Shown: in pieces, positions 1-64,000 of the stretch | Layout of the letters: each line of letters begins with the position of its first letter | Position numbering within the stretch: position 1 is the first letter of the stretch | Origin: Bartonella callosciuri | GTDB lineage: Bacteria > Pseudomonadota > Alphaproteobacteria > Rhizobiales > Rhizobiaceae | DNA: 64,000 nt | Direction: 5' to 3' | NCBI RefSeq assembly: GCF_014203215.1 | Contig: NZ_JACHIM010000003.1 | Span: forward strand, 28,082 to 92,081 | Notes under the pieces: model-generated | What the model was told of the DNA's origin: nothing | The model's input: only the letters and a program-made list of their open reading frames with translations | Databases searched by the model: none | Program-made: the position numbers and the translations under genes

Positions 1-50
1 TTTAAAAGATTTATACTGACTTAAAAAATCAAACACCTTTTAAAGAAGAT

Positions 51-70
51 CCGTTTTTAACAAAAAACGG
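51..70 (-). terminator. Candidate hairpin downstream of rpsP
   Basis: An 8-bp perfect stem (CCGTTTTT pairing with AAAAACGG) with a four-base loop lies about 60 bases beyond the rpsP stop. On the minus strand it is followed by a T-rich but interrupted stretch, so it is a weak candidate for an intrinsic terminator or processing hairpin at the end of the ffh-rpsP transcript. Confidence 0.35.
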
Positions 71-131
71 AGAATAATCACTCTTCTCTCTAAAAGTTTT
101 TAAAAGCATAGGTGACTAAGTTTTAAAATAA

Positions 132-473
132 TCATGCTTCCTCAGCAGCTTGCTTTGCAGCAGCTATGCGTTCTTGTGCCTTTTTGCCAGGTTCACCTTT
201 ATGTGGATTATTGCGAGCTGGACGTTTTTTTAAGCCAGCTGCATCCAAAAACCGTAAAACGCGATCTGTTGGCTGAGCCCCTTGACCAAGCCAATATTGG
301 ATACGTTCTTCATCAAGTTTTACACGTGGTGCATCTTTAGGCAACATTGGGTCCCATGCACCAACACGTTCAAGAAACCGTCCATCACGGGGGCTACGAG
401 CATCCGCAACAACAATATGATAGTAAGGACGCTTTTTTGACCCTCCACGGGACAAACGAATTTTCAATGCCAT
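132..473 (-). CDS. rpsP: 30S ribosomal protein S16
   Basis: Small-subunit ribosomal protein bS16, which binds 16S rRNA during 30S assembly. The 113-residue protein begins with the family signature [18 protein letters not shown] and carries the typical [15 protein letters not shown] segment near residues 22-36. The C-terminal third is an alanine/lysine-rich tail, as is usual for alphaproteobacterial S16. An AGGAGA ribosome binding site lies eight bases before the ATG. It is the last gene of an apparent ffh-chorismate mutase-rpsP cluster, 33 bases after the chorismate mutase stop. The rimM-trmD-rplS genes that usually follow would lie beyond the left edge of the window. Confidence 0.97.
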
Positions 474-506
474 ATTTTATCTCCTATTATTAGTCCTGGC
501 TTTCGT

Positions 507-818
507 TTAAATTGATTTACTTTGTTTTTGCTCTTGAACAATCACCTCATGGTGATGCACAACTTCTTTAATGACAAACCTTAAAAATCTTTCAGCAAAA
601 TCGGGATCGAGATGACTATCTATAGCCAATTGCCGCAACCGCGCAACTTGACGCTGCTCACGCAAAGGATCGACTATAGGCAAATCATAACGGGCTTTTA
701 AATGCCCAACAGCCTTTGTACAACGAAAACGCTCTGCCAAAATATGAATCAACGTTGCATCAAAATTATCAATGGACGCTCGTAAATGCTCCAATTCATC
801 CAATATTTTTTCTCGCAT
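507..818 (-). CDS. Chorismate mutase (AroQ type)
   Basis: Converts chorismate to prephenate, the first step towards tyrosine and phenylalanine; a TyrC-type prephenate dehydrogenase is encoded at 26710-27642. The roughly 103-residue all-helical protein matches the AroQ fold in size. It has the usual N-terminal LRASIDNFDATLIHILAERF helix with the active-site arginine, and a central KARYDLPIVDPLREQ segment. I place the start at ATG 818; a GTG one codon upstream (821) is equally compatible with the AGGGAAAG ribosome binding site. It sits 21 bases after ffh and is probably co-transcribed with it. The pairing of chorismate mutase with ffh and rpsP is an alphaproteobacterial arrangement. Confidence 0.9.
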   Translation of the reverse strand: MREKILDELEHLRASIDNFDATLIHILAERFRCTKAVGHLKARYDLPIVDPLREQRQVARLRQLAIDSHLDPDFAERFLRFVIKEVVHHHEVIVQEQKQSKSI

Positions 819-842
819 CACATTTCTTTCCCTCTTTGCATC

Positions 843-2411
843 TTATTTTTTCTTGGAATGCTGAGGAAATTTTCCCCTATCGGCAATGCTTTTAGAAAGA
901 CCAGGAAATGTAAGCCCACGCCCTGGAAGGCCAGGCAAAACTTTCCCTCCATGGTCACTTTCAATCTGCTTTTGAAATGTTGAGAGTTGCTTTGAATCAA
1001 ACCCCGATAAATCAGGCAATGTTCCAGAATCTCCACCAACAGATCCCACACCACCAAGCCCCATTTTAGAGCCAAGTCCTCCCAACATTTTTCCCATCAA
1101 ACCACCTTTGCCTTTACCTCCCATAGCTTTTATCATCTCAGCCATTTGGCGATGCATTTTCAAAAGCTTATTAATATCAGCAGCACTTGTACCAGAACCT
1201 TTAGCAATTCGTTGTTTACGACTATGTTTCAAAACTTCAGGATTAGCGCGCTCTAAGGGTGTCATTGAAGAAATAATAGCCAACTGACGATTAAACAAAC
1301 GATCATCAAGTCCCGCAGCGGCAATCTGATCTTTTACCTTACCCAAACCGGGCAACATTCCCATAATGCCACCCATTCCTCCAAGTTTTTTCATTTTTTG
1401 TAATTGGTCTGCAAGATCATTGAGATCGAATTTTCCAGCCTGCATCTTTTTTGCAAAAGCCGCTGCTTTTTCATGATCCATTGTTTCAGCAGCTTTTTCA
1501 ACCAAAGAAACAATATCGCCCATTCCGAGAATACGATCGGCAATGCGACTGGGATGAAACTCTTCCAGAGCATCTATTTTTTCACCGGTTCCAATTGCTT
1601 TAATTGGTTTTCCCGTAACAGCACGCATTGAAAGAGCGGCACCACCACGGCCATCACTATCCATACGTGTTAAGATAATCCCTGTAATTCCCACACGTTC
1701 ATCAAAAGAACGGGCAAGATGAACAGCATCTTGACCAGTAAGACTATCGGCAACCAGCATAATTTCATGAGGAAGGGAACAGGCTTTAATTTCAGCCAAC
1801 TCACACATCAAAGCTTCATCAATATGGTTACGCCCTGCCGTATCAAGAAGCAGCACATCATAACCACCTATTTTAGCTGCTTGCACCGCCCGTTTTGCAA
1901 TATCAACAGGGAACTGCCCAGCAATAATGGGCAAACTTGCAAGTTTTGCCTGTTCTCCTAATTGACGCAATTGTTCCTGTGCAGCAGGACGGCGCGTATC
2001 TAATGACGCCATGAGAACTTTTTTATTATTTTTATCAGTTAAACGTTTTGCAAGTTTTGCAGTTGTCGTTGTTTTTCCGGATCCTTGCAACCCGACCATC
2101 ATAATAACAACAGGTGCCGGTGCATTTAAGTCACTCAGAACGCTTTCATTTCCAAGAACACGAACCAATTCATCATGAACAATTTTAACAACCATCTGGC
2201 CAGGTTTAATTGATTTAACAATTTCAGCACCAACGGCTTTTTCACGAACCCTATCAGTAAAAGAACGGGCGACATCAAGTGCAACATCGGCTTCCAATAA
2301 GGCGCGACGAATTTCGCGCAATGCCGCTGCGACATCCTGATCTGACAAAGCTCCACGCCCTGTCAAATGAGACAGTATGGAGCCAATCCGCTCTTGTAAG
2401 GATTCAAACAT
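843..2411 (-). CDS. ffh: Signal recognition particle protein Ffh (SRP54)
   Basis: GTPase of the signal recognition particle. It binds 4.5S RNA and signal sequences and delivers ribosomes to FtsY at the inner membrane. The 522-residue protein has the N-terminal four-helix domain (1-95), the G domain with P-loop GLQGSGKT at 107-114, DTAGR and TRMDSDGRGG motifs, and a methionine- and glycine-rich M domain after about residue 330. The M domain is extended by a glycine-rich stretch (GGKGKGGLMGKMLGG and onward) and a basic end. The start has a GAGG ribosome binding site. A strongly structured leader precedes it (see 2424-2580). It heads the ffh-chorismate mutase-rpsP cluster. Confidence 0.98.
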   Translation of the reverse strand: MFESLQERIGSILSHLTGRGALSDQDVAAALREIRRALLEADVALDVARSFTDRVREKAVGAEIVKSIKPGQMVVKIVHDELVRVLGNESVLSDLNAPAPVVIMMVGLQGSGKTTTTAKLAKRLTDKNNKKVLMASLDTRRPAAQEQLRQLGEQAKLASLPIIAGQFPVDIAKRAVQAAKIGGYDVLLLDTAGRNHIDEALMCELAEIKACSLPHEIMLVADSLTGQDAVHLARSFDERVGITGIILTRMDSDGRGGAALSMRAVTGKPIKAIGTGEKIDALEEFHPSRIADRILGMGDIVSLVEKAAETMDHEKAAAFAKKMQAGKFDLNDLADQLQKMKKLGGMGGIMGMLPGLGKVKDQIAAAGLDDRLFNRQLAIISSMTPLERANPEVLKHSRKQRIAKGSGTSAADINKLLKMHRQMAEMIKAMGGKGKGGLMGKMLGGLGSKMGLGGVGSVGGDSGTLPDLSGFDSKQLSTFQKQIESDHGGKVLPGLPGRGLTFPGLSKSIADRGKFPQHSKKK

Positions 2412-2423
2412 TCTCTACCTCAT

Positions 2424-2580
2424 TGCTGCATAACAAACAAACCAAAATGGCATCCGAGAACGCATCGCGCCGTCGGATGTTGACCTCTGAGATCTCTTTA
2501 TACCCTTAACCGGGGTCTCAGTCGGTGGCTCCAAGTTAATTTGGTCACTGAAAGCTCGCTCTTTCAAACAATAAAACCCC
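2424..2580 (-). ncRNA. Structured RNA or leader upstream of ffh
   Basis: This interval between ffh and the carbonic anhydrase has no ORF but is dense in complementary segments. CATCCGA (2451-2457) pairs with TCGGATG (2473-2479), with further pairing inside. CTGAGA (2487-2492) pairs with TCTCAG (2516-2521) around a CCC/GGG stem. GACC (2482-2485) pairs with GGTC (2543-2546). CCAA/TTGG (2531-2544) and TGAAAG/CTTTCA (2549-2566) form small hairpins. The block is more GC-rich than other intergenic DNA here. A TTGACA-like box lies at 2586-2591 on the minus strand. I infer a cis-acting leader of ffh or a separate small RNA. The conserved SRP-RNA tetraloop domain is not evident, so I do not call it ffs. 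I have some memory of an alphaproteobacterial RNA motif upstream of ffh, but cannot confirm that this is it. Confidence 0.55.
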
Positions 2581-2633
2581 ACCTTTGTCAAGATTTATCA
2601 TAACAATAGCCCAAAAGACAGCAAACATGACAT

Positions 2634-3284
2634 TCATCTCCCTCTAACCTCAACACGCACAAAACAATCTGTTTCCTGTTTCATACTCCATAATTCACCA
2701 CTTGAGATATCAAACCAGACCCCGTGCAAAGTCAAAATACCCTGATCTTTGCGTACTTTTATCCATGGAAATGTCTCTAAATTCTTCAACGAGCGATGTA
2801 TAGAAAGCTGTTCTAATGCAATCTGCTGTTCTTGGGCAGTCAGCGATTTATTGCCAATAACTGTTTGCGCTGCTGGTGCCAAAAGACTTATCCATTGACC
2901 AACAAAATCATTTGACGATAAAGACTTGCATGTCTCCTTAAGGGCAGTGCTCACCCCTCCACAATGCGCATGGCCAAAAACAACAATATGCTTAACCTCA
3001 AGCAATTCCACAGCATATTCAATCGCTGCTGATGTTGCATGATATTGGTCATCAGGAGAAAAAGGGGGAACCAAATTTGCCACGTTGCGCAGGGTAAAAA
3101 TTTCACCTGGCTTAGCATCAAAAATCGTTTCCGGTACTGCCCGAGAATCACAACAAGCAATGACCAAAACTTCAGGTTTCTGCCCTTCAATTGCCAATTG
3201 CTGATAACGAGCTGTTTTATATAAAAAATGATTTTTTACAAAGGATTGGTAACCATTTAAAAGTCTTGCAGGCAAATGCGTCAT
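2634..3284 (-). CDS. Beta-class carbonic anhydrase
   Basis: Zinc enzyme that interconverts CO2 and bicarbonate in the cytoplasm, supplying bicarbonate for carboxylases such as the acetyl-CoA carboxylase whose alpha subunit is encoded at 40866. The 216-residue protein shows the beta-class zinc site: CxDxR at residues 44-48 and HxxC at 105-108, followed by GGV. The FTLRNVANLVPPF segment near 63-75 is also typical. It is transcribed alone on the minus strand, with the structured ffh leader downstream and a divergent glutamate dehydrogenase upstream. Length and motifs are complete, so I expect it to be functional. Confidence 0.95.
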   Translation of the reverse strand: MTHLPARLLNGYQSFVKNHFLYKTARYQQLAIEGQKPEVLVIACCDSRAVPETIFDAKPGEIFTLRNVANLVPPFSPDDQYHATSAAIEYAVELLEVKHIVVFGHAHCGGVSTALKETCKSLSSNDFVGQWISLLAPAAQTVIGNKSLTAQEQQIALEQLSIHRSLKNLETFPWIKVRKDQGILTLHGVWFDISSGELWSMKQETDCFVRVEVRGR

Positions 3285-3548
3285 TCTCTCTTTACTTTCA
3301 TTTTTTATATTTCTAAGAATAAACCATTAACATAAAAAATATTAAAAATGTTTTTTACCTATTATCGACGCGAACTTTTTCCTCAAGGTAACAGATTATT
3401 ACTATAAAACTATTAAGAAACAAGTTTATCCTTTGCAAATAAATAACTATTCCCTGCAAGAAGAAGGTGCTAAACTGGAGGACATAGTATAAAGCCTAAT
3501 TATTATGATGATGAAAAAAACACCAAGAACAAAAAAGGGAAAATCACT

Positions 3549-6500
3549 GTGTTAAAACAACAAACATCAGAGACAAAAAGTAATCAAAATAAAATAGAAC
3601 AAATTCTCTTTGCTCATACCGATAAAGAAGATATCAACTGTTACAAAAACAAAGAACTCCAAAAAGCCACAACCATTGCCATTGAAGCTTTTAATCTCCA
3701 TAAGGCAGGAAAAAGTATTATCTGTTTTGAACAAAATTTGACCCGCAACAACAAACCTATAACTGTTATCACACTCGTCAACGACAACAAACCCTTTCTC
3801 CTTGATTCTATTTTAAATATCTTTAATCAGCACAAAAACCACATTTATTTGATTGCACACCCCGTTCTTGATTGTGCCTCCGGACAACGCATCAGCCTTA
3901 TGCAAATCCACATCGATTTCTTAAACGAACAACAGATAAAAAAGCTCAAAGATGAACTTACCTTGGTCCTTGAGCAAGTTAAGTCCGCTGTGCAAGACTG
4001 GCAACCTATGCTGGAAGAAATTAGAAAGCATATCCATGCCTATCAAACAAGCCTCCCACCACACTACAAACAAGAAGGTGAAAAAGCCGTTGAACTTCTC
4101 AACTGGTTGATGGATGATAATTTCATCTTTCTTGGCATGCGCACTTATGACTTTATCAAAGATCAGGAACCTACAAAAGCCTTTAAAGCTAGCAATATTG
4201 AACTTGGTATTCTCACCGATGCTTCTATTCGTATTATTGGCGATGCACGTGTGGAAGAACCTCCCCAAGAGATTCTCTCCTTTATGGAAAGTGATGACCT
4301 GTTTATTGTAACGAAAGCCAATAGCCGCTCAAAAATTCACCGTTCTGTTTGGCTGGATTATATTGGTCTTAAAATCTTTGATAAAGAAGGCAAACTGTGT
4401 GGAGAATTACGCATTGTAGGATTGTTTACCTCTTCAGCTTATACCCGCTCTATTTTGCAAATTCCTTTCTTAAAAGAAAAAGCGCAAATCATCATTAAAC
4501 GCCTTGGATACAACCGGACTGACTATTCTGGAAAAGCACTGATAAGTGTTTTAGAAACCTATCCAAGAGATGAAATGTTTCGCTCCAACATTGACACATT
4601 GACAGAAAATGCCAAACTTATCCTGCAATTAGATGAACGTCCACGTTTGCGGGTGCTCGCCCATACGGATTCTTTTGGGCGCTTTGTTTCTATACTTTTC
4701 TACGTACCCCGTGACCAATACAGCAGCAATATTCGCGAAAAAGTTGGCGAATATTTTGTTGAACTTTACAAAGGTGATTTTTTTGAATCTTATCCGCTGT
4801 TTTTGGAAAGCAGCCTCATCCGTGTCCACTATATTATCCATCGCAAAGGGAGCGAAAGTGCTCCTTTTATCGAGCGTACCACACTTGAACAACATGTGCA
4901 TTCTATCACACGAAGTTGGGAAGAATGTGTTCAAACTATAGCTCTTAGTCGTAAAACAACCGAGCAACAAACGCATTTGGCTAGCCAATTTCCCAACAGC
5001 TATCGTGACTTATTTTCAGCAGAAGACGCCATTGAAGATGCCGGCCATATTTTAAGTCTTCATGATAAAAAAACGCTTTTCGTTACTTTTTATCATACAC
5101 ACAACAAAGACAAACAAAGCATTTCTCTCAGGCTCTTTCACCGCCACGAAGCACTCGCCCTTTCCAGACGTGTCCCACTCCTTGAAAATATGGGATTTCG
5201 GGTTATTGCTGAACAAACCCTTGAATTACCAGATGGCAAAGGACACTCTGTGTATCTTCATGATACGCAACTAGAAAGCGCTTTCCAACTGTATATTGAT
5301 TTCAACAAAAGCGGTAAAAAGCTCGCCGAAACATTCGAAGCCATTTGGGCCCAAGATGCTGATAATGATGCCTTTAATGCTTTAACCCAAACAGCCGGAC
5401 TTAATTGGCGCGAAATTGTCATTTTGCGCCATTATGGACGCTATCTTCAACAAGCTGGAATTCCTTATTCACAAGACCGCGTTGCTCAAACTTTAAACAC
5501 CTATCCTGACATTACTCAAGATCTTTATGCTTTGTTTCATTTGAAGTTTCATCAAAGCCATACAGAAGAAGAGCGAAAAAAAAACCAACCGGTTATTCAA
5601 CAACGCATTGAAGAAAAATTACAGAAAGTCTCAGGTTTAGATGATGATCTCATCTTACGCCGTTATCGTAATCTTATCGATGCGAGTTTACGAACTAATG
5701 CCTTTACCCCTCTTGCAAATGGTCATCCTCGGCGTATTTTAGCAACCAAATTGGATCCGCGCCAAATTGAAGGCTTACCTGAACCACGCCCTTATCGAGA
5801 AATTTTTGTTTATGGACCAGAAGTTGAAGGCGTTCATTTACGCTTTGGTCCTATCGCTCGCGGTGGAATCCGTTGGTCTGATCGTGCACTCGATTATCGC
5901 ACTGAAGTGCTCAGCTTAGTCAAAGCTCAACAAGTCAAAAATGCGGTTATTGTTCCTGTTGGCGCAAAAGGTGGATTTTATCCTCATCGCCTTCCCCAAA
6001 CCAGTGATCGTGCCGTAATCATAGAAGCTGCACGACAAGCTTATATTGACTTTATCACAGCTCTACTTTCCATCACCGACAATCTTGTTAACGGCAAAAT
6101 AAACGCTCCTCACGACATCATCTGCCATGATGAGCATGATCCTTATTTCGTTGTCGCTGCAGACAAAGGTACAGCAACCTTCTCTGATACAGCCAATGCA
6201 CTCAGCCAAGCGAACCACTTTTGGCTCGATGATGCTTTTGCCTCTGGAGGATCAGCAGGCTATGACCACAAAGCCATTGGGATTACCGCGAAAGGTGCAT
6301 GGGAAGCAGTTAAAAGACATTTTCGAGAATCTTTTAATCACGATATTCAAACAACCCCCTTCACCTGTGTCGGCGTTGGTGATATGTCCGGTGACGTTTT
6401 TGGTAATGGAATGCTTCTTTCCAAACAAACAAAGCTCATCGCCGCCTTTGATCACCGCGATATTTTTATTGATCCAGATCCAGACATAGCCGAAAGCTAT

Positions 6501-8237
6501 ACAGAACGTATGCGCCTCTTTAAACTTCCTCGTTCAAGTTGGCAAGATTACGATCAAAAAAAATTATCAAAGGGCGGTGGCATTTTCTCACGCACAATGA
6601 AAACAATTAAGCTTTCACCCGAGGCAGCACAAGCTATTGGTTTTGAGAAACAAATAGGAACACCCCTTGAAATTATCTCTGCACTTCTCAAAGCACCTGT
6701 TGATCTTTTATGGTTTGGTGGCATTGGTACATATATCCGTGCAACAACAGAAACTGATGCACAAGTAGGGGATCGTGCAAATGATACAATACGCATTACG
6801 GGTGAACAAGTTCGTGCAAAAGTCATCGGTGAAGGGGCTAATCTTGGCGTTACACAACGTGGTCGAATTGAATATGTCTTAAATGGTGGGCGATGCAATA
6901 CGGACGCCATTGACAATTCCGCAGGTGTTAATTGTTCAGATATTGAAGTTAATATCAAAATTGTTCTGGCATCAGCACTTCGTGCAAAAAAGCTTACCCA
7001 CGAAGCACGCAATGAACTCTTGAAAAAAATGACTCCACAAGTTGAGCAATTGGTCTTGCGCAACAATTATCTGCAACCTCTTGCTCTTTCTTTAGCTGAA
7101 AGCCAAAGCGTTGTTGATTTACCGTATCAAATACGCTTTATACATGATTTAGAACAGAAAAATCTTCTAGATCGTAGAATTGAAATTCTCCCTGATGAAC
7201 AAATTTTGCGGCAAAGAATAGCACAAGGTCAAGGGCTTATACGTCCAGAGCTTGCCGTCATTTTGGCATATGCTAAATTAACTCTAAAAGAAGAAATTGC
7301 CCACAGTCCCATTGTTGATGATGATTATTTTGACACAATTTTGTTGAATTATTTTCCAACTCAAATTCAGACAAACTTTACGAAAGAAATCATTCATCAT
7401 CAGTTGCGTCGCAATATTATTGCAACCATTATTGCCAACGATATTGTAAACCGTGGAGGGCCTACTTTTGTTAGTCGGTTACAAGATGCAACAGAACAAA
7501 AGATTGAAAATGTTATTCGCGTTTTCATCGCACTTCGCGATGGCTTTGAAATATTCCAATTGTCTGATCAGATTGATAAGCTTGATAATAAAATACCCGG
7601 TCTTGTCCAAAACAAATTCTACGCAGCCATTACGTCGATGCTCTTTGAAACAACAAATTGGGGGTTGCGTAATATGGATCCTTCTGTTCCATTAGAAGAA
7701 CTTGTGAAAACAATAAAGCAATCTCGTACTGTTATTGAAAAATTGCTTACACATTCCAATGATAAAGATATCAATAAAAAAATTAAAGAAAAAGCGATGC
7801 ATTATAGCGAAGAAGGCGCGCCAAAAGCTTTAGCAAAACAATTGGCTCTTTTGGAAGCTGCTCTAATAATTTGTGATATTTCTTTAATTGCTAAACAAAG
7901 CAATAGTGACCTTGTTAAAACCGCAGAAATCTATTTTTCACTTGCTCAAACCATGCGTATAAACCGCATTAATGAAGCAAGTCGGACAATTCCTGTACTT
8001 GATTATTATGATAGTATGGCTTTAAGCCAAGCTAAAGAAAATATTGCAGAAAGTTTACGGAAAATTGTTATGAAAATCCTGAAAAATTATGGAGCAAAAG
8101 AGGATTCATTCGCAATCTGGAGTAAAACAAAAGAAGATCAAATTCATAATGTAACAAACCGCATTGGTGCCCTCATTGAAAGCGATCTCAATATTTCTCG
8201 CTTTACTTTTGCAGCAAGCATGATTGCGCAACTTTAA
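3549..8237 (+). CDS. NAD-specific glutamate dehydrogenase, large (about 180 kDa) type
   Basis: Oxidatively deaminates glutamate to 2-oxoglutarate with NAD+, feeding amino-acid carbon into the TCA cycle, for example the SucAB complex encoded at 57-61 kb. The protein has 1562 residues, close to the usual size of this family (bacterial NAD-GDH domain). The long N-terminal part carries regulatory regions. The catalytic core lies roughly at 720-1200, with GPIARGGIRWSDRALDYRTEV, the KGGFYP lysine motif and a VGVGDMSGDVFGNGML nucleotide-binding stretch. The start is GTG with an AAGGGA ribosome binding site about ten bases upstream; a nearby ATG (3505) is in another frame and stops just after. There is no frameshift despite the great length, so it is under selection. 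Confidence 0.96.
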   Translation: MLKQQTSETKSNQNKIEQILFAHTDKEDINCYKNKELQKATTIAIEAFNLHKAGKSIICFEQNLTRNNKPITVITLVNDNKPFLLDSILNIFNQHKNHIYLIAHPVLDCASGQRISLMQIHIDFLNEQQIKKLKDELTLVLEQVKSAVQDWQPMLEEIRKHIHAYQTSLPPHYKQEGEKAVELLNWLMDDNFIFLGMRTYDFIKDQEPTKAFKASNIELGILTDASIRIIGDARVEEPPQEILSFMESDDLFIVTKANSRSKIHRSVWLDYIGLKIFDKEGKLCGELRIVGLFTSSAYTRSILQIPFLKEKAQIIIKRLGYNRTDYSGKALISVLETYPRDEMFRSNIDTLTENAKLILQLDERPRLRVLAHTDSFGRFVSILFYVPRDQYSSNIREKVGEYFVELYKGDFFESYPLFLESSLIRVHYIIHRKGSESAPFIERTTLEQHVHSITRSWEECVQTIALSRKTTEQQTHLASQFPNSYRDLFSAEDAIEDAGHILSLHDKKTLFVTFYHTHNKDKQSISLRLFHRHEALALSRRVPLLENMGFRVIAEQTLELPDGKGHSVYLHDTQLESAFQLYIDFNKSGKKLAETFEAIWAQDADNDAFNALTQTAGLNWREIVILRHYGRYLQQAGIPYSQDRVAQTLNTYPDITQDLYALFHLKFHQSHTEEERKKNQPVIQQRIEEKLQKVSGLDDDLILRRYRNLIDASLRTNAFTPLANGHPRRILATKLDPRQIEGLPEPRPYREIFVYGPEVEGVHLRFGPIARGGIRWSDRALDYRTEVLSLVKAQQVKNAVIVPVGAKGGFYPHRLPQTSDRAVIIEAARQAYIDFITALLSITDNLVNGKINAPHDIICHDEHDPYFVVAADKGTATFSDTANALSQANHFWLDDAFASGGSAGYDHKAIGITAKGAWEAVKRHFRESFNHDIQTTPFTCVGVGDMSGDVFGNGMLLSKQTKLIAAFDHRDIFIDPDPDIAESYTERMRLFKLPRSSWQDYDQKKLSKGGGIFSRTMKTIKLSPEAAQAIGFEKQIGTPLEIISALLKAPVDLLWFGGIGTYIRATTETDAQVGDRANDTIRITGEQVRAKVIGEGANLGVTQRGRIEYVLNGGRCNTDAIDNSAGVNCSDIEVNIKIVLASALRAKKLTHEARNELLKKMTPQVEQLVLRNNYLQPLALSLAESQSVVDLPYQIRFIHDLEQKNLLDRRIEILPDEQILRQRIAQGQGLIRPELAVILAYAKLTLKEEIAHSPIVDDDYFDTILLNYFPTQIQTNFTKEIIHHQLRRNIIATIIANDIVNRGGPTFVSRLQDATEQKIENVIRVFIALRDGFEIFQLSDQIDKLDNKIPGLVQNKFYAAITSMLFETTNWGLRNMDPSVPLEELVKTIKQSRTVIEKLLTHSNDKDINKKIKEKAMHYSEEGAPKALAKQLALLEAALIICDISLIAKQSNSDLVKTAEIYFSLAQTMRINRINEASRTIPVLDYYDSMALSQAKENIAESLRKIVMKILKNYGAKEDSFAIWSKTKEDQIHNVTNRIGALIESDLNISRFTFAASMIAQL

Positions 8238-8253
8238 AACACACCTTTCCAAC

Positions 8254-9345
8254 TCAAAGCGGTGCAAAACGACCAAGTTTAAAGAATTTTGTTTTGCCCG
8301 CCCATGGGTAATCAGCAAGGAAAGAACGGGAAAGCCATCTGCATTTTTAGGCATAGCGCTCAAAACAAAAAATAAAGCTTGCAGATTGTTAGCTTGCTCA
8401 GGAAACAAGCGCTGTAGAGTCTTAAGAAGCTCCATATGTTGAACAAAGACAAGTTCAAATTTTGCTGTCAAATATCCCTCATCATCAAAAGAAAAAGGCC
8501 CATTGACACGCAAATACCACCTGTATGAAAAATTAATTCACCGCGCTTTAAAAGTCTACTTTTCCCATATAAATGCTGTTTCCAATTGCCTTCTCTATTT
8601 TCAAACAGATGAGGTAAATCATTGAAAATCCATTTTAAGTTGCCATCAATTTTTGGAACATCAACAAAATAAGGTGTAAAAAACATCGAATAGTCAAAAT
8701 CATAGAAAGTTATATATCCCAATAAACTATTCTTCTTCTGTTTAAGATCAAAGTCGCAAAAATTCTGCCGTTATTTTTTTGGGCGCATAGTCTAACGGAG
8801 GCATAACCACATTCGAAGCATCTTTTAAAGGTGCTTGATTTCCAACATTTTCTTGTGTCGCCTTCTTGTTTTTCGTCTGTGATCCAAATTTTTCTTGAAG
8901 TTTCTAATCTTCAAGAGATGAGAAAATAGTGGAAATTTCAAGCCCTTCAGCCATCAATTTAAATGTTTTACCCGTTCTCCAATAAGGTTCTGTTTCAATC
9001 ACCAGATTGCGCCAGTGCTACACAATAGAAGTTTTTCCAGCAAAAACAATTGATGCAGGAGAATGAACATTAAATTCTACCCAATGAGATGCATAAATTG
9101 GTGCACCAACCGTCAACCCCCCCAGTTGATAAGGAAAGCACATGCAAAGGCCAAGCAAACTGAAATTGATCACAAGCAATACCGATACGTAACGGATAAC
9201 TATTCTTACGTAGATGCTCGCAACCAACGACCATATTCATGGACAGATGTCCTTGCGAATAAATCAGAAATATGGTCTTCTATTTTACGTGAAAAAAAAC
9301 CAGAGCGAACTATAAATGAGTATCAGAATAAAACACAATAGCCCA
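8254..9345 (-). pseudogene. Degraded DUF2125-family protein
   Basis: The stretch contains pieces of one protein in different frames of the minus strand. Near the 5' end are CEHLRKNSYPLRIGIACD and then PYQLGGLTVGAPIYASHW in a shifted frame. Next come a TAG stop and WRNLVIETEPYWRTGKTF. Around 8500-8720 the reading continues as FTPYFVDVPKIDGNLKW, and at 8470-8513 as VNGPFSFDDEGYLTAKFEL. The expected C-terminus KLGRFAPL and its TGA (8254-8256) are reached only after another frameshift near 8285. The order and motifs fit DUF2125, a conserved exported protein of Hyphomicrobiales. At least three frameshifts and several stops make it a clear pseudogene; the N-terminus is not recognisable. Confidence 0.8.
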
Positions 9346-9453
9346 CAAAACAAATAACGCAAAGAAAAGTTTTTCCGTATTAATGTTAATTGAGAGAAGA
9401 TAAACAAAATTAAAACTTTCCTTATCTCATGATATGATTAAAACTCTCAACTC

Positions 9454-10200
9454 TCACGTCTGTATGACAGAAACACAAAAGATCTGTTGCAATGCATTTT
9501 CAAACCATTGGCTCAAAGCCTGATCATAGATTAAACGACCTTTCAAATGTGCCGAAGCAGGTTGTGCACCTTTTTCAGTCAATTTATGTGCCGAACGAAC
9601 CACTAAACGCCGCATCATAGCACGCGTAAACTCAGCATGAAATTGCCATCCCCATGCATTTTTTCCATAACGGAAAGCTTGTGTAGGATATGTGTGTCCT
9701 GTTGCCAAAAGCACTGCTTCTTTAGGTAAATCATAAATGCCTTCATCATGAAAATGATAAACCATTTCTGGCCAATTCATCAATGCCTTTCCTTGTGAGG
9801 TTGCTTCCAGTGGATACCAGCCAACTTCAACAATTCCATCACTTCTTGTATTAACACGCCCCCCCAGATTTCGCGCTAACATTTGTGCTCCAAGACAAAT
9901 ACCCAAAAAAGGCTTATCCTCTTTCAGTGACAAAGAAATCCAATCAATTTCCTCAGCAATATAAGCTTCTTTGTCATTCACACTCATCGGTCCCCCTAAA
10001 ATAACGACACCGGCATAATGCTCCAATGTATCGGGGAGCTTTTGTCCCAAAATAGGGCGATAAATATCAAGAACAAAACCACTTTTTTGCAAAAATTTTT
10101 CCAAACGGCCAGTATATGTAGATCGACGATGAATAACCACCGCAATTCTTGGTTTGCTATTTCTTTGCTTTTTACCAAGACACCTTTGATTTAAAAACAT
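9454..10200 (-). CDS. Class I glutamine amidotransferase-like protein
   Basis: Stand-alone class I glutamine amidotransferase (GATase1 domain, GMP-synthase-like), 248 residues. The nucleophile elbow FLGICLGAQMLAR carries Cys102. The catalytic His/Glu pair appears as WQFHAEFT, and GVVILGGPMSVND forms the oxyanion region. Proteins like this hydrolyse glutamine or gamma-glutamyl compounds, but the substrate of this single-domain form cannot be told from sequence. It lies between the DUF2125 pseudogene and hemY, 96 bases from the latter, and may be transcribed after it. It lacks the ATP-pyrophosphatase domain of GuaA, so it is not GMP synthase itself. Confidence 0.85.
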   Translation of the reverse strand: MFLNQRCLGKKQRNSKPRIAVVIHRRSTYTGRLEKFLQKSGFVLDIYRPILGQKLPDTLEHYAGVVILGGPMSVNDKEAYIAEEIDWISLSLKEDKPFLGICLGAQMLARNLGGRVNTRSDGIVEVGWYPLEATSQGKALMNWPEMVYHFHDEGIYDLPKEAVLLATGHTYPTQAFRYGKNAWGWQFHAEFTRAMMRRLVVRSAHKLTEKGAQPASAHLKGRLIYDQALSQWFENALQQIFCVSVIQT

Positions 10201-10296
10201 CTTTTAACCAATCACTTTTGCAACCAAGTAGAGTTTTATTTTTTAAACACAAAATAATAATTCTAGCGAATAATATTCCAACTATAACCTTCTTTT

Positions 10297-11859
10297 TTAA
10301 AATAAACGAAATCTCTTTCTTGACAAAGATTCTCTCAGTTCTTCTGTTTTAATCCCTGGATCATCAACATTTAAGCGTGTTTGGCTGAATGTATTGACAT
10401 CTTGTTTTTTTGTATCTTGTTTCTTTGTATGCGCATTCTGCAAAAGAGCATCCTCTATAGGAGGTAATTCTTTAAGCATCTTACCTTCAGCGCCAGTAGA
10501 TTTTCCCGCAATATTGTCTTTATCTTGTTTTTTCGGCACAATATTAGCAGCTTCTAATGTCAAGGGAGGCATGCGGGGAGGTGCTTTCCATTCAAAGCAG
10601 CCCAAACGTCCACTTATTGGAGAAACTGCTGACCAACAAGGAAAAATAACACCATCACACATCCATACCGGATCACGTTCGGCACGAAGTGCCAAGGAAA
10701 GCCATTGTCGCACAGCTGCCTGATTATTCCCTTGTACTTCTTCAATATCTGCTAACAATAAATAAACACTTTCCCGTTGATGATACTGAAGTGCTTTTCG
10801 TGCCTGTTCCCTTGCAAGCCCTATCTCACCAGCATCCAAAGCAGCTTTGGCAATAAGGAAAACCGATTCAAATGTGTCTTTATTATAAGAAGAAAGTGTT
10901 TTAGCTTTTTTTAATCGCCCAACGGCTCCTTCTTCTCTTCCAAGATAGAGCGCACTCAAATCAGGATGAGGTTCTTTCTGCCAAGCCGTAATAATCATTT
11001 TATCAGCTTTACGTGATTCATTGAGTTTATAAAGAATATCGGCAGCAATAACCGTTATCGGCATAAAATCAGGCACCAATTTATGTGCTTTCAAAATGGC
11101 TGCACGCGCTTGTGCTGGATGTGTCTCAAACAGATGAAGAGCCTGCCCACTTAACAGCAAAGCCTGAGTATGTTGACGCTCTACAGTTGAACGGGTTGAG
11201 CGCGGTAAAGCTTTTTGCGCACGTTCAAAAACAGCAAGTGCTTTGTCCCATCGCCCGCTCGAGCTCAGCTGATCAAGCACAGCTTGATACGCCCACAAAA
11301 GTGCTGGTGATAAAGCCAGTGCTTCTTCTGCATATTGTTGTGCTGCTTCATAAGCCTTGCTCTTTATAGCTTCGCGAAATAAACCGTAAAGTCCAGCTAA
11401 TTTTGTCGATGTTTCTTTTCTCATTTCTTCATAAAGACGGATGGCAGAAGCAGAATTATTTTGCAAAGACAAAGTTTGTGCTTGTAAGAGTTTTACCAAC
11501 GACTCATCTCTACCTGCAAGATATTTGTCAACACGTACTTTCATTTGTTGCGCCAAAACACCATCGCCCGCAAAAGCTGCAAGAATCCCTTGTGAAAGGG
11601 CTTCATAACCGCGTTTTTTATGGCGTTTATAAAAATAATTGGAGAGGACACTCGGGATAGAAAAAAATACAGATAAAAGCCACCCTAAAAGCGCCAAAAT
11701 TCCGAAAAATAAAATAACAACACTTAAAACTGTGAGCAGCGAAGCAGAAAAACGAAAATGCAAAAATGTTAGGATAAAAATACCATTGTGATTAGCAACC
11801 CACCCGAATGCGAGACCGAGCACACATACAACAAAACTATAAATAAAAACACGTATCAT
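10297..11859 (-). CDS. hemY: HemY-like inner-membrane TPR protein
   Basis: The 520-residue protein has two N-terminal membrane segments (about 1-25 and 40-65, the latter VLSVVILFFGILALLGW). A HemY N-terminal domain and tetratricopeptide-like helices follow to about residue 400 (EEALALSPALLWAYQAVLDQL, AREQARKALQYHQRESVYLLL). The end is a lysine/glutamate-rich tail. In other proteobacteria hemY lies beside hemC/hemD and is linked to late heme synthesis, with no catalytic role shown. Here it follows the mitofilin-like gene by 31 bases, and hemC and hemD are absent from the locus. I infer that its retained function is not porphyrin synthesis in the strict sense. Confidence 0.85.
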   Translation of the reverse strand: MIRVFIYSFVVCVLGLAFGWVANHNGIFILTFLHFRFSASLLTVLSVVILFFGILALLGWLLSVFFSIPSVLSNYFYKRHKKRGYEALSQGILAAFAGDGVLAQQMKVRVDKYLAGRDESLVKLLQAQTLSLQNNSASAIRLYEEMRKETSTKLAGLYGLFREAIKSKAYEAAQQYAEEALALSPALLWAYQAVLDQLSSSGRWDKALAVFERAQKALPRSTRSTVERQHTQALLLSGQALHLFETHPAQARAAILKAHKLVPDFMPITVIAADILYKLNESRKADKMIITAWQKEPHPDLSALYLGREEGAVGRLKKAKTLSSYNKDTFESVFLIAKAALDAGEIGLAREQARKALQYHQRESVYLLLADIEEVQGNNQAAVRQWLSLALRAERDPVWMCDGVIFPCWSAVSPISGRLGCFEWKAPPRMPPLTLEAANIVPKKQDKDNIAGKSTGAEGKMLKELPPIEDALLQNAHTKKQDTKKQDVNTFSQTRLNVDDPGIKTEELRESLSRKRFRLF

Positions 11860-11890
11860 CTATCTGGAGCCTATTTACATCTTTGTTGCC

Positions 11891-13072
11891 TTAAAAAGAC
11901 CCTTGTTGCGCAGACACCAACAACTTCTGAAGAAACTGATGAACAGCAATGTGTGTTTCAAGCTGATGAACAAAATCCACCGAAACATTTTTTGCATTTT
12001 GAGGCAATGTTTGCCATTCGCTCAAAGCCTTTTCATAATCACCTGCTTGGATAGCAACTTCCATCCGCGCCGCAATTGCCCCTAGGGTCATACCTTCAAC
12101 ATTTCCAATCGGCCTTGAAACAATGAGACCCTTTATCCATGCTAAAATCCGTTCAAAAAAACCAACATCTGAAGCAACGCTATTTTGCGTACCAACGATT
12201 GCATCTGCAACACGAGCAAAATGACTTGAAAGTTGCGCTGAACTTGGAAGACCTACAGTCGCTGTCTTTTGCAACAAATCAAGTCCATCAATCGAAGGTG
12301 ATAGTTGCTGTAATAGTTTTAATTCATCGCTATAAGATCCACCACGCTCTACGGCATTTTTTAGAGAACTAATTGCAATAAACAAGGCAGTGTTCATTTC
12401 TTTTTTTGAATGTGTTTTAACAGCAACTTTTTCCTGCAGTGTTTCTAACCGTTGTTTTAATACAGCAAGAGCATTTGCATTGCTTTGTCCAATGGACAAA
12501 GCCGTTGCTGCCTCTTTTGAGACTTCAACGAAAGTTTGCACAGTCTTTTCAAGATCTTTTATTTTTTCCTCTAAGACAGTAAAAGCTTTTCTGCTTTCCT
12601 CTTGCGAGGTTTCATCACTTTGAATTGTTTCAACCTGTTGTGATGAAAAAGAAGAAAACTTTGTTTTCAAAGAATCAATTTCTTGAAGCACACGCCCCAA
12701 TTGCTCTCTTGTTTCTTCACTTTGACTTTTGGCTATTTCAGCAATTTGTAAAGCTTTTTCCCCTCCAACACGATTTTCCACAAAAAAAGAAGGAAGAATA
12801 CTCGCCCATTGAAGCCCCACCAAAAGCCCCAAAGCGATAAGACCACCCAAAATTCCTGAAATAAGCAAGTAAAGCCAAGCCATATGAGACATGCACTGCT
12901 TCTTCGTGCTTTTTCCCTTCTGTTTTTCTATTGCACTCAATTCTGCTGAAGTTTGCATTATTTGTTCTGAATCGTGGTTCACAGCTTCATGTTCAATCAC
13001 CGGCTTTTTACGGTGCGTACCAGCGTAATGTGGTTTAACTTTTGGTTTTGAAGAATCCACCATATTAGTCAC
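11891..13072 (-). CDS. Mitofilin-like inner-membrane protein (COG4223 type)
   Basis: The protein has 393 residues. A charged, low-complexity N-terminus (1-75) is followed by one membrane span (about 68-92, LYLLISGILGGLIALGLLVGL). A long coiled-coil periplasmic part comes next (about 105-215, with repeated SQSEETREQLGRVLQEIDSL-type heptads). The helical C-terminal domain contains the EGMTLGAIAARMEVAIQAGDY motif resembling the mitofilin signature. Alphaproteobacterial Mic60/mitofilin homologues lie next to hemY and are thought to shape the inner membrane and contact the outer membrane. It precedes hemY and is probably co-transcribed with it. The gene is divergent from tsaD across about 360 bases. 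Confidence 0.85.
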   Translation of the reverse strand: MTNMVDSSKPKVKPHYAGTHRKKPVIEHEAVNHDSEQIMQTSAELSAIEKQKGKSTKKQCMSHMAWLYLLISGILGGLIALGLLVGLQWASILPSFFVENRVGGEKALQIAEIAKSQSEETREQLGRVLQEIDSLKTKFSSFSSQQVETIQSDETSQEESRKAFTVLEEKIKDLEKTVQTFVEVSKEAATALSIGQSNANALAVLKQRLETLQEKVAVKTHSKKEMNTALFIAISSLKNAVERGGSYSDELKLLQQLSPSIDGLDLLQKTATVGLPSSAQLSSHFARVADAIVGTQNSVASDVGFFERILAWIKGLIVSRPIGNVEGMTLGAIAARMEVAIQAGDYEKALSEWQTLPQNAKNVSVDFVHQLETHIAVHQFLQKLLVSAQQGSF

Positions 13073-13438
13073 TTTTTGTGCACAATTTTTTTAACGATAA
13101 AATAATAAAATAAAAAAAGCTTTAAAAAATTAAGAATTTCTCAAATAAAATCACTCGTTTTAAACAATTTTTACAAATAATCTCCCTTCACAGAAATTTT
13201 CAACTCTGCATCTTCATGGAGAACATTTAAAATTATATAATTTAATGGACAAGACTTTAGAAGCATATCTGCATTTTACCCTGAAAAACACAGTTTTATT
13301 TTTAATCAACAGAGCAATTATATTAAAATAGCGCGTTAAAACGCATTTTTGTATAGAAAAAACAATTTCAAGAGAAGTTCTTTGCATCTTTGTCTGTCCA
13401 TGATACCCACTCAAGGAAAGAAACTTTAACATAAGGTT
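13073..13438. other. Divergent intergenic region (hemC/hemD site)
   Basis: An AT-rich 366-base spacer lies between the divergent mitofilin-like gene and tsaD and must hold both promoters. In many relatives hemC and hemD lie between these genes. I see no recognisable fragment of either here, only short out-of-frame ORFs. Confidence 0.5.
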
Positions 13439-14542
13439 TTGTCTGAAATGCGCCTATTAGGAATAGAAACAAGTTGCGATGAAACTGCTGCTGCTGTTGT
13501 TGAATACAATAATGAAGGAAACAGCCGAATTCTTTCCAATATTGTTTGGAGCCAAATTGATCATCATGCACCTTACGGCGGTGTTGTTCCTGAAATTGCT
13601 GCCCGTGCCCATGTTGAAATTCTTGATAGTTTAATTCTAAAAGCACTAACAGAAGCAAACACAAAATTAAAAGATATTGATGCCATTGCAGCCACAAGTG
13701 GCCCCGGTTTGATAGGAGGACTTTTGGTAGGCGTTATGAGTGCAAAAGCACTCTCTCTTGCCACGAAGAAACCTTTTATTGCCGTAAATCATCTTGAAGG
13801 CCATGCATTAACAGCCGTGCTAACGCATAATGTCCATTTTCCTTATTTACTGCTGTTGGTCTCAGGTGGCCATACACAAACAATCCTTGTTCACGAGGTA
13901 GGCAACTACCAGCGTTTAGGAACCACCATTGACGATGCCTTGGGAGAAGCTTTTGATAAAACAGCAAAACTCTTAGGTCTTCCTTATCCTGGTGGTCCAG
14001 CACTTGAAAAAGCTGCTTTATTGGGTGATAAAAATCGTATCCCTCTTCCACGACCTTTAAAAGGTGAAAAACGATTAGATTTTTCTTTTTCAGGTTTGAA
14101 AACCGCTGTTCGGAAAGCGGCAACAGCCATGGCTCCTCTTACAGAAAACGATGTTGCTGACATTGCAGCAAGCTTTCAAGCAGCAGTTACTGATACAGTG
14201 CATGATCGCGTTCATTTGGCTTTGCAACACTTTACCCACCAGTATCCCCTCTCGCATTATCAAGGGCGTCGACCTTATGCTCTCGTTGTTGCTGGCGGAG
14301 TAGCTGCTAACCAAGCCATTCGATTGACATTGCAAGAACTTGCGCATCAACATGGTTTTGAATTTATAGCTCCCCCTCTTTCCTTATGTACCGACAATGC
14401 TGCAATGATTGCTTTTGCTGGTGCACAAAAGCTTGCACGAGGAGAAACAAGCCCCCTCGATATTGTCCCTCGCTCACGCTGGCCATTGGATGAAAAATCC
14501 GTTCCCATCATTGGAACGGGACGTCGTGGAACAAAAGCATAA
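13439..14542 (+). CDS. tsaD: tRNA N6-threonylcarbamoyladenosine transferase subunit TsaD
   Basis: Catalytic subunit of the complex that installs t6A37 on ANN-decoding tRNAs (Gcp/Kae1/YgjD family). The 367-residue protein opens with [13 protein letters not shown]. It carries the metal-binding HLEGHALTA motif (about residue 117), [15 protein letters not shown] and [13 protein letters not shown]. The open frame begins at TTG 13439 with a good AAGGAAAG site about 15 bases upstream; ATG 13448 is the alternative and would give the usual MRLLGIETS start. It is divergent from the mitofilin/hemY pair. The downstream gene gpsA that often follows tsaD is not present. Confidence 0.97.
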
Positions 14543-14938
14543 CAAAAACAGATTGGTGTTTATACTCTCTAAAGCACAATATGAATCACCTTCATTGAAC
14601 ATCTTATCTGTGGCTATTGTTATTGCAGTCTTTGAGCTTCCTAGAAAGAATTTTCCTGATCCATTTTTTTCAACTCAACACAATCATAGACTGATCTTTC
14701 TAGACTAAAGTCAAAAAAAGACACCAAAGACAAAATACTTTCACGCAATCCACGCAATCATTAGAAGGAATCGCATATTATTCTAACACAATTTGATTCT
14801 TGCTAAAAAGAAGGAACAAATCAGTAAAGTGCACTCTTTAGCCCATTTTAAATTAAAAATCATACTTAATGGTGCTATACAGATGCATAGAAAATGCGTA
14901 TCTTGTGAAAGACAGATAATCTATGAAAAGGAGGTTTC
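14543..14938. other. Intergenic region between tsaD and the EVE gene
   Basis: This is 396 bases of AT-rich DNA with scattered stops in every frame. In many relatives gpsA and a YciI-like gene separate tsaD from the EVE-domain gene. I could not recognise remnants of either in this interval, so complete deletion is more likely than recent decay. A strong AAGGAGG site at the right end belongs to the EVE gene. Confidence 0.45.
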
Positions 14939-15373
14939 ATGGCTTATTGGCTTTTTAAATCTGAACCCCATAAATGGTCATGGGACATGCAGAAGCAAAA
15001 AGGCGCTGAAGGTGAACAATGGGATGGTGTACGCAATTATCAAGCACGTAACAACATGCGCGCCATGAAATATGGCGATAAAGGCTTTTTTTATCATTCT
15101 AATAAAGGATTAGAAATCGTGGGCATTGTAGAAATATGTGCTGAAGCACATCCTGATTCTACGACCTCTGATCCACGTTGGGAATGTGTCGATATTCGTG
15201 CACTTTATGATATGCCAACCCCTGTTTCATTAAAACAAATTAAAGCGAACCCAAAACTGAAAGATATGGTGCTCGTCAACGCCAGTCGCTTATCAGTACA
15301 ACCCGTAACAAAAGATGAATGGAACGAAGTCTGTTTTATGGGTAACCTTAAGAGAGAAGTGCTTTCAAGCTAA
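14939..15373 (+). CDS. EVE domain-containing protein
   Basis: A 144-residue single-domain EVE protein, a PUA-related fold of the thymocyte nuclear protein 1 family. Family members bind modified bases, but the role of this stand-alone bacterial form is not established. Seen here: MAYWLFKSEP at the start, WDGVRNYQARNNMRAMK at 28-44 (the family's hallmark), GDKGFFYHSN and GIVGIVEICAEAHPD. The ribosome binding site AAGGAGG sits seven bases before the ATG. It follows tsaD, with the intervening genes of related genomes missing. The C-terminus is complete for the family. Confidence 0.9.
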   Translation: MAYWLFKSEPHKWSWDMQKQKGAEGEQWDGVRNYQARNNMRAMKYGDKGFFYHSNKGLEIVGIVEICAEAHPDSTTSDPRWECVDIRALYDMPTPVSLKQIKANPKLKDMVLVNASRLSVQPVTKDEWNEVCFMGNLKREVLSS

Positions 15374-15384
15374 AACAATGTTCT

Positions 15385-15955
15385 TTATTCGTCGACTAAT
15401 ATACAGCAAGAGCTATTCCATATTACAGCGGGCAAATGCAATATATCCCCTTGTGGTTGCATATAATTTTCTCGTGCTAAATGCATAAAAACAGCACTCC
15501 CCCTTGCTATTTTCCGTTCTGTCATAATCGAATCAAGAGCCCAAAATTGCATAGAGGACACCTTCACGATATATCTTTTTAGCTCTCTACCATAAAGAAA
15601 ACAGATAAAACGATTATAATTGGCATCACAACGCGCATTGCACAAACCATCTTGCATTCAAATACGGCAAAATAAAAATCAAACGTCAGAAAGAATGATT
15701 AAGAATTGCCACAAAATACACTTAAATAGCACATATATGTTAAAGGTGTTGCATCATTTCCTTCGCACTTAAAAGCACAAATACAACCCGCCCTAGAGAA
15801 CAAGAAAATGATATTGACCAATGTACAAAATACCCCACACATCGGTACCCGTTTGCCGTTAAATAATCACAGAAATAACACAAGCCGGTTTTTTTTAAGG
15901 CTTTCTGTTTTAATTTTTCTTTCATGAAATTACTCTTCAACAATCGGTAGATCAC
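15385..15955 (-). pseudogene. Broken YkuD-type L,D-transpeptidase
   Basis: Two separated pieces read as one family. Around 15740-15800 one minus-strand frame gives GRAGCICAFKCEGNDATPL, like the start of the COG3786/YkuD family (GRGGI..K.EGDG.TP). The open frame 15385-15657 gives MQDGLCNARCDANYNRFI and then ARGSAVFMHLARENYMQPQG, the region of the SAIFLHVAR..TEGC active site. The pieces are out of frame, and the catalytic cysteine region reads QPQGDI instead of a TxGC motif. I infer loss of function. An intact gene of a different L,D-transpeptidase subfamily is at 40084-40827. Confidence 0.7.
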
Positions 15956-15963
15956 CGTATTTT

Positions 15964-16668
15964 ATGAATCTTATGAGCAAAAAAATGAACCGCTATACCC
16001 TTTTAATCGTTGAAGAAGACAATGATCTACGTCCCATTTTGGTAGAACAATTGCAAATGCATAAGGAGTTTGAAATATTCCAAGCAAAAACAGCTGAAGC
16101 AGGAATAACCATAATCCAAGAGAAAAATGTTGATCTAGCCATTTGGGGGATTGAACTGTCTGATCTTGATGGCTTACAAGCCGTTAAAAAGTTACGTTCT
16201 CAAGGATTTAGCGCTCCTATTATCATGATCACAAATCATGATACTGACTGCGATACCCTTTTAGATCTTGAAGCACACGCCAATGATTATGTAACAAAAC
16301 CCTTTCCCTTTGCAGTACTTTTAGCGCGAATTCACGCCCAATTACGTCAATATGAACAAAATGATGATGCGATTTTTTATATTGGTCCCTATACTTTTAA
16401 ACCCGGACAAAAACTCCTCATTGATCAACATAACAACAAAATACACCTTACAGAAAAAGAAACAGCGATTCTTAAATACCTCTATTACACCAATGCCAAA
16501 ACTGTGAAGCGTGAAACGCTGCTAGAAGAAATTTGGGGTTACAATGAAAACATTGTTACTCATACCTTAGAGACCCATATTTATCGTTTGCGACAAAAAA
16601 TCGAAAAAGATCCTTCCAATGCACAGATTCTCATTACCGATCAAAAAGGCTATCGCTTAAACCTTTAA
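15964..16668 (+). CDS. OmpR-family response regulator with altered receiver
   Basis: A 234-residue two-component regulator. The receiver domain (about 10-127) keeps the acidic pocket (VEEDND), the switch Thr (MITNHD) and the Lys (YVTKPF). The C-terminal winged-helix domain (about 140-234) carries LTEKETAILKYLYY and THTLETHIYRLRQKIEKDP, so it is fully OmpR-like. The beta3 segment reads LAIWGIELSDLDG, placing Gly62 where the phospho-accepting aspartate normally sits. From memory, rhizobial relatives have LLDVGLPDMDG there, so the aspartate appears to have been lost. It may act independently of phosphorylation. No histidine kinase gene is adjacent. The start could be ATG 15964, 15973 or 15985. 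Confidence 0.88.
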   Translation: MNLMSKKMNRYTLLIVEEDNDLRPILVEQLQMHKEFEIFQAKTAEAGITIIQEKNVDLAIWGIELSDLDGLQAVKKLRSQGFSAPIIMITNHDTDCDTLLDLEAHANDYVTKPFPFAVLLARIHAQLRQYEQNDDAIFYIGPYTFKPGQKLLIDQHNNKIHLTEKETAILKYLYYTNAKTVKRETLLEEIWGYNENIVTHTLETHIYRLRQKIEKDPSNAQILITDQKGYRLNL

Positions 16669-17224
16669 AGTTTTTCCAACATTAACATCTTTACAAACGA
16701 TTTTGATATCTTCAATTTTTCTGAAACATAATGAGGCCGAAAAAAGATAAAGTACATTTTTATAAAGATAATTCATCATTTTCTCACTTAAATAAAAGCC
16801 TAGAATAGAACAAGTTCTCTCATTCTAAACCCCTCTTATGATGAATTAATCAAAATCGTTTCTTGCACATTATAAATGGGATCTGCATTTGGATAAAATC
16901 ATTTGAACCCAGACTCAATATACCTCTCATGAACCATCTCAATGCAAAAGTTATCGCAAGATTGGAAGCTGACAAATAAAATTATGGTGTCGGCTTGTTT
17001 CAAAATCCCATCTCATAATGCTCTCTATCCACAATGGTTAACGCAAAATTCATTGGATATCATCATTTTACTTCTGCAAAATACACCGGCGTTATCATTT
17101 TATTTGTCAGCTTCCAATCTTGCGATAACTTTTGCATTGAGATGGTTCATAATAAGCTAGCTTTAAAATGAAAGAATTTATGATATTCGGAACTCTCGTT
17201 CAACATGCAGCATGATAAATTATT
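16669..17224. other. Intergenic region with inverted repeat
   Basis: These 556 bases lie between the response regulator and the methyltransferase. No convincing gene is present; the only longer plus-strand ORF (16942-17160) is created by the inverted repeat described separately. Positions about 16830-16930 resemble the stretch 36849-36950, suggesting an old dispersed repeat. Confidence 0.5.
16929..17150. repeat. 54-bp perfect inverted repeat, 114-bp spacer
   Basis: The left arm 16929-16982 begins ATGAACCATCTCAATGC. The right arm 17097-17150 is its exact reverse complement over 54 bases. Similarity continues weakly for about another 12 bases into the spacer (TATGGTGTCGGC against GATAACGCCGGT). 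Both arms, each read inwards, open with ATG and encode MNHLNAKVIARLEADK before a stop. The arms are too long for an ordinary terminator. I infer an inverted duplication or a non-autonomous mobile element remnant. Confidence 0.9.
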
Positions 17225-18007
17225 TTATAAATCAATATTTTGTACAAGGTGAGAAGATCTCTTATAGGCTTGAGGCGATAATGCAGGAATAAAAACACGC
17301 CGTGACTGACGGCGCTGTACAAGCAAACCTTGATAAACACGTTTCTGCGCTTGACACATTAAAAGTCCACCAAAATAAGGCAAAAGATGACGTGCAAACG
17401 GCTCATAAAAAAATGAGAATAACTGCGAAATATAACCTGAAGAAGGCGTATAATATATAATTTCTTGTATTGGCCCAGAAATAAAATTTGTTTTTTCAAA
17501 TAAACGAACGATCTGTTGTCGACTATAAGGCTCGCCGTAACCAAAAGGTGTGCAAGCATTGCGCGCCCAAAAACCAGAGCGATTAGGAACAATAACAATC
17601 AAACTGCCATTGGGCGCTAAAACACGCCATATTTCATTAAGCGTTTCGCATGAATTTTCTGTATATTCCAGTGCATGTACCAATAAAATACAATCAATCG
17701 AAGCATCGGGAAGTGGCAAATCTTCTTCAAAAACGAGCACTGCAGCAACCTTATCAGCACAAGGCCAAGGGGAAGCACCTTGAGAAGCGGGCATAAAAGC
17801 AAAACATTGTTGTGCACGTGCACGCAACATAGAAAGGTAAGGAAGCGCATACCCAAACCCCATCACCCGTTTATCAGTAAGATCCGGCCACCATAAATTT
17901 AATTGGTCACACAACGTCCCCTGCACGCGCAGCCCAAGTGTAGAAGCGTAAAAATCTCTCAGTGTGACTATATCCAACTCAACATACCGTGTAGAAAAAA
18001 ACTTCAA
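17225..18007 (-). CDS. Class I SAM-dependent methyltransferase
   Basis: A 260-residue cytoplasmic methyltransferase of the methyltransf_11 type. The SAM-fold order is visible: an early glycine region (DKRVMGFGYALPYLSML, about 46-62), the acidic motif near LVFEEDLPLPDASIDCILLVHALEY, and ..EIWRVLAPNGSLIVIVPNRSGFWAR, the usual post-II/III signature. The substrate is unknown. In related alphaproteobacteria this gene is often divergent from gloB, which is not seen here. The gene is complete and in a single frame. Confidence 0.8.
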   Translation of the reverse strand: MKFFSTRYVELDIVTLRDFYASTLGLRVQGTLCDQLNLWWPDLTDKRVMGFGYALPYLSMLRARAQQCFAFMPASQGASPWPCADKVAAVLVFEEDLPLPDASIDCILLVHALEYTENSCETLNEIWRVLAPNGSLIVIVPNRSGFWARNACTPFGYGEPYSRQQIVRLFEKTNFISGPIQEIIYYTPSSGYISQLFSFFYEPFARHLLPYFGGLLMCQAQKRVYQGLLVQRRQSRRVFIPALSPQAYKRSSHLVQNIDL

Positions 18008-18237
18008 ACATCATAGGCTTTCATATACCCAACTTATATGGACTTCTGCCTTTTTTCCGCAATGGCAAAAACTTTAATATTTCATATTTTAAACTTAAAT
18101 AACAAAAAGCGTACAGAACATTTTTTATAATCACTTTAAACAAACACTTAATAACGCTTTTTATTCTTGAACCCTGTGTATTATAAAGGCATCCCAATGT
18201 GCTTTTTTTGACATTGGTTAAAAGAAAGATGGAATAA

Positions 18238-20679
18238 TTAATTAAAATGAAGCAGCCTTTCAAGATAGTTTTTTTCTACTTCTAGAATATGCTCCTTACC
18301 AAGACGTTTGCGGATTTCTTCCAAAATCTGCCGCGTACGCATTTGATCGCTTTCTTGCGGTATAACTACATCTTCCTGTCCTTCTTGATCTATTTTTGAA
18401 GAAAGTGGACGTCCTAATGGATCTTTAGGACCAGAAGCAGCATCTTGATTGTCTCCTGCTTCTTTAATAGTTTCACGTATTTTTTCTAAAACATTTTGCG
18501 CGCCTTCTCGCAAAGATTCTAAAGCATCCGCCTGATTCTGCATAGATATTTGATTGTTTCCGTGATCAAGAGCATCTCCAGCAGAATTCATTTTTTCTTC
18601 TGCTTTTTTGAATGCATCACTCGGTCCAAACCCTTGCTCTGATAATTCTTTTTCTAATTTAGATAATTCAGACTGCAACTCAGCCTGACGTTTTTTTAGA
18701 GATTTTCTTTGTTTTTCAGGTGCAGTTTTTCCACGTTGTTGTTCCATTTCTAATTGATGTGTTTCATTGAGAATTTCTTGCTGACGACGCATAAAATCCC
18801 CAAGCTGATCCATTTTTTCTTTCATGTGTGCAGATTGGCTCTGACGTTTCTCCCCACCTTGATCGCTTTTTTGAACGTGCAAATGATCAAGAGTCTTTTC
18901 AACTTCAGCCAACAATTGTTCAGCTGCTAAAGAAGAGCCCATCTTGGCCATTTCTTCAATTAAATTCAGCTTTTTTTCTAATGAATCCTCTGAAAGATTG
19001 GGACGGCTAAAATTATTATTGTTAAGATTGCTCTTATCTTGTGCTTTTTCAGCTAAAGCGTGAATATACGCATCCATAGCTTGGCGTAAATCTGCCATAA
19101 GCCGTTCAATTTCTGTAGATGGAGCACCATAACGAAGTGCATCACGTAAGGCAGCTTGCAGTTGTTTTAAATCTTTTTGAACGGATTCAAGCTGATTGCC
19201 TTCAATACCCAAAGCAATCTGCCATAAATAATCGACCACACCGCGCAAATCATCTTCTGTTTCTACCATAGAAAGTCTTGTCCATGCACTCTGTAGAATA
19301 AGAAAATATGTAAAATTTTGCAGCCCTTCTTCTGGACGCACAAGCAAAGCAGCAAGCATATCAAGTACACGCTCTTGCATAGAAACATCCAAAGCCAATA
19401 AACGACGCAATTCACTCACTGCACGTGCAACAGGATTCGAAAAAACACGCTGTGGTAATGTCATAACAAAGGTTTTGCTCCGACCTTTCTGCCCTGCACC
19501 ATCTTCTGCCACCAAAGTAATTTTGACTGCCGAACCAGCCCATGGATGCGCTGAAACATCTTGTACTGTCCGCATTTTACCCTTTCCACCACGTGGTAAA
19601 AGAAGCTCGATTTCAGGTGCCTTATAGAGAGAAAAAGTGTTTTTTTGTGAATTAAAAAAAGGTTCAATTTCAACAAAAGTCTTTGTCACACCATAATCAT
19701 CATCCAGCTCATATTGAAGTTCTAATGAACCAGTTAAAATCCGCCCTGGCTTTTCCAGCCAACGAATTGTTGGAGGCCGATCTTTAATCACTTGCAAATG
19801 CCATTGCTGCTGCTTATGACGTGATGAAATAAACAAAGTTATTGAATGTTTTAAGTGTGTTTCAAAATAAATGATGGGATCATTTAAAGCTGTTTTTTCA
19901 CTTTTTTTTGAAAATAAAACTTCATGCGCATCCTCTTCAGAGATTGCTTTTACTGTAATGCCAACAGCATTGACAACACGTACAACCACGTTACTCCCTT
20001 CAGGAATTGTCAACTGTTTTTTTTCATCTTTTGTTAAATAAAGAGGCGCAAAACCAGTATAAGCAGGAGGTGTCACCCAAGCATCAATCCTCATTGAGGT
20101 TTCATCAACGATAGGACGAAAATCAAATGCATCTGCCAAACGTCCCCCTAAAGAGCCAAAAGAAAAACTAAAAGCACACACACAAAGAAGAACAAATACA
20201 GTTCTCAGAGCCAGAGGATCAAAAGCCGCACTATTAGGATAGATAAATCCGGTTTTTAAATTGTATAATTGTTTTGCCATGCGACATTGATGTTCACGCC
20301 AAACAATTGCACGAAAATCTTCATCATTTTCGAGACATAAATGATCTGTTTGAACGCTTAAAGGCTGGTTTTTAAGGTCGTTTTCTCGTTCAAGACGCTG
20401 ATTAACTTCCCTCATTGTGGGAAATCGAAAACGAATAAGAAAAAACAAACTCCCCACAACAAAAAAAAGCATAAGCCCAAGTAGGATCAAATGTAGCCAA
20501 TAACCTAGAATGCTAAAAATACCAAACCAACTAAGCGAACAAAAAAGACTAAGAACGAGAAAAAGTGGCAACAACCTTACCCATATGCGCTCAAATGATA
20601 GAATAAACCACATTACAATGCGCACACACAAAAGCTTTATGATCACAAAACTTTCGATGTTTTCATTTTTCATAGACAA
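18238..20679 (-). CDS. DUF4175 (TIGR02302) membrane protein
   Basis: An 813-residue protein of a family known almost only from alphaproteobacteria and without established function. Two or three N-terminal membrane spans (about residues 15-95) and another near 160-180 anchor it. A beta-rich region (200-400) follows, with ITPPAYTGF-like WVTPPAYTGFAPLYL. The C-terminal half is long, charged and coiled-coil-like, rich in Gln/Glu/Lys (about 500-750). The reading frame opens at TTG 20679 with GGGGA seven bases upstream; ATG 20673 is the alternative. The gene lies between the methyltransferase and a dispersed repeat upstream. Confidence 0.85.
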   Translation of the reverse strand: MSMKNENIESFVIIKLLCVRIVMWFILSFERIWVRLLPLFLVLSLFCSLSWFGIFSILGYWLHLILLGLMLFFVVGSLFFLIRFRFPTMREVNQRLERENDLKNQPLSVQTDHLCLENDEDFRAIVWREHQCRMAKQLYNLKTGFIYPNSAAFDPLALRTVFVLLCVCAFSFSFGSLGGRLADAFDFRPIVDETSMRIDAWVTPPAYTGFAPLYLTKDEKKQLTIPEGSNVVVRVVNAVGITVKAISEEDAHEVLFSKKSEKTALNDPIIYFETHLKHSITLFISSRHKQQQWHLQVIKDRPPTIRWLEKPGRILTGSLELQYELDDDYGVTKTFVEIEPFFNSQKNTFSLYKAPEIELLLPRGGKGKMRTVQDVSAHPWAGSAVKITLVAEDGAGQKGRSKTFVMTLPQRVFSNPVARAVSELRRLLALDVSMQERVLDMLAALLVRPEEGLQNFTYFLILQSAWTRLSMVETEDDLRGVVDYLWQIALGIEGNQLESVQKDLKQLQAALRDALRYGAPSTEIERLMADLRQAMDAYIHALAEKAQDKSNLNNNNFSRPNLSEDSLEKKLNLIEEMAKMGSSLAAEQLLAEVEKTLDHLHVQKSDQGGEKRQSQSAHMKEKMDQLGDFMRRQQEILNETHQLEMEQQRGKTAPEKQRKSLKKRQAELQSELSKLEKELSEQGFGPSDAFKKAEEKMNSAGDALDHGNNQISMQNQADALESLREGAQNVLEKIRETIKEAGDNQDAASGPKDPLGRPLSSKIDQEGQEDVVIPQESDQMRTRQILEEIRKRLGKEHILEVEKNYLERLLHFN

Positions 20680-20713
20680 GCATCTGTCCCCTTTTCAGTG
20701 ATGAATTAAAATC

Positions 20714-21010
20714 TTGTACACCCCTTCTCGGCCTAAAGAACGAAGATTTTCACCCCCCACAAATCGTAATCAGATTAGTTTCTCGCGAGACAAATTTTAC
20801 CCCCTGACCACTTATGTGATTCACTTCATAGCCTTACCAAGCAAATCCTGCTCTGAATATTTTGTTCAACTTTACACTTGGTTGATACAAAAGAAAACTG
20901 AAATTAGAGAGAAACGACACTGTATTTTTAATATGCATGAATGTACCTTATATCACCGTATTGAAAGGAAATGTTTTTATGACATTAAGGATCAAACCCT
21001 ATAAAACAAT
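20714..21010. repeat. Dispersed repeat, copy A
   Basis: This intergenic stretch between lysA and the DUF4175 gene resembles 39707-40015 along its length. Shared blocks include CCTAAAG, CTTATGTGATTCA.TTCATAG, CACTTGGTTGAT.CAAAA and AACA/GACA tracts in the same order and orientation. The copies are clearly diverged with small gaps. No coding potential is shared. The element type is unknown. Confidence 0.7.
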
Positions 21011-21093
21011 TTCCATAAAATCTATTATTTCACCTAAAATCCATTATTTCACCAAAGTTTAGTAAAAATAAGACCAAAAATACTTAACAATGC

Positions 21094-22374
21094 TTAATCT
21101 AATCTAGGCTCGATCCAATCTGGAATGTAATCACATCCTATCAATTGCGCATAATCAAGACGTGGCCGAATAACCGCATAACGTTTATCCTGCACAAGAA
21201 CTTCCGGCACCAAAAGCCTGCTATTATAGGTACTGGCCATCACTGCACCATAAGCACCTGCCCCCGTAATCGCTAAAAGATCACCGGATGCCAAAATTGG
21301 CACACAGCGATCTAATGCCAAATAATCACCGGTTTCACAAACTGAACCAACAATATCTGCCCGAATGAGTGCTGCATTTGCTGGTGCTTGTTTCACAAGT
21401 ACCACATTCTGCCAAGCATCATACAGTGTTGGGCGCATAAGGTCATTCATCGCCGCATCAACAATAACAAAATTCCGCCCTTCCCCCCTTTTTAAATAGA
21501 GAACAGATGTCACCAACACACCAGCTTCACCAACAATGCTACGTCCCGGCTCCACGATAATATTGATGCCTAGAGGTGCAATATGCTTTTTTACAAGTGC
21601 TGCATAATCAAAAAAAGAGGGGACAACATGTTGTTCATTACCATATGGTATACCAAGCCCTCCCCCAATATCTATATGCTTTATTGCATAACCATCGCTC
21701 CATAACTGACGCACAAAATCTGTAATAATAAGGAAAGCATCCTCAAACGGTTTTAAATCACAGATTTGACTGCCAATATGGATATCGACACCACAGATAG
21801 ACAATCCAGGCAAAGAAGCCGCTTTTTTATAAGCTTCTCTTGCAAACAACAGTGGGATACCGAACTTATTTTCAGACTTTCCTGTTGTAATTTTCTTATG
21901 AGTCTTCGCATCAACGTCTGGATTAATGCGCAGTGAAACACTTGCTGTTTTTGAAAGCGCAACAGCGCGTTGCGATAATTGTTCAAGTTCTGGTTCTGAT
22001 TCAACATTAAAACAATAAATACCCTGAGAAAGCGCAAAATCTATCTCTCTTGCTGTTTTACCAACCCCAGAATAAACAATATGATTCGCAGGAATACCAA
22101 CAGCAAGCGCACGCCGCAACTCACCTTCTGAAACCACATCAGCTCCCGCTCCATTTGCTGCTAAAAGCTGTAAAACTGCTTGATTGGAATTTGCTTTGAC
22201 CGCGTAAGCAATCAGACTAGGCATCCCTTGAAATGCCTTTTGATAGTCCTTAAAACGTGTGACCAATGCGTTAGCCGAATAACAATAAAAAGGTGTTCCC
22301 ACTGCCTGCGCAAGAGCAGAAAGCGAAAGACCTTCAGCATAGAGCGTACCTTGATGATAAGGGAAAAAATGCAT
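21094..22374 (-). CDS. lysA: Diaminopimelate decarboxylase
   Basis: PLP enzyme that converts meso-diaminopimelate to L-lysine, the last step of lysine synthesis. The 426-residue protein has the fold III alanine-racemase-like barrel with the PLP lysine in AYAVKANSNQ (Lys60). HIGSQI (about 200), GGGLGIPY and EPGRSIVGEAG follow, and the C-terminal domain carries GSVCETGDYLA and GAYGAVMASTYNSR. The start is immediately after lptM, nine bases away, in the conserved argH-lptM-lysA order, but argH itself is broken. All catalytic motifs are present. Confidence 0.97.
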   Translation of the reverse strand: MHFFPYHQGTLYAEGLSLSALAQAVGTPFYCYSANALVTRFKDYQKAFQGMPSLIAYAVKANSNQAVLQLLAANGAGADVVSEGELRRALAVGIPANHIVYSGVGKTAREIDFALSQGIYCFNVESEPELEQLSQRAVALSKTASVSLRINPDVDAKTHKKITTGKSENKFGIPLLFAREAYKKAASLPGLSICGVDIHIGSQICDLKPFEDAFLIITDFVRQLWSDGYAIKHIDIGGGLGIPYGNEQHVVPSFFDYAALVKKHIAPLGINIIVEPGRSIVGEAGVLVTSVLYLKRGEGRNFVIVDAAMNDLMRPTLYDAWQNVVLVKQAPANAALIRADIVGSVCETGDYLALDRCVPILASGDLLAITGAGAYGAVMASTYNSRLLVPEVLVQDKRYAVIRPRLDYAQLIGCDYIPDWIEPRLD

Positions 22375-22383
22375 ACCCTTCTC

Positions 22384-22563
22384 CTATTTTATCAAACGAT
22401 CAAGAATAAAAGGTTTATCTTCTTCACTTTTGGCAACAGACGCTCCTTGCACAGACTTTTTCACACTTGGAGAAGGCATCTCCAATGGTCCTTTACGCCC
22501 ACATCCAACAATAATAATGCTCCCCAAAAGGATAATTGTTAAATTTTTTAAGATGATTTTCAT
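22384..22563 (-). CDS. lptM: LptM-like small lipoprotein
   Basis: A 59-residue protein with a short signal peptide and lipobox (IVGC, lipidated Cys21) directly followed by GRKGPLE, the signature of LptM/YifL. LptM helps mature the LptD-LptE lipopolysaccharide translocon in the outer membrane; this is known from E. coli and assigned here by motif and neighbourhood. It lies nine bases before lysA and 60 bases after the argH remnant, the usual argH-lptM-lysA order. The remainder is hydrophilic (KSEEDKPFILDRLIK end). Confidence 0.85.
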   Translation of the reverse strand: MKIILKNLTIILLGSIIIVGCGRKGPLEMPSPSVKKSVQGASVAKSEEDKPFILDRLIK

Positions 22564-22622
22564 ACGCCTTTTTTCTCCGATGGATTTTTCTTTTTATTTC
22601 ATTGGATTTACGATCCAACCAT

Positions 22623-23990
22623 TCAGGCTGTAATAAGGCATTTTTTCCAATAAGCAATTTTATAAAGTACTTTTGACGGTACCGTCCCACCAAAACTTGT
22701 ACGGCTTTTAACGGATTTTTTAACCGTTAAAGCATCAAAAAGTGCTGCATTAATCTCTGGACATATTTTTTGAAGTTCATCCAATGACAAATCATCGAGG
22801 CAACATTTTTTCTGATAATGTCACATCACGGTCCCGCAACATGGTGTGCTTCACGAAAAGGAAGCCCCAATTCATGCACCAACCAATCAGCAAAATCTGT
22901 TGCGGTTGTATACCCAGCATCAGCTATTTGTTTCATAACGTCTTTATTGACTTGCAAATCATCTACAATTCCTATCATTGCTGTCAGCGATAATTCTAAA
23001 TTCAAAGCTCCATCAAACACATATTTTTTATCTTCTCGCATATCTTTTGAATAGGCAAGAGATAATTCTTTCATCACCGCTAACGACCCAAGCAGTGTAC
23101 CATTCAGCTATCCACTTTTGGCACTCACAAGTTCTGACGCGTTAGGATTTCTCTTTTGTGGCATAATGGACGAACCAGTTGAAAAAGCATCCGATAAAAG
23201 GATAAAATGAAATTGTGCACTTGACCAAAGGACAATATCTTCTGCTAAACGCGAAAGATGCATTGCACAAAGAGCACTAGTGCTTAAAAATTCCAATGCA
23301 AAATCACGATCCAAAACACTATCAATCGAATTGCGTGTTGGTCCCGAAAACCTAGCGCTTTTACTGTCATAAAACGATCAATGGGAAAGCTTGTTCCTGC
23401 CAAAGCAGTAGCTCCTAAAGGCGATTCATTCATTCGCTCAATCAGCATCACGCATTCACGATAAATCTCAACCAAACATTTCAACATAAGCCATCAATAT
23501 AGTGGCCAAATATTACAAGTTGTGCCGATTGTAAAGGGGTAACGCCTAGCATAAAGATATCGACATGTTGTTCTGCTCGAATAAGCAATTGCTCTATCAA
23601 TCTTTTTAAAGCTTGCGCTATTCTGTGTAATGCCTCACGCACCTATAAACGAAAATCAACGGCAACTTTATCATTGTGTGAACGTGCCGTATGCAAACAC
23701 CCTGCTACAGGATCAATCAATTCATTCAGCCGCGCTTCAATATTCATATGTAAAGCTGAATATTCTAAAGCTGTTGTGAAAAAATAAATGTACCGTTCTC
23801 AATTTCTTGACGAATACACTTTAACCCATGATCAATTTTTTGATAATTTTATTGTGAAATGGTCTTTGTTTACGCTAATATTGCAGTATGAGCAAGGGAA
23901 CCTTCAATATCTTGCCGATAACGTTTTTGATAAAAATCAATTGAGGTGTTAATTTTTTCTATAATTTCAGTATGTCCTGCTATAAATCTG
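22623..23990 (-). pseudogene. argH: Degraded argininosuccinate lyase
   Basis: Fragments of ArgH lie in order on the minus strand. The N-terminus (WGGRFIAGHTEIIEKINTS, about 23860-23985) is followed by the [20 protein letters not shown] signature near 23110-23170. [20 protein letters not shown] and [20 protein letters not shown] lie near 22840-23000. The C-terminus SRTSFGGTVPSKVLYKIAYW runs to a TGA at 22623-22625. The pieces are separated by frameshifts and stops (for example around 22830, 23100, 23300 and 23640). ArgH makes arginine from argininosuccinate, so this step of arginine synthesis is lost unless encoded elsewhere. Confidence 0.92.
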
Positions 23991-24060
23991 CCACCCCACA
24001 TTTGGTTTTTAACTTTTCGTCGATCATATTCTGAAAACATCCATAAAAAGGATAAAAATC

Positions 24061-24735
24061 ATGATTCCTCAAACTCTTACCAGCAAAAAAACACAGTTTT
24101 TCATCGCATCCTTTATCATTGCTTTGTGTTTATACGCAATAATAAACCACCATAACAAGAGAGAGTCTTTCTTTTCGCATTTCATTTCAGTAGCAATAGC
24201 ACAAGAAATAAATACAGAAAAAATGATGGCAATTCGAAAAGCAGCAAAAGGATTTTTCACTCATATACGATTTGCTGATACACCCTCAGATATGAATCAA
24301 CTCTCTTTCAAGGATATTCAAGGAAAAGACCACAAACTCGTTGAATTTACCGGCAAACCGATGCTGATCAACCTATGGGCTATTTGGTGTCAACCTTGCC
24401 GCGCAGAAATGCCTGAACTTGCACAATTAAAACGTGAATTTGGTGGAGAAAATTTCGATGTAATAGCTATTAATACCGATAAAACGGCTTCTCCTGAAAA
24501 AATTCAGCAATTTTTACAGGATGTTCATGCTGATAATTTGCTTTACTACCGTGATGAAACAATGGCTATTTTCAACAACGTTCGAAAACAAGGGCTTGCT
24601 TTAGGACTGCCTATCACACTTCTGATTGATAAAAATGGTCGTCTCATTGCTTCATTCAACGGTGCAGCTCCATGGGCAAATGACGATGCTAAAGCGCTTA
24701 TAAAAGCAATCATTAAAGAAGGTCCGATAACCTAA
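24061..24735 (+). CDS. tlpA: TlpA-like thiol:disulfide interchange protein
   Basis: Membrane-anchored periplasmic thioredoxin of the TlpA/ResA type, 224 residues. The N-terminal hydrophobic anchor is at about 13-30. The redoxin domain starts near 80 and contains LWAIWCQPCRAEMPEL with the redox CxxC. LPITLLIDKNGRLIASFNG carries the cis-proline region and the end of the fold. TlpA in related bacteria reduces cysteines for cytochrome oxidase maturation. The gene is divergent from the argH remnant, as in other Hyphomicrobiales, and convergent with the YaiI remnant. Confidence 0.9.
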   Translation: MIPQTLTSKKTQFFIASFIIALCLYAIINHHNKRESFFSHFISVAIAQEINTEKMMAIRKAAKGFFTHIRFADTPSDMNQLSFKDIQGKDHKLVEFTGKPMLINLWAIWCQPCRAEMPELAQLKREFGGENFDVIAINTDKTASPEKIQQFLQDVHADNLLYYRDETMAIFNNVRKQGLALGLPITLLIDKNGRLIASFNGAAPWANDDAKALIKAIIKEGPIT

Positions 24736-24748
24736 TAAACGCTTCTTT

Positions 24749-25170
24749 TTAACGTTGTACAGCCAAATCCAGTGCTGATAAAAAAGCAGAATGATCTTTG
24801 CCACAGAAAGGGCGGGAACCACCTATCATATTGCCCTGTCTTCGTAAATCTTCCAGCACATTGCACATTGCCAAAGCTTGACCAATTGAGTTTTCATTAA
24901 AAATACACCCCCCAGCCCGCACAACCCGTGCTGCTAAAGGAATATCACTAGTAATAACGATACTAACCTCATGTACATGCTCAACAATGCCATCAGGCAC
25001 AATCGAGTCCATCAGAAACAACAATTTTTTGGATAAGTTTTCCATCTGGAAGAGTAAAAAGGCGATTTGTCATAACAAATGTTTTTAACTGATAGCGATT
25101 CATAACACTGTAAACTTCAGTTTTTACAGGACAAGCATCCGCAGCAACTAAATAAAGTTATAGCAGGTTT
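24749..25170 (-). pseudogene. Frameshifted YaiI/YqxD (DUF188) family protein
   Basis: The 3' part (24749-25020) reads VPDGIVEHVHEVSIVITSDIPLAARVVRAGG and ends in FLSALDLAVQR, the C-terminus of the DUF188 family. The 5' part is in a different frame: AADACPVKTEVYSVMNRYQL and TLPDGKLIQKIVVSDGLD. The frames cross near 25010-25020, where one nucleotide change would restore the family sequence. No start codon is found in front of the first segment. The family function is unknown. It is probably a recent pseudogene. Confidence 0.8.
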
Positions 25171-25213
25171 TATTTGTTTATTCGTCTCTTGTCTTTCACC
25201 CAAAAAAGCCCTT

Positions 25214-26068
25214 TCACGTATCTGAACCTTGCAAATGATTGCGATAAAACATTATCGCCGCGTTTATTTCACCTCCAAAAATAAAAATAGCGCTTAATAT
25301 GTAAAGAAAAATAATGGCGACCATAATAGACGCTAACCCCGCATAGGTAGAAATATAATCAAACATGGTCAAATACTGCGCAAAAGCAATGGAAGCCATA
25401 AACCATACGAACATTGTCACCACAATTCCTGGTAAAATATCCATAAATTTCCGTCGTTCTGCTGGGAGCCACTTATGAACAATCAAAAGACTTACAAAGA
25501 GAACAACTGCCGCAATTATGTAGCGCCATAGACGAATGATCCCGATATATTCAGTAATGAAAAAAGGATGATTTTGCGTAATTTTTATCAGCAAAGGTGC
25601 CAAAATCAACAAAAAGCTGATCATGGCAAAACCAATCGCTCCGAGGATCACAAAAAACAAACTTTGAAACCGACAAAACAACAAACTCCGCCGATCAACA
25701 ACGCGATAAGCTTTATTTAAAGCTGTACGCAAAGCCTCTATTCCATTAGAAGCAAAATAAGCTGCCCCAATGACCGAAATCGTCAACACCCCTCCCCGCT
25801 GAATGGTTAAAACATTGATAATTTCTTTAGACAAAGGCTCTGCAATGACATCTGGCAATAATTGTACAAGCGCTTTGATTTTTTGCGGTGTGTATGTAAA
25901 AGCGCCAAGAAAACTCGCAAGGGATGTCCAAAAAATAAAAAAAGGGAAAATTGCTAAAAGCCCAGAAAGCGCTATATGACTGGCAAAAGCACTGCCATTA
26001 TCACGCCAATAATGGCTCACTGCATCAACAAAAATACGATAGCTATACCAAAAGATATTTTTTAACAA
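25214..26068 (-). CDS. YihY/BrkB-family membrane protein
   Basis: A 284-residue integral membrane protein of the YihY (formerly 'ribonuclease BN', BrkB) family. Visible features are the start NIFWYSYRIFVDAVSHYWRD with the conserved ALSGLLAIFPFFIF, about six membrane segments (near 33-55, 90-110, 130-160, 175-200, 215-240, 250-275) and FGGEINAA at the end. The function is not established; the RNase BN assignment was a misannotation of the family. The start at 26068 is the only reasonable one. It is flanked by the YaiI remnant and a long intergenic gap. Confidence 0.88.
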   Translation of the reverse strand: MLKNIFWYSYRIFVDAVSHYWRDNGSAFASHIALSGLLAIFPFFIFWTSLASFLGAFTYTPQKIKALVQLLPDVIAEPLSKEIINVLTIQRGGVLTISVIGAAYFASNGIEALRTALNKAYRVVDRRSLLFCRFQSLFFVILGAIGFAMISFLLILAPLLIKITQNHPFFITEYIGIIRLWRYIIAAVVLFVSLLIVHKWLPAERRKFMDILPGIVVTMFVWFMASIAFAQYLTMFDYISTYAGLASIMVAIIFLYILSAIFIFGGEINAAIMFYRNHLQGSDT

Positions 26069-26709
26069 ATCTTAATACTTTCTGGTAACACTCTTTCTAA
26101 GTCTATCCAAATTTTATAAAATAATTAAAACCTATTTTTCAATATAGAAGGCAATGATCCATAGGGTCAAGTCTAACTCCTTACAAAAATTGAAAAGAAC
26201 AAATCAATTAGCTTTATACATCAAGAACCAAAGACAGACGAAAATCTGTAGACATTAATTTTCGTTTATCGAAGCAGTTTATGTATCTACATAAATTAAC
26301 ACAAGGCAATACATTACCTTTATTGCAAGCTTACACACCCCAGATAATCTTTTTCACATCTAAGGTATATAACTATCTGAGTATATACCTACAACTAAAG
26401 AACAATATAAGCAAAATGCACCAAACGATATTAGTCGAAAACAATCCTTATATGAAAACAAAAAAGCAGTGCATTATACAAAGAGATATAACAATTTACT
26501 TCTTAGGTTTCTCCTTTACAAAGAAACAATCTCTTGTGCACACCCTATAACATAGAGAGTCACAGATGATAATCTTTACACACATAAAACCCTTTTAAAC
26601 CATGATTATCTAAACCCAAACAATTACACCCTTTTTGACAGCAATCCATGACCTAAAAGAATAACAGATTTCTGAAAAAACAGCAAAATTCAACCCTCTC
26701 CCCTTGTTT
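26069..26709. other. Intergenic region between yihY and tyrC
   Basis: 641 bases of very AT-rich DNA with an 89-codon open frame (26281-26550) that resembles nothing I recognise and has no convincing ribosome binding site. I see no domain or tRNA here. It is probably the worn-down site of lost genes. Confidence 0.4.
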
Positions 26710-27642
26710 TTACCCACTTTCTTTAGAAACAGTATGACGCCCAAAATCAGGGGCATCAATTTCCTGTCCTGCAGCAATAATATTACGACGTACAGCACGC
26801 GTACGCGTAAAAAAGTTAAACAGTGTTTCACCATCTCCCAAACGAATTGCCTGTTCTAAAAAAGTAAGTCCTTCACTAAAACGACTCAACATTTCTAAAA
26901 TGGCATCCTTATTATGTAAACAAATATCTCGCCACATAACAGGATCAGAAGATGCCAAACGGGTAAAATCACGAAAACCAGAAGCGGAATAAGCAATCAC
27001 TTCTGAATTTGTTACCTTTTCTAAATCACTGGCTGTCCCGACAATATTATAAGCAATCAAATGCGGCAAATGCGACACAACAGCCAAAACAAGATCATGA
27101 CGTTTAGGATCCATCTTTTCAACACACGCACCACAAGCTTCCCAAAACGCTGTTAATTGCGCTATAGCCACAGCATCACTTTCAGCAAAAGGCGTTAGAA
27201 TACACCAGCGATTCATAAACAAGTCAGCAAAACCAGCATCCGGTCCTGAGTACTCTGTTCCAGCAATCGGATGACCTGGAATAAAATGAACTGATTTTGG
27301 CAATAAAGGTGCCATTTCTGCGATGACCACCTCTTTTGTAGAGCCGACATCACTCACAATCGCTCCAGGTTTTAAATAATCACGAATGTCTTTTGCGACT
27401 TCTGCACTTGCTCCCACAGGAACAGAAACAATAACAAGATCTGCATTTTCAACAGCTTCTGCATTATCGGTTGTATAAAAATCTCCAAGTTCCAATTCAC
27501 GCGCTCTTTTCAATGTTTCTTGACGACGCGTTGCAATAGAAATATGAACCGCGAGATTTTTCTTTTTAATCACTCTCGCTAAAGAAGAGCCTATAAGACC
27601 AATCCCAATAAGTGCTATTTTTTCAAACCGAATATGGAACAT
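26710..27642 (-). CDS. tyrC: Prephenate/arogenate dehydrogenase
   Basis: NAD(P)-dependent dehydrogenase that converts prephenate (or arogenate) to the tyrosine precursor, acting after the chorismate mutase encoded at 507. The 310-residue protein begins with the Rossmann motif IALIGIGLIGSSLARVIKKK. It has GAIVSDVGSTKE (about 90), HFIPGHPIAGTEYSGPDA with the catalytic His, and a helical C-terminal domain (KRHDLVLAVVSHLPHLIAY). Its usual partner hisC is absent from this neighbourhood, where only intergenic DNA follows upstream. Substrate preference cannot be decided from the sequence. Confidence 0.92.
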   Translation of the reverse strand: MFHIRFEKIALIGIGLIGSSLARVIKKKNLAVHISIATRRQETLKRARELELGDFYTTDNAEAVENADLVIVSVPVGASAEVAKDIRDYLKPGAIVSDVGSTKEVVIAEMAPLLPKSVHFIPGHPIAGTEYSGPDAGFADLFMNRWCILTPFAESDAVAIAQLTAFWEACGACVEKMDPKRHDLVLAVVSHLPHLIAYNIVGTASDLEKVTNSEVIAYSASGFRDFTRLASSDPVMWRDICLHNKDAILEMLSRFSEGLTFLEQAIRLGDGETLFNFFTRTRAVRRNIIAAGQEIDAPDFGRHTVSKESG

Positions 27643-28492
27643 CTTTCACCTTTAAAGACTCTTTGAAAACAGTAACAAAACTCCGGTTTATCTGCCTGTT
27701 TGTTCAAAAGTTATGTATCAAATATTTTAAAAACCACAACCAACAAAAGAATAAATAACAAAGTCACGCGGGCTATCTAATAATCACCTGCGCAAACCAA
27801 AAGCAGATCATTTTTACCTAGAAAATACACCCCCAAAAATAAACGATAAAACGTGTAACATCAGGCTCTAAAATTTATCGATTCATTGCTTACAAGTATG
27901 CATCATGGTATAAAATACAAATGCTCTCTCAAATTTTTAAGCAATAATACGAACGACTCTCTAAAAAATATCATTCGTTTTATTCCCAAAAGCTTCTCAG
28001 AAGAGTAAGCAAATATCACTTCTTTGCATAAAACTGGGATTACATTGCGCTAAATTCTCTAACTTTATCAATCAATACAAGTTTTTCCCCTGTTGAAAAT
28101 TCCACCAAACAACGCGTATAAAAAGATACGATAATTCTAAAAGCATTTTCCCCTGTTTTCATACATCAAGCTAATATGAATCATATTCCCTTTACGAACA
28201 AAGAAAACTTGAGAACAATAACTTAATATACTTGTTATGAAACAAGTTGATTGATCAAAATAATATTCTCCTTTTATCGAATGTAATAAAAACAACAAGT
28301 TCTCTTGTCGCAATTCTCTCACTTTAACTATAAAAACTTATACGAATGATAGATGCAAACTCTATAAAATCCGTCTTTTAGAAACTGCTCTCTTTATTTA
28401 TTTTCCAAAAAACAAATAAATCTTATGAAAAAAGTTCACTTCAAAAATTTTCAAGGTTTACAAATAAATCTTTATAAATACAGCCTAATATT
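27643..28492. other. Gene-poor interval between tyrC and holA
   Basis: 850 bases without an intact recognisable gene. The only coding-like signal is the broken minus-strand frame at 28040-28322, listed separately. The rest is AT-rich with stops in all frames. I found no remnant of hisC or metX, which lie next to tyrC in many relatives. Confidence 0.4.
28040..28322 (-). pseudogene. Possible decayed gene, family unknown
   Basis: One frame (28137-28322) reads FVRKGNMIHISLMYENRGKCF. After a one-base shift the next frame continues plausibly as RIIVSFYTRCLVEFSTGEKL and ends VREFSAM at a stop (28040-28042). The joined reading looks like one C-terminal domain of about 90 residues with regular hydrophobic alternation, suggesting a frameshifted gene end. 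I do not recognise the family. It could also be chance. Confidence 0.3.
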
Positions 28493-29533
28493 TTAAGCAG
28501 CCATTTGGCGCCGCGCAACAAGTGTAAGTCCGAGCAAAGCTTGGCGAATGATTGCTTCTCCTAAAAGCGGATTTTTACGGCTTTCTAAAACAGCACTTTG
28601 AATTCTTTCCATAGCATAGGCAATATGTTTTAATTTCCAATATTTTAAAGCTTGCTCAACTATTTTTTTCCGTTGAAAAAAAATCGGTGGCCGTGCTTGA
28701 GAAATTACTATAGAAGGCGATTTTCCTTCGACCTCTACTTGATAACGCAAAAGCTGTAATTGTTGAAAATGTCTTTGTGCCGTACTCAAAATAAAAAAAA
28801 GTGTATTATGCAATGATGCATGTCGGCTAAAATGAGTCTCAAAACCTGCGATATCGCCTAATAAAAGAGCATCAACTACTTCATCGAGAGAAACAGCATT
28901 CACATTGCTCACAACAGCTTTTACGTCTGCAAGAGTAATAGAGCTATCTGAAGCATAAAAACAAAGCTTCTCCAATTCACTCCGGGAAACAAGACGATCT
29001 CCTCCCAAACTTTCATGCAACCACTTGCGTGCTTCCAAAGAAAGGGTCTTCTTAAAATGCGCCAAAACCTCATCAATCAAACTATCAAGAGAACGAGTAT
29101 CATCGGCAAAACAGGGAAGAGCCATCGCTTTTGATGCCGTTTCAACAACACTGCGCAGCCCTGTTCCTTTTTTCAAATCCCCTGCCTCAATGAGAATAAA
29201 ACAGGCTTCTGGTGGTTCCTCAATTAAAAGCTTCAAGGCTTTAAGAAAACCTTTCTGGTTAGCACCATGAGAAACCCATATCAAACGATCCCCTCCAAAA
29301 AGCGACAAAGTACGCGCTTCATTTTCCAAACGGGCAGGATCTTTATCGATCTCAGCGGCATCCACACGAATCGTTGCAAATGGATCTTCTATCGCTACCT
29401 GTGTAAGCTTCGCAAAACGCTGTGCACGTTCACAAACAAGACCACGATCTGGCCCGTAAATGAGAACAATAGGAAAAGCACGAGAAAGACGCGTTAGAAA
29501 ATGGTCAACTTCATGTGCTTTTTTCTGAGCCAA
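28493..29533 (-). CDS. holA: DNA polymerase III subunit delta
   Basis: Clamp-loader delta subunit, which opens the beta clamp during replication. 346 residues, the normal length. Seen are VLIYGPDRGLVCERA near residue 23, FGGDRLIWV (about 80), LLIEEPPEACFILIEAGDL, and the C-terminal collar domain (IFFQRKKIVEQALKYWK). It normally lies downstream of lptE in alphaproteobacteria. Here the five bases upstream of its start abut the remains of an ABC-transporter ATPase gene, so its promoter may lie inside that pseudogene. Confidence 0.93.
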   Translation of the reverse strand: MAQKKAHEVDHFLTRLSRAFPIVLIYGPDRGLVCERAQRFAKLTQVAIEDPFATIRVDAAEIDKDPARLENEARTLSLFGGDRLIWVSHGANQKGFLKALKLLIEEPPEACFILIEAGDLKKGTGLRSVVETASKAMALPCFADDTRSLDSLIDEVLAHFKKTLSLEARKWLHESLGGDRLVSRSELEKLCFYASDSSITLADVKAVVSNVNAVSLDEVVDALLLGDIAGFETHFSRHASLHNTLFFILSTAQRHFQQLQLLRYQVEVEGKSPSIVISQARPPIFFQRKKIVEQALKYWKLKHIAYAMERIQSAVLESRKNPLLGEAIIRQALLGLTLVARRQMAA

Positions 29534-29537
29534 AATA

Positions 29538-30338
29538 TTAATCCATTAAAAGTTCATCATCATCAAGAACTTCCCCACGAACTTTCTGAAACATGCCAAT
29601 GAGATCATTTATATTCAAACCCTTACATTCTTCTTGATACACATCCAAAATCGCTTTTCCACCATGTAACATCAATTTTGCGATCTCCGTAATCAAGAAC
29701 CTGACGCATAGAATGCATTACCATAATAGTTGTTAATTTTTTCTCTTCAACGATTTTTTCAGTTAACCTCAGCACAAAATTAGCCATTCCTGGATCCAAT
29801 GCTGAGGTATGTTCATCAAGTAATAAAAACATCCGCATGCGCTAAAGTTACCATTACGAGACAAACTGTTTGACGTTGTCTACCTGATAAACTGTCCATA
29901 GGATTATGGATATATGCTTCAAGGCCAATCCCTAATTGGGCAATTTCATTTCGAAAAAATTGCCGTTTTTCATGATTTAGAGCTGAACGCAAATCACTGC
30001 GTTTTCCCCGAAGAGCAGCAAGAGCCAAATTTTCTTCAATTGTTAAAGAACCGCAACTTCCTATTAACGAATCTTGAAAAACACAAGCAACAACCCTCCC
30101 AGCCCGCTTACTTATTGATTACCTGGAAACATTTTGTCCATTGATCAGCACTTTTCCCTCTGTAGGAAGAATCGTGCCTACTAAAACACTAAGCAAAATT
30201 GATTTACCAGAACCATTTGACCCAATAATGGTAACAAAACTGCCCCGATCAATTTTGAGGTTAATATCAATTAATGCTTGTTTTTCGAAAGACGTTTGCG
30301 GTTTAAACGTGATCCCAATATGAGAAAACTCAATCATA
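29538..30338 (-). pseudogene. Broken ABC transporter ATP-binding protein
   Basis: The start MIEFSHIGITF and Walker A GSNGSGKS lie at 30119-30338, and the ABC signature region LSGRQRQTVCLVM near 29860-29890. Walker B plus D-loop (LLDEHTSALDP) lie at about 29785-29830, and the H-loop MVMHSM near 29710. The pieces are in different frames with at least three disruptions, and the normal end DDDELLMD stops at 29538. It belongs to the COG1101-type ATPases that go with the permease and binding-protein remnants upstream. Confidence 0.9.
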
Positions 30339-30350
30339 TTTACGCCTCCC

Positions 30351-31245
30351 TCAATAGCGTGGTACAATAAGGACTGAAGCAACTAACAAAGCTGTGATCA
30401 ACTGAAGGTCTGTCGACGCATCAATACCAATCCCGTTCGCCTCAAAGGCAAACCGCACTGCAACACGATGCAATACTGAACCCACAATACAACTAACAAT
30501 AATCCAAAAAAATATTACGCGTACGAAAGAGAGTTTTACCAATAATAACCGCTGCTAAACCGAAAACAATCGCACCAACTCCACCGGTAATATCGCTAGC
30601 AATCGCAGCTTGAATATAAAGGGAACCACCAAGCGCAACGCATGCATTTGAAAGCCCCATACAAAAATAAGTCAACGCGGACGTATGAACTCTTTGCTCC
30701 GTAGCCATACGTGGATTAGCTCCCATTGCTCGCATAGCAAGACCTATTTCACTTTCCAAAAAGCGCCAAATAAAAAACACGACAACCAGCAATACAGCTA
30801 GCAACAAAAAGAAGACGTACAAAGATATCAGATAAGCCAAACAGATTATAAAAAGGCGTTAAAGCAGTATAGCAATCGCCAAATTAACATTAGACTCTCC
30901 CATAATCCCTATAATACGAAGATTAATTGTATAAAGTGCTGACATTCTCAAAATGGAAGCTAAAAGATTTAAAATACCAAAACACAACTTCAGCAAAGCT
31001 GTTAATAAACCAACTGCCATGCCTGCAAAAAAAGCACATGCCATAGCGACCATACATTGAAACCTAAAAGAGAATCAAAACACCACAAACACATGACCCA
31101 AGAAGAAATGAACCATCAACAGTTAAATCAGGAAAATCTAAGACGCGAAACAAGAGATAAATCCTTATAGCAACAAATGCATAAATAAGACCCAATTCCA
31201 TAGCACCAGAAAATGCAAATATACTTATTCAAAATGACCCCATGA
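30351..31245 (-). pseudogene. Broken ABC transporter permease (COG4120 type)
   Basis: Ordered pieces of a multi-pass permease. DFPDLTVDGS-like coding is scrambled near 31110-31200. Next come AFFAGMAVGLLTALL and LASILRMSALYTINLRI at 30880-31053, then LESEIGLAMRAMGANPRMA near 30720. The last spans (LITALLVASVLIV) end in a TGA at 30351-30353, 13 bases before the ATPase start. Several frameshifts separate the blocks. The best match from memory is the permease of the COG2984-COG4120-COG1101 uptake system. Confidence 0.88.
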
Positions 31246-31290
31246 AAACTTAACGTCCTTTTATCATCTCAACATAACATCAATGAAAGT

Positions 31291-32240
31291 CTATTGAATA
31301 ACCTTTGTTGCGCATTCCATCACTACCTGCGGGATAACAATACCAGCTTTTTAGCTGCTTCCATATCAATTCTAATGTCATTATTAGCGGCCTGTATAAC
31401 ATCAATATCGCCAGGCTTTTCACCCTTTAGAATACGCACAACCAGTTTCCCAGCTTAAACTCCAACATCGTAAAAATTTACCCCCTGTGTCATAAAAAGG
31501 CCGCATCCAATAGAACTAGAATCTACAGTAAATACGGCGGATTCATTTCCTGTGTGACTTTTACTGCACCCTCTAAAACAGAAAAAACCGTCTTATCAGC
31601 TGGAATAAAAATGACATCCACTTTATCAACTAAAGCCCGTGTTGCCGCCTGAACATCAGAAGGTTTAGGTGCCGATAAGGGAATAACTTCAATTCCAGCT
31701 TTATCCACTACCTCTTGCAACATCTTAAGTGTTGAAACTGAATTTGCTTCAGAAGCATTATAAAGATAACCAATTTTTTTAAATCTGGTTTTACTTCCTG
31801 CAAAAATTAAAGACTTTCTGCAACATCAATTCGATCAGAAGTCCCTGTAACATTGCCATCGGGTTGGGTAAGCGAAGACACGATCTTTGCTGCAATAGGG
31901 TCAGAAATCGCAGCAAAAATAATAGGAATTTTTTCGTTGCTGCAAGCATTGTCTGTGCTGAAGGTATACTAATAACAACAATTACATCAGACTTATCACC
32001 AACAAATTTACGTGCAATTTGCGTTGCTGTAGAGATATTGCCCTGTGTTGATAAAAAAGTGAGTTCGAAATTTTCACCTTGCTTCTAACTATTTTCTGCA
32101 AGCACATCTATTACTCCTCTGCGAACCGTATCCGCAGCGGGGTATACCATAATTTATGTAAGTGCAATTTTGACATGACAACCTGCTCTTGCAAGACTAT
32201 TCATGACAAAAATAATTGCAATTGCAATACATACATTCAC
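31291..32240 (-). pseudogene. Broken ABC transporter substrate-binding protein (COG2984 type)
   Basis: A signal peptide reads VNVCIAIAIIFVMNSLARA from a GTG at 32240. GVIDVLAENS and GNISTATQIARKFVGDKSDV lie near 31990-32120. AATRALVDKVDVIFIPADKTV lies at about 31590-31660, and the end is at a TAG (31291-31293). Stops and frameshifts occur near 32160, 32085, 31940, 31760 and 31500. It is the first gene of the dead three-gene uptake system. Relatives of this type carry tryptophan/tyrosine or unknown ligands. Confidence 0.88.
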
Positions 32241-32462
32241 TATCTTCGACCATTCACTATCTTCGATATTGTATTGCGCCCCTCTTTGCAATAATTAAAG
32301 ATGGCGTAATCTATTGAAGAACAATTCCAAAATCAATTTTTATTTTTATTTCTGAAGCATTCGCAAAATAAATCAAACTAAAATGTTATTTTTTTGTTGC
32401 AATTCGCCGAATCCTAAGCCATACAAGCAGCATCTGAAGCACAATATGTTTCGAATCGGTGA

Positions 32463-32537
32463 GCGGGTGTAGCTCAGGGGTAGAGCACAACCTTGCCAAG
32501 GTTGGGGTCGTGGGTTCGAATCCCATCGCCCGCTCCA
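32463..32537 (+). tRNA. tRNA-Gly (anticodon GCC)
   Basis: Cloverleaf of 75 nt including an encoded CCA. The acceptor GCGGGTG pairs with CGCCCGC. The anticodon arm CCTTGCCAAGG presents GCC, and the T arm has GGGTTCGAATCCC. It reads GGC and GGU glycine codons. The gene stands alone, with the decayed ABC operon on one side and a 2.4-kb gene-poor stretch on the other. Confidence 0.97.
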
Positions 32538-33488
32538 GTTTATACTTATTGGTTTTCATATTTATCAGACAACATTTATGTGTTTTTGTAAACCGCAAAA
32601 CAGAACAGAGCTGTTCGACAAGCTGTATAGTGAAGATTTATCTAGCTTATCATCAGACTCAGCTAAAATTTATCACGAAGTTTTGTCCCTGTAGCTTGTC
32701 GGTAGGTTTTGTATAATTTGGGATGAGCTTTTGCACCAATTTATCTTCTCAAAAGGTTTTAAAGGAGTTCTCAAAGGGTCTTCAAAAATATTTCAAAGGT
32801 TACTTTGAGAGCATAATCTCTTTTTCACTATCAGATTTTGATTTTTGCAATTTTTCGCTTTTTTTAATCTTCTACTATCAAGACCCAATTCGATAAACAG
32901 TCCATTAGTGGTAAAAATAGCCATAAAAACAAAAAATTATCACCTATTCTTCCCTGATCCCATCTTTTCCCACTAAATATAAACTCGTGTTAAACTACCC
33001 TATGTGTAAGTAGCTTAAAAGAAAAGTATGGATAGGCCCTGTCGCAATATATATGACAAAACAACCCATGCATAAAAAGAGTTGTTATCTTTATAAGATT
33101 TGTTTTAATCTTAAAAGTGACACATCAAAACTGTTTGAAAAAACATATTTTAAAAATATAGCCAAAATTCATTAACATAACAGAGGGGATTTGTGTGTTT
33201 GTACACATGGATAAGGTTACTGAAAAATGAAAACGAATTCTCTTACATATCTTCTGAAAAAATCAACATCAGAATTAATCAGATAAACAATTTAGCCAAA
33301 CGGAAAAGCAGCTGAGACTATTTACTAAGAGATCTTTCCATGAAAAAAGATGATACCTACAAGAAAAATGCTTTGGCAAGTTTATCGTAGCTGTAGCCAG
33401 CAAAACGATAGCTTTTTAGAAAACAAACATATTTATACAAGAAAAAATATTGTTTCCACAGTTGTACCTTTGGTGTACAAAAACAAAA
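32538..33488. other. Gene-poor interval after tRNA-Gly
   Basis: Nearly 1 kb of AT-rich DNA with no intact gene. Short frames in it show no recognisable motif. Together with the FAH pseudogene and the next 0.9 kb, it forms a decayed stretch between tRNA-Gly and thiD. I found no integrase gene, direct repeat of the tRNA end or IS remnant. Confidence 0.4.
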
Positions 33489-34117
33489 TAAAAAACTTAG
33501 TGGTCTCCTATGATTAATAACATTTACGGTGTTGGACTCAATTATATTGAGCATGCTCATGAACTAGGCAATGTTGTTGAAGATAAACCCGTTATCTTTA
33601 GTAAGCCGAATAGTCACTCATTTTAGGAAATGACGTTTATCTCCCTGATTTTTCCAAAGAAATTCATTTCGAAACTGAAAGTGTTCTTAGAGTCTCAAAG
33701 GACACTTTATGGTTGATGAGGTGGAAGCTGAAAAATGCTACGATGCTGTAGCGATAGGTCTTGATCTCACAGCAAGGAATTTGCAAACAAAACTGTAAAG
33801 AAAAAAACTTCCTTGGCTTTTTTCTAAAGGATTTAAAGGAGCCGCATACATCTCTGATTTTATAACCAAAGAAAAAATAAGCGACCCAATAACCTTTGAA
33901 ATGAAGTTGAATGGTGAAACGAGGCAATTTAGCAATACAGGAAATATGGTCTTTAGCTTTGGAAAAATAATATCCTTCTTGGGCAGCTACATTCAGCTAG
34001 AGAGTGGAGATATAATATAATACAGGCACTCCACAAGGAGTAGGCAAACTTTCTAAGTCTGATAGAATGGAATTATATATAAAAGATAAATTAATTTCAG
34101 AAATAAAAGTAAAATGA
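33489..34117 (+). pseudogene. Degraded fumarylacetoacetate hydrolase family gene
   Basis: Pieces in shifting plus-strand frames follow the FAH family in order. [18 protein letters not shown] is followed by [12 protein letters not shown] and VYLPDFSKEIHFETE. Then come DEVEAEKCYDAVAIGLDLTA, WLFSKGFKGAAYISDF and FEMKLNGETRQFSNTGNMVF. TGTPQGVGKL and the last residues end at the TGA at 34115-34117. Stops and frameshifts lie near 33625, 33690, 33800 and 33880. The family hydrolyses or isomerises beta-diketo acids such as acylpyruvates. The gene is dead, and the first 60 or so residues are not found. Confidence 0.88.
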
Positions 34118-34977
34118 ATCATCAAATACGCATTTTTTCATAGTTTCATTTTTTCGCCATCTTATCTGAACCGGCTATGGACCTTATAATCGATAATGCA
34201 ATGATATTGAGAAAAAAGAGAACGGTTTTGCTAAAATTACAGATTTGTGTACAACAGCATATGCGTATAAGCATTTTCCATATTGGGTGTATCGGTGATC
34301 ATTCTCAACGACAAAATGCTGTTTTTTAGTAAAACGAATGGGCAACTGCTCTTTTTTATACAGAGCAGTTAAATCGCTTAAATCTGAAATTAACAGTTTA
34401 AATTCAGAAAAATTAATACCAAAGAATAAAAATAATGCTAAAAGGAAAGCAAAGATTTTAACAAGCTACAGAGAACAATTTTACGACATAAATATCCAAC
34501 CCTAAAATCTCAATATTCTTTATAGCGGCTTTCCTAAAATTCTTATCTTCTGACTGTAGTGTTAAAAAAGGATTTGAACTTGTAACAATATATTGCTTCA
34601 ACATATTTGCATAATTTACCTTGATAATCATTTTTTCATATCATTTGCGAGCGTCACTTTAAAAAGCAATGCGTAAAAGGCTATATTAATATAGCAATAG
34701 GAACAGTTTTATCTTTGTTTACATTTTTCATTTTCTTTGGATAACTTCATCTTTGTTCGTAACGAGTTACACGATTAACAGATAAATCTTCCCATAGTCT
34801 TAATCTCTTTATCGTTCATAATAGCGTGAATCACCACTTATTTTTCTCTCAGCTCACGAAATACAAAAACGACTGTCAAACGACAATCAACTAGTCTTTA
34901 TAAGCTTTTGTATAACTGCAAAATAAAATAGAGCGACGAGACAAGCCACAGAGTGAATTTTTTTTACATCAATTGAT
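34118..34977. other. Intergenic region before thiD
   Basis: 860 bases without an intact gene. A 34162-34330 plus-strand stretch is open (EPAMDLIIDNAMILRKKRT) but unrecognised. Otherwise there are stops in all frames. Probably old decayed DNA. Confidence 0.4.
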
Positions 34978-35841
34978 TCATACATTCTTCCATAAAACAT
35001 AAAAGTGATGAAGTGGTCCTCTTCCTTTCCCTACTTGCAACGCGCTTGAGGCAGATAAAGCACCATTCAGATAGTCTTTTGCTTGTTTAACGGCACAGAC
35101 CAAAGGTTGTGTAGGCAACAAGGCTGCAATTGCAGCTGAAATGGTACAACCAGTACCGTGATTATGAGTGGTTATGATACGAGAAGCTTCAAGCACGAAA
35201 AGATTTTCACAATCACAATAAAGATCTGGACTAGAACAATCGTAATTCGCCGTACCCTTGTTAGCAAGAGTACTTAAATGCCCACCTTTTAACAAAACTG
35301 CATTACAACCTAATGCCAAAAGCTGTGGAGCATATTGATACATAGCATTTAACGACCATTGCACTTTACGTCCCAACAACAGTTCTGCTTCAGGCAAATT
35401 GGGCGTAATTAAAGTTGACATTGGCACAAGAACATCACGCATAATTTCCACCGTATCAGATTTTAAAAGGATATCGCCACTTTTTGCCACCATAACAGGA
35501 TCAAAAACAATAAAGCGCGCTTTATGATAAGCAAGACGCTCTGCTATAATCTGCGCAATCTGAGCATTTGCCACCATACCAATTTTAACGGCATCAACTT
35601 GAATATCCTCAAAAACAGAATCAATTTGATCAGCAACAAAAGAAGCGTCTAATGCCTGAAAAGCACGCACACCTTGTGTATTTTGTACAACAACAGCTGT
35701 AATCACACTCATGCCATAGGTTTTCATGGCTGAAAACACTTTTAAATCTGCTTGCATGCCAGCGCCACCAGAAGGATCAGTTCCTGCAATAGATAAAATT
35801 CGTGGAATAAAAAGCTTGTCTTGGCCAACTTGCAATTTCAT
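34978..35841 (-). CDS. thiD: Hydroxymethylpyrimidine/phosphomethylpyrimidine kinase
   Basis: Phosphorylates HMP and HMP-phosphate for thiamine synthesis or salvage. The 287-residue ribokinase-fold protein has ILSIAGTDPSGGAGMQADLKVF (about 14-36) and VKIGMVANAQIAQII. VFDPVMVAKSG and TPNLPEAELLLG follow, and the C-terminal NHGTGCTISAAIAA carries the anion hole and catalytic Asp-type loop (here HGTGCT). No other thiamine gene is in the window, which suggests salvage of HMP. It ends the gene-poor stretch and is divergent from plsC. Confidence 0.95.
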   Translation of the reverse strand: MKLQVGQDKLFIPRILSIAGTDPSGGAGMQADLKVFSAMKTYGMSVITAVVVQNTQGVRAFQALDASFVADQIDSVFEDIQVDAVKIGMVANAQIAQIIAERLAYHKARFIVFDPVMVAKSGDILLKSDTVEIMRDVLVPMSTLITPNLPEAELLLGRKVQWSLNAMYQYAPQLLALGCNAVLLKGGHLSTLANKGTANYDCSSPDLYCDCENLFVLEASRIITTHNHGTGCTISAAIAALLPTQPLVCAVKQAKDYLNGALSASSALQVGKGRGPLHHFYVLWKNV

Positions 35842-35973
35842 TAGCCTCTTTCCTTATGTTTCTAAATGTCAGAAAATAGATTCTCTAAAAAAGGGTATTT
35901 TAAAAAATATAAAAAGAGAGATGTTTTCTCATATTAAAGTAGGCTATATATACAGTTTCCTTGCAAATATAAA

Positions 35974-36780
35974 ATGGAAAATATAGTGCTTATTCTTCGT
36001 TCTCTTCTTTTTACGTTCGCTTTTTATACGACAACTTTTGTACAAATGATTCTTTACGCTCCTATTTATTTTTTAATGCCACGTAAAAAAGCGTGGATTG
36101 TGCCTAAAACATGGGCGCGTGTCACACTCTTTTTGCAAAAATACATTGCGGGCACAAACTATGAAATTGAAGGATTAGAAAATCTCCCCAAAGGAGCCTA
36201 TATCATTGCTCCCAAACATCAATCTGCATGGGAAACCTTCAGTCTTGTCCCCTATTTTGATGATCCAGCTCTCATTCTAAAACGTGAATTGACGTGGATT
36301 CCGTTTTTTGGCTGGTATATGGCAAAAACACAAATTATTCCTATTAACCGAACAACACCCATTAAAGCTTTAAAAACTATCATACAAAAAGCAAAGGAAA
36401 AAGCAAAAGAAGGGCGCCAAATTCTCATCTTTCCCGAAGGGACACGCCGACAGCCAGGTCAAGAACCAGATTATAAATCAGGGATTGTTGCTCTCTACAA
36501 TGAATTGGGACTTCAAGTTGTTCCCATTGCACACAATGCCGGTTTATATTGGCCACGAAGTAATTTTCGTCGCTATCCCGGAACAATCCGCGTTCGCATT
36601 CTTCCCCCCATACAAGCTGGTTTAAGTAAACGTGATTTCCTAAATCAACTGGTTCAAAAAACAGAAGAAGCCTGCGATGAATTGCTTTTATTAGCAGCCC
36701 AAGATCCTAGCCCTCCCCCAATGCCTGCCTCCGCAGTTAAAAAACTTCAAAAACTAAATCATTATAAATCAACACATTGA
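35974..36780 (+). CDS. plsC: 1-acyl-sn-glycerol-3-phosphate acyltransferase
   Basis: Makes phosphatidic acid from lysophosphatidic acid at the inner membrane. The 268-residue protein has an N-terminal membrane segment (5-35). The acyltransferase block is APKHQSAWETF, with the HX4 acidic motif as His82 and Glu87, a variant seen in many PlsC proteins. ILIFPEGTRRQPGQ (about 150) and VVPIAHNAGLYWPR follow. The spacing fits the LPLAT superfamily. The start ATG is 132 bases from the divergent thiD start. The C-terminus is proline/lysine-rich and probably disordered. Confidence 0.93.
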   Translation: MENIVLILRSLLFTFAFYTTTFVQMILYAPIYFLMPRKKAWIVPKTWARVTLFLQKYIAGTNYEIEGLENLPKGAYIIAPKHQSAWETFSLVPYFDDPALILKRELTWIPFFGWYMAKTQIIPINRTTPIKALKTIIQKAKEKAKEGRQILIFPEGTRRQPGQEPDYKSGIVALYNELGLQVVPIAHNAGLYWPRSNFRRYPGTIRVRILPPIQAGLSKRDFLNQLVQKTEEACDELLLLAAQDPSPPPMPASAVKKLQKLNHYKSTH

Positions 36781-37429
36781 TTTATAATGATTTATTGCTT
36801 TTCATATTGAGTCGAGAATATCAAATATTAAGGAATATTTTCTCGTTTTGCCCCTTTATGATGAATCATCAAAAAAATCGTTCGCCTGCACGTGACAAAA
36901 GAGAGCAGCATATCAACAAAAAACATTTGAATAGAAGCCAAGATACCTCTTATTAAAAGTTTAAAAATAATTAAGGATGGTCGCAACATTGGGAGCTTGT
37001 GAATAATGCGACGCTAATCTGCACCTTCATAAAAACAATAATTATGATGTGCAATACGCTTCATGTTATACTATTCACGGCTTTTTGCTAAGAGATGGAG
37101 TGGAGAGCAAAATAAGATATCTCTTTAAAGCAAACACCTGGATAAGCAGCACAATGGTATATTATTCTTCATGAAATGCAGTTCCATGAGCAGTATAATA
37201 ACGAAAAGATGAGATATTGTGCACTATCCATTGTTGAATAATGATCTTACTCGAGAGAACTTTTGCAAAACACAAAGGTAAATTTAAGGGGTAAAAATAA
37301 AGAGTGATACTGTTTTATCCAAGAAGAAAAACTAACACAGTATTAACCATCGACCGTCTATATCATGATCATAGATAAAAACTTTGTGTACTTACACTAA
37401 GGCAGTTCTAAATCACGAATAAGAAAGTA
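36781..37429. other. Intergenic region between plsC and the D,D-carboxypeptidase
   Basis: 649 bases with no convincing gene. Positions 36849-36950 resemble 16830-16930 in order of short blocks (CCCCT.TTATGATGAAT, CATTTGAA, ATACCTCT). I call this a possible diverged dispersed repeat. The remainder is AT-rich and has stops in all frames. Confidence 0.4.
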
Positions 37430-38545
37430 TTGAATTTAAAATTAATGCAACGACTCTTCATTCACCTATTTTTGTTTTTTATTTTTAGTTTGACAAGCAC
37501 GCTTTCTCTGGCACAACCTTTTATATCTGTTGATGTTACGACGGGACGTATCTTAGAGCATCATAAAGCTTTTGAGCGTTGGTATCCTGCTTCTTTAACA
37601 AAGTTAATGACCGCTTATGTCATTTTTCGTGCCATGAGCCGAGGGGAAATCTCACCCAATAAACACATCACCATCAGCGAATATGCAGCAAAAGCTCCCG
37701 CATATCGTTCAGGCTACAAAGCTGGTTCCGTTCTCACACTTGATACAGCCCTCAAAATCACCATGGTTAAATCCACCAATGATTTGGCCATTGCCATGAG
37801 TGAAGCAGTTGCTGGATCACAAAAGGCTTTTGTACAACAAATGAATGCTGAAGCGCAACGTTTAGGAATGTTTGGAACGCATTTTGCCAACGCAAGTGGA
37901 TTACCAAACACACAAAATTACTCCACAGCGCGCGATATTGCTCTTCTAGCAGTTCAAATTCGTCGTGAATTTCCTCAATATGCTCATTATTTTTCTATCC
38001 CCGCCATTGATTTTGGTAACAAACAAAAAATCCAGTTTAATTCAAACAACCTCATTGGTCGTTTTAATGGAATAGATGGTATGAAAACAGGCTTTATTTG
38101 TGCTTCTGGCTTTAATCTTGTTGCCTCGGCCACCCGCAATAAACGCACAATCATTGCTGTCATTTTAGGAGCTAATAATGTAAGTGAAAGAGAAGAAAAA
38201 GCTGCCCAACTACTAGAAACAGGTTTTTTTCATAAAGGTACGTCTCAATTAATAACATTAGCAACCCTTAAACCCTATGGCACAAAAATGGCGCAAGCAA
38301 CGAACATGAGACAACAAACATGCACACCTGAAGCCTTTAAAATGCAGGCAAATTCTTTTGACGATCAAGGAAATATTATTCTCATTTCACCTTTTATCAC
38401 TACCACACCTCCTGCTATTCTTCCTTTACCAGTACGACTTATTAGCACACCACAGACAGGTAAAATTAAAAAAACCGCTAAAAAAACCACATTCCGTACA
38501 AAAACAAGTAAAGCGCCCTCTAAAAGGGTCGTAAACCAAGATTGA
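37430..38545 (+). CDS. D-alanyl-D-alanine carboxypeptidase (DacF/PBP5-6 type)
   Basis: Periplasmic serine DD-peptidase that trims the peptidoglycan pentapeptide. The 371-residue protein has a signal peptide (about 1-29, ending SLA-Q). SxxK lies at 55-58 (PASLTKLM), followed by the SxN motif KSTNDLAIAMSEAV and the KTG motif DGMKTGFICASG. The C-terminal part carries a basic lysine-rich tail (KTAKKTTFRTKTSKAPSKR). The frame opens with TTG 37430 (AAGAAAG site upstream); ATG 37445 is the alternative. The stop overlaps the start of the CobW gene, so they are likely co-transcribed. Confidence 0.92.
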   Translation: MNLKLMQRLFIHLFLFFIFSLTSTLSLAQPFISVDVTTGRILEHHKAFERWYPASLTKLMTAYVIFRAMSRGEISPNKHITISEYAAKAPAYRSGYKAGSVLTLDTALKITMVKSTNDLAIAMSEAVAGSQKAFVQQMNAEAQRLGMFGTHFANASGLPNTQNYSTARDIALLAVQIRREFPQYAHYFSIPAIDFGNKQKIQFNSNNLIGRFNGIDGMKTGFICASGFNLVASATRNKRTIIAVILGANNVSEREEKAAQLLETGFFHKGTSQLITLATLKPYGTKMAQATNMRQQTCTPEAFKMQANSFDDQGNIILISPFITTTPPAILPLPVRLISTPQTGKIKKTAKKTTFRTKTSKAPSKRVVNQD

Positions 38546-39615
38546 TGATAAGCATGAAAACAAAGCGCATTCCTCTTACACTTATTACTGGCTTTTTAGG
38601 CTCTGGCAAAACAACTTTGCTTAACCGTATGCTACGTGATCCTTTTTTGGCTAAGTGTGCTGTTATAATCAATGAATTCGGTGAAGTAAGCATTGACCAT
38701 CTTCTTGTTGAAAAAACAACGGAAGGAATTATCGAACTTGCAAATGGTTGCATATGCTGCAATTTGCGTAGTGATCTTATTGATACATTAATAGATTTAA
38801 GTCAACGCATGCAAATGGGAGAACTCAAACAACTCAATCACATTATCATCGAAACAACAGGGATGGCTGATCCAGCCCCTATTTTACAAACTCTTCTAAG
38901 CCACCCACTCTTAATTCAAACATTGCCTATCGAGACTGTTCTTGCAACATGTGATACATTAAACACACTTTCCATACTCGAACGCTATCCTGAAATACAC
39001 AAACAATTGGCACTTGCTGACAAAATAATCCTCACAAAAACAGACCTTATTGATCCCAAAACGCTTTCAAATACGCTTCTCAATACACTCAAAACAATTA
39101 ACCCTACAGCGCAAATCATCGATGTCCATTCTGATAAGTGGACTTCAAGTGCATTAATAAGTAAAATATTATGGGATGAAAAAGAAAAAAATACACAACT
39201 TCAACAACTGTGCTCCCTTTCCCACAACGATCATGCCCATCACGGGACCATTCGCGCCTTTTCATTAGACTGTGAAGAGCCTATGGATTACGCGACTATT
39301 GAAGCTTTTTTAGACCTTTTAAAAAATCTTTATGGCGCGAAATTATTACGTATTAAAGCAATTATTGCCTTGTGTGATGACCCACAGCGCCCACTTGTAT
39401 TACACAGTGTACAGACATTTTTCCATCCACCAATAAGACTTCCAGGATGGCCAAAAGGAACAATAAAAACGCGTTTTACTATTATTGCTGATGGTGTTGA
39501 AAAAGAAGAAATACAAAAACTCTTCGATGCCTTTTTAAACAAACCAGCAATAGATACTGCAGACAAAACCGCCATCTTGGATAATCCCCTGATTATTCCA
39601 GGAATAAAATTCTAA
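38545..39615 (+). CDS. CobW-family GTP-binding protein
   Basis: Metallochaperone-type G3E GTPase of the CobW/ZNG1 family. The P-loop ITGFLGSGKTT lies at about 13-23. The CxCC zinc site is NGCICCNLR (near 70). IIETTGMADP follows as switch region, with LTKTDLID as the guanine-specificity motif, and a His-rich stretch (SHNDHAHHG) at about 230. The C-terminal CobW_C domain ends GIKF. The metal partner is not known; zinc delivery is the usual inference. I start at ATG 38545; TTG 38542 and ATG 38554 are alternatives. It overlaps the stop of the carboxypeptidase gene. Confidence 0.9.
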   Translation: MISMKTKRIPLTLITGFLGSGKTTLLNRMLRDPFLAKCAVIINEFGEVSIDHLLVEKTTEGIIELANGCICCNLRSDLIDTLIDLSQRMQMGELKQLNHIIIETTGMADPAPILQTLLSHPLLIQTLPIETVLATCDTLNTLSILERYPEIHKQLALADKIILTKTDLIDPKTLSNTLLNTLKTINPTAQIIDVHSDKWTSSALISKILWDEKEKNTQLQQLCSLSHNDHAHHGTIRAFSLDCEEPMDYATIEAFLDLLKNLYGAKLLRIKAIIALCDDPQRPLVLHSVQTFFHPPIRLPGWPKGTIKTRFTIIADGVEKEEIQKLFDAFLNKPAIDTADKTAILDNPLIIPGIKF

Positions 39616-39706
39616 TTTTTTCTCTAATCTTCAAAGCAGAAAAGTCATTGATGAACAATACTTCCGCCTTTTGAATACGCTCTATGATTCTTCATCACAA
39701 GCGCTC

Positions 39707-40015
39707 ATACACCATTTTCATTTCCTCTTCGTCCTAAAGCCCTAAAAGATTATGATTTTACCCACCCATCAATCTGTAATAAGATTTATTTTTCTTGAAT
39801 ATTTTGTACCTACTAACTCACTTATGTGATTCATTTCATAGGTTTTCTACAGACAAATCGCCCTGAAAATATTCCATTCAACTACACAGTTTTTCACTTG
39901 GTTGATGCAAAAAAAAACAAACCTCAGATAGAGATGACATGGTATTTTATATGGGTAAATACACCTTATAGCCATTATACTGAAAGACAATATTTTAAAT
40001 TTTAAACTTTAAAGC
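39707..40015. repeat. Dispersed repeat, copy B
   Basis: This intergenic stretch between the convergent CobW and YafK genes matches copy A (20714-21010) in block order, including CTTATGTGATTCA.TTCATAG, CACTTGGTTGAT.CAA and the AT-rich end. The identity is partial. It is in the same orientation as copy A. The remainder of the gap to 40083 shows no gene. Confidence 0.7.
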
Positions 40016-40083
40016 ATTATCAATAAAGACACAAAACATTCTGAAAAAAATAAAGAGAAGTTCATTTTATGATAAAATAATAC

Positions 40084-40827
40084 TTATGGTGCTAGAGCAA
40101 CTGAAGTTTTATCAGTAACACGATTGAAAACGTAACGTTTTTCATAAACGTCAACTGTTGGGGGCGTACGATTTTTCTCAAAGAAATCATAACCTTCCTT
40201 AAGCATAACCCAGAATTTATAATGAGGGTGAGAGCTATAGCGTGCCATAGTCGCATCAGTCATGCGAAAAGGAAAAGCTTGCAATTGAAATTCTTTTTGT
40301 CCACCTCTAAATGCATCCCGTGCAAAAGCATAAATCTGTGCCATATTTTTATCACTCATGGAATAACAACCAGCGGAAAAACAAGAACCGTGTACCATAA
40401 GATTGCTTCCTGTGCGACCATGCGCTTGATCATAAAGGTTTGGAAATCCTATATTAAAAGAAAGATAATATTTCGAATAAGGATTCATTTGGTTTGCGCT
40501 AATAGTATAAAAACCTTCCGGCGTCTGAAGATCGCCTTCTTTATATTTAGGTCCAAGCTGACCAGACCATTTGCAAATTCCATAGCGCGCCACTAACACA
40601 AAAGGCCCTGAACGAGACTGTTTCCAAATTTCAGCAACATTTTCTTCCTTAAAAAATCGCATCATAATCGGCGCATATGGATTTATATTATGCAAAACCA
40701 TTCTATTTTGGATTTCTTGAGGTAGTGGCTGCTCAACTTTAGCACGGATAGAAGCTGGCAATCTTCCTTCACATGCCGTCAATATTCCAACAGCAAAAAA
40801 AACCGCGAGGAACTTGTTGAATATCAT
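40084..40827 (-). CDS. YafK-type L,D-transpeptidase family lipoprotein
   Basis: Murein-active L,D-transpeptidase/endopeptidase family (YkuD fold, YafK type), about 247 residues. The ATG at 40827 follows GGAG by nine bases; the in-frame TTG at 40842 would overlap that site, so I reject it. A signal peptide with lipobox LTAC (Cys20) suggests a lipoprotein. The catalytic region HGSCFSAGCYSMSD (about 146-159) holds the active-site cysteine. Upstream is FYTISANQMNPYSKYYLSFN, typical of the family. Its substrate in this organism is not known. It is transcribed towards the CobW gene. Confidence 0.87.
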   Translation of the reverse strand: MIFNKFLAVFFAVGILTACEGRLPASIRAKVEQPLPQEIQNRMVLHNINPYAPIMMRFFKEENVAEIWKQSRSGPFVLVARYGICKWSGQLGPKYKEGDLQTPEGFYTISANQMNPYSKYYLSFNIGFPNLYDQAHGRTGSNLMVHGSCFSAGCYSMSDKNMAQIYAFARDAFRGGQKEFQLQAFPFRMTDATMARYSSHPHYKFWVMLKEGYDFFEKNRTPPTVDVYEKRYVFNRVTDKTSVALAP

Positions 40828-40865
40828 CGAATAAAACTCCAATCTATCCCCTCACAAAAAATGAT

Positions 40866-41822
40866 TTATGCTAAAGATCTACCAATTTGAAGATATTTTT
40901 CCCAACGGTCTTTTCTAATAGCTTCACCATCTTTACCAGCCATAGACTCTAAAGCAGCAGAAATAACATCGCCCGTTTCATCAATCACAGTCTCCTTGCC
41001 TCTATGTGCGCCTCCTAAAGGTTCAGGAATAATGCCATCAATAATCTTTAACTGATACAAATCTTGAGCAGTAATACGCAGATTCATTGCAGCATCTTTC
41101 GCACGAGTTGGGTCACGCCATAAAATAGAAGCAGCCCCTTCTGGAGAAATAACAGAGTAAATCGCATGTTCTAGCATATAAACTTTGTTAGCTGCAGCAA
41201 TTGCTATTGCCCCACCTGAACCGCCTTCTCCAAGAACAACCGAAACAACAGGAACTTTTAAACGCAAAGTTGCTGCCGTTGACTGGGCAATTGCTTCTGC
41301 TTGACCACGTTCTTCAGCACTCACACCAGGATAAGCGCCTGCTGTATCAACAAAAGTGAGGAGTGGCAAACCAAAACGATCTGCCATTTCCATGATGCGC
41401 ACAGCTTTGCGATAGCCTTCCGGACGTGCAGAGCCAAAGTTATAGCGTAAACGTGTTGGCATATCGTGACCTTTTTCTTGACCTATGTATGCAACTGCTT
41501 CACCCTTAAAACGTGCAAACCCCGCTTGAATAGCTTGATCTTCAGCAAATTTACGATCTCCTGCCAAAGGTGTAACATCACTCAACAGTCGCGCAGCATA
41601 GTCCATAAAATGGGGACGATCAGGATGGCGAGCCACTTGTGTTTTTTGCCAAGGCGATAATTTTTTATAAATATCGTGCAACGCCGTTTTGGAACGCATT
41701 TCAAGACGCGCAATCTCGTCGCTCATATCAAGACTGCCTTTTTCCTGAGAAATCTGCTTCAATTCGAGAATTTTCCCATCGAGATCAGCGACCGGTTTTT
41801 CAAAATCAAGATAATTATACAT
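40866..41822 (-). CDS. accA: Acetyl-CoA carboxylase carboxyltransferase subunit alpha
   Basis: Forms, with AccD, the carboxyltransferase that makes malonyl-CoA for fatty-acid synthesis. The 318-residue protein (from ATG 41822; TTG 41831 is another in-frame start) begins MYNYLDFEKPVADLDGKI. It has ARHPDRPHFMDY and then the core motifs GREKGHD-like GQEKGHDMPTR, FVDTAGAYPG (about 180) and EGGSGGAIAIA, ending with MNLRITAQDLYQLKIIDGII. It lies between xerD and the YafK gene on the same strand and may be co-transcribed with xerD. Confidence 0.96.
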   Translation of the reverse strand: MYNYLDFEKPVADLDGKILELKQISQEKGSLDMSDEIARLEMRSKTALHDIYKKLSPWQKTQVARHPDRPHFMDYAARLLSDVTPLAGDRKFAEDQAIQAGFARFKGEAVAYIGQEKGHDMPTRLRYNFGSARPEGYRKAVRIMEMADRFGLPLLTFVDTAGAYPGVSAEERGQAEAIAQSTAATLRLKVPVVSVVLGEGGSGGAIAIAAANKVYMLEHAIYSVISPEGAASILWRDPTRAKDAAMNLRITAQDLYQLKIIDGIIPEPLGGAHRGKETVIDETGDVISAALESMAGKDGEAIRKDRWEKYLQIGRSLA

Positions 41823-41901
41823 TGTACCCAACTTATTTGGTGGAAGTTATACCCCTAGTAATTCGCTTTATAAAGTATTTTTCAAAAACATCACCTTTTC
41901 T

Positions 41902-42840
41902 TTACCCAGCCTTTTTCTCATCGGCAAGCGGATGATGCTCGTTAACTAAACGATAAAGACCTGCTTCCAACACATGTGTATAAATCTGAGTGGTAGCAAT
42001 ATCAGAATGACCTAACAAATGCTGAACTGCACGCAAATCAGCACCATTTTGCAAAAGATGACTAGCAAAAGCATGACGCAACACATGAGGAGAAAATCTA
42101 CTACTTTTTATTCCTGCTCTTCTGGCAAGACTTTTCAACTCCCGTGCAACAACTTGTCGAGCAATATACCCTGTCTCTGAACGTGCAGGAAAAAGATAAA
42201 GACTTGCTGCATCCTTTCCTTGATTTCGCAAATCTAACCACTGTGCAAGTACTTGGCATGCTTTTTTTGATAAGAGGACCATTCGTTCTTTTTTGCCCTT
42301 ACCGCGAACCAAGATACTATACTCTTTCCCCCGGACAGCCTGCACTGGAAGACTCACTAACTCACTAATACGTAGTCCTGTTGCGTAAAGCATTTCAGTC
42401 AACAATTGAAGACGCAATGCACGAAAATGATCCTTTGACCCATAATCTGCTTGATTCACTTCTAACTGCGCCAAATCAAGCAATTTTATCACGTCATCTT
42501 CACCGATGATTTTCGGCAAAGAACGCCCCTGACGAGGAGCATCAATATCATGGGAAGGATCATCTTCTCGCAACCCCTCTGCATAAAGAAATTGATAAAA
42601 CTGACGCAAAGTTGATAAACGGCGCGCTTGCGAAGACGCCGCAAAACTAAGAGTGTGCATAAGCGACAAAAGACCAATTAAATCTTCTTTTTGCGCTGAA
42701 AAAAGTGAAACAGAGTGCGAAGATAATTCGTCTTGTGCCCACTGCAAATCATGCTGATAAGCTGCAAGCGTGTGTGCAGAAGCTCCTCGCTCAGCACTCA
42801 TCATCTCAAGAAAACGATCTATCACAGTATCACTTTTCAT
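41902..42840 (-). CDS. xerD: Site-specific tyrosine recombinase XerD
   Basis: Chromosome-dimer resolution recombinase acting at dif with XerC. 312 residues: an N-terminal SAM-like core-binding domain (1-100) and a catalytic domain. The catalytic residues are visible: Arg in YATGLRISEL, Lys in RGKGKKERMV, His-x-x-Arg in PHVLRHAFASHLL, and His in LLGHSDIATTQIYTHV with the nucleophile Tyr in IYTH. It follows a small membrane-protein gene by one base, the normal aroK/xerD neighbourhood in Hyphomicrobiales. XerC versus XerD is chosen by that context. Confidence 0.92.
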   Translation of the reverse strand: MKSDTVIDRFLEMMSAERGASAHTLAAYQHDLQWAQDELSSHSVSLFSAQKEDLIGLLSLMHTLSFAASSQARRLSTLRQFYQFLYAEGLREDDPSHDIDAPRQGRSLPKIIGEDDVIKLLDLAQLEVNQADYGSKDHFRALRLQLLTEMLYATGLRISELVSLPVQAVRGKEYSILVRGKGKKERMVLLSKKACQVLAQWLDLRNQGKDAASLYLFPARSETGYIARQVVARELKSLARRAGIKSSRFSPHVLRHAFASHLLQNGADLRAVQHLLGHSDIATTQIYTHVLEAGLYRLVNEHHPLADEKKAG

Positions 42841-42841
42841 T

Positions 42842-43003
42842 TCATTGATTCGATTTCAAAGAAAGGTCCGATGAATCCAAAGGGACATCAACATACATAT
42901 CCACAGTTACTGGTTTAACAAAAACGACAAGAGCAGTCATTATACTGAAAAGAATAACAAGTGAAATAAAAAGAATCATTAAAAATCTGGTCAATGTTGG
43001 CAT
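42842..43003 (-). CDS. Small conserved membrane protein
   Basis: A 53-residue protein: MPTLTRFL, then one membrane segment (about 6-30, MILFISLVILFSIMTALVVF), then VKPVTVDMYVDVPLDSSD. The ATG at 43003 lies 11 bases after GGGGGAGAG; the longer frame to 43033 lacks a site. A similar short protein sits between aroK and xerD in related genomes, which I know from memory. The function is unknown. The stop lies one base before the xerD start. Confidence 0.7.
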   Translation of the reverse strand: MPTLTRFLMILFISLVILFSIMTALVVFVKPVTVDMYVDVPLDSSDLSLKSNQ

Positions 43004-43097
43004 AAGACAATAAACTCTCCCCCAATGCTCCATTTATCATACCTTACAAAGATTAATAAGAATTGACTTTAAAGCAGATAAATGCCGAAATAAAATC

Positions 43098-43733
43098 ATG
43101 AAAAATAATCGGCCTAAACATCTCCCAATGCCACAGATAAAAAATCAACTCTTATCGTCTCTTGATAAACGAGCACTTGCATTCGTTGGTATGATGGGTG
43201 CAGGCAAATCAGTAATCGGAAAACGCGTTGCCACAATGCTCCGTTTACCCTTTTATGATTCCGATGAGGAAATTGAAAAAGCTTCAAAAATGACCATCAC
43301 TGAACTCTTTAAAATTTATGGTGAGCCTGAATTCCGTGCTCTTGAACAGCGTGTTGTCTTAAACCTCATAAAAAAAAGTCCTCTTGTTTTGGCAACAGGC
43401 GGTGGTGCCTACACAAATCCAGATATCCGAAAAGCCATTCATCAAAATGGAATATCTATTTGGCTCAACGTTGATCTTGATATCCTCATGGAACGTGTCT
43501 CAAAGAACTCAACGCGCCCTCTCCTTCAAACAGAAAACCCGAAAGCAACCATGGAACAGCTCATAGCACAGCGTTATCCTCTCTATGCAAAGGCAAATTT
43601 AACAATTAAAATTCATAAAGAAAGCCCCCATACCATAGCAAAAAATGTCATACGATCTGTAAAGCACTACTTCGATACAGAAAATAACAACGATAGGAAT
43701 AATAAGCATGCATGCCAAAACCGTTACTGTTAA
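43098..43733 (+). CDS. aroK: Shikimate kinase
   Basis: Phosphorylates shikimate at the 3-hydroxyl with ATP. The 211-residue protein has the P-loop GMMGAGKS at 31-38, DSDEEIE (about 52), FRALEQRVV and [11 protein letters not shown], the shikimate-binding motifs. RPLLQ and RYPLYAKA form the lid and C-terminal helix. The N-terminus is about 15 residues longer than in E. coli AroK, as is common in Hyphomicrobiales. The stop overlaps the start of aroB by 26 bases, so translation is probably coupled. Confidence 0.95.
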
Positions 43734-44841
43734 ACTGGATAAACACTGTTACGATATCATCATTGGCCCAGATCTTATTACACAAGCAGCTTCACAGATT
43801 AAGCATTCTCTTCACCAAAAAGATTTTCATCAAATGCGTGTGGCACTTATTACAGATGCGAATATTGCATCCCTCCATTTGGATACATTAGAGGCAGAAT
43901 TAACAAAAAATAAAATTCATACGGTTCCAATTGTTGTCGAAGCAGGAGAACAGTCAAAATCATTTTCAACTTTGCAAACTGTTATAGATAAAATTCTCGC
44001 TACACGTTTAGAAAGAGGCGACTGTGTTATTGCTTTTGGTGGTGGTGTCATTGGTGACTTAGGAGGATTTGCTGCAAGCATCATACGGCGCGGTATGAAT
44101 TTCATTCAAATGCCCACAACGTTACTTGCACAAATTGACTCCTCTGTTGGTGGAAAAACTGGAATCAATAGTCAATATGGCAAAAATCTTATTGGTACTT
44201 TTTATCAACCACGATGTGTTATTTCTGATACTTGTCTCCTTGATACACTGCCATTGCGAGAGTTTCGCGCCGGTTATGCAGAAATGGTCAAATATGGTCT
44301 CATTAACCAGCCTGATTTCTTTGAATGGCTTGAAAAAAACGGGCAAAAAGTTTTTTCCAATGGCTCAATACGAACAGAAGCCATTATCCGTTCATGCCAA
44401 TTTAAAGCCGATATTGTAGCACGGGATGAACACGAAACAGGGGAACGTGCACTCTTAAACCTTGGTCATACATTTGGACATATGCTTGAAACAGCAACTA
44501 TTTATGACTCAAACCGTTTAATCCATGGGGAAGCTGTAGCAATTGGAATGATTCTAGCCCACCAACTCTCTGCTCAACTGAATTTAATAAACTCTACACT
44601 CACACATCGTATTGAAACTCACTTTAAAGCAGTAGGATTGCCTACACAACTAAAAGATATCCCGGGCACACTACCAGATGCTGAAACGCTGATGACTCTC
44701 ATTGCTCAAGATAAAAAAGTTTCGCAAAACAACCTAACTTTTATTTTAACACGTGGACTTGGACAATCATTTATTGCAAAAAATATTTCATCAAACACAA
44801 TTTTGACCTTTTTGGAACAGAAATTAGCAGAAATTCGTTAA
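43708..44841 (+). CDS. aroB: 3-Dehydroquinate synthase
   Basis: Second enzyme of the shikimate pathway, using NAD+ and a divalent metal. 377 residues; [17 protein letters not shown] (about 72), [20 protein letters not shown] (about 112), [17 protein letters not shown] and [10 protein letters not shown] (metal ligand His) are present, with HGEAVAIGM. The AGGA site is six bases before ATG 43708. It follows aroK in an overlapping pair. The gene that often follows (a hemolysin-like CBS protein) is not present; a split tRNA gene follows instead. Confidence 0.96.
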
Positions 44842-44901
44842 TTCATATGGAATATAATTGATTCGTTTTTATAGTTCTATTAAAGGAATAAGCATGATGA
44901 T

Positions 44902-45204
44902 GTCTGCGTAGCTCAGTAGGATAGAGCACAGGATTCCTAAAGAAATTGGGCGCCTTAAGGAGAAATCCTCAAAGTGGATCTGCTCAAATTCGGGGAAAGC
45001 TTCATAGGAGACTATATGCCAATCCCGAACCAAGTCTCTCTTCAAAGGAGAGAAAGGTGTAGAGACTGAACGGGCAGCACCTAAAAAGCATAAGCTTTAC
45101 GGTGAAGAGACAGTCCAGACCACGAACAGTTTTTAAAGCTGGCGATGAAAGTCGAAGTGGTATGAATCCTGGGGTCGCAGGTTCGAATCCTGCCGTAGAC
45201 ACCA
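44902..45204 (+). tRNA. tRNA-Arg (CCU) interrupted by a group I intron
   Basis: Joining 44902-44938 to 45165-45204 gives a complete 77-nt cloverleaf: acceptor GTCTGCG with CGTAGAC, an anticodon stem CAGGA/TCCTG around TTCCTAA, T arm with GGTTCGAATCC, and encoded ACCA. The anticodon CCU is complete at the end of the first exon, and the insertion lies directly after U36. It would read AGG codons. The mature tRNA depends on removal of the 226-nt insert. A single-piece tRNA scan would miss this gene. Confidence 0.93.
44939..45164 (+). ncRNA. Group I intron in tRNA-Arg(CCU)
   Basis: A 226-base insert without an ORF. It follows a U at the 5' junction and ends in G, the group I rule. Core elements can be found. 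A GAAA-capped hairpin (AGGA/TCCT) lies near 44958-44969. P4-like TTCGGG (44989-44994) pairs with CCCGAA (45024-45029). A CTCTC/GAGAG stem lies at 45036-45052, AAAGC/GCTTT at about 45083-45099, and P7 is GACTG (45064-45068) with CAGTC (45111-45115). The R-like GAGACTGAACGGGCAG and S-like AAGAGACAGTCCAGA are typical of small bacterial tRNA introns. A similar intron is known in tRNA-Arg(CCU) of Agrobacterium. It is probably self-splicing. Confidence 0.92.
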
Positions 45205-45255
45205 TCGCATCAGTCAAATTATTCTTCTGCGTAATATGCAATATAGGGAAGCATT

Positions 45256-45651
45256 ATGAAAAAAACTCTACATATTTTAGGATTTTTGGCCGCTTCAAGT
45301 CTATCACTCTTTAGCTCAGATAATGCCTTGGCCGGTTCTTTAAGCTTTGAGGTACCAGACAATCCAGAACCAACAACAAAGATCATTACCTATCAATGTG
45401 ATACAGGAATAAGTAAAGAGCGTGTTGAAGCAACTTATCTCAAAGCTGATAATATTTCATTGGTTGATTTCAAATGGCAAGGTGATCGTGTCATTGCTGC
45501 GAATGTCATCTCTTCCACCGGAACAAAATATGCAGGAGCCAATTATATCTGGTGGGAGACTAACAATGAAATCACACTTTATGATCTTGCCCATGACCCA
45601 GAAAAGAAAAAACCTATCCTCTGTAAGGATGAATCAATATTATTATTCTAG
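45256..45651 (+). CDS. MliC-like periplasmic protein, first copy
   Basis: A 131-residue exported protein. The signal peptide (about 1-26, ending ALA-G) is followed by a compact beta domain with YQCDTG, then YIWWETNNEITLYDL and the second Cys in PILCKDE. This is the shape of the membrane-bound lysozyme inhibitor (MliC) family, which blocks c-type lysozyme in the periplasm. The assignment rests on motif layout, and inhibition is an inference. It is 52 bases downstream of the split tRNA and 17 bases before its paralogue. Confidence 0.75.
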   Translation: MKKTLHILGFLAASSLSLFSSDNALAGSLSFEVPDNPEPTTKIITYQCDTGISKERVEATYLKADNISLVDFKWQGDRVIAANVISSTGTKYAGANYIWWETNNEITLYDLAHDPEKKKPILCKDESILLF

Positions 45652-45668
45652 ATAACGAAGGAAATATC

Positions 45669-46061
45669 ATGAAAAAAACTTCTTTTACCGTACAATTTCT
45701 CACCACTTTAAGTTTATCACTCCTCGGCTTAACCAGCGCTTTCGCAAGCTCTTTAGTCATTGAGGTCCCAGATGATCCAGAACCAACAATTCAAACCATT
45801 GCTTATCAATGTGATATGGGAACAAGTAAAGAGCGTTTTGAAGCAACCTATCATAATGCTGGTACTATTTCGCTCGTTGATCTGAAATGGAAAGGGAAGC
45901 GCATGATCGGTTCCAATGTCATTGCTGCTTCAGGAGCGAAATATGTAGGAGGGCCATATATCTGGTGGACACAAAAAAACGAAGCCACATTTTATGATCT
46001 CATGAATGATCCGAATGAGGAAAAGCCCATTAACTGTGTAGAAGAACAAGGCACAGAATAA
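45669..46061 (+). CDS. MliC-like periplasmic protein, second copy
   Basis: A 130-residue paralogue of the preceding gene: the same signal peptide type (cleavage near FAS-S), EVPDDPEPTIQTIAYQCDMG, ASGAKYVGGPYIWWTQKNEATFYDL and a second cysteine in PINCVEE. The two proteins share most residues in the mature domain, so a tandem duplication with moderate divergence is clear. The two genes are separated by 17 bases and likely share a transcript ending in the hairpin at 46088-46173. A lysozyme-inhibitor role is inferred as for the first copy. Confidence 0.75.
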   Translation: MKKTSFTVQFLTTLSLSLLGLTSAFASSLVIEVPDDPEPTIQTIAYQCDMGTSKERFEATYHNAGTISLVDLKWKGKRMIGSNVIAASGAKYVGGPYIWWTQKNEATFYDLMNDPNEEKPINCVEEQGTE

Positions 46062-46087
46062 ATAAAAACGATTGCATATCAAAAATC

Positions 46088-46173
46088 GCGCTGGCTTTTA
46101 TCGTATGCTCTTTCTTCTAACGTGAGCATTTGTTCTTTCGTCTGACGTGATAAAAGAGCCAGCGGTTTTTTTT
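46088..46173. terminator. Bidirectional terminator between MliC genes and phaG
   Basis: A long stem (about 14 bp with one bulge) forms between CGCTGGCTTTTATC near 46089 and GATAAAAGAGCCAGCG ending at 46164. On the plus strand it is followed by eight T (46166-46173), and on the minus strand by a T5 tract. The interior holds a GCTC/GAGC stem. The last codons of phaG lie inside the hairpin. Confidence 0.8.
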
Positions 46174-46490
46174 ATTGTTTTTTCTGAGTGGTCGCGATAA
46201 GCCGCTGCTTGTGATACCAACATGGAAGCCACCGGTATTGTTAAGAGTAAAAAAATCATCAATAATATTTCATGAAACACAAAATTATGATCCACAAACA
46301 TTGAATAAAGAAATGATGAGATAAGAATACTGCCAGCGCCCCAACTTGTACTTAATGAAAGCATATGCAAACGCTTATAAAAACTTGAAAGACGGACTAA
46401 CCCTATCATCCCAATCAATGTGAGACCAGATCCTAATATTAAAAAAACTGTAACAGCAATAGCCGCAACAAGCGATATCTCATCCTTCAT
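46098..46490 (-). CDS. phaG: Na+/H+ (K+/H+) antiporter subunit G
   Basis: Small subunit of the Mrp/Pha multi-subunit cation/proton antiporter in the inner membrane. 130 residues with three membrane segments: AIAVTVFLILGSGLTLIGMIGLVR (about 10-33), then SWGAGSILISSFLY and LLMIFLLLTIPVASMLVSQAA. The PhaG/MnhG motif GLVRLSSFYKRLH is visible. The start ATG overlaps the phaF stop by four bases (ATGA). Its last 20 or so residues are hydrophilic and lie within a terminator hairpin, so this tail may be an extension. Confidence 0.93.
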   Translation of the reverse strand: MKDEISLVAAIAVTVFLILGSGLTLIGMIGLVRLSSFYKRLHMLSLSTSWGAGSILISSFLYSMFVDHNFVFHEILLMIFLLLTIPVASMLVSQAAAYRDHSEKTIKKTAGSFITSDERTNAHVRRKSIR

Positions 46491-46768
46491 TCAATAATTT
46501 CTCCCCGCATTAAAAATTTTGCTAAAGCAATACTTGAAACCGGACCCAACAACCCAATAATGAGAGCAGCAACAAAATAAATGGTTGTCCCTGAACGAAT
46601 ATCAAAAGTAAGAAACAAAAGAATAGTAGTTATATAAACAGCATCTAAGCCTACTATCCGATCTTGCGCTCGTGGTCCACGAATCAAGCGAAACAACGCG
46701 AGAATCATTGCTAAACTTAAAAAAAACTGTGAAAGAGAAATCCCCCAATAAAGGATCATCATACTCAT
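46487..46768 (-). CDS. phaF: Na+/H+ (K+/H+) antiporter subunit F
   Basis: A 93-residue three-span membrane subunit. The motif LIRGPRAQDRIVGLDA at about 27-42 is the signature of MnhF/PhaF. The following span ILLFLTFDIRSGTTIYFVAALI and the GLLGPVSSIALAKF end fit the family. The start overlaps the phaE stop (TGATG). It is needed with the other Pha subunits to form the antiporter; it has no known activity on its own. Confidence 0.94.
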   Translation of the reverse strand: MSMMILYWGISLSQFFLSLAMILALFRLIRGPRAQDRIVGLDAVYITTILLFLTFDIRSGTTIYFVAALIIGLLGPVSSIALAKFLMRGEIIE

Positions 46769-47250
46769 CAGAAAATCTCCAAAAGCAATTGCTCATATCG
46801 TTGTTTGATCAACTTTTGGTAATTATATCCGTTTTTAAAGTCTAAAATATGAAGTAAAAGTTCACTATTTTTTCTATTATAAGCAATCCAAACGGTTCCT
46901 GGAGTTACTGCAAGAATACATGCTAAAATAGCCAAAGCCGTACGACTCTCAAGTAAAAGAGGCACCACAATAAAACCAGACAGCTGCTTTTGAGATCTTT
47001 TTGTCAAAACAAAGCAAGCCACCGAAAAACTTGAAATTACAGAATCGATGAATACGCGAAAAATGAGACGAAACATTGCCCGCCAACTTTTAACAGCGAT
47101 CCTTTCCAGTTCAAGAAACCGCATCATCCAACCACTGAACAAAGCAATTATAATGCCTAAAAGCAATTGGCCTAAATTAAAACCATTTAGCGTCAACCAC
47201 ATAAAAACAATTACCACACTTAAAAAAGGGAAGGGACAAAAATAGTTCAT
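46768..47250 (-). CDS. phaE: Na+/H+ (K+/H+) antiporter subunit E
   Basis: A 160-residue subunit with N-terminal membrane segments (about 8-40, FLSVVIVFMWLTLNGFNLGQLLLG) and the conserved FRVFIDSVISSFSVACFVL. PGTVWIAY follows, and the cytoplasmic C-terminal part begins ELLLHILDF. The start overlaps the phaD stop by four bases (ATGA). It is part of the phaA-C-D-E-F-G operon. Confidence 0.93.
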   Translation of the reverse strand: MNYFCPFPFLSVVIVFMWLTLNGFNLGQLLLGIIIALFSGWMMRFLELERIAVKSWRAMFRLIFRVFIDSVISSFSVACFVLTKRSQKQLSGFIVVPLLLESRTALAILACILAVTPGTVWIAYNRKNSELLLHILDFKNGYNYQKLIKQRYEQLLLEIF

Positions 47251-48869
47251 CGATTAATTTCCCTATTTTTTAGAGAAAAATCATCTAAAACACTCTCAAT
47301 ATAGTTTTGAGGATTATACAAAGTCTTTGCTGTCTCAGACATATAATAGCTCACAGGAGCAGCGACAATTGTTATAAGGAAGCACAAAGCAAGGAGAATA
47401 GCAATAGGAGCAAGTTCAATCGCCTGCACACGCGGAACCCTCCCTTCAAGAGAAATCCAAAAAGTTCGAATACCAGTTCGTGTCAGAGCAATCAAAGCTG
47501 CAAAACCAGATAAGGTGACAAAAATCATAAAAAGCCAATCATAGTAAACCGGTAGAGAAACAGACACCTCCTCCTTCCCGTGATTTAAGATTGCCATGAA
47601 CATCATAAATTTAGCAACAAAACCAGAAAAAGGCGGTAGCCCAATAATTAAAATAGCACAGATACCAAAACAAGCCCCAAGAATTGCCAAAGTTACCGGC
47701 AAATAGTTACCAACTTCATCTTCTTCCTCCTCTTCATCATCACCATACACTTCCATTGTAACCGTCAAAACATTCGCAGCGACATCTTGACAGCGTTCCA
47801 CCAATTCCACCAGAAGAAAAAAAGCGCCAAGTGCTAAAGTTGAAGAAATAATATAAAAGAGTGCGCCTGCTATCAGTTCTGTATTCCCTATCCCAATTGC
47901 TGTCAACAATGTACCAGAAGAGACAAGAACACTATAAGCTGCCAAACGAGCCAAAACTTGGCTAGCCAAGATCCCAATAAAACCAAAAACCATGGTGGCA
48001 AGCCCACCATAAAATAAAACCATATGACCAAAATGGCTAAAATGTCCGCTTTCAGGACCAAACCATAGCAACATTAAACGTAAAATAACATAAATACCCA
48101 CCTTACTTAAAAGTGCAAAAGAAGCTGCAACAGGCGCTGCTGCCGCACTATAAGTTGGCATCAACCAAAAATTAAGCGGCCACATACCCGCTTTAAGCAA
48201 AAAGGCAATACCCAAAAGCACAATACCTATTTCAAATAAAACAATATCCGTCGAAGCTATATGTTTTATTTTTACAGCTAAATCAGCCATATTTAGGGTG
48301 CCAACGATTCCATAAATGAGTGCCGTACCGACTAAAAAAAATAACGAAGCGACAAGATTAACGACAACATAATGCAACCCCGTACGCACACGTAACTGAC
48401 CAGAACCATGCAACGCAAGTCCATAAGAAGCGGTTAACATCACTTCAAAAAACACAAATAAATTGAACAAATCACCGGTCAAAAAAGCACCATTTATTCC
48501 GACCATAAAAAATTGCATCAGCGATTGAAAATGAGGACCAGCTTTGTACCAATGAGCATGTGCAAAAACCAACGCACTCGTCACCACTAAACTGGAAAGT
48601 AAAAGCATCATAGCGCTTAAGCGATCAACGACTAAGACAATGGCGAATGGAGAAGGCCAATTGCCAAGCCGATAAACATCTGAAACCGGTGCAACTTCAA
48701 GAGCACGTATAATCAATAAAACAGCAATAACAACCAACAGTGCCGAAGAAAAAAGACTTATGAATGATTTAAGTTTTGCACGACGTTCATCATAAAAAAG
48801 AAGGAGTGCTCCAGTGATTAACGGTAAAAGAATAGGCAAAATAAGAAGATGATGCACAAAGGCTCCCAT
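47247..48869 (-). CDS. phaD: Na+/H+ (K+/H+) antiporter subunit D
   Basis: A 540-residue proton-translocating subunit related to NADH dehydrogenase ND4/ND2, with about 14 membrane segments. FFEVMLTASYGLALHG near 145-160 carries the family glutamate. KAGMWPLNFWLMPTYSAAAAPVAA holds the conserved lysine and HWLP-like region. An acidic insertion DDEEEEEDEVG near 375 is unusual. It works with PhaA to move protons in exchange for cations. The start overlaps the phaC stop (TAATG). Confidence 0.95.
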   Translation of the reverse strand: MGAFVHHLLILPILLPLITGALLLFYDERRAKLKSFISLFSSALLVVIAVLLIIRALEVAPVSDVYRLGNWPSPFAIVLVVDRLSAMMLLLSSLVVTSALVFAHAHWYKAGPHFQSLMQFFMVGINGAFLTGDLFNLFVFFEVMLTASYGLALHGSGQLRVRTGLHYVVVNLVASLFFLVGTALIYGIVGTLNMADLAVKIKHIASTDIVLFEIGIVLLGIAFLLKAGMWPLNFWLMPTYSAAAAPVAASFALLSKVGIYVILRLMLLWFGPESGHFSHFGHMVLFYGGLATMVFGFIGILASQVLARLAAYSVLVSSGTLLTAIGIGNTELIAGALFYIISSTLALGAFFLLVELVERCQDVAANVLTVTMEVYGDDEEEEEDEVGNYLPVTLAILGACFGICAILIIGLPPFSGFVAKFMMFMAILNHGKEEVSVSLPVYYDWLFMIFVTLSGFAALIALTRTGIRTFWISLEGRVPRVQAIELAPIAILLALCFLITIVAAPVSYYMSETAKTLYNPQNYIESVLDDFSLKNREINR

Positions 48870-49210
48870 TACTGCACCTCACGTCCATCAACGTGGTCTG
48901 AACCTGTTAATCCGCGTGAAACCAGAAGAATAACCAAAAATAAAGCTGTCGTTGCAAAACCAATCACAATTGCCGTTAAAACCAAAGCCTGCGGAAGAGG
49001 ATCAACGTAATTCTCTGGATTTATAACGGTAGAAGGATCAACAATGGGTGCAGCATTGCTACGTGGTCTGCTCATTGAAAACATAAAAAGATTGACACCA
49101 TAAGAGATCAGAGATAAACCAAGAATGACTTGAAAAGTTCGTGGACGTAAAACAAGCCAAATGCCTGATCCCACAAGAACACCGATGCCTAAAGAAAGAA
49201 CAATTTCCAT
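48869..49210 (-). CDS. phaC: Na+/H+ (K+/H+) antiporter subunit C
   Basis: A 113-residue subunit related to NuoK. Three membrane spans are seen, starting LSLGIGVLVGSGIWLVL, then FQVILGLSLISYGVNLFMFS, then PLPQALVLTAIVIGFATTALFL. The DPLPQALVLTAIVI motif is characteristic of MnhC/PhaC. It overlaps phaA (TAATG) and phaD by a base or two. Confidence 0.95.
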   Translation of the reverse strand: MEIVLSLGIGVLVGSGIWLVLRPRTFQVILGLSLISYGVNLFMFSMSRPRSNAAPIVDPSTVINPENYVDPLPQALVLTAIVIGFATTALFLVILLVSRGLTGSDHVDGREVQ

Positions 49211-52131
49211 TAATTTTCCTTTTTGTTCAAAATAGGTTTCTTACCGATTCGGTAACTCCGAATTGACTGATGTGCAAGTGCAATTAAAATGAGTACAGTT
49301 GCTCCCAAAACAAGAGAAAACACGCCAAAATCAAACAAAAAAGCAGATGCTATGGGAATGTTTCCAATCAACGAGAGATGTGTATATTGAAAAAAGGAGG
49401 TTAAAAAAGGATACCCAAAAAACCAAGAACCCATCCCTGTTACAACTGACAATAACAAGCCAAAGCCCATCCAACGCAAAGGCAAAACCCTCAAACGACT
49501 TTCTACCCAACGAATATCACGCGCAAGATATTGCAAAATAAAACCTATCGCTAAAGTCATACCACCGACAAACCCGCCCCCTGGGAGATCATGTCCTCGC
49601 ATAAATAAATAAACCGAAAAAGCGATAATAACCGAAAAGAGCCAGCCCATAATAACAGCAGGAATAGTTAGATAATTCAATACTGTATCCCCTACATTCC
49701 GATCGGGCTGTGCCATATCAAAAGCTTTCTGAATACGTTGTTGAAAAGGCGCATCAATGCTTTCAGGAGCAGGACGAAACCGTCGTAAAAGGGCAAAAAC
49801 AGTGAGGGAAACAACACCCAAAACCACAATTTCTCCCATGGTATCAAAACCACGAAAATCAACCAACAACACATTCACAACATTGCAACCACCAGCATCG
49901 CTGTAAGCATTTTTCAGGAAAAAATCAGAAACTGTTGTACCTTGAGGGCGTGTCATCACTGCAAAGGAGAGCCAAGCTACACCAGAACCTCCCACAAGTG
50001 CTATGACGAAATCACGAAGACGACGCAAGCACACAAAAAAACGAAAAGACGTCGGAGCAGGATTATGCAAACGCTTAGGCAACCACCGCAAACCAAGCAG
50101 TAATAAGACGGCAGTCACCACTTCAACAACCAATTGTGTTATGGCCAAATCCGGTGCAGAAAGCCATAAAAAGGTCGCACAAGTCATCAGTCCGGCTCCT
50201 CCCAATAGCATGAGTGACGCAAGGCGGTGAAATTTTGCTTGCCAAGCAACTAAAAGCGCACATAATCCACCAATCAACCAAAGAGCAAGAAAAGGAATAT
50301 CAAGCGGAAAAAGCGGTAACGAACCCGCTGAAATGAAATCACTATACCAAAGCAAAAGACCAACAAATGCAAAACATAGTAAAAAAATCCAGTGCAACTG
50401 TGGTTGCAAACGACGTGTTGACAAAACAGATTCCACAGCACGTGCCCATTTCCAAGAAATAATTACGAGAACGCGTTCAAAAATACGGGGACCTTTCAAG
50501 TGACGAAAAAAAGGAGGCCCATCATCACAGGATAAAAAATAACGACGCCCAACAACATAGAGCAATGCACCTCCTAATAAAGCTACCAAACTCATCATTA
50601 ATGGAGTATTAAAGCCATGCCAAACAGCTAAACTATAAGGGATTGTCATCGCCCCTAAAACAGAGACAACCGCATTATCCAAAATAGGCCCGATCGTTAA
50701 ATTAGGCAAGACACCAACTGCCAAACAAATAAATACTAAAAGTTCCATTGGTAAACGCATAAAATGCGGTGGTTCATGGGGAACTTTGGGTAAATTAACG
50801 GGGTTTTGCCCTAAAAAGACACCATGAATAAAACGTATAGAGTAGGTGACACTAAACAGGCTCGCCAACGTTGCTACATAAGGTGCAATCCAATCGAGCC
50901 ATGATTCCATATGCGTTTCAACCGCTTCAGCAAAGAACATCTCTTTTGATAAAAAGCCATTCAACAAAGGAACGCCAGCCATCGCTGCACTTGCCACTAA
51001 AGCCAGAGTTGCTGTAATAGGCATAGAACGATAAAGCCCTGTCAACTTACGCATATCACGTGTTCCCGTTTCGTGATCAATAATGCCAGCAGCCATAAAC
51101 AAAGAAGCTTTAAAAGTAGCATGATTGGCCATATGAAAGATCGCAGCAACACATGCAAGTGGGCTATCAAGGCTCAAAAGCGTAGTAATCAATCCAAGAT
51201 GGCTAATAGTTGAGTAAGCAAGAAGCCCTTTCAAATCTTGCTGAAACATGGAAAAATAAGCACCAAGCAGCAATGTTGAGAGTCCTGAAAAACCAACTAG
51301 CCAAAACCAAGATTCTGTTCCTGAAAGAACTGGCCATAAACGAACAAGTAAAAACAACCCTGCTTTTACCATTGTTGCTGAATGCAAATAAGACGATACG
51401 GGCGTTGGAGCAGCCATCGCATTGGGTAACCAAAAATGAAAGGGGAATTGCGCGCTTTTTGTTAATGCTCCCAGCAAAATACAAATGAGGATAGGACTAT
51501 AAAGAGAACTGGATCGGATCAAATCCCCAGACTGCAGCACCTTATCCAAATCAAAACTACCAATAACGTGTCCAATCAATAAAACCCCAATAAACAGGGC
51601 AAAGCCACCAAAACCTGTGATCGTTAAAGCCATACGTGCCCCTTCACGCGCACTCGCATTATGATACCAATAACCGATCAACAAAAAAGAAAAAATACTG
51701 GTGAGTTCCCAGAAAATAACCAAAAAGACAAGATTGCCTGATAAGACTATTCCCGTCATTGATCCCATAAAGGCCAGAAAAAAAGAAAAAAAACGTGGTA
51801 CAGAATCCGCCGGATCCATATAATAACGCGCATAGACAACAACAAGCAGTCCAATTCCTGTAATGAGCAAGCAAAAAAGCCATGATAGTCCATCTAGACG
51901 GAGGATAAAATCAACACCCCACTCTGAAAGCCAAGAAATATCTAAACGCACTACACGATTTCCGTAAACCGCTGGATAAAGCATAATTGTAAAAACAAGA
52001 GTGAAAAGTGCAATAACCCCAGCAAACCAAGCTTCATTATTTTTTGCTGTCGAACGAAAAAAACCAATAACAGCACTTCCACCAAAGGGAAGCAAAACGA
52101 GCAACATCAACATTGCTTCCCGTGTTGTCAT
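49210..52131 (-). CDS. phaA: Na+/H+ (K+/H+) antiporter subunit A (A-B fusion)
   Basis: The 973-residue first gene of the pha operon. Residues 1-~650 form the ND5-like proton channel with FWELTSIFSFLLIGYWYH, KSAQFPFHFWLPNAMAAPTPVS and STISHLGLITTLL. The C-terminal part (about 800-973) contains an MnhB-like region (MRGHDLPGGGFVGGMTLAIGF), which places this in the fused A/B (group 2) class. Frames are intact. Its 5' side has a roughly 240-base gap to the BA14K gene, presumably carrying the promoter. Pha systems support pH and K+/Na+ tolerance. Confidence 0.96.
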   Translation of the reverse strand: MTTREAMLMLLVLLPFGGSAVIGFFRSTAKNNEAWFAGVIALFTLVFTIMLYPAVYGNRVVRLDISWLSEWGVDFILRLDGLSWLFCLLITGIGLLVVVYARYYMDPADSVPRFFSFFLAFMGSMTGIVLSGNLVFLVIFWELTSIFSFLLIGYWYHNASAREGARMALTITGFGGFALFIGVLLIGHVIGSFDLDKVLQSGDLIRSSSLYSPILICILLGALTKSAQFPFHFWLPNAMAAPTPVSSYLHSATMVKAGLFLLVRLWPVLSGTESWFWLVGFSGLSTLLLGAYFSMFQQDLKGLLAYSTISHLGLITTLLSLDSPLACVAAIFHMANHATFKASLFMAAGIIDHETGTRDMRKLTGLYRSMPITATLALVASAAMAGVPLLNGFLSKEMFFAEAVETHMESWLDWIAPYVATLASLFSVTYSIRFIHGVFLGQNPVNLPKVPHEPPHFMRLPMELLVFICLAVGVLPNLTIGPILDNAVVSVLGAMTIPYSLAVWHGFNTPLMMSLVALLGGALLYVVGRRYFLSCDDGPPFFRHLKGPRIFERVLVIISWKWARAVESVLSTRRLQPQLHWIFLLCFAFVGLLLWYSDFISAGSLPLFPLDIPFLALWLIGGLCALLVAWQAKFHRLASLMLLGGAGLMTCATFLWLSAPDLAITQLVVEVVTAVLLLLGLRWLPKRLHNPAPTSFRFFVCLRRLRDFVIALVGGSGVAWLSFAVMTRPQGTTVSDFFLKNAYSDAGGCNVVNVLLVDFRGFDTMGEIVVLGVVSLTVFALLRRFRPAPESIDAPFQQRIQKAFDMAQPDRNVGDTVLNYLTIPAVIMGWLFSVIIAFSVYLFMRGHDLPGGGFVGGMTLAIGFILQYLARDIRWVESRLRVLPLRWMGFGLLLSVVTGMGSWFFGYPFLTSFFQYTHLSLIGNIPIASAFLFDFGVFSLVLGATVLILIALAHQSIRSYRIGKKPILNKKEN

Positions 52132-52375
52132 TCTTTAAGCTCCATATTTCCCTTAGTATTTTGTTATCTAAAAAATAAAATTTATATTGTTACCCTCTTA
52201 TCCTGCACTTAAGGATAATAAGATTTAACAAAACTTAAAAGCATTTAAAATTTTTAAAAAATAACTTTTGTACGAAAAACGACATAGCACACCAATTCTC
52301 TCTTTATTCCAGAAACGATAAATGATAACGAGCATGACAAGGTTTAACAGAAATTTTTCTACAACTTGATAATCT

Positions 52376-52864
52376 CTATCCTTTTAAAAAACGCGAAAAA
52401 CACTGCTTCCGAGGTCCATGAAAGGGCTGATAACTATTATCATTTTTATTATAAGAACGATAACGCGCACGACAAGCTTCAATATGTTGTTTAAGCATCC
52501 ACGTCTCCATTTTCTCTAAAGAAGAGAGGAAAAGTACCTTTTTCGCATCTGACACAACTTTTAACGACGCACGTTTTGTGTTTAGATGTGGTAATGTAAC
52601 AAAAGCTGCTTTAGGATACCACCAATTATCTCTATATTTACGATAACCAGGCCGATAATTATGATAACCCTTAAAACCATTAAGCTCTCTACGACCCGTA
52701 AAAATCAAAGGCACCAAACTCTCTTGAGTAAAAGCTTGAGGAACGACTTTGGCTTCAACATTACTCTTATTTTGTACCCAATCAAGAATATCGATTGTTA
52801 TAATGAAAAAACTGCCAACCAATACAAAAACTAAAATATAATATAATTTTTTGTTTATACACAT
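52376..52864 (-). CDS. BA14K-family exported protein
   Basis: A 162-residue protein with an N-terminal membrane segment or signal (about 6-28, LYYILVFVLVGSFFIITIDIL). A basic tyrosine-rich middle follows (GYHNYRPGYRKYRDNWWYPK). The C-terminal BA14K module is HIEACRARYRSYNKNDNSYQ followed by GPRKQC, with its two cysteines. The family is restricted to Hyphomicrobiales. Known members include a Brucella immunoreactive protein with lectin-like activity, but a role here is not shown. Confidence 0.75.
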   Translation of the reverse strand: MCINKKLYYILVFVLVGSFFIITIDILDWVQNKSNVEAKVVPQAFTQESLVPLIFTGRRELNGFKGYHNYRPGYRKYRDNWWYPKAAFVTLPHLNTKRASLKVVSDAKKVLFLSSLEKMETWMLKQHIEACRARYRSYNKNDNSYQPFHGPRKQCFSRFLKG

Positions 52865-53034
52865 AACGCAAATCTTAAAATAACAAAAACAAAACGCAGT
52901 TACAGAAAGTCTCTCTCATGCTAAACAGAAGCAGATTTTTCTTTTAAGATTCCTTTTTCTTGAGACATTCTGTTTCTCTTCGTACTAAACGTGAATCTTA
53001 AGAATAAGATCCTTCAAAAGAGAATGGATAAACA

Positions 53035-54132
53035 ATGACAAGAACTCCCTATTATCTTATAGATAAATCGAAGCTTATAAAAAATATGGAAATTATCTCC
53101 CGCTTACGCGCAATGTCTGGAGCGAAAACTTTGCTTGCTTTGAAATGTTTTGCCACATGGGGTGTTTTTGATTTCATGTCTGAGTTCATGGATGGAACAA
53201 CATCATCATCTCTTTATGAACTGCGTTTAGGAAGAGAAAAATTTGGTAAAGAAACCCACGCTTATTCAGTTGCTTGGGCAGATCATGAAATTGATGAGGC
53301 CTGTAGCTATGCAGATAAAATTATTTTTAACTCCATCCAACAACTTCAACGTTTTGCTAATGCAACAAAAACCATTCAACGAGGTCTAAGATTAAATCCA
53401 GGAATCAGTGCATCCAATTTTGATCTCGCAAATCCTTCACGCCCTTTTAGCCGTTTAGGAGAAACCAATAAAAGCGCTATTAAAGAAGTTCTGCCTCTCA
53501 TAAACGGTTTGATGATCCACAACAATTGCGAAAATGCTGATTTTAATCTTTTCAACCAAATGCTGAATCACATGGAAGAAAAATTTGCAGAACTTTTCGT
53601 TGCAGTTGATTGGATAAGCCTTGGTGGTGGAATTCATTTTACAGCTGAGAATTATCCTCTAGAGACTTTTGCAGAACGCTTAAAACATTTTTCAAAGACC
53701 TATGATGTCACTATTTTTCTAGAGCCAGGAGAAGCCGCTATCACAAAAAGCACGACACTCGAAGTAAGTGTTTTGGATACATTATATAATGAAAAAAACC
53801 TCGCTATTGTTGATAGCTCAATTGAAGCGCATATGCTTGATCTTTTAATTTATCGTGAAAATGCTAAATTAGAACCAAATAAAGGACCACACGAAATTAT
53901 GGTTTGCGGGAAATCTTGCCTTGCTGGTGACATTTTTGGAACATTTCAATTTCCTCAACCTCTTAAAATAGGTGACAAACTGTCTTTTCAGGATGCTGCG
54001 GGCTATACAATGGTTAAAAAGAATTGGTTTAATGGCGTTACAATGCCTGCTATTGTTATTAAAGAACTTGATGGTACCCTAACACTTCAACGTCAATTTA
54101 GCTATAATGACTATCAAGAAAGCCTTTCATAA
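53035..54132 (+). CDS. nspC: Carboxynorspermidine/carboxyspermidine decarboxylase
   Basis: PLP enzyme that decarboxylates carboxy(nor)spermidine to (nor)spermidine. The 365-residue protein has the PLP lysine in LLALKCFATWG (Lys37), LRLNPGIS, DWISLGGGIHFT, FLEPGEA and CGKSCLAGD, all fitting NspC. The downstream gene encodes the dehydrogenase of the same pathway, separated by 55 bases and in the same direction. They make spermidine from putrescine and aspartate semialdehyde without decarboxylated SAM. Confidence 0.9.
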   Translation: MTRTPYYLIDKSKLIKNMEIISRLRAMSGAKTLLALKCFATWGVFDFMSEFMDGTTSSSLYELRLGREKFGKETHAYSVAWADHEIDEACSYADKIIFNSIQQLQRFANATKTIQRGLRLNPGISASNFDLANPSRPFSRLGETNKSAIKEVLPLINGLMIHNNCENADFNLFNQMLNHMEEKFAELFVAVDWISLGGGIHFTAENYPLETFAERLKHFSKTYDVTIFLEPGEAAITKSTTLEVSVLDTLYNEKNLAIVDSSIEAHMLDLLIYRENAKLEPNKGPHEIMVCGKSCLAGDIFGTFQFPQPLKIGDKLSFQDAAGYTMVKKNWFNGVTMPAIVIKELDGTLTLQRQFSYNDYQESLS

Positions 54133-54187
54133 AAAATAACCGTAAAAAACCATCATATAACAGTGTTAAAAAGGAGATGAGCCTACA

Positions 54188-55426
54188 ATGAAGAAAAATA
54201 TTCTCATTATTGGTGCTGGAGGTGTTGCACAAGTTGTCGCGCATAAATGTGCTCAAAACAACGATATTTTCGGTGAAATTCATATTGCTTCACGAACACT
54301 CAAAAAATGTGAAGCCATTATTGCTTCCGTTAAAGAAAAAAACACAATGAAAGAACAAGGTGTTTTTCAAGGTCATGCATTCAATGCAATGAATATAAAA
54401 GAGACTGTGCAACTCATCCAAAAAACAAAATGCGAAATTGTTATCAATGTTGGATCGGCTTTTCTTAATATGTCTGTTCTCTCGGCTTGTATCGAAACAA
54501 AATGCGCTTATATTGATACTGCAATTCATGAAGACCCTTTGAAAATTTGTGAAACACCTCCTTGGTATGGCAATTATGAATGGCCTCGACGTCAAGAATG
54601 TGAAAAAGCTGGTATAACTGCTATTTTAGGAGCAGGTTTTGACCCAGGCGTTGTGAATGCGTATGCAGCATTAGCGCATGAGTATTATTTTGATAAAATT
54701 ACAGATATCGATATTATTGATATTAATGCTGGAAACCATGGACGTTGGTTTGCCACGAATTTTGATCCAGAAATTAACTTTCGTGAATTTACAGGACAAG
54801 TATGGTCTTGGCAAAATAAGAAATGGACTTCCAATAAAATGTTTGAAGTCAGCCATGAATGGGATCTCCCCGTTGTTGGAAAACAAAAAGCCTATATGAC
54901 CGGACATGATGAAATTCATTCATTATCCAAAAATCTTGATGTTCCAAATATCCGCTTTTGGATGGGATTTAGTGAACGTTATATCACTGTTTTTACCGTT
55001 TTAAAAAATCTTGGACTCTTATCTGAACAGCCCATTAAAACAGCAGAAGGATTAGAAGTTGTTCCTTTAAAAGTTGTAAAAGCCGTCCTCCCCGACCCCT
55101 CATCTTTAGCACCAGACTACACGGGAAAAACCTGTATTGGCGATCTTATTAAAGGTGAAAAAGATGGACAACAAAGAGAAATTTTTATCTATAATATAGC
55201 CGATCACAAACAAGCTTTTAACGAAACGGGAGCACAAGGCATTTCTTATACAGCTGGTGTACCAGCAGCAGCAGCAGCTCTTCTTATTGCCACCGGTGAA
55301 TGGGACGTTAAAACCATGGCCAACGTAGAAGAATTACCACCCCAACCCTTCTTGAAATATCTCGATCACATGGGCCTTCCCACCTGGATAAGAGAACAAC
55401 AAGAAGAAAAAAAATTACAGTTCTAA
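54188..55426 (+). CDS. Carboxynorspermidine/carboxyspermidine synthase (saccharopine dehydrogenase-like)
   Basis: The 412-residue NADPH-dependent enzyme condenses putrescine (or diaminopropane) with aspartate semialdehyde. The Rossmann GAGGVAQVVAHK lies at 9-20, with INVGSAFLNMSVLSACIE at about 100. YIDTAIHEDP, GAGFDPGVVNAYAA and NAGNHGRWFATNFDPE, the dehydrogenase signature, follow. A GGAGATG site lies 8-14 bases before the ATG. It follows nspC and ends at a strong terminator (55455-55485). Distinction from lysine-forming saccharopine dehydrogenase rests on the partner gene. Confidence 0.88.
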   Translation: MKKNILIIGAGGVAQVVAHKCAQNNDIFGEIHIASRTLKKCEAIIASVKEKNTMKEQGVFQGHAFNAMNIKETVQLIQKTKCEIVINVGSAFLNMSVLSACIETKCAYIDTAIHEDPLKICETPPWYGNYEWPRRQECEKAGITAILGAGFDPGVVNAYAALAHEYYFDKITDIDIIDINAGNHGRWFATNFDPEINFREFTGQVWSWQNKKWTSNKMFEVSHEWDLPVVGKQKAYMTGHDEIHSLSKNLDVPNIRFWMGFSERYITVFTVLKNLGLLSEQPIKTAEGLEVVPLKVVKAVLPDPSSLAPDYTGKTCIGDLIKGEKDGQQREIFIYNIADHKQAFNETGAQGISYTAGVPAAAAALLIATGEWDVKTMANVEELPPQPFLKYLDHMGLPTWIREQQEEKKLQF

Positions 55427-55454
55427 ACTTTTTATATATCAATGGAAAAGACAG

Positions 55455-55485
55455 AAAAACCGGCCTTTTGGGAGCGGTTTTTTTT
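55455..55485 (+). terminator. Intrinsic terminator after the polyamine genes
   Basis: The stem AAAAACCG pairs with CGGTTTTT around a GC-rich loop and runs directly into an eight-T tract. It is 29 bases after the stop of the carboxyspermidine synthase gene. Confidence 0.85.
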
Positions 55486-55564
55486 CAAAAACATATAATA
55501 TATAAAGTCACAAAAATATCTTTTAGGCTTTTCCAAGAAGCATCATGAAATGCTAAAAACTCAT

Positions 55565-56971
55565 CTAGATATGAAGTGGTTTAGCGAATGTTGCGAGAGC
55601 TGCTTCCCGAACAGATTCTGATAAAGTGGGATGCGCATGGCAACAACGCCCTAAATCTTCTGATGAACCACCAAATTCCATTAAAACTGCAATTTCATGA
55701 ATCATTTCACCAGCACCAAATCCAAGAATATGGCCACCTAAAACCCGATCTGTCTTTTTATCAGCCAGGATTTTAACAAACCCATCACTTTTTTGCATTG
55801 CACGTGCACGACCGTTGGCCATGAAAGGGAACTTTCCAACATTATAATCAATTCCAGCAGCTTTAAGCTCTTCCTCTGTCTTGCCGACACTAGCAATTTC
55901 TGGCTGTGTATACACGACACTAGGAATGACATTAAAATTAACATGTCCCTTTTGACCTGCTAAAATTTCAGCCACAGCAACACCTTCTTCCTCCGCTTTA
56001 TGAGCTAACATTGGTCCTTTAACGACATCACCAATTGCATAAATTCCTGGAATATTTGTCTGCCAGTGTTCATCAATAGCAATAAAGCCACGTTCATCCA
56101 ACTGAATACCAGCCTCGCTCAAACCAAGTCCCTCCGTATACGGAGAACGTCCAGTAGCAATAAGTACAACATCAGCCTCTAAAGTTTCAGAGACACCATC
56201 CTTAACAGCTTCAAAAGTTACCTGAGCCATTGAACCAGATTGCCTAATAGCTGTTACTTTTGCACTTGTCTTATATTCGATACCTTGTTTTTCCATTAAT
56301 TTTTGGAATTGCCGTGAAATTTCACCATCCATTGATCCTAAAACCTTATTAAGATATTCAATAATGGTAACTTTAGCACCCAAACGGCTCCAAACCGAAC
56401 CAAGCTCTGAGCCGATAACCCCAGCTCCAATAACAATCATGTGCGTTGGTACTTTTTCAAGGGCAAGCGCTCCTGTAGAAGATACAACAACCTTTTCATC
56501 AATTTCAACATTCACACCAGGAATGCTGGAACTCTCTGAACCTGTAGCAATAATAATATTCTTTGCTTCAATCGTTTGTGTGCTGCTATCCCGAGCAACA
56601 ACTTCAATTCGGCCTGCGCCTAAAATTTTTGCTGTACCAAAAAAAGTATCAACTTTGTTCTTTTTCATCAAAAAAGAAATACCACTTGTATTGGTTGTTA
56701 CAACAGCTTTTTTATGAGCCATCATCTGCTCAAGATTAAGCTTAGATTTTGAAATGGAAATACCAAGTGTTTCAAAACCATGTTGTGTTTCAGCAAATAC
56801 TTCTGAAGCATGTAACAACGCTTTAGAAGGAATACAACCAACATTCAGACACGTACCACCGAGTGTCGTACGTTTTTCAATAATTGCTGTTTTAAGCCCC
56901 AGTTGTGCAGCTTTGATTGCTGCGACATAACCACCTGGCCCCGCTCCGATTACAACCACATCATAAGACAT
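55565..56971 (-). CDS. lpdA: Dihydrolipoamide dehydrogenase (E3)
   Basis: FAD enzyme that reoxidises the lipoyl groups of 2-oxoglutarate dehydrogenase. The 468-residue protein has VIGAGPGGYVAAIKAAQLG (FAD) and the redox disulfide CLNVGCIPSK (Cys41 and Cys46). VIGAGVIGSELGSVWSRLG (NAD) and ATGRSPYTEGLG follow, with the catalytic His-Glu motif HAHPTLSE near the end. It follows sucB by 32 bases and is likely part of the mdh-suc operon, serving SucAB. Confidence 0.97.
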   Translation of the reverse strand: MSYDVVVIGAGPGGYVAAIKAAQLGLKTAIIEKRTTLGGTCLNVGCIPSKALLHASEVFAETQHGFETLGISISKSKLNLEQMMAHKKAVVTTNTSGISFLMKKNKVDTFFGTAKILGAGRIEVVARDSSTQTIEAKNIIIATGSESSSIPGVNVEIDEKVVVSSTGALALEKVPTHMIVIGAGVIGSELGSVWSRLGAKVTIIEYLNKVLGSMDGEISRQFQKLMEKQGIEYKTSAKVTAIRQSGSMAQVTFEAVKDGVSETLEADVVLIATGRSPYTEGLGLSEAGIQLDERGFIAIDEHWQTNIPGIYAIGDVVKGPMLAHKAEEEGVAVAEILAGQKGHVNFNVIPSVVYTQPEIASVGKTEEELKAAGIDYNVGKFPFMANGRARAMQKSDGFVKILADKKTDRVLGGHILGFGAGEMIHEIAVLMEFGGSSEDLGRCCHAHPTLSESVREAALATFAKPLHI

Positions 56972-57003
56972 CCGTTTTTCCTTTCATCCTGAAAACTGTA
57001 CTT

Positions 57004-58242
57004 TTACAAGTCAAGAACAAGGCGTTCCGGATCCTCTAAACTTTCCTTAATACGCACAAGGAAAGTCACAGCCTCTTGCCCATCTACAATACGGTGATCA
57101 TAAGAAAGTGCCAGATACATCATGGGGCGGATTACAATTTGTCCCCCGATAACCATTGCGCGCTCTTTAATCGCATGCATTCCGAGGATACCAGACTGTG
57201 GTGCATTCAAAATTGGTGTTGACATTAACGACCCATACACTCCCCCATTGGTGATGGTGAAAGTTCCGCCTTGCATATCAGAAACAGCTAATTTTCCATC
57301 ACGAGCAAGACGCCCCAAACGGCCAATCTCTTTTTCAATCTCTGCGAGTGACATCTGATCTGCATCACGAACGACTGGAACAACAAGCCCTTTATCCGTT
57401 CCAACAGCAATTCCAACATTGACATAGTTCTTATAAACAATATCTGTTCCATCAATTTCTGCATTAACAGCAGGAAGTTCTTTTAATGCATGACAAACAG
57501 CTTTAGTAAAAAATCCCATAAAACCAAGCTTAACACCATGCTTCTTTTCAAAGAGATCCTTATAACGCTTGCGCAAATCCATCACTGCAGACATATCAAC
57601 CTCATTAAATGTGGTTAACATGGCAGCTGTATTTTGTGAATCTTTAAGACGACGCGCAATTGTTTGACGCAATTTCGTCATCCGAACTCGCTCCTCAAGC
57701 CTTTCCTGAACAGAAGCAGCTGAAGAAGCGCTGGATCCAACGGCAGATACAGAGCTAGCTGTAGAAACCGTTGGAAGAGGTTCTTTTGTTCCTTTTGTCA
57801 AAACATTAAGAACATCTTCTTTGAGAATTTGTCCACGTTTTCCAGAACCTGAAACATCACTTTTTGCAATATTATTTTCCGCCATCAATTTTTCTGCTGA
57901 AGGTGCAGGAGGCATTTTATCGCTTGCAGAAGACTGATCCAATTCAGATGGAGCGGCAACCACAGGTGTATCAGAAGATGGTAATGATTTTGAAACACCA
58001 GCTGCTCCAGCTTCAACGGCTCCCAAGAGCGCATTTACTTCAACTGTATCGCCTTCCTTTGCGGTGATTTCAGATAATTTTCCCGCAACAGGTGAAGGAA
58101 CCTCAACTGTCACTTTATCAGTTTCTAATTCAACCAAGGGCTCATCCATAGCAACAGCTTCACCAAGCTTTTTAAACCATTTACCAACTGTTGCTTCGGT
58201 AACCGATTCGCCTAAAGTAGGAACACGGATTTCAGTAGTCAT
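57004..58242 (-). CDS. sucB: 2-Oxoglutarate dehydrogenase E2 (dihydrolipoyl succinyltransferase)
   Basis: Core of the 2-oxoglutarate dehydrogenase complex. The 412-residue protein has a single lipoyl domain (1-76) with the lipoylated lysine in ETDKVTVE (Lys43). A Ser/Ala/Pro linker follows, then the E3-binding domain ([28 protein letters not shown], about 118-145). The catalytic domain has [11 protein letters not shown] and the active-site [16 protein letters not shown]. The gene lies 32 bases after sucA and before lpdA. Confidence 0.97.
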
Positions 58243-58274
58243 AATATTTTTCCATACATCAGAGTAATCATAAG

Positions 58275-61274
58275 TTAAGAACCTAACGCGTCTTCAAGAA
58301 ACGCAGCAAGCTGTTCAAGATGTTTCACCATTAACCCAGAGGCCGGTGATGCACTTGCAGGACGCCCTGCATAACGTGCACGCGAATATTGCGCATTAAG
58401 ATGCGTCAAAACCCACTCCAAATAGGGCTCAATAAATGACCAAGCCCCCATATTTTTTGGTTCTTCTTGGCACCAAACAACTTCTGCCTGTAAAAAACGC
58501 GACAATACGTCCACCAAAGCTTTCGCCGGAAAAGGATAAAGTTGTTCAACGCGCAACAAATAAACATCATCAATACCCTTTTTTTCACGTTCCTCATAAA
58601 GGTCATAGTAAACCTTCCCCGTACAAAGAACAATACGGCGGATTTTATTGTCTTTTTGCAATTTAATGACAGAGTTTTTGAGACATTCTGCATCATCAAG
58701 TAACAAACGCTTAAAACTGGTTTCTGGTCCCATTTCATTAAGAAAAGAAACAGCCCGCTTATGACGCAAGAGTGATTTTGGTGTCATTAAAATCAATGGC
58801 TTACGAAAATCACGTTTAATTTGCCGACGCAAAATATGAAAATAATTCGCAGGCGTTGTACAATTAGCGACCTGCATATTATCTTCCGCACAAAGTTGAA
58901 GGAAACGTTCCAAACGCGCTGAAGAATGCTCTGGTCCTTGTCCTTCAAAACCATGCGGTAACAAACATACAAGACCAGACATACGAAGCCATTTACGCTC
59001 AGCAGACGAAATAAATTGGTCAAAAATGACCTGTGCACCATTAGAAAAATCACCAAATTGTGCTTCCCAAAGTATTAATCCTCTTGGTTCAGCAAGAGAA
59101 TATCCATATTCAAAACCAAGCACAGCTTCTTCAGAAAGCATAGAATTAACAACCTCATAAAGAGCCTGTCCCTTTTGCAAATTATTTAAAGGGATATAAC
59201 GCGCTTCATTTTCTTGGTCGTAAAGAACCGAATGACGTTGTGAAAAAGTTCCACGTTCAACATCCTCACCGGAAAGACGCACCGGTGATCCTTCTAAGCA
59301 GAGCGAACCAAAAGCTAACGCTTCAGCTGTTGCCCAATCAACGCCTTCACCGGTCTCAAAAATTTTAGCACGGTTGTTCAAAAAACGTTGAATGGTTTTA
59401 TGAACATGAAAATCTGACGGAATTTGGACAAGTTTTTCACCAATTTCCTTTAAAGTTTTTAACCCCACACCTGTCTTTCTAGAATTTTGCTCATCCGCAT
59501 TATTGAAAGCTTTTATTCCCGTCCAGCTCCCATCAAGCCAGTCTGCTTTATTGGGTTTATAAGAAGCGCTTGCTTCAAACTCAGCTTCAAGTTTATCACG
59601 CCATTGTTTTTTTTGCTGTTCAATCTCTTCTACAGTAATCACCCCTTCTTCTACCAACTGCTCACCATAAAGCTGTAGAGTCGTTTTGTGATTACGGATA
59701 GCCTTATACATAAGCGGCTGTGTAAAGGAAGGCTCATCACCTTCATTATGTCCATAGCGGCGATAACAGAACATATCAATCACCACCGGTTTATGGAAAA
59801 TTTGACGAAATTCTGTTGCCACTTTTGCAACAAAGACAACAGCTTCAGGATCATCACCATTCACGTGGAAAATGGGTGCATCGATCATTTTTGCCACATC
59901 TGATGGATAAGGGGAAGAACGCAAAAAACGTGGATCCGTTGTAAAGCCAATCTGGTTATTGATAATGACATGAACAGAGCCGGCAACGCTATAACCTCTA
60001 AGACCTGAAAGGCCAAAAGTTTCCTGAATAACACCTTGCCCAGCAAAAGCAGCATCACCATGAATAAGCAATGGCAAGACCTTTGAACGCTCATTCAAAA
60101 GGAGTTCATCAGTGTGCGTACGCTCTACAAGCTGATCCTGTTTAGCACGTGCTTTTCCAATAACAACTGGATCAACAATTTCAAGATGAGATGGATTCGC
60201 TGAAAGCGATAAATGGACTTTTTTACCATCAAATTCAAGGTCAGCTGAAGTTCCCAAATGATATTTGACATCACCTGATCCTTCTACATCATCTGGTTTA
60301 TAAGACCCCCCTTTAAATTCATGAAAAATAGCTCGATGTGGTTTGGCGAGAACTTGTGAAAGAACATTTAAGCGACCACGATGAGCCATTCCTAGAACAA
60401 CTTCCTCCACACCCAAAGCACTACCGCATTTAATAATCTGTTCAAGAGCAGGGATCAGCGATTCACCACCATCGAGGCCAAAACGCTTTGTTCCTTTATA
60501 CTTTATATCTAAAAACTGTTCGAATCCTTCTGCTTCAATAAGCTTATTAAGAATAGCTTTTTTGCCTTTCTGTGTGAAGACAATGCGCTTATCTGGTCCT
60601 TCAATACGTTCTTGAAGCCATGCTTTTTGAGCAGGATCAGAAATATGCATATATTCTATACCAATTGTTGAACAGTAGGTGCGATTGAGGATCTCAAGCA
60701 TTTGTGGAATAGTGGCGTATTCCAACCCTAAAACATTATCAATAAAAATTGGTCTCTCATAATCAGCAGGTGTAAAACCATAAGCTTCTGGAGAGAGCTC
60801 TTTATAATCTTCAAATTTTTCCGCCAATTTAAGAGGATCAAGTCGTGCACGAAGATGCCCACGTACACGAAACGCACGAATCATCATGAGAGCATGGACA
60901 GAATCACGTGTTTCTTGAATAATATTTTGTCCGCTAGAAGCTATTCCTTTTTGTGGAGCAGCGGTTGCTGCCTTTTCCTTTAATTTATCACCAACATGCT
61001 TTTCAAGAGCAGACCAATCGCCATCAAGAGCAGAAACCAATTCACCATTTGCCTTTAATGGCCAATGATCACGTTGCCATGTTGCGCCTTTAGCGTTTCT
61101 GAAAACATCTTCTTTTTTATCATGAAGATTTTCAAAAAAAGCACGCCACTGTGAATCTACACTGGTAGGATCTTTTTCATATTCGGCATAAAGCTGATCT
61201 ATATAATCCGCATTCCCACCATACAGAAACGACGTTTGTGCAAAAAGACTATTTATTTCGTCCTGCCTTGCCAT
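58275..61274 (-). CDS. sucA: 2-Oxoglutarate dehydrogenase E1
   Basis: Thiamine-diphosphate E1 that decarboxylates 2-oxoglutarate to succinyl-lipoyl-E2. The 999-residue protein is full length, with the start [21 protein letters not shown] (N-terminal tail binding E2). [17 protein letters not shown] follows, then [10 protein letters not shown]...[15 protein letters not shown] (ThDP site), [16 protein letters not shown], and the end [15 protein letters not shown]. It links glutamate breakdown (GDH at 3549) to energy production. It is followed by sucB, and lies 155 bases downstream of sucD. Confidence 0.97.
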
Positions 61275-61392
61275 ATACCTCTCCGGAACATCTATTCCGT
61301 CTCCTTCTATCTTTTTTCAACCTTTAAATATTTACAAACAAAACAAAGGCCAGAAAATTCAAAAAAGCTTCACTTTTTTATACTCAATGCTT

Positions 61393-61422
61393 ACTTGAAT
61401 AAGAATATATTCTCACTCAAGT
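61393..61422 (-). terminator. Candidate hairpin after sucD
   Basis: The outer stem ACTTGA/TCAAGT (61393-61398 with 61417-61422) encloses AGAATA/TATTCT, just beyond the sucD stop. The following T tract on the minus strand is weak. It may attenuate read-through from sucCD into sucAB rather than stop it fully. Confidence 0.4.
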
Positions 61423-61429
61423 GACGTTT

Positions 61430-62332
61430 TTACCCCCTCAAAACTGACATCAAGGTTTTACCTATCTGTGATGGTGAAGGAGAAACCCGAATCCCAGCTG
61501 CTTCCATTGCAGCAATTTTATCCTCTGCTCCACCTTTTCCACCAGAGATGACAGCACCTGCATGCCCCATTGTACGTCCTGGAGGAGCTGTACGACCAGC
61601 AATAAAACCAACCATCGGTTTTTTACGACCTCTTTTTGCCTCATCCTGGAGAAACTGTGCTGCTTCTTCCTCAGCGGAGCCACCAATCTCACCGATCATA
61701 ACAATGGATTTTGTTTCATCATCAGCTAAAAACATTTCCAACACATCAATAAACTCAGTACCCTTAACAGGATCGCCACCAATACCAATAGCTGTTGTCT
61801 GTCCAAGACCCTCATTACTTGTTTGAAAGACAGCTTCATAGGTTAAAGTTCCTGACCGTGAAACAACTCCCACAGAGCCTTTTCTAAAAATAGAGCCAGG
61901 CATAATTCCGATTTTACATTCATTTGGTGTAAGAATACCAGGACAATTAGGACCAATGAGGCGTGATTTTGTTTTTTCTAATTTCGCCTTGACTTTAACC
62001 ATATCCATAACGGGAATACCTTCTGTAATACAGATAATCAAACGTATCTCAGCATCAATAGCCTCTATAATAGCTGCCGCTGCCCCCGCAGGAGGAACAT
62101 AAATAACGGAAGCATCTGCGCCTGTCTTTTCCTTTCCTTCTGCCACATTGGCAAAAATAGGAAGAGTTTCACCTTTTGCCCCTTTCCATGTCTCACCACC
62201 CTTTTTAGGATTGACACCACCAACCATTTGTGTACCATGATAATCAAGCGCTTGTTCTGTATGAAACGTTCCTGTTTTTCCTGTAAGCCCTTGAACCAGA
62301 ACTTTTGTATCTTTATTCACAAGAATCGACAT
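61430..62332 (-). CDS. sucD: Succinyl-CoA synthetase subunit alpha
   Basis: Phosphorylated alpha subunit that couples succinyl-CoA cleavage to ATP/GTP formation. The 300-residue protein has [13 protein letters not shown] and [12 protein letters not shown], then [18 protein letters not shown], and the phosphohistidine loop [17 protein letters not shown]. The gene starts three bases after the sucC stop. It precedes sucA, with a possible processing hairpin between. Confidence 0.97.
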
Positions 62333-62335
62333 CTC

Positions 62336-63532
62336 TTAAGCTCCCTTCACGGCTGTAACAATTTTTTGAGCAGCATCATCTAAATCATCAGCGGGAATAA
62401 CGTTCAAACCACTGTCATTGATAATAGCTTTACCCTGCTCGACATTTGTACCTTCAAGACGAACAACCAAAGGAACCTTTAAACCAACTTCCCGAACAGC
62501 AGCAACCACACCTTCCGCAATAACATCGCAACGCATAATACCACCAAAAATATTGACCAAAATGCCTTTAACATTCGGATCAGCAGTGATAATTTTAAAA
62601 GCAGCAGTTACTTTTTCTTTTGAAGCTCCACCACCCACATCAAGGAAGTTTGCTGGCTCAGCCCCATAAAGCTTAATGATATCCATTGTCGCCATAGCAA
62701 GACCTGCACCATTGACCATACAACCAATCGTGCCCTCAAGAGCAACATAAGCAAGATCATGCTTTGATGCCTCAATCTCTTTTGAATCTTCTTCTGAAGT
62801 ATCACGCAATTCCAAAATGTCTGAATGACGAAACAGCGCGTTATTATCAAAAGAAACCTTCGCATCAAGAACGCGCAAATGACCATCTTTCATCACAATA
62901 AGTGGATTGATTTCAAGAAGACTCATATCTTTCTCACAAAAAACTTTATAGAGAATTGGAAAAAGCTTTTCACCATCTTCCCGCGCACTATCGCGCAATT
63001 CTAGAGCATCACAAAGCCTTGTACAATCGGCAGAGGTAACGCCCTGTGTAGCATCAATGGGCAGAGTTAATATTTTTTCTGGTGTCTCTTCAGCAACCGT
63101 TTCAATATCCATTCCCCCTTCCGTTGAAACAACGAAAGCTACCCGACCAACACTACGATCAACCAAAAGCGAAAGATAAAGCTCCCGCTCGATATCAGCA
63201 CCATCCTCAATGTAAAGACGATTGACTTGCTTACCCTCTGGACCAGTTTGTTTGGTTACCAAAGTTTTACCAAGCATTTCTTGGGCATTTGTAATAACTT
63301 CTTCAACGGATTTTGCAAGCCGAACACCACCCTTTGCATCAGGACCAAGCTCTTTAAACTTTCCTTTACCACGACCACCAGCGTGTATCTGACTTTTAAC
63401 CACATAGAGCGGCCCAGGCAATTTTTTTGCCCATTTTTCAGCTTGCTCGACAGAATAAACAGCAACACCGTTTGCAACGGGTGCTCCGTATTCATGAAGC
63501 AAACGCTTAGCCTGATATTCATGGATATTCAT
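62336..63532 (-). CDS. sucC: Succinyl-CoA synthetase subunit beta
   Basis: ADP/GDP-forming beta subunit with an ATP-grasp domain. The 398-residue protein has [42 protein letters not shown] and LLEINPLIV. The end [20 protein letters not shown] forms the CoA-ligase domain. It lies 96 bases after mdh and is followed directly by sucD. Confidence 0.97.
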
Positions 63533-63628
63533 GCATTTTTCCTTTTCTTTTACGGGATCAGTTAATCGATCCGCGAATCGATCTAATTATTTTAAAACTC
63601 TGTTTTAATGAACAAAACCTTGCTCAAT

Positions 63629-64000
<372 letters not shown>

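Follow-up and report, generated by a model that had tools for sequence, protein, structure and literature searches.

Whether a tRNA gene interrupted in its anticodon loop can still supply its tRNA, and how such an interruption came to be there, is the question raised by a 303-nt locus of Bartonella callosciuri. The locus lies within the window, the whole stretch of 64,000 nucleotides that was analysed. A sequence-only reading had placed there a tRNA-Arg(CCU) gene at 44902-45204, whose halves pair only once a 226-nt group I intron (44939-45164), following U36 and ending in G, is removed. ARAGORN with introns allowed returned tRNA-Arg(cct) of 303 nt with a 226-nt intron at tRNA position 38, in agreement with these borders to the base. 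The exons, joined in a script, were typed by the same program as a standard 77-nt tRNA-Arg(CCU) with an encoded CCA. The Rfam group I intron model RF00028 matched window positions 44926-45137 at 54.7 bits (E 4e-11), just 4.7 bits above its curated cut-off of 50 bits, and this was the sole RF00028 match in the B. callosciuri genome. Plain ARAGORN, run on the window, did not report the split gene and found only a tRNA-Gly at 32463, bearing out the expectation that standard scans would easily miss it. B. callosciuri therefore gains one tRNA gene absent from plain tRNA scans, together with the reason for its absence. The insert is almost certainly a small self-splicing group I intron lacking an open reading frame, a member of the alphaproteobacterial tRNA-Arg(CCU) family and orthologous to BbgpI of Bartonella bacilliformis. 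Elsewhere in the window, the Rfam ffh sRNA family matched at 2443-2494 (-) with 54.9 bits.

Table 1. Positions (window coordinates) of the split tRNA-Arg(CCU) gene, its upstream neighbour and the helices of the predicted intron fold; counts out of 50 refer to aligned homologues.
Feature	Position	Strand	Basis and remarks
aroB-like ORF, upstream neighbour	43708..44841	+	ORF list; relative in same locus as split tRNA in 60/67 Bartonella loci (duplicates counted)
tRNA-Arg(CCU) gene including intron	44902..45204	+	ARAGORN with introns allowed and on joined exons; CCA encoded at 45202-45204
5' exon, last base U36 of anticodon	44902..44938	+	ARAGORN; identical site in 71/71 Bartonella genomes
Group I intron, 226 nt	44939..45164	+	RF00028, 54.7 bits; covariation
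3' exon, first base A37	45165..45204	+	ARAGORN
P1	44936-44940/44946-44950	+	internal guide; U36.G wobble at 5' splice site; C-G, C-G, U.G unchanged in 50/50
Possible P10 strand	44945..44947	+	can pair with 3' exon 45165-45167; read from sequence
P2 with GAAA loop	44951..44976	+	both-sided changes in 9/9 pairs; two inner pairs not formed in 21/50 and 25/50
P3	44980-44985/45072-45077	+	100% of cells paired; both-sided changes in 3/6 pairs
P4	44989-44994/45024-45029	+	encloses P5; covariation alignment; outermost pair unpaired in 28/50
P5	44999-45000/45018-45019; extension 45004-45007/45012-45015	+	P5 paired in every sequence; extension 72% paired
P6	45030-45031/45056-45057	+	
P6a	45035-45042/45046-45053	+	both-sided changes in 7/7 main-helix pairs; innermost pair unpaired in 13/22
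P7	45064-45068/45111-45115	+	binds guanosine in this family; forms a pseudoknot with P3; 100% of cells paired, 50/50
P8	45078-45081/45101-45104; distal 45085-45089/45094-45098	+	core-side inner part always paired; first distal pair unpaired in 30/50
P9	45120-45123/45157-45160	+	with P9a 45127-45132/45136-45141
P9b, GAAA loop	45143-45146/45151-45154	+	paired in every sequence
Terminal guanosine of intron	45164	+	G in 71/71 Bartonella introns and 50/50 homologues

A second, uninterrupted copy elsewhere in the genome had been named as one of the findings that would speak against an active split gene. The whole-genome search yielded 38 other tRNA genes, all typed by ARAGORN, and a CCU anticodon was found in none of these 38 in the B. 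callosciuri draft (36 contigs). A search of the genome with the joined exons gave 100% identity for the two halves alone, with other tRNAs lower. Apart from the split gene, no tRNA-Arg(CCU) was thus found in the draft. Intact arginine tRNAs with anticodons UCU, CCG and ACG were typed by ARAGORN, and tRNA-Arg(UCU) may read AGG by wobble; because of this tRNA, the earlier description of the split gene as essential is left undemonstrated. Three tRNAs with a CAU anticodon are expected, the initiator, the elongator and Ile2. Just two were found in B. callosciuri, the third perhaps missing through an assembly gap. Around the split gene, a consensus promoter scan gave 3 sites (chance expectation 1.4 +/- 1.3), and no terminator was found on scanning for one. 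Just 3' of the tRNA lie two tandem, similar small ORFs (45256-45651 and 45669-46061) whose products, judged by eye, look secreted; 57 of 67 Bartonella loci and 0 of 118 others contain a relative of the first ORF (duplicates counted).

To describe the anatomy of the insert, a fold comprising P1 to P9 with a P3/P7 pseudoknot was written from the window sequence. The predicted P1 pairs CCUAA with UUGGG and places a U.G at the 5' splice site, a pair kept in all 50 homologues. Three base pairs of P10 can be drawn here, the third being lost where the exon starts AAA, as in Methylobacterium-type exons. The covariation alignment consisted of 50 of the 139 tree introns described below, chosen by k-mer distance and extended by 8 and 6 exon bases; one row (L152) contains a run of N. 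This alignment was not fitted to the structure, yet the structure came from one of its rows. Over the 50 homologues, a standard pair was present in 92.0% of 3,365 cells and both-sided changes occurred in 45 of the 70 pairs. Column shuffles averaged 79.9% paired cells and 33.1 both-sided pairs, with 0 of 500 as high on either measure, and sliding the helices along the alignment lowered pairing to 31-45%. P3, P5, P7, the inner part of P8 beside the core and P9b were always paired, and the weak pairs of the drawn fold are peripheral apart from the outermost pair of P4. The predicted P1-P9 fold with its P3/P7 pseudoknot is supported by this covariation. The GAAA loops that close P2 and P9b would be compatible with subgroup IC3, a name used for tRNA introns.

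The same core bears on how the insert leaves the transcript. Archaeal tRNA introns often lie in the anticodon loop, the position also occupied by this insert, so that removal by a protein tRNA-splicing endonuclease, archaeal style and without RNA catalysis, has to be weighed. That route would not account for a full group I core with covariation, and the B. bacilliformis orthologue self-splices in vitro, as reported (PMC7717549); the probability of an endonuclease route is negligible.

RNA catalysis would instead proceed along the usual group I path. Once transcribed, the intron would fold, and P1 would pair the CCU at the end of the 5' exon with the GGG of the guide, so that the U.G wobble falls at the 5' splice site. 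Attack after U36 would come from an external guanosine bound in P7, and the freed 5' exon would then attack after the terminal G, perhaps helped by a short P10, joining the exons into tRNA-Arg(CCU). The start by an external guanosine in P7 and the marking of the 3' splice site by a terminal G are established steps of group I introns and would apply equally here. Anatomy, covariation, insertion site and presence throughout the examined Bartonella genomes were observed directly in this work; that the B. callosciuri copy splices in the cell we infer from the B. bacilliformis orthologue.

The comparison of the same site in other Bartonella genomes, a check proposed in the sequence-only reading, was performed with ARAGORN on 71 genomes (loci L001-L031, L081, L084, L085 and L256-L292), one of which, B. 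tamiae, now carries the NCBI genus name Attibartonella. All 71 hold an intron at the same site of tRNA-Arg(CCU), with lengths from 220 to 278 nt. RF00028 matched 70 of them, 60 over the cut-off and 10 below; the one genome missed (G002) nevertheless carries the split gene. The AATTGGG guide, P4, both strands of P7 and the final G are intact in every one of the 71 introns. In 70 of them the P3 junction motif is unaltered too; the remaining one has a C to U change that still pairs as U.G. Across these introns the mean majority-letter fraction was 0.96-1.00 in core segments versus 0.71-0.83 in peripheral parts. A near-invariant core with a variable periphery is the sequence pattern expected of a working ribozyme. 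No homing endonuclease gene was found in the intron, and in agreement with the original description of an insert free of open reading frames, no ATG-started open stretch in the 71 Bartonella introns exceeded 65 aa, the length of the longest.

These observations also weigh on a different fate for the locus, in which the intron has decayed, the insert is no longer spliced, the gene is a pseudogene and AGG is read by tRNA-Arg(UCU). The latter tRNA is indeed present and intact, and AGG is rare, accounting for 22 of the 13,741 codons in mechanically called ATG frames (200 aa or longer) of the window. However, the exons make a standard tRNA, the catalytic parts are intact, the core is conserved over 71 genomes and the B. 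bacilliformis orthologue splices (PMC7717549). Decay is accordingly given a very low probability, and a splicing intron remains the preferred reading.

To place the Bartonella introns among their relatives, 151 genomes sampled evenly across the family were searched; they cover 109 genera and include two Bartonella genomes. The intron-exon junction pattern was present in 21 of the 151 genomes and 16 of the 109 genera; reading the locus confirmed 20 of the 21, with L298 (G149) ambiguous. The pattern of an intact tRNA-Arg(CCU) was present in 101 genomes and 75 genera, a count that rests on the pattern alone, although ARAGORN typed 20 similar order-level loci as Arg(CCU) in 19 cases and as Arg(UCU) in one. 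Split and intact patterns never occurred together (0/151), and 29 of the 151 genomes showed neither, as judged from inspection of the two lists. RF00028 alone identified 17 of the 151 genomes; the intron lies in tRNA-Arg(CCU) in the 2 Bartonella and 8 others, and in tRNA-Leu(UAA) in the remaining 7.

A wider draw from the order comprised 347 genomes, 331 of them outside the family of Bartonella. Among the latter, at least 9 hold a confirmed split tRNA-Arg(CCU), 7 of these within one genus. The junction pattern, allowing up to 2 mismatches, was found in 55 of the 347 genomes; of 30 loci that were read, 7 were split tRNA-Arg(CCU) genes and 23 were not, and two further genomes (G372 and G534) are also split. 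The intact-gene pattern matched at least 176 of the 347 genomes but also other arginine tRNAs, and this count was not used. Named records with the intron include at least Agrobacterium, Rhizobium, Neorhizobium, Phyllobacterium, Mesorhizobium, Methylobacterium, Aureimonas, Magnetospirillum, Acidocella, Roseomonas and Bombella. A readable split tRNA-Arg(CCU) was present in 114 of at least 118 named loci, the exceptions being L169, L205, L207 and L223. From these surveys it follows that the intron family spans several alphaproteobacterial orders, is patchy in the family of Bartonella and is present in every Bartonella genome examined. The distribution had been called sporadic beforehand, a description that holds for the wider family, in which intact genes outnumber split ones, but does not hold within Bartonella. 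Because of this universal presence against the patchiness in related genera, and the lack of a homing gene, the intron appears to be tolerated across Bartonella. Whether a self-splicing intron is costly or useful to a single-copy tRNA thereby becomes testable genus-wide.

The descent of the intron was examined in a tree of 139 introns out of 224 extracted, consisting of 37 Bartonella rows and 102 others, with B. tamiae counted among the others; identical rows and most Bartonella genomes without a species name were left out. The 37 Bartonella rows and B. tamiae fell in a starred group of 48 rows together with some other Rhizobiaceae and Bombella (100/99; bootstrap unsettled). A second tree had 52 rows, of which 42 were Arg introns selected by hand and 10 were Leu introns. 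Grouping all Bartonella introns, B. tamiae among them, in one clade was not rejected (p-AU 0.526). It stays undemonstrated, because introns of other Rhizobiaceae fall inside Bartonella in the free trees, as does Bombella in one tree. Vertical descent within Bartonella is, most simply, how the sequences would be read, short of proof. The intron would then persist as a tolerated element that is passed on within the genus and has no means of moving by itself. The upstream ORF, presumably aroB for 3-dehydroquinate synthase, adds the 60 of 67 Bartonella loci noted in Table 1 versus 14 of 118 other loci, counts that include duplicates and are limited by locus length. This neighbourhood supports orthology of the tRNA gene and is silent on the age of the intron.

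Bombella, a genus of the bee gut (L174, L191, L220, L221), carries its tRNA-Arg(CCU) intron on a long branch. A transfer between Bombella and Bartonella as bee-gut bacteria would have been suggested by the 139-row tree; this candidate was set aside, the Bombella branch measuring 0.77 and being placed elsewhere in the 52-row tree. A tree holding Bartonella together without Bombella had slightly higher likelihood, and the position of Bombella is unstable, so that an exchange is at most a possible reading.

The intron could alternatively have arrived in B. callosciuri recently and independently, by horizontal transfer and not by inheritance within Bartonella. Such an arrival would suit an intron that is patchy in the wider family, that has core relatives in 14 viral contigs and whose Bombella counterparts stand among the Bartonella introns in one tree. 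It sits poorly with the occupation of one site in all 71 Bartonella genomes, and the five tree rows nearest to the B. callosciuri copy are all Bartonella introns. The long Bombella branch moves elsewhere in the thinner tree, and the annotated phage collection gave 0 matches to the intron among 50,697 records. A recent arrival is considered very unlikely, and inheritance within Bartonella is retained as the simplest account.

Beyond Bartonella, related introns were found in other tRNAs and on mobile DNA. Group I introns of tRNA-Leu(UAA), present in 7 of the 151 family genomes (L065, L066, L067, L069, L072, L074, L075), have a related core and were also read on plasmids and viral contigs; unlike the present intron, they occupy another tRNA at another site, by our reading after the first base of the anticodon. 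In the 52-row tree, 9 of the 10 tRNA-Leu(UAA) introns formed one starred group, with L075 as a long branch elsewhere. Among the 14 viral contigs with the intron core pattern, the intron lies in or among tRNA genes in 7 (L318, L320, L323, L325, L326, L328, L329). Among the intron-bearing tRNAs of L320, L323, L325, L326, L328 and L329 are Leu(UAA) and Arg(UCU); several of these tRNAs belong to tRNA clusters, and L320, a viral contig of 280,913 bases, has two RF00028 matches within 1 kb. L318 holds a split tRNA-Arg(CCU) of the same family as that of the window on an 18,519-base contig that is classed as viral but may be of bacterial origin. ARAGORN found no tRNA around the core pattern in the other 7 (L316, L317, L319, L321, L322, L324, L327), and their flanks look coding; in L316, RF00028 scored 71.9 bits and an open frame at 7946-8332 (-) runs into the 5' end of the intron.

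A blastn search with the window gene matched 1,271 of 72,556 plasmid records at 60-80% identity. No plasmid record covered 80% of the query, and in the 15 matches listed the intron part alone was covered. Plasmid loci extracted were L330 at about 3948-4246 (pCTX-M3), L331 (LR890662.1), and L332 and L333 at 2501-2799. In two plasmid records that were read, the match sits in a putative tRNA-Leu(UAA) less than 1 kb upstream of aac(3)-IId; ARAGORN types the plasmid gene as tRNA-Stop(tta) with a shifted border. RF00028 is below its cut-off on the plasmid intron, and its identity as a group I intron thus rests on similarity to the tRNA-Arg(CCU) intron family. RNA genes are not listed in the plasmid collection, so annotation was checked in RefSeq: two E. 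coli plasmids carry no annotated feature at the putative split tRNA-Leu(UAA) and have a gene for an AAA-family ATPase between it and aac(3)-IId. A direct search recovered 80% or more of the plasmid element from 1,257 of 72,556 plasmid records and from 624 of 5,426 E. coli genomes, in both cases nearly always at 99% identity or above; 935 of the 1,280 plasmid records matched by the direct search are predicted to be conjugative. By tree path, the nearest intron is the chromosomal tRNA-Leu(UAA) intron L066, and the top identity is 78%, to the Arg(CCU) intron L314. A full-text literature search found no paper joining the terms of this plasmid find, which is weak evidence of absence.

Relatives of the intron occur in tRNA-Leu(UAA), in viral tRNA clusters, apparently in viral protein genes and, in a putative tRNA-Leu(UAA), on about 1,260 mostly predicted-conjugative plasmid records. 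It may tentatively be proposed, with the balance still tilting against it, that the intron of Bartonella is a quiescent, vertically inherited offshoot of a tRNA-intron lineage still moving elsewhere, carried by whole tRNA genes on phages and plasmids and not by homing endonucleases. If true, phage- and plasmid-borne tRNA genes would explain the patchy distribution of the intron.

The closest known system is BbgpI, a group I intron in tRNA-Arg(CCU) of B. bacilliformis (Wachter et al. 2020, PMC7717549). In that report, BbgpI was located by 5' RACE, its splicing in vivo was established by PCR on cDNA, self-splicing was obtained in vitro and the host tRNA was found to be unannotated. Since that report already covers the Bartonella intron, its splicing and the unannotated tRNA, the Bartonella intron is known, and its genus-wide presence is added detail. 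Among the papers listed by a literature search, none further on the tRNA-Arg(CCU) intron family was found beyond PMC7717549. Bartonella genome G007 carries its split gene at 42403-42709, which nearly coincides with the published locus c42404-42711 (PMC7717549), and is therefore probably either the strain of that report or almost identical to it. BbgpI and the B. callosciuri intron share the host gene, the site, the kind of fold and a gene missed by annotation, and the G007 intron is 88.3% identical to that of the window over 223 aligned bases with 10 gap columns. They differ in length (230 nt in G007, 226 nt in B. callosciuri), and the B. callosciuri copy is known from sequence alone. Further afield, tRNA-Arg(CCU) introns were described in Agrobacterium and other alphaproteobacteria (Reinhold-Hurek and Shub 1992; Paquin et al. 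1999; both as cited in PMC7717549). The loci of Agrobacterium, Rhizobium, Methylobacterium, Aureimonas, Acetobacteraceae and Magnetospirillum read in this work share the insertion site and core with the B. callosciuri intron. Their distribution is called sporadic in the title of Paquin et al. 1999 (as cited in PMC7717549), whereas the intron occupies this site in every Bartonella genome examined.
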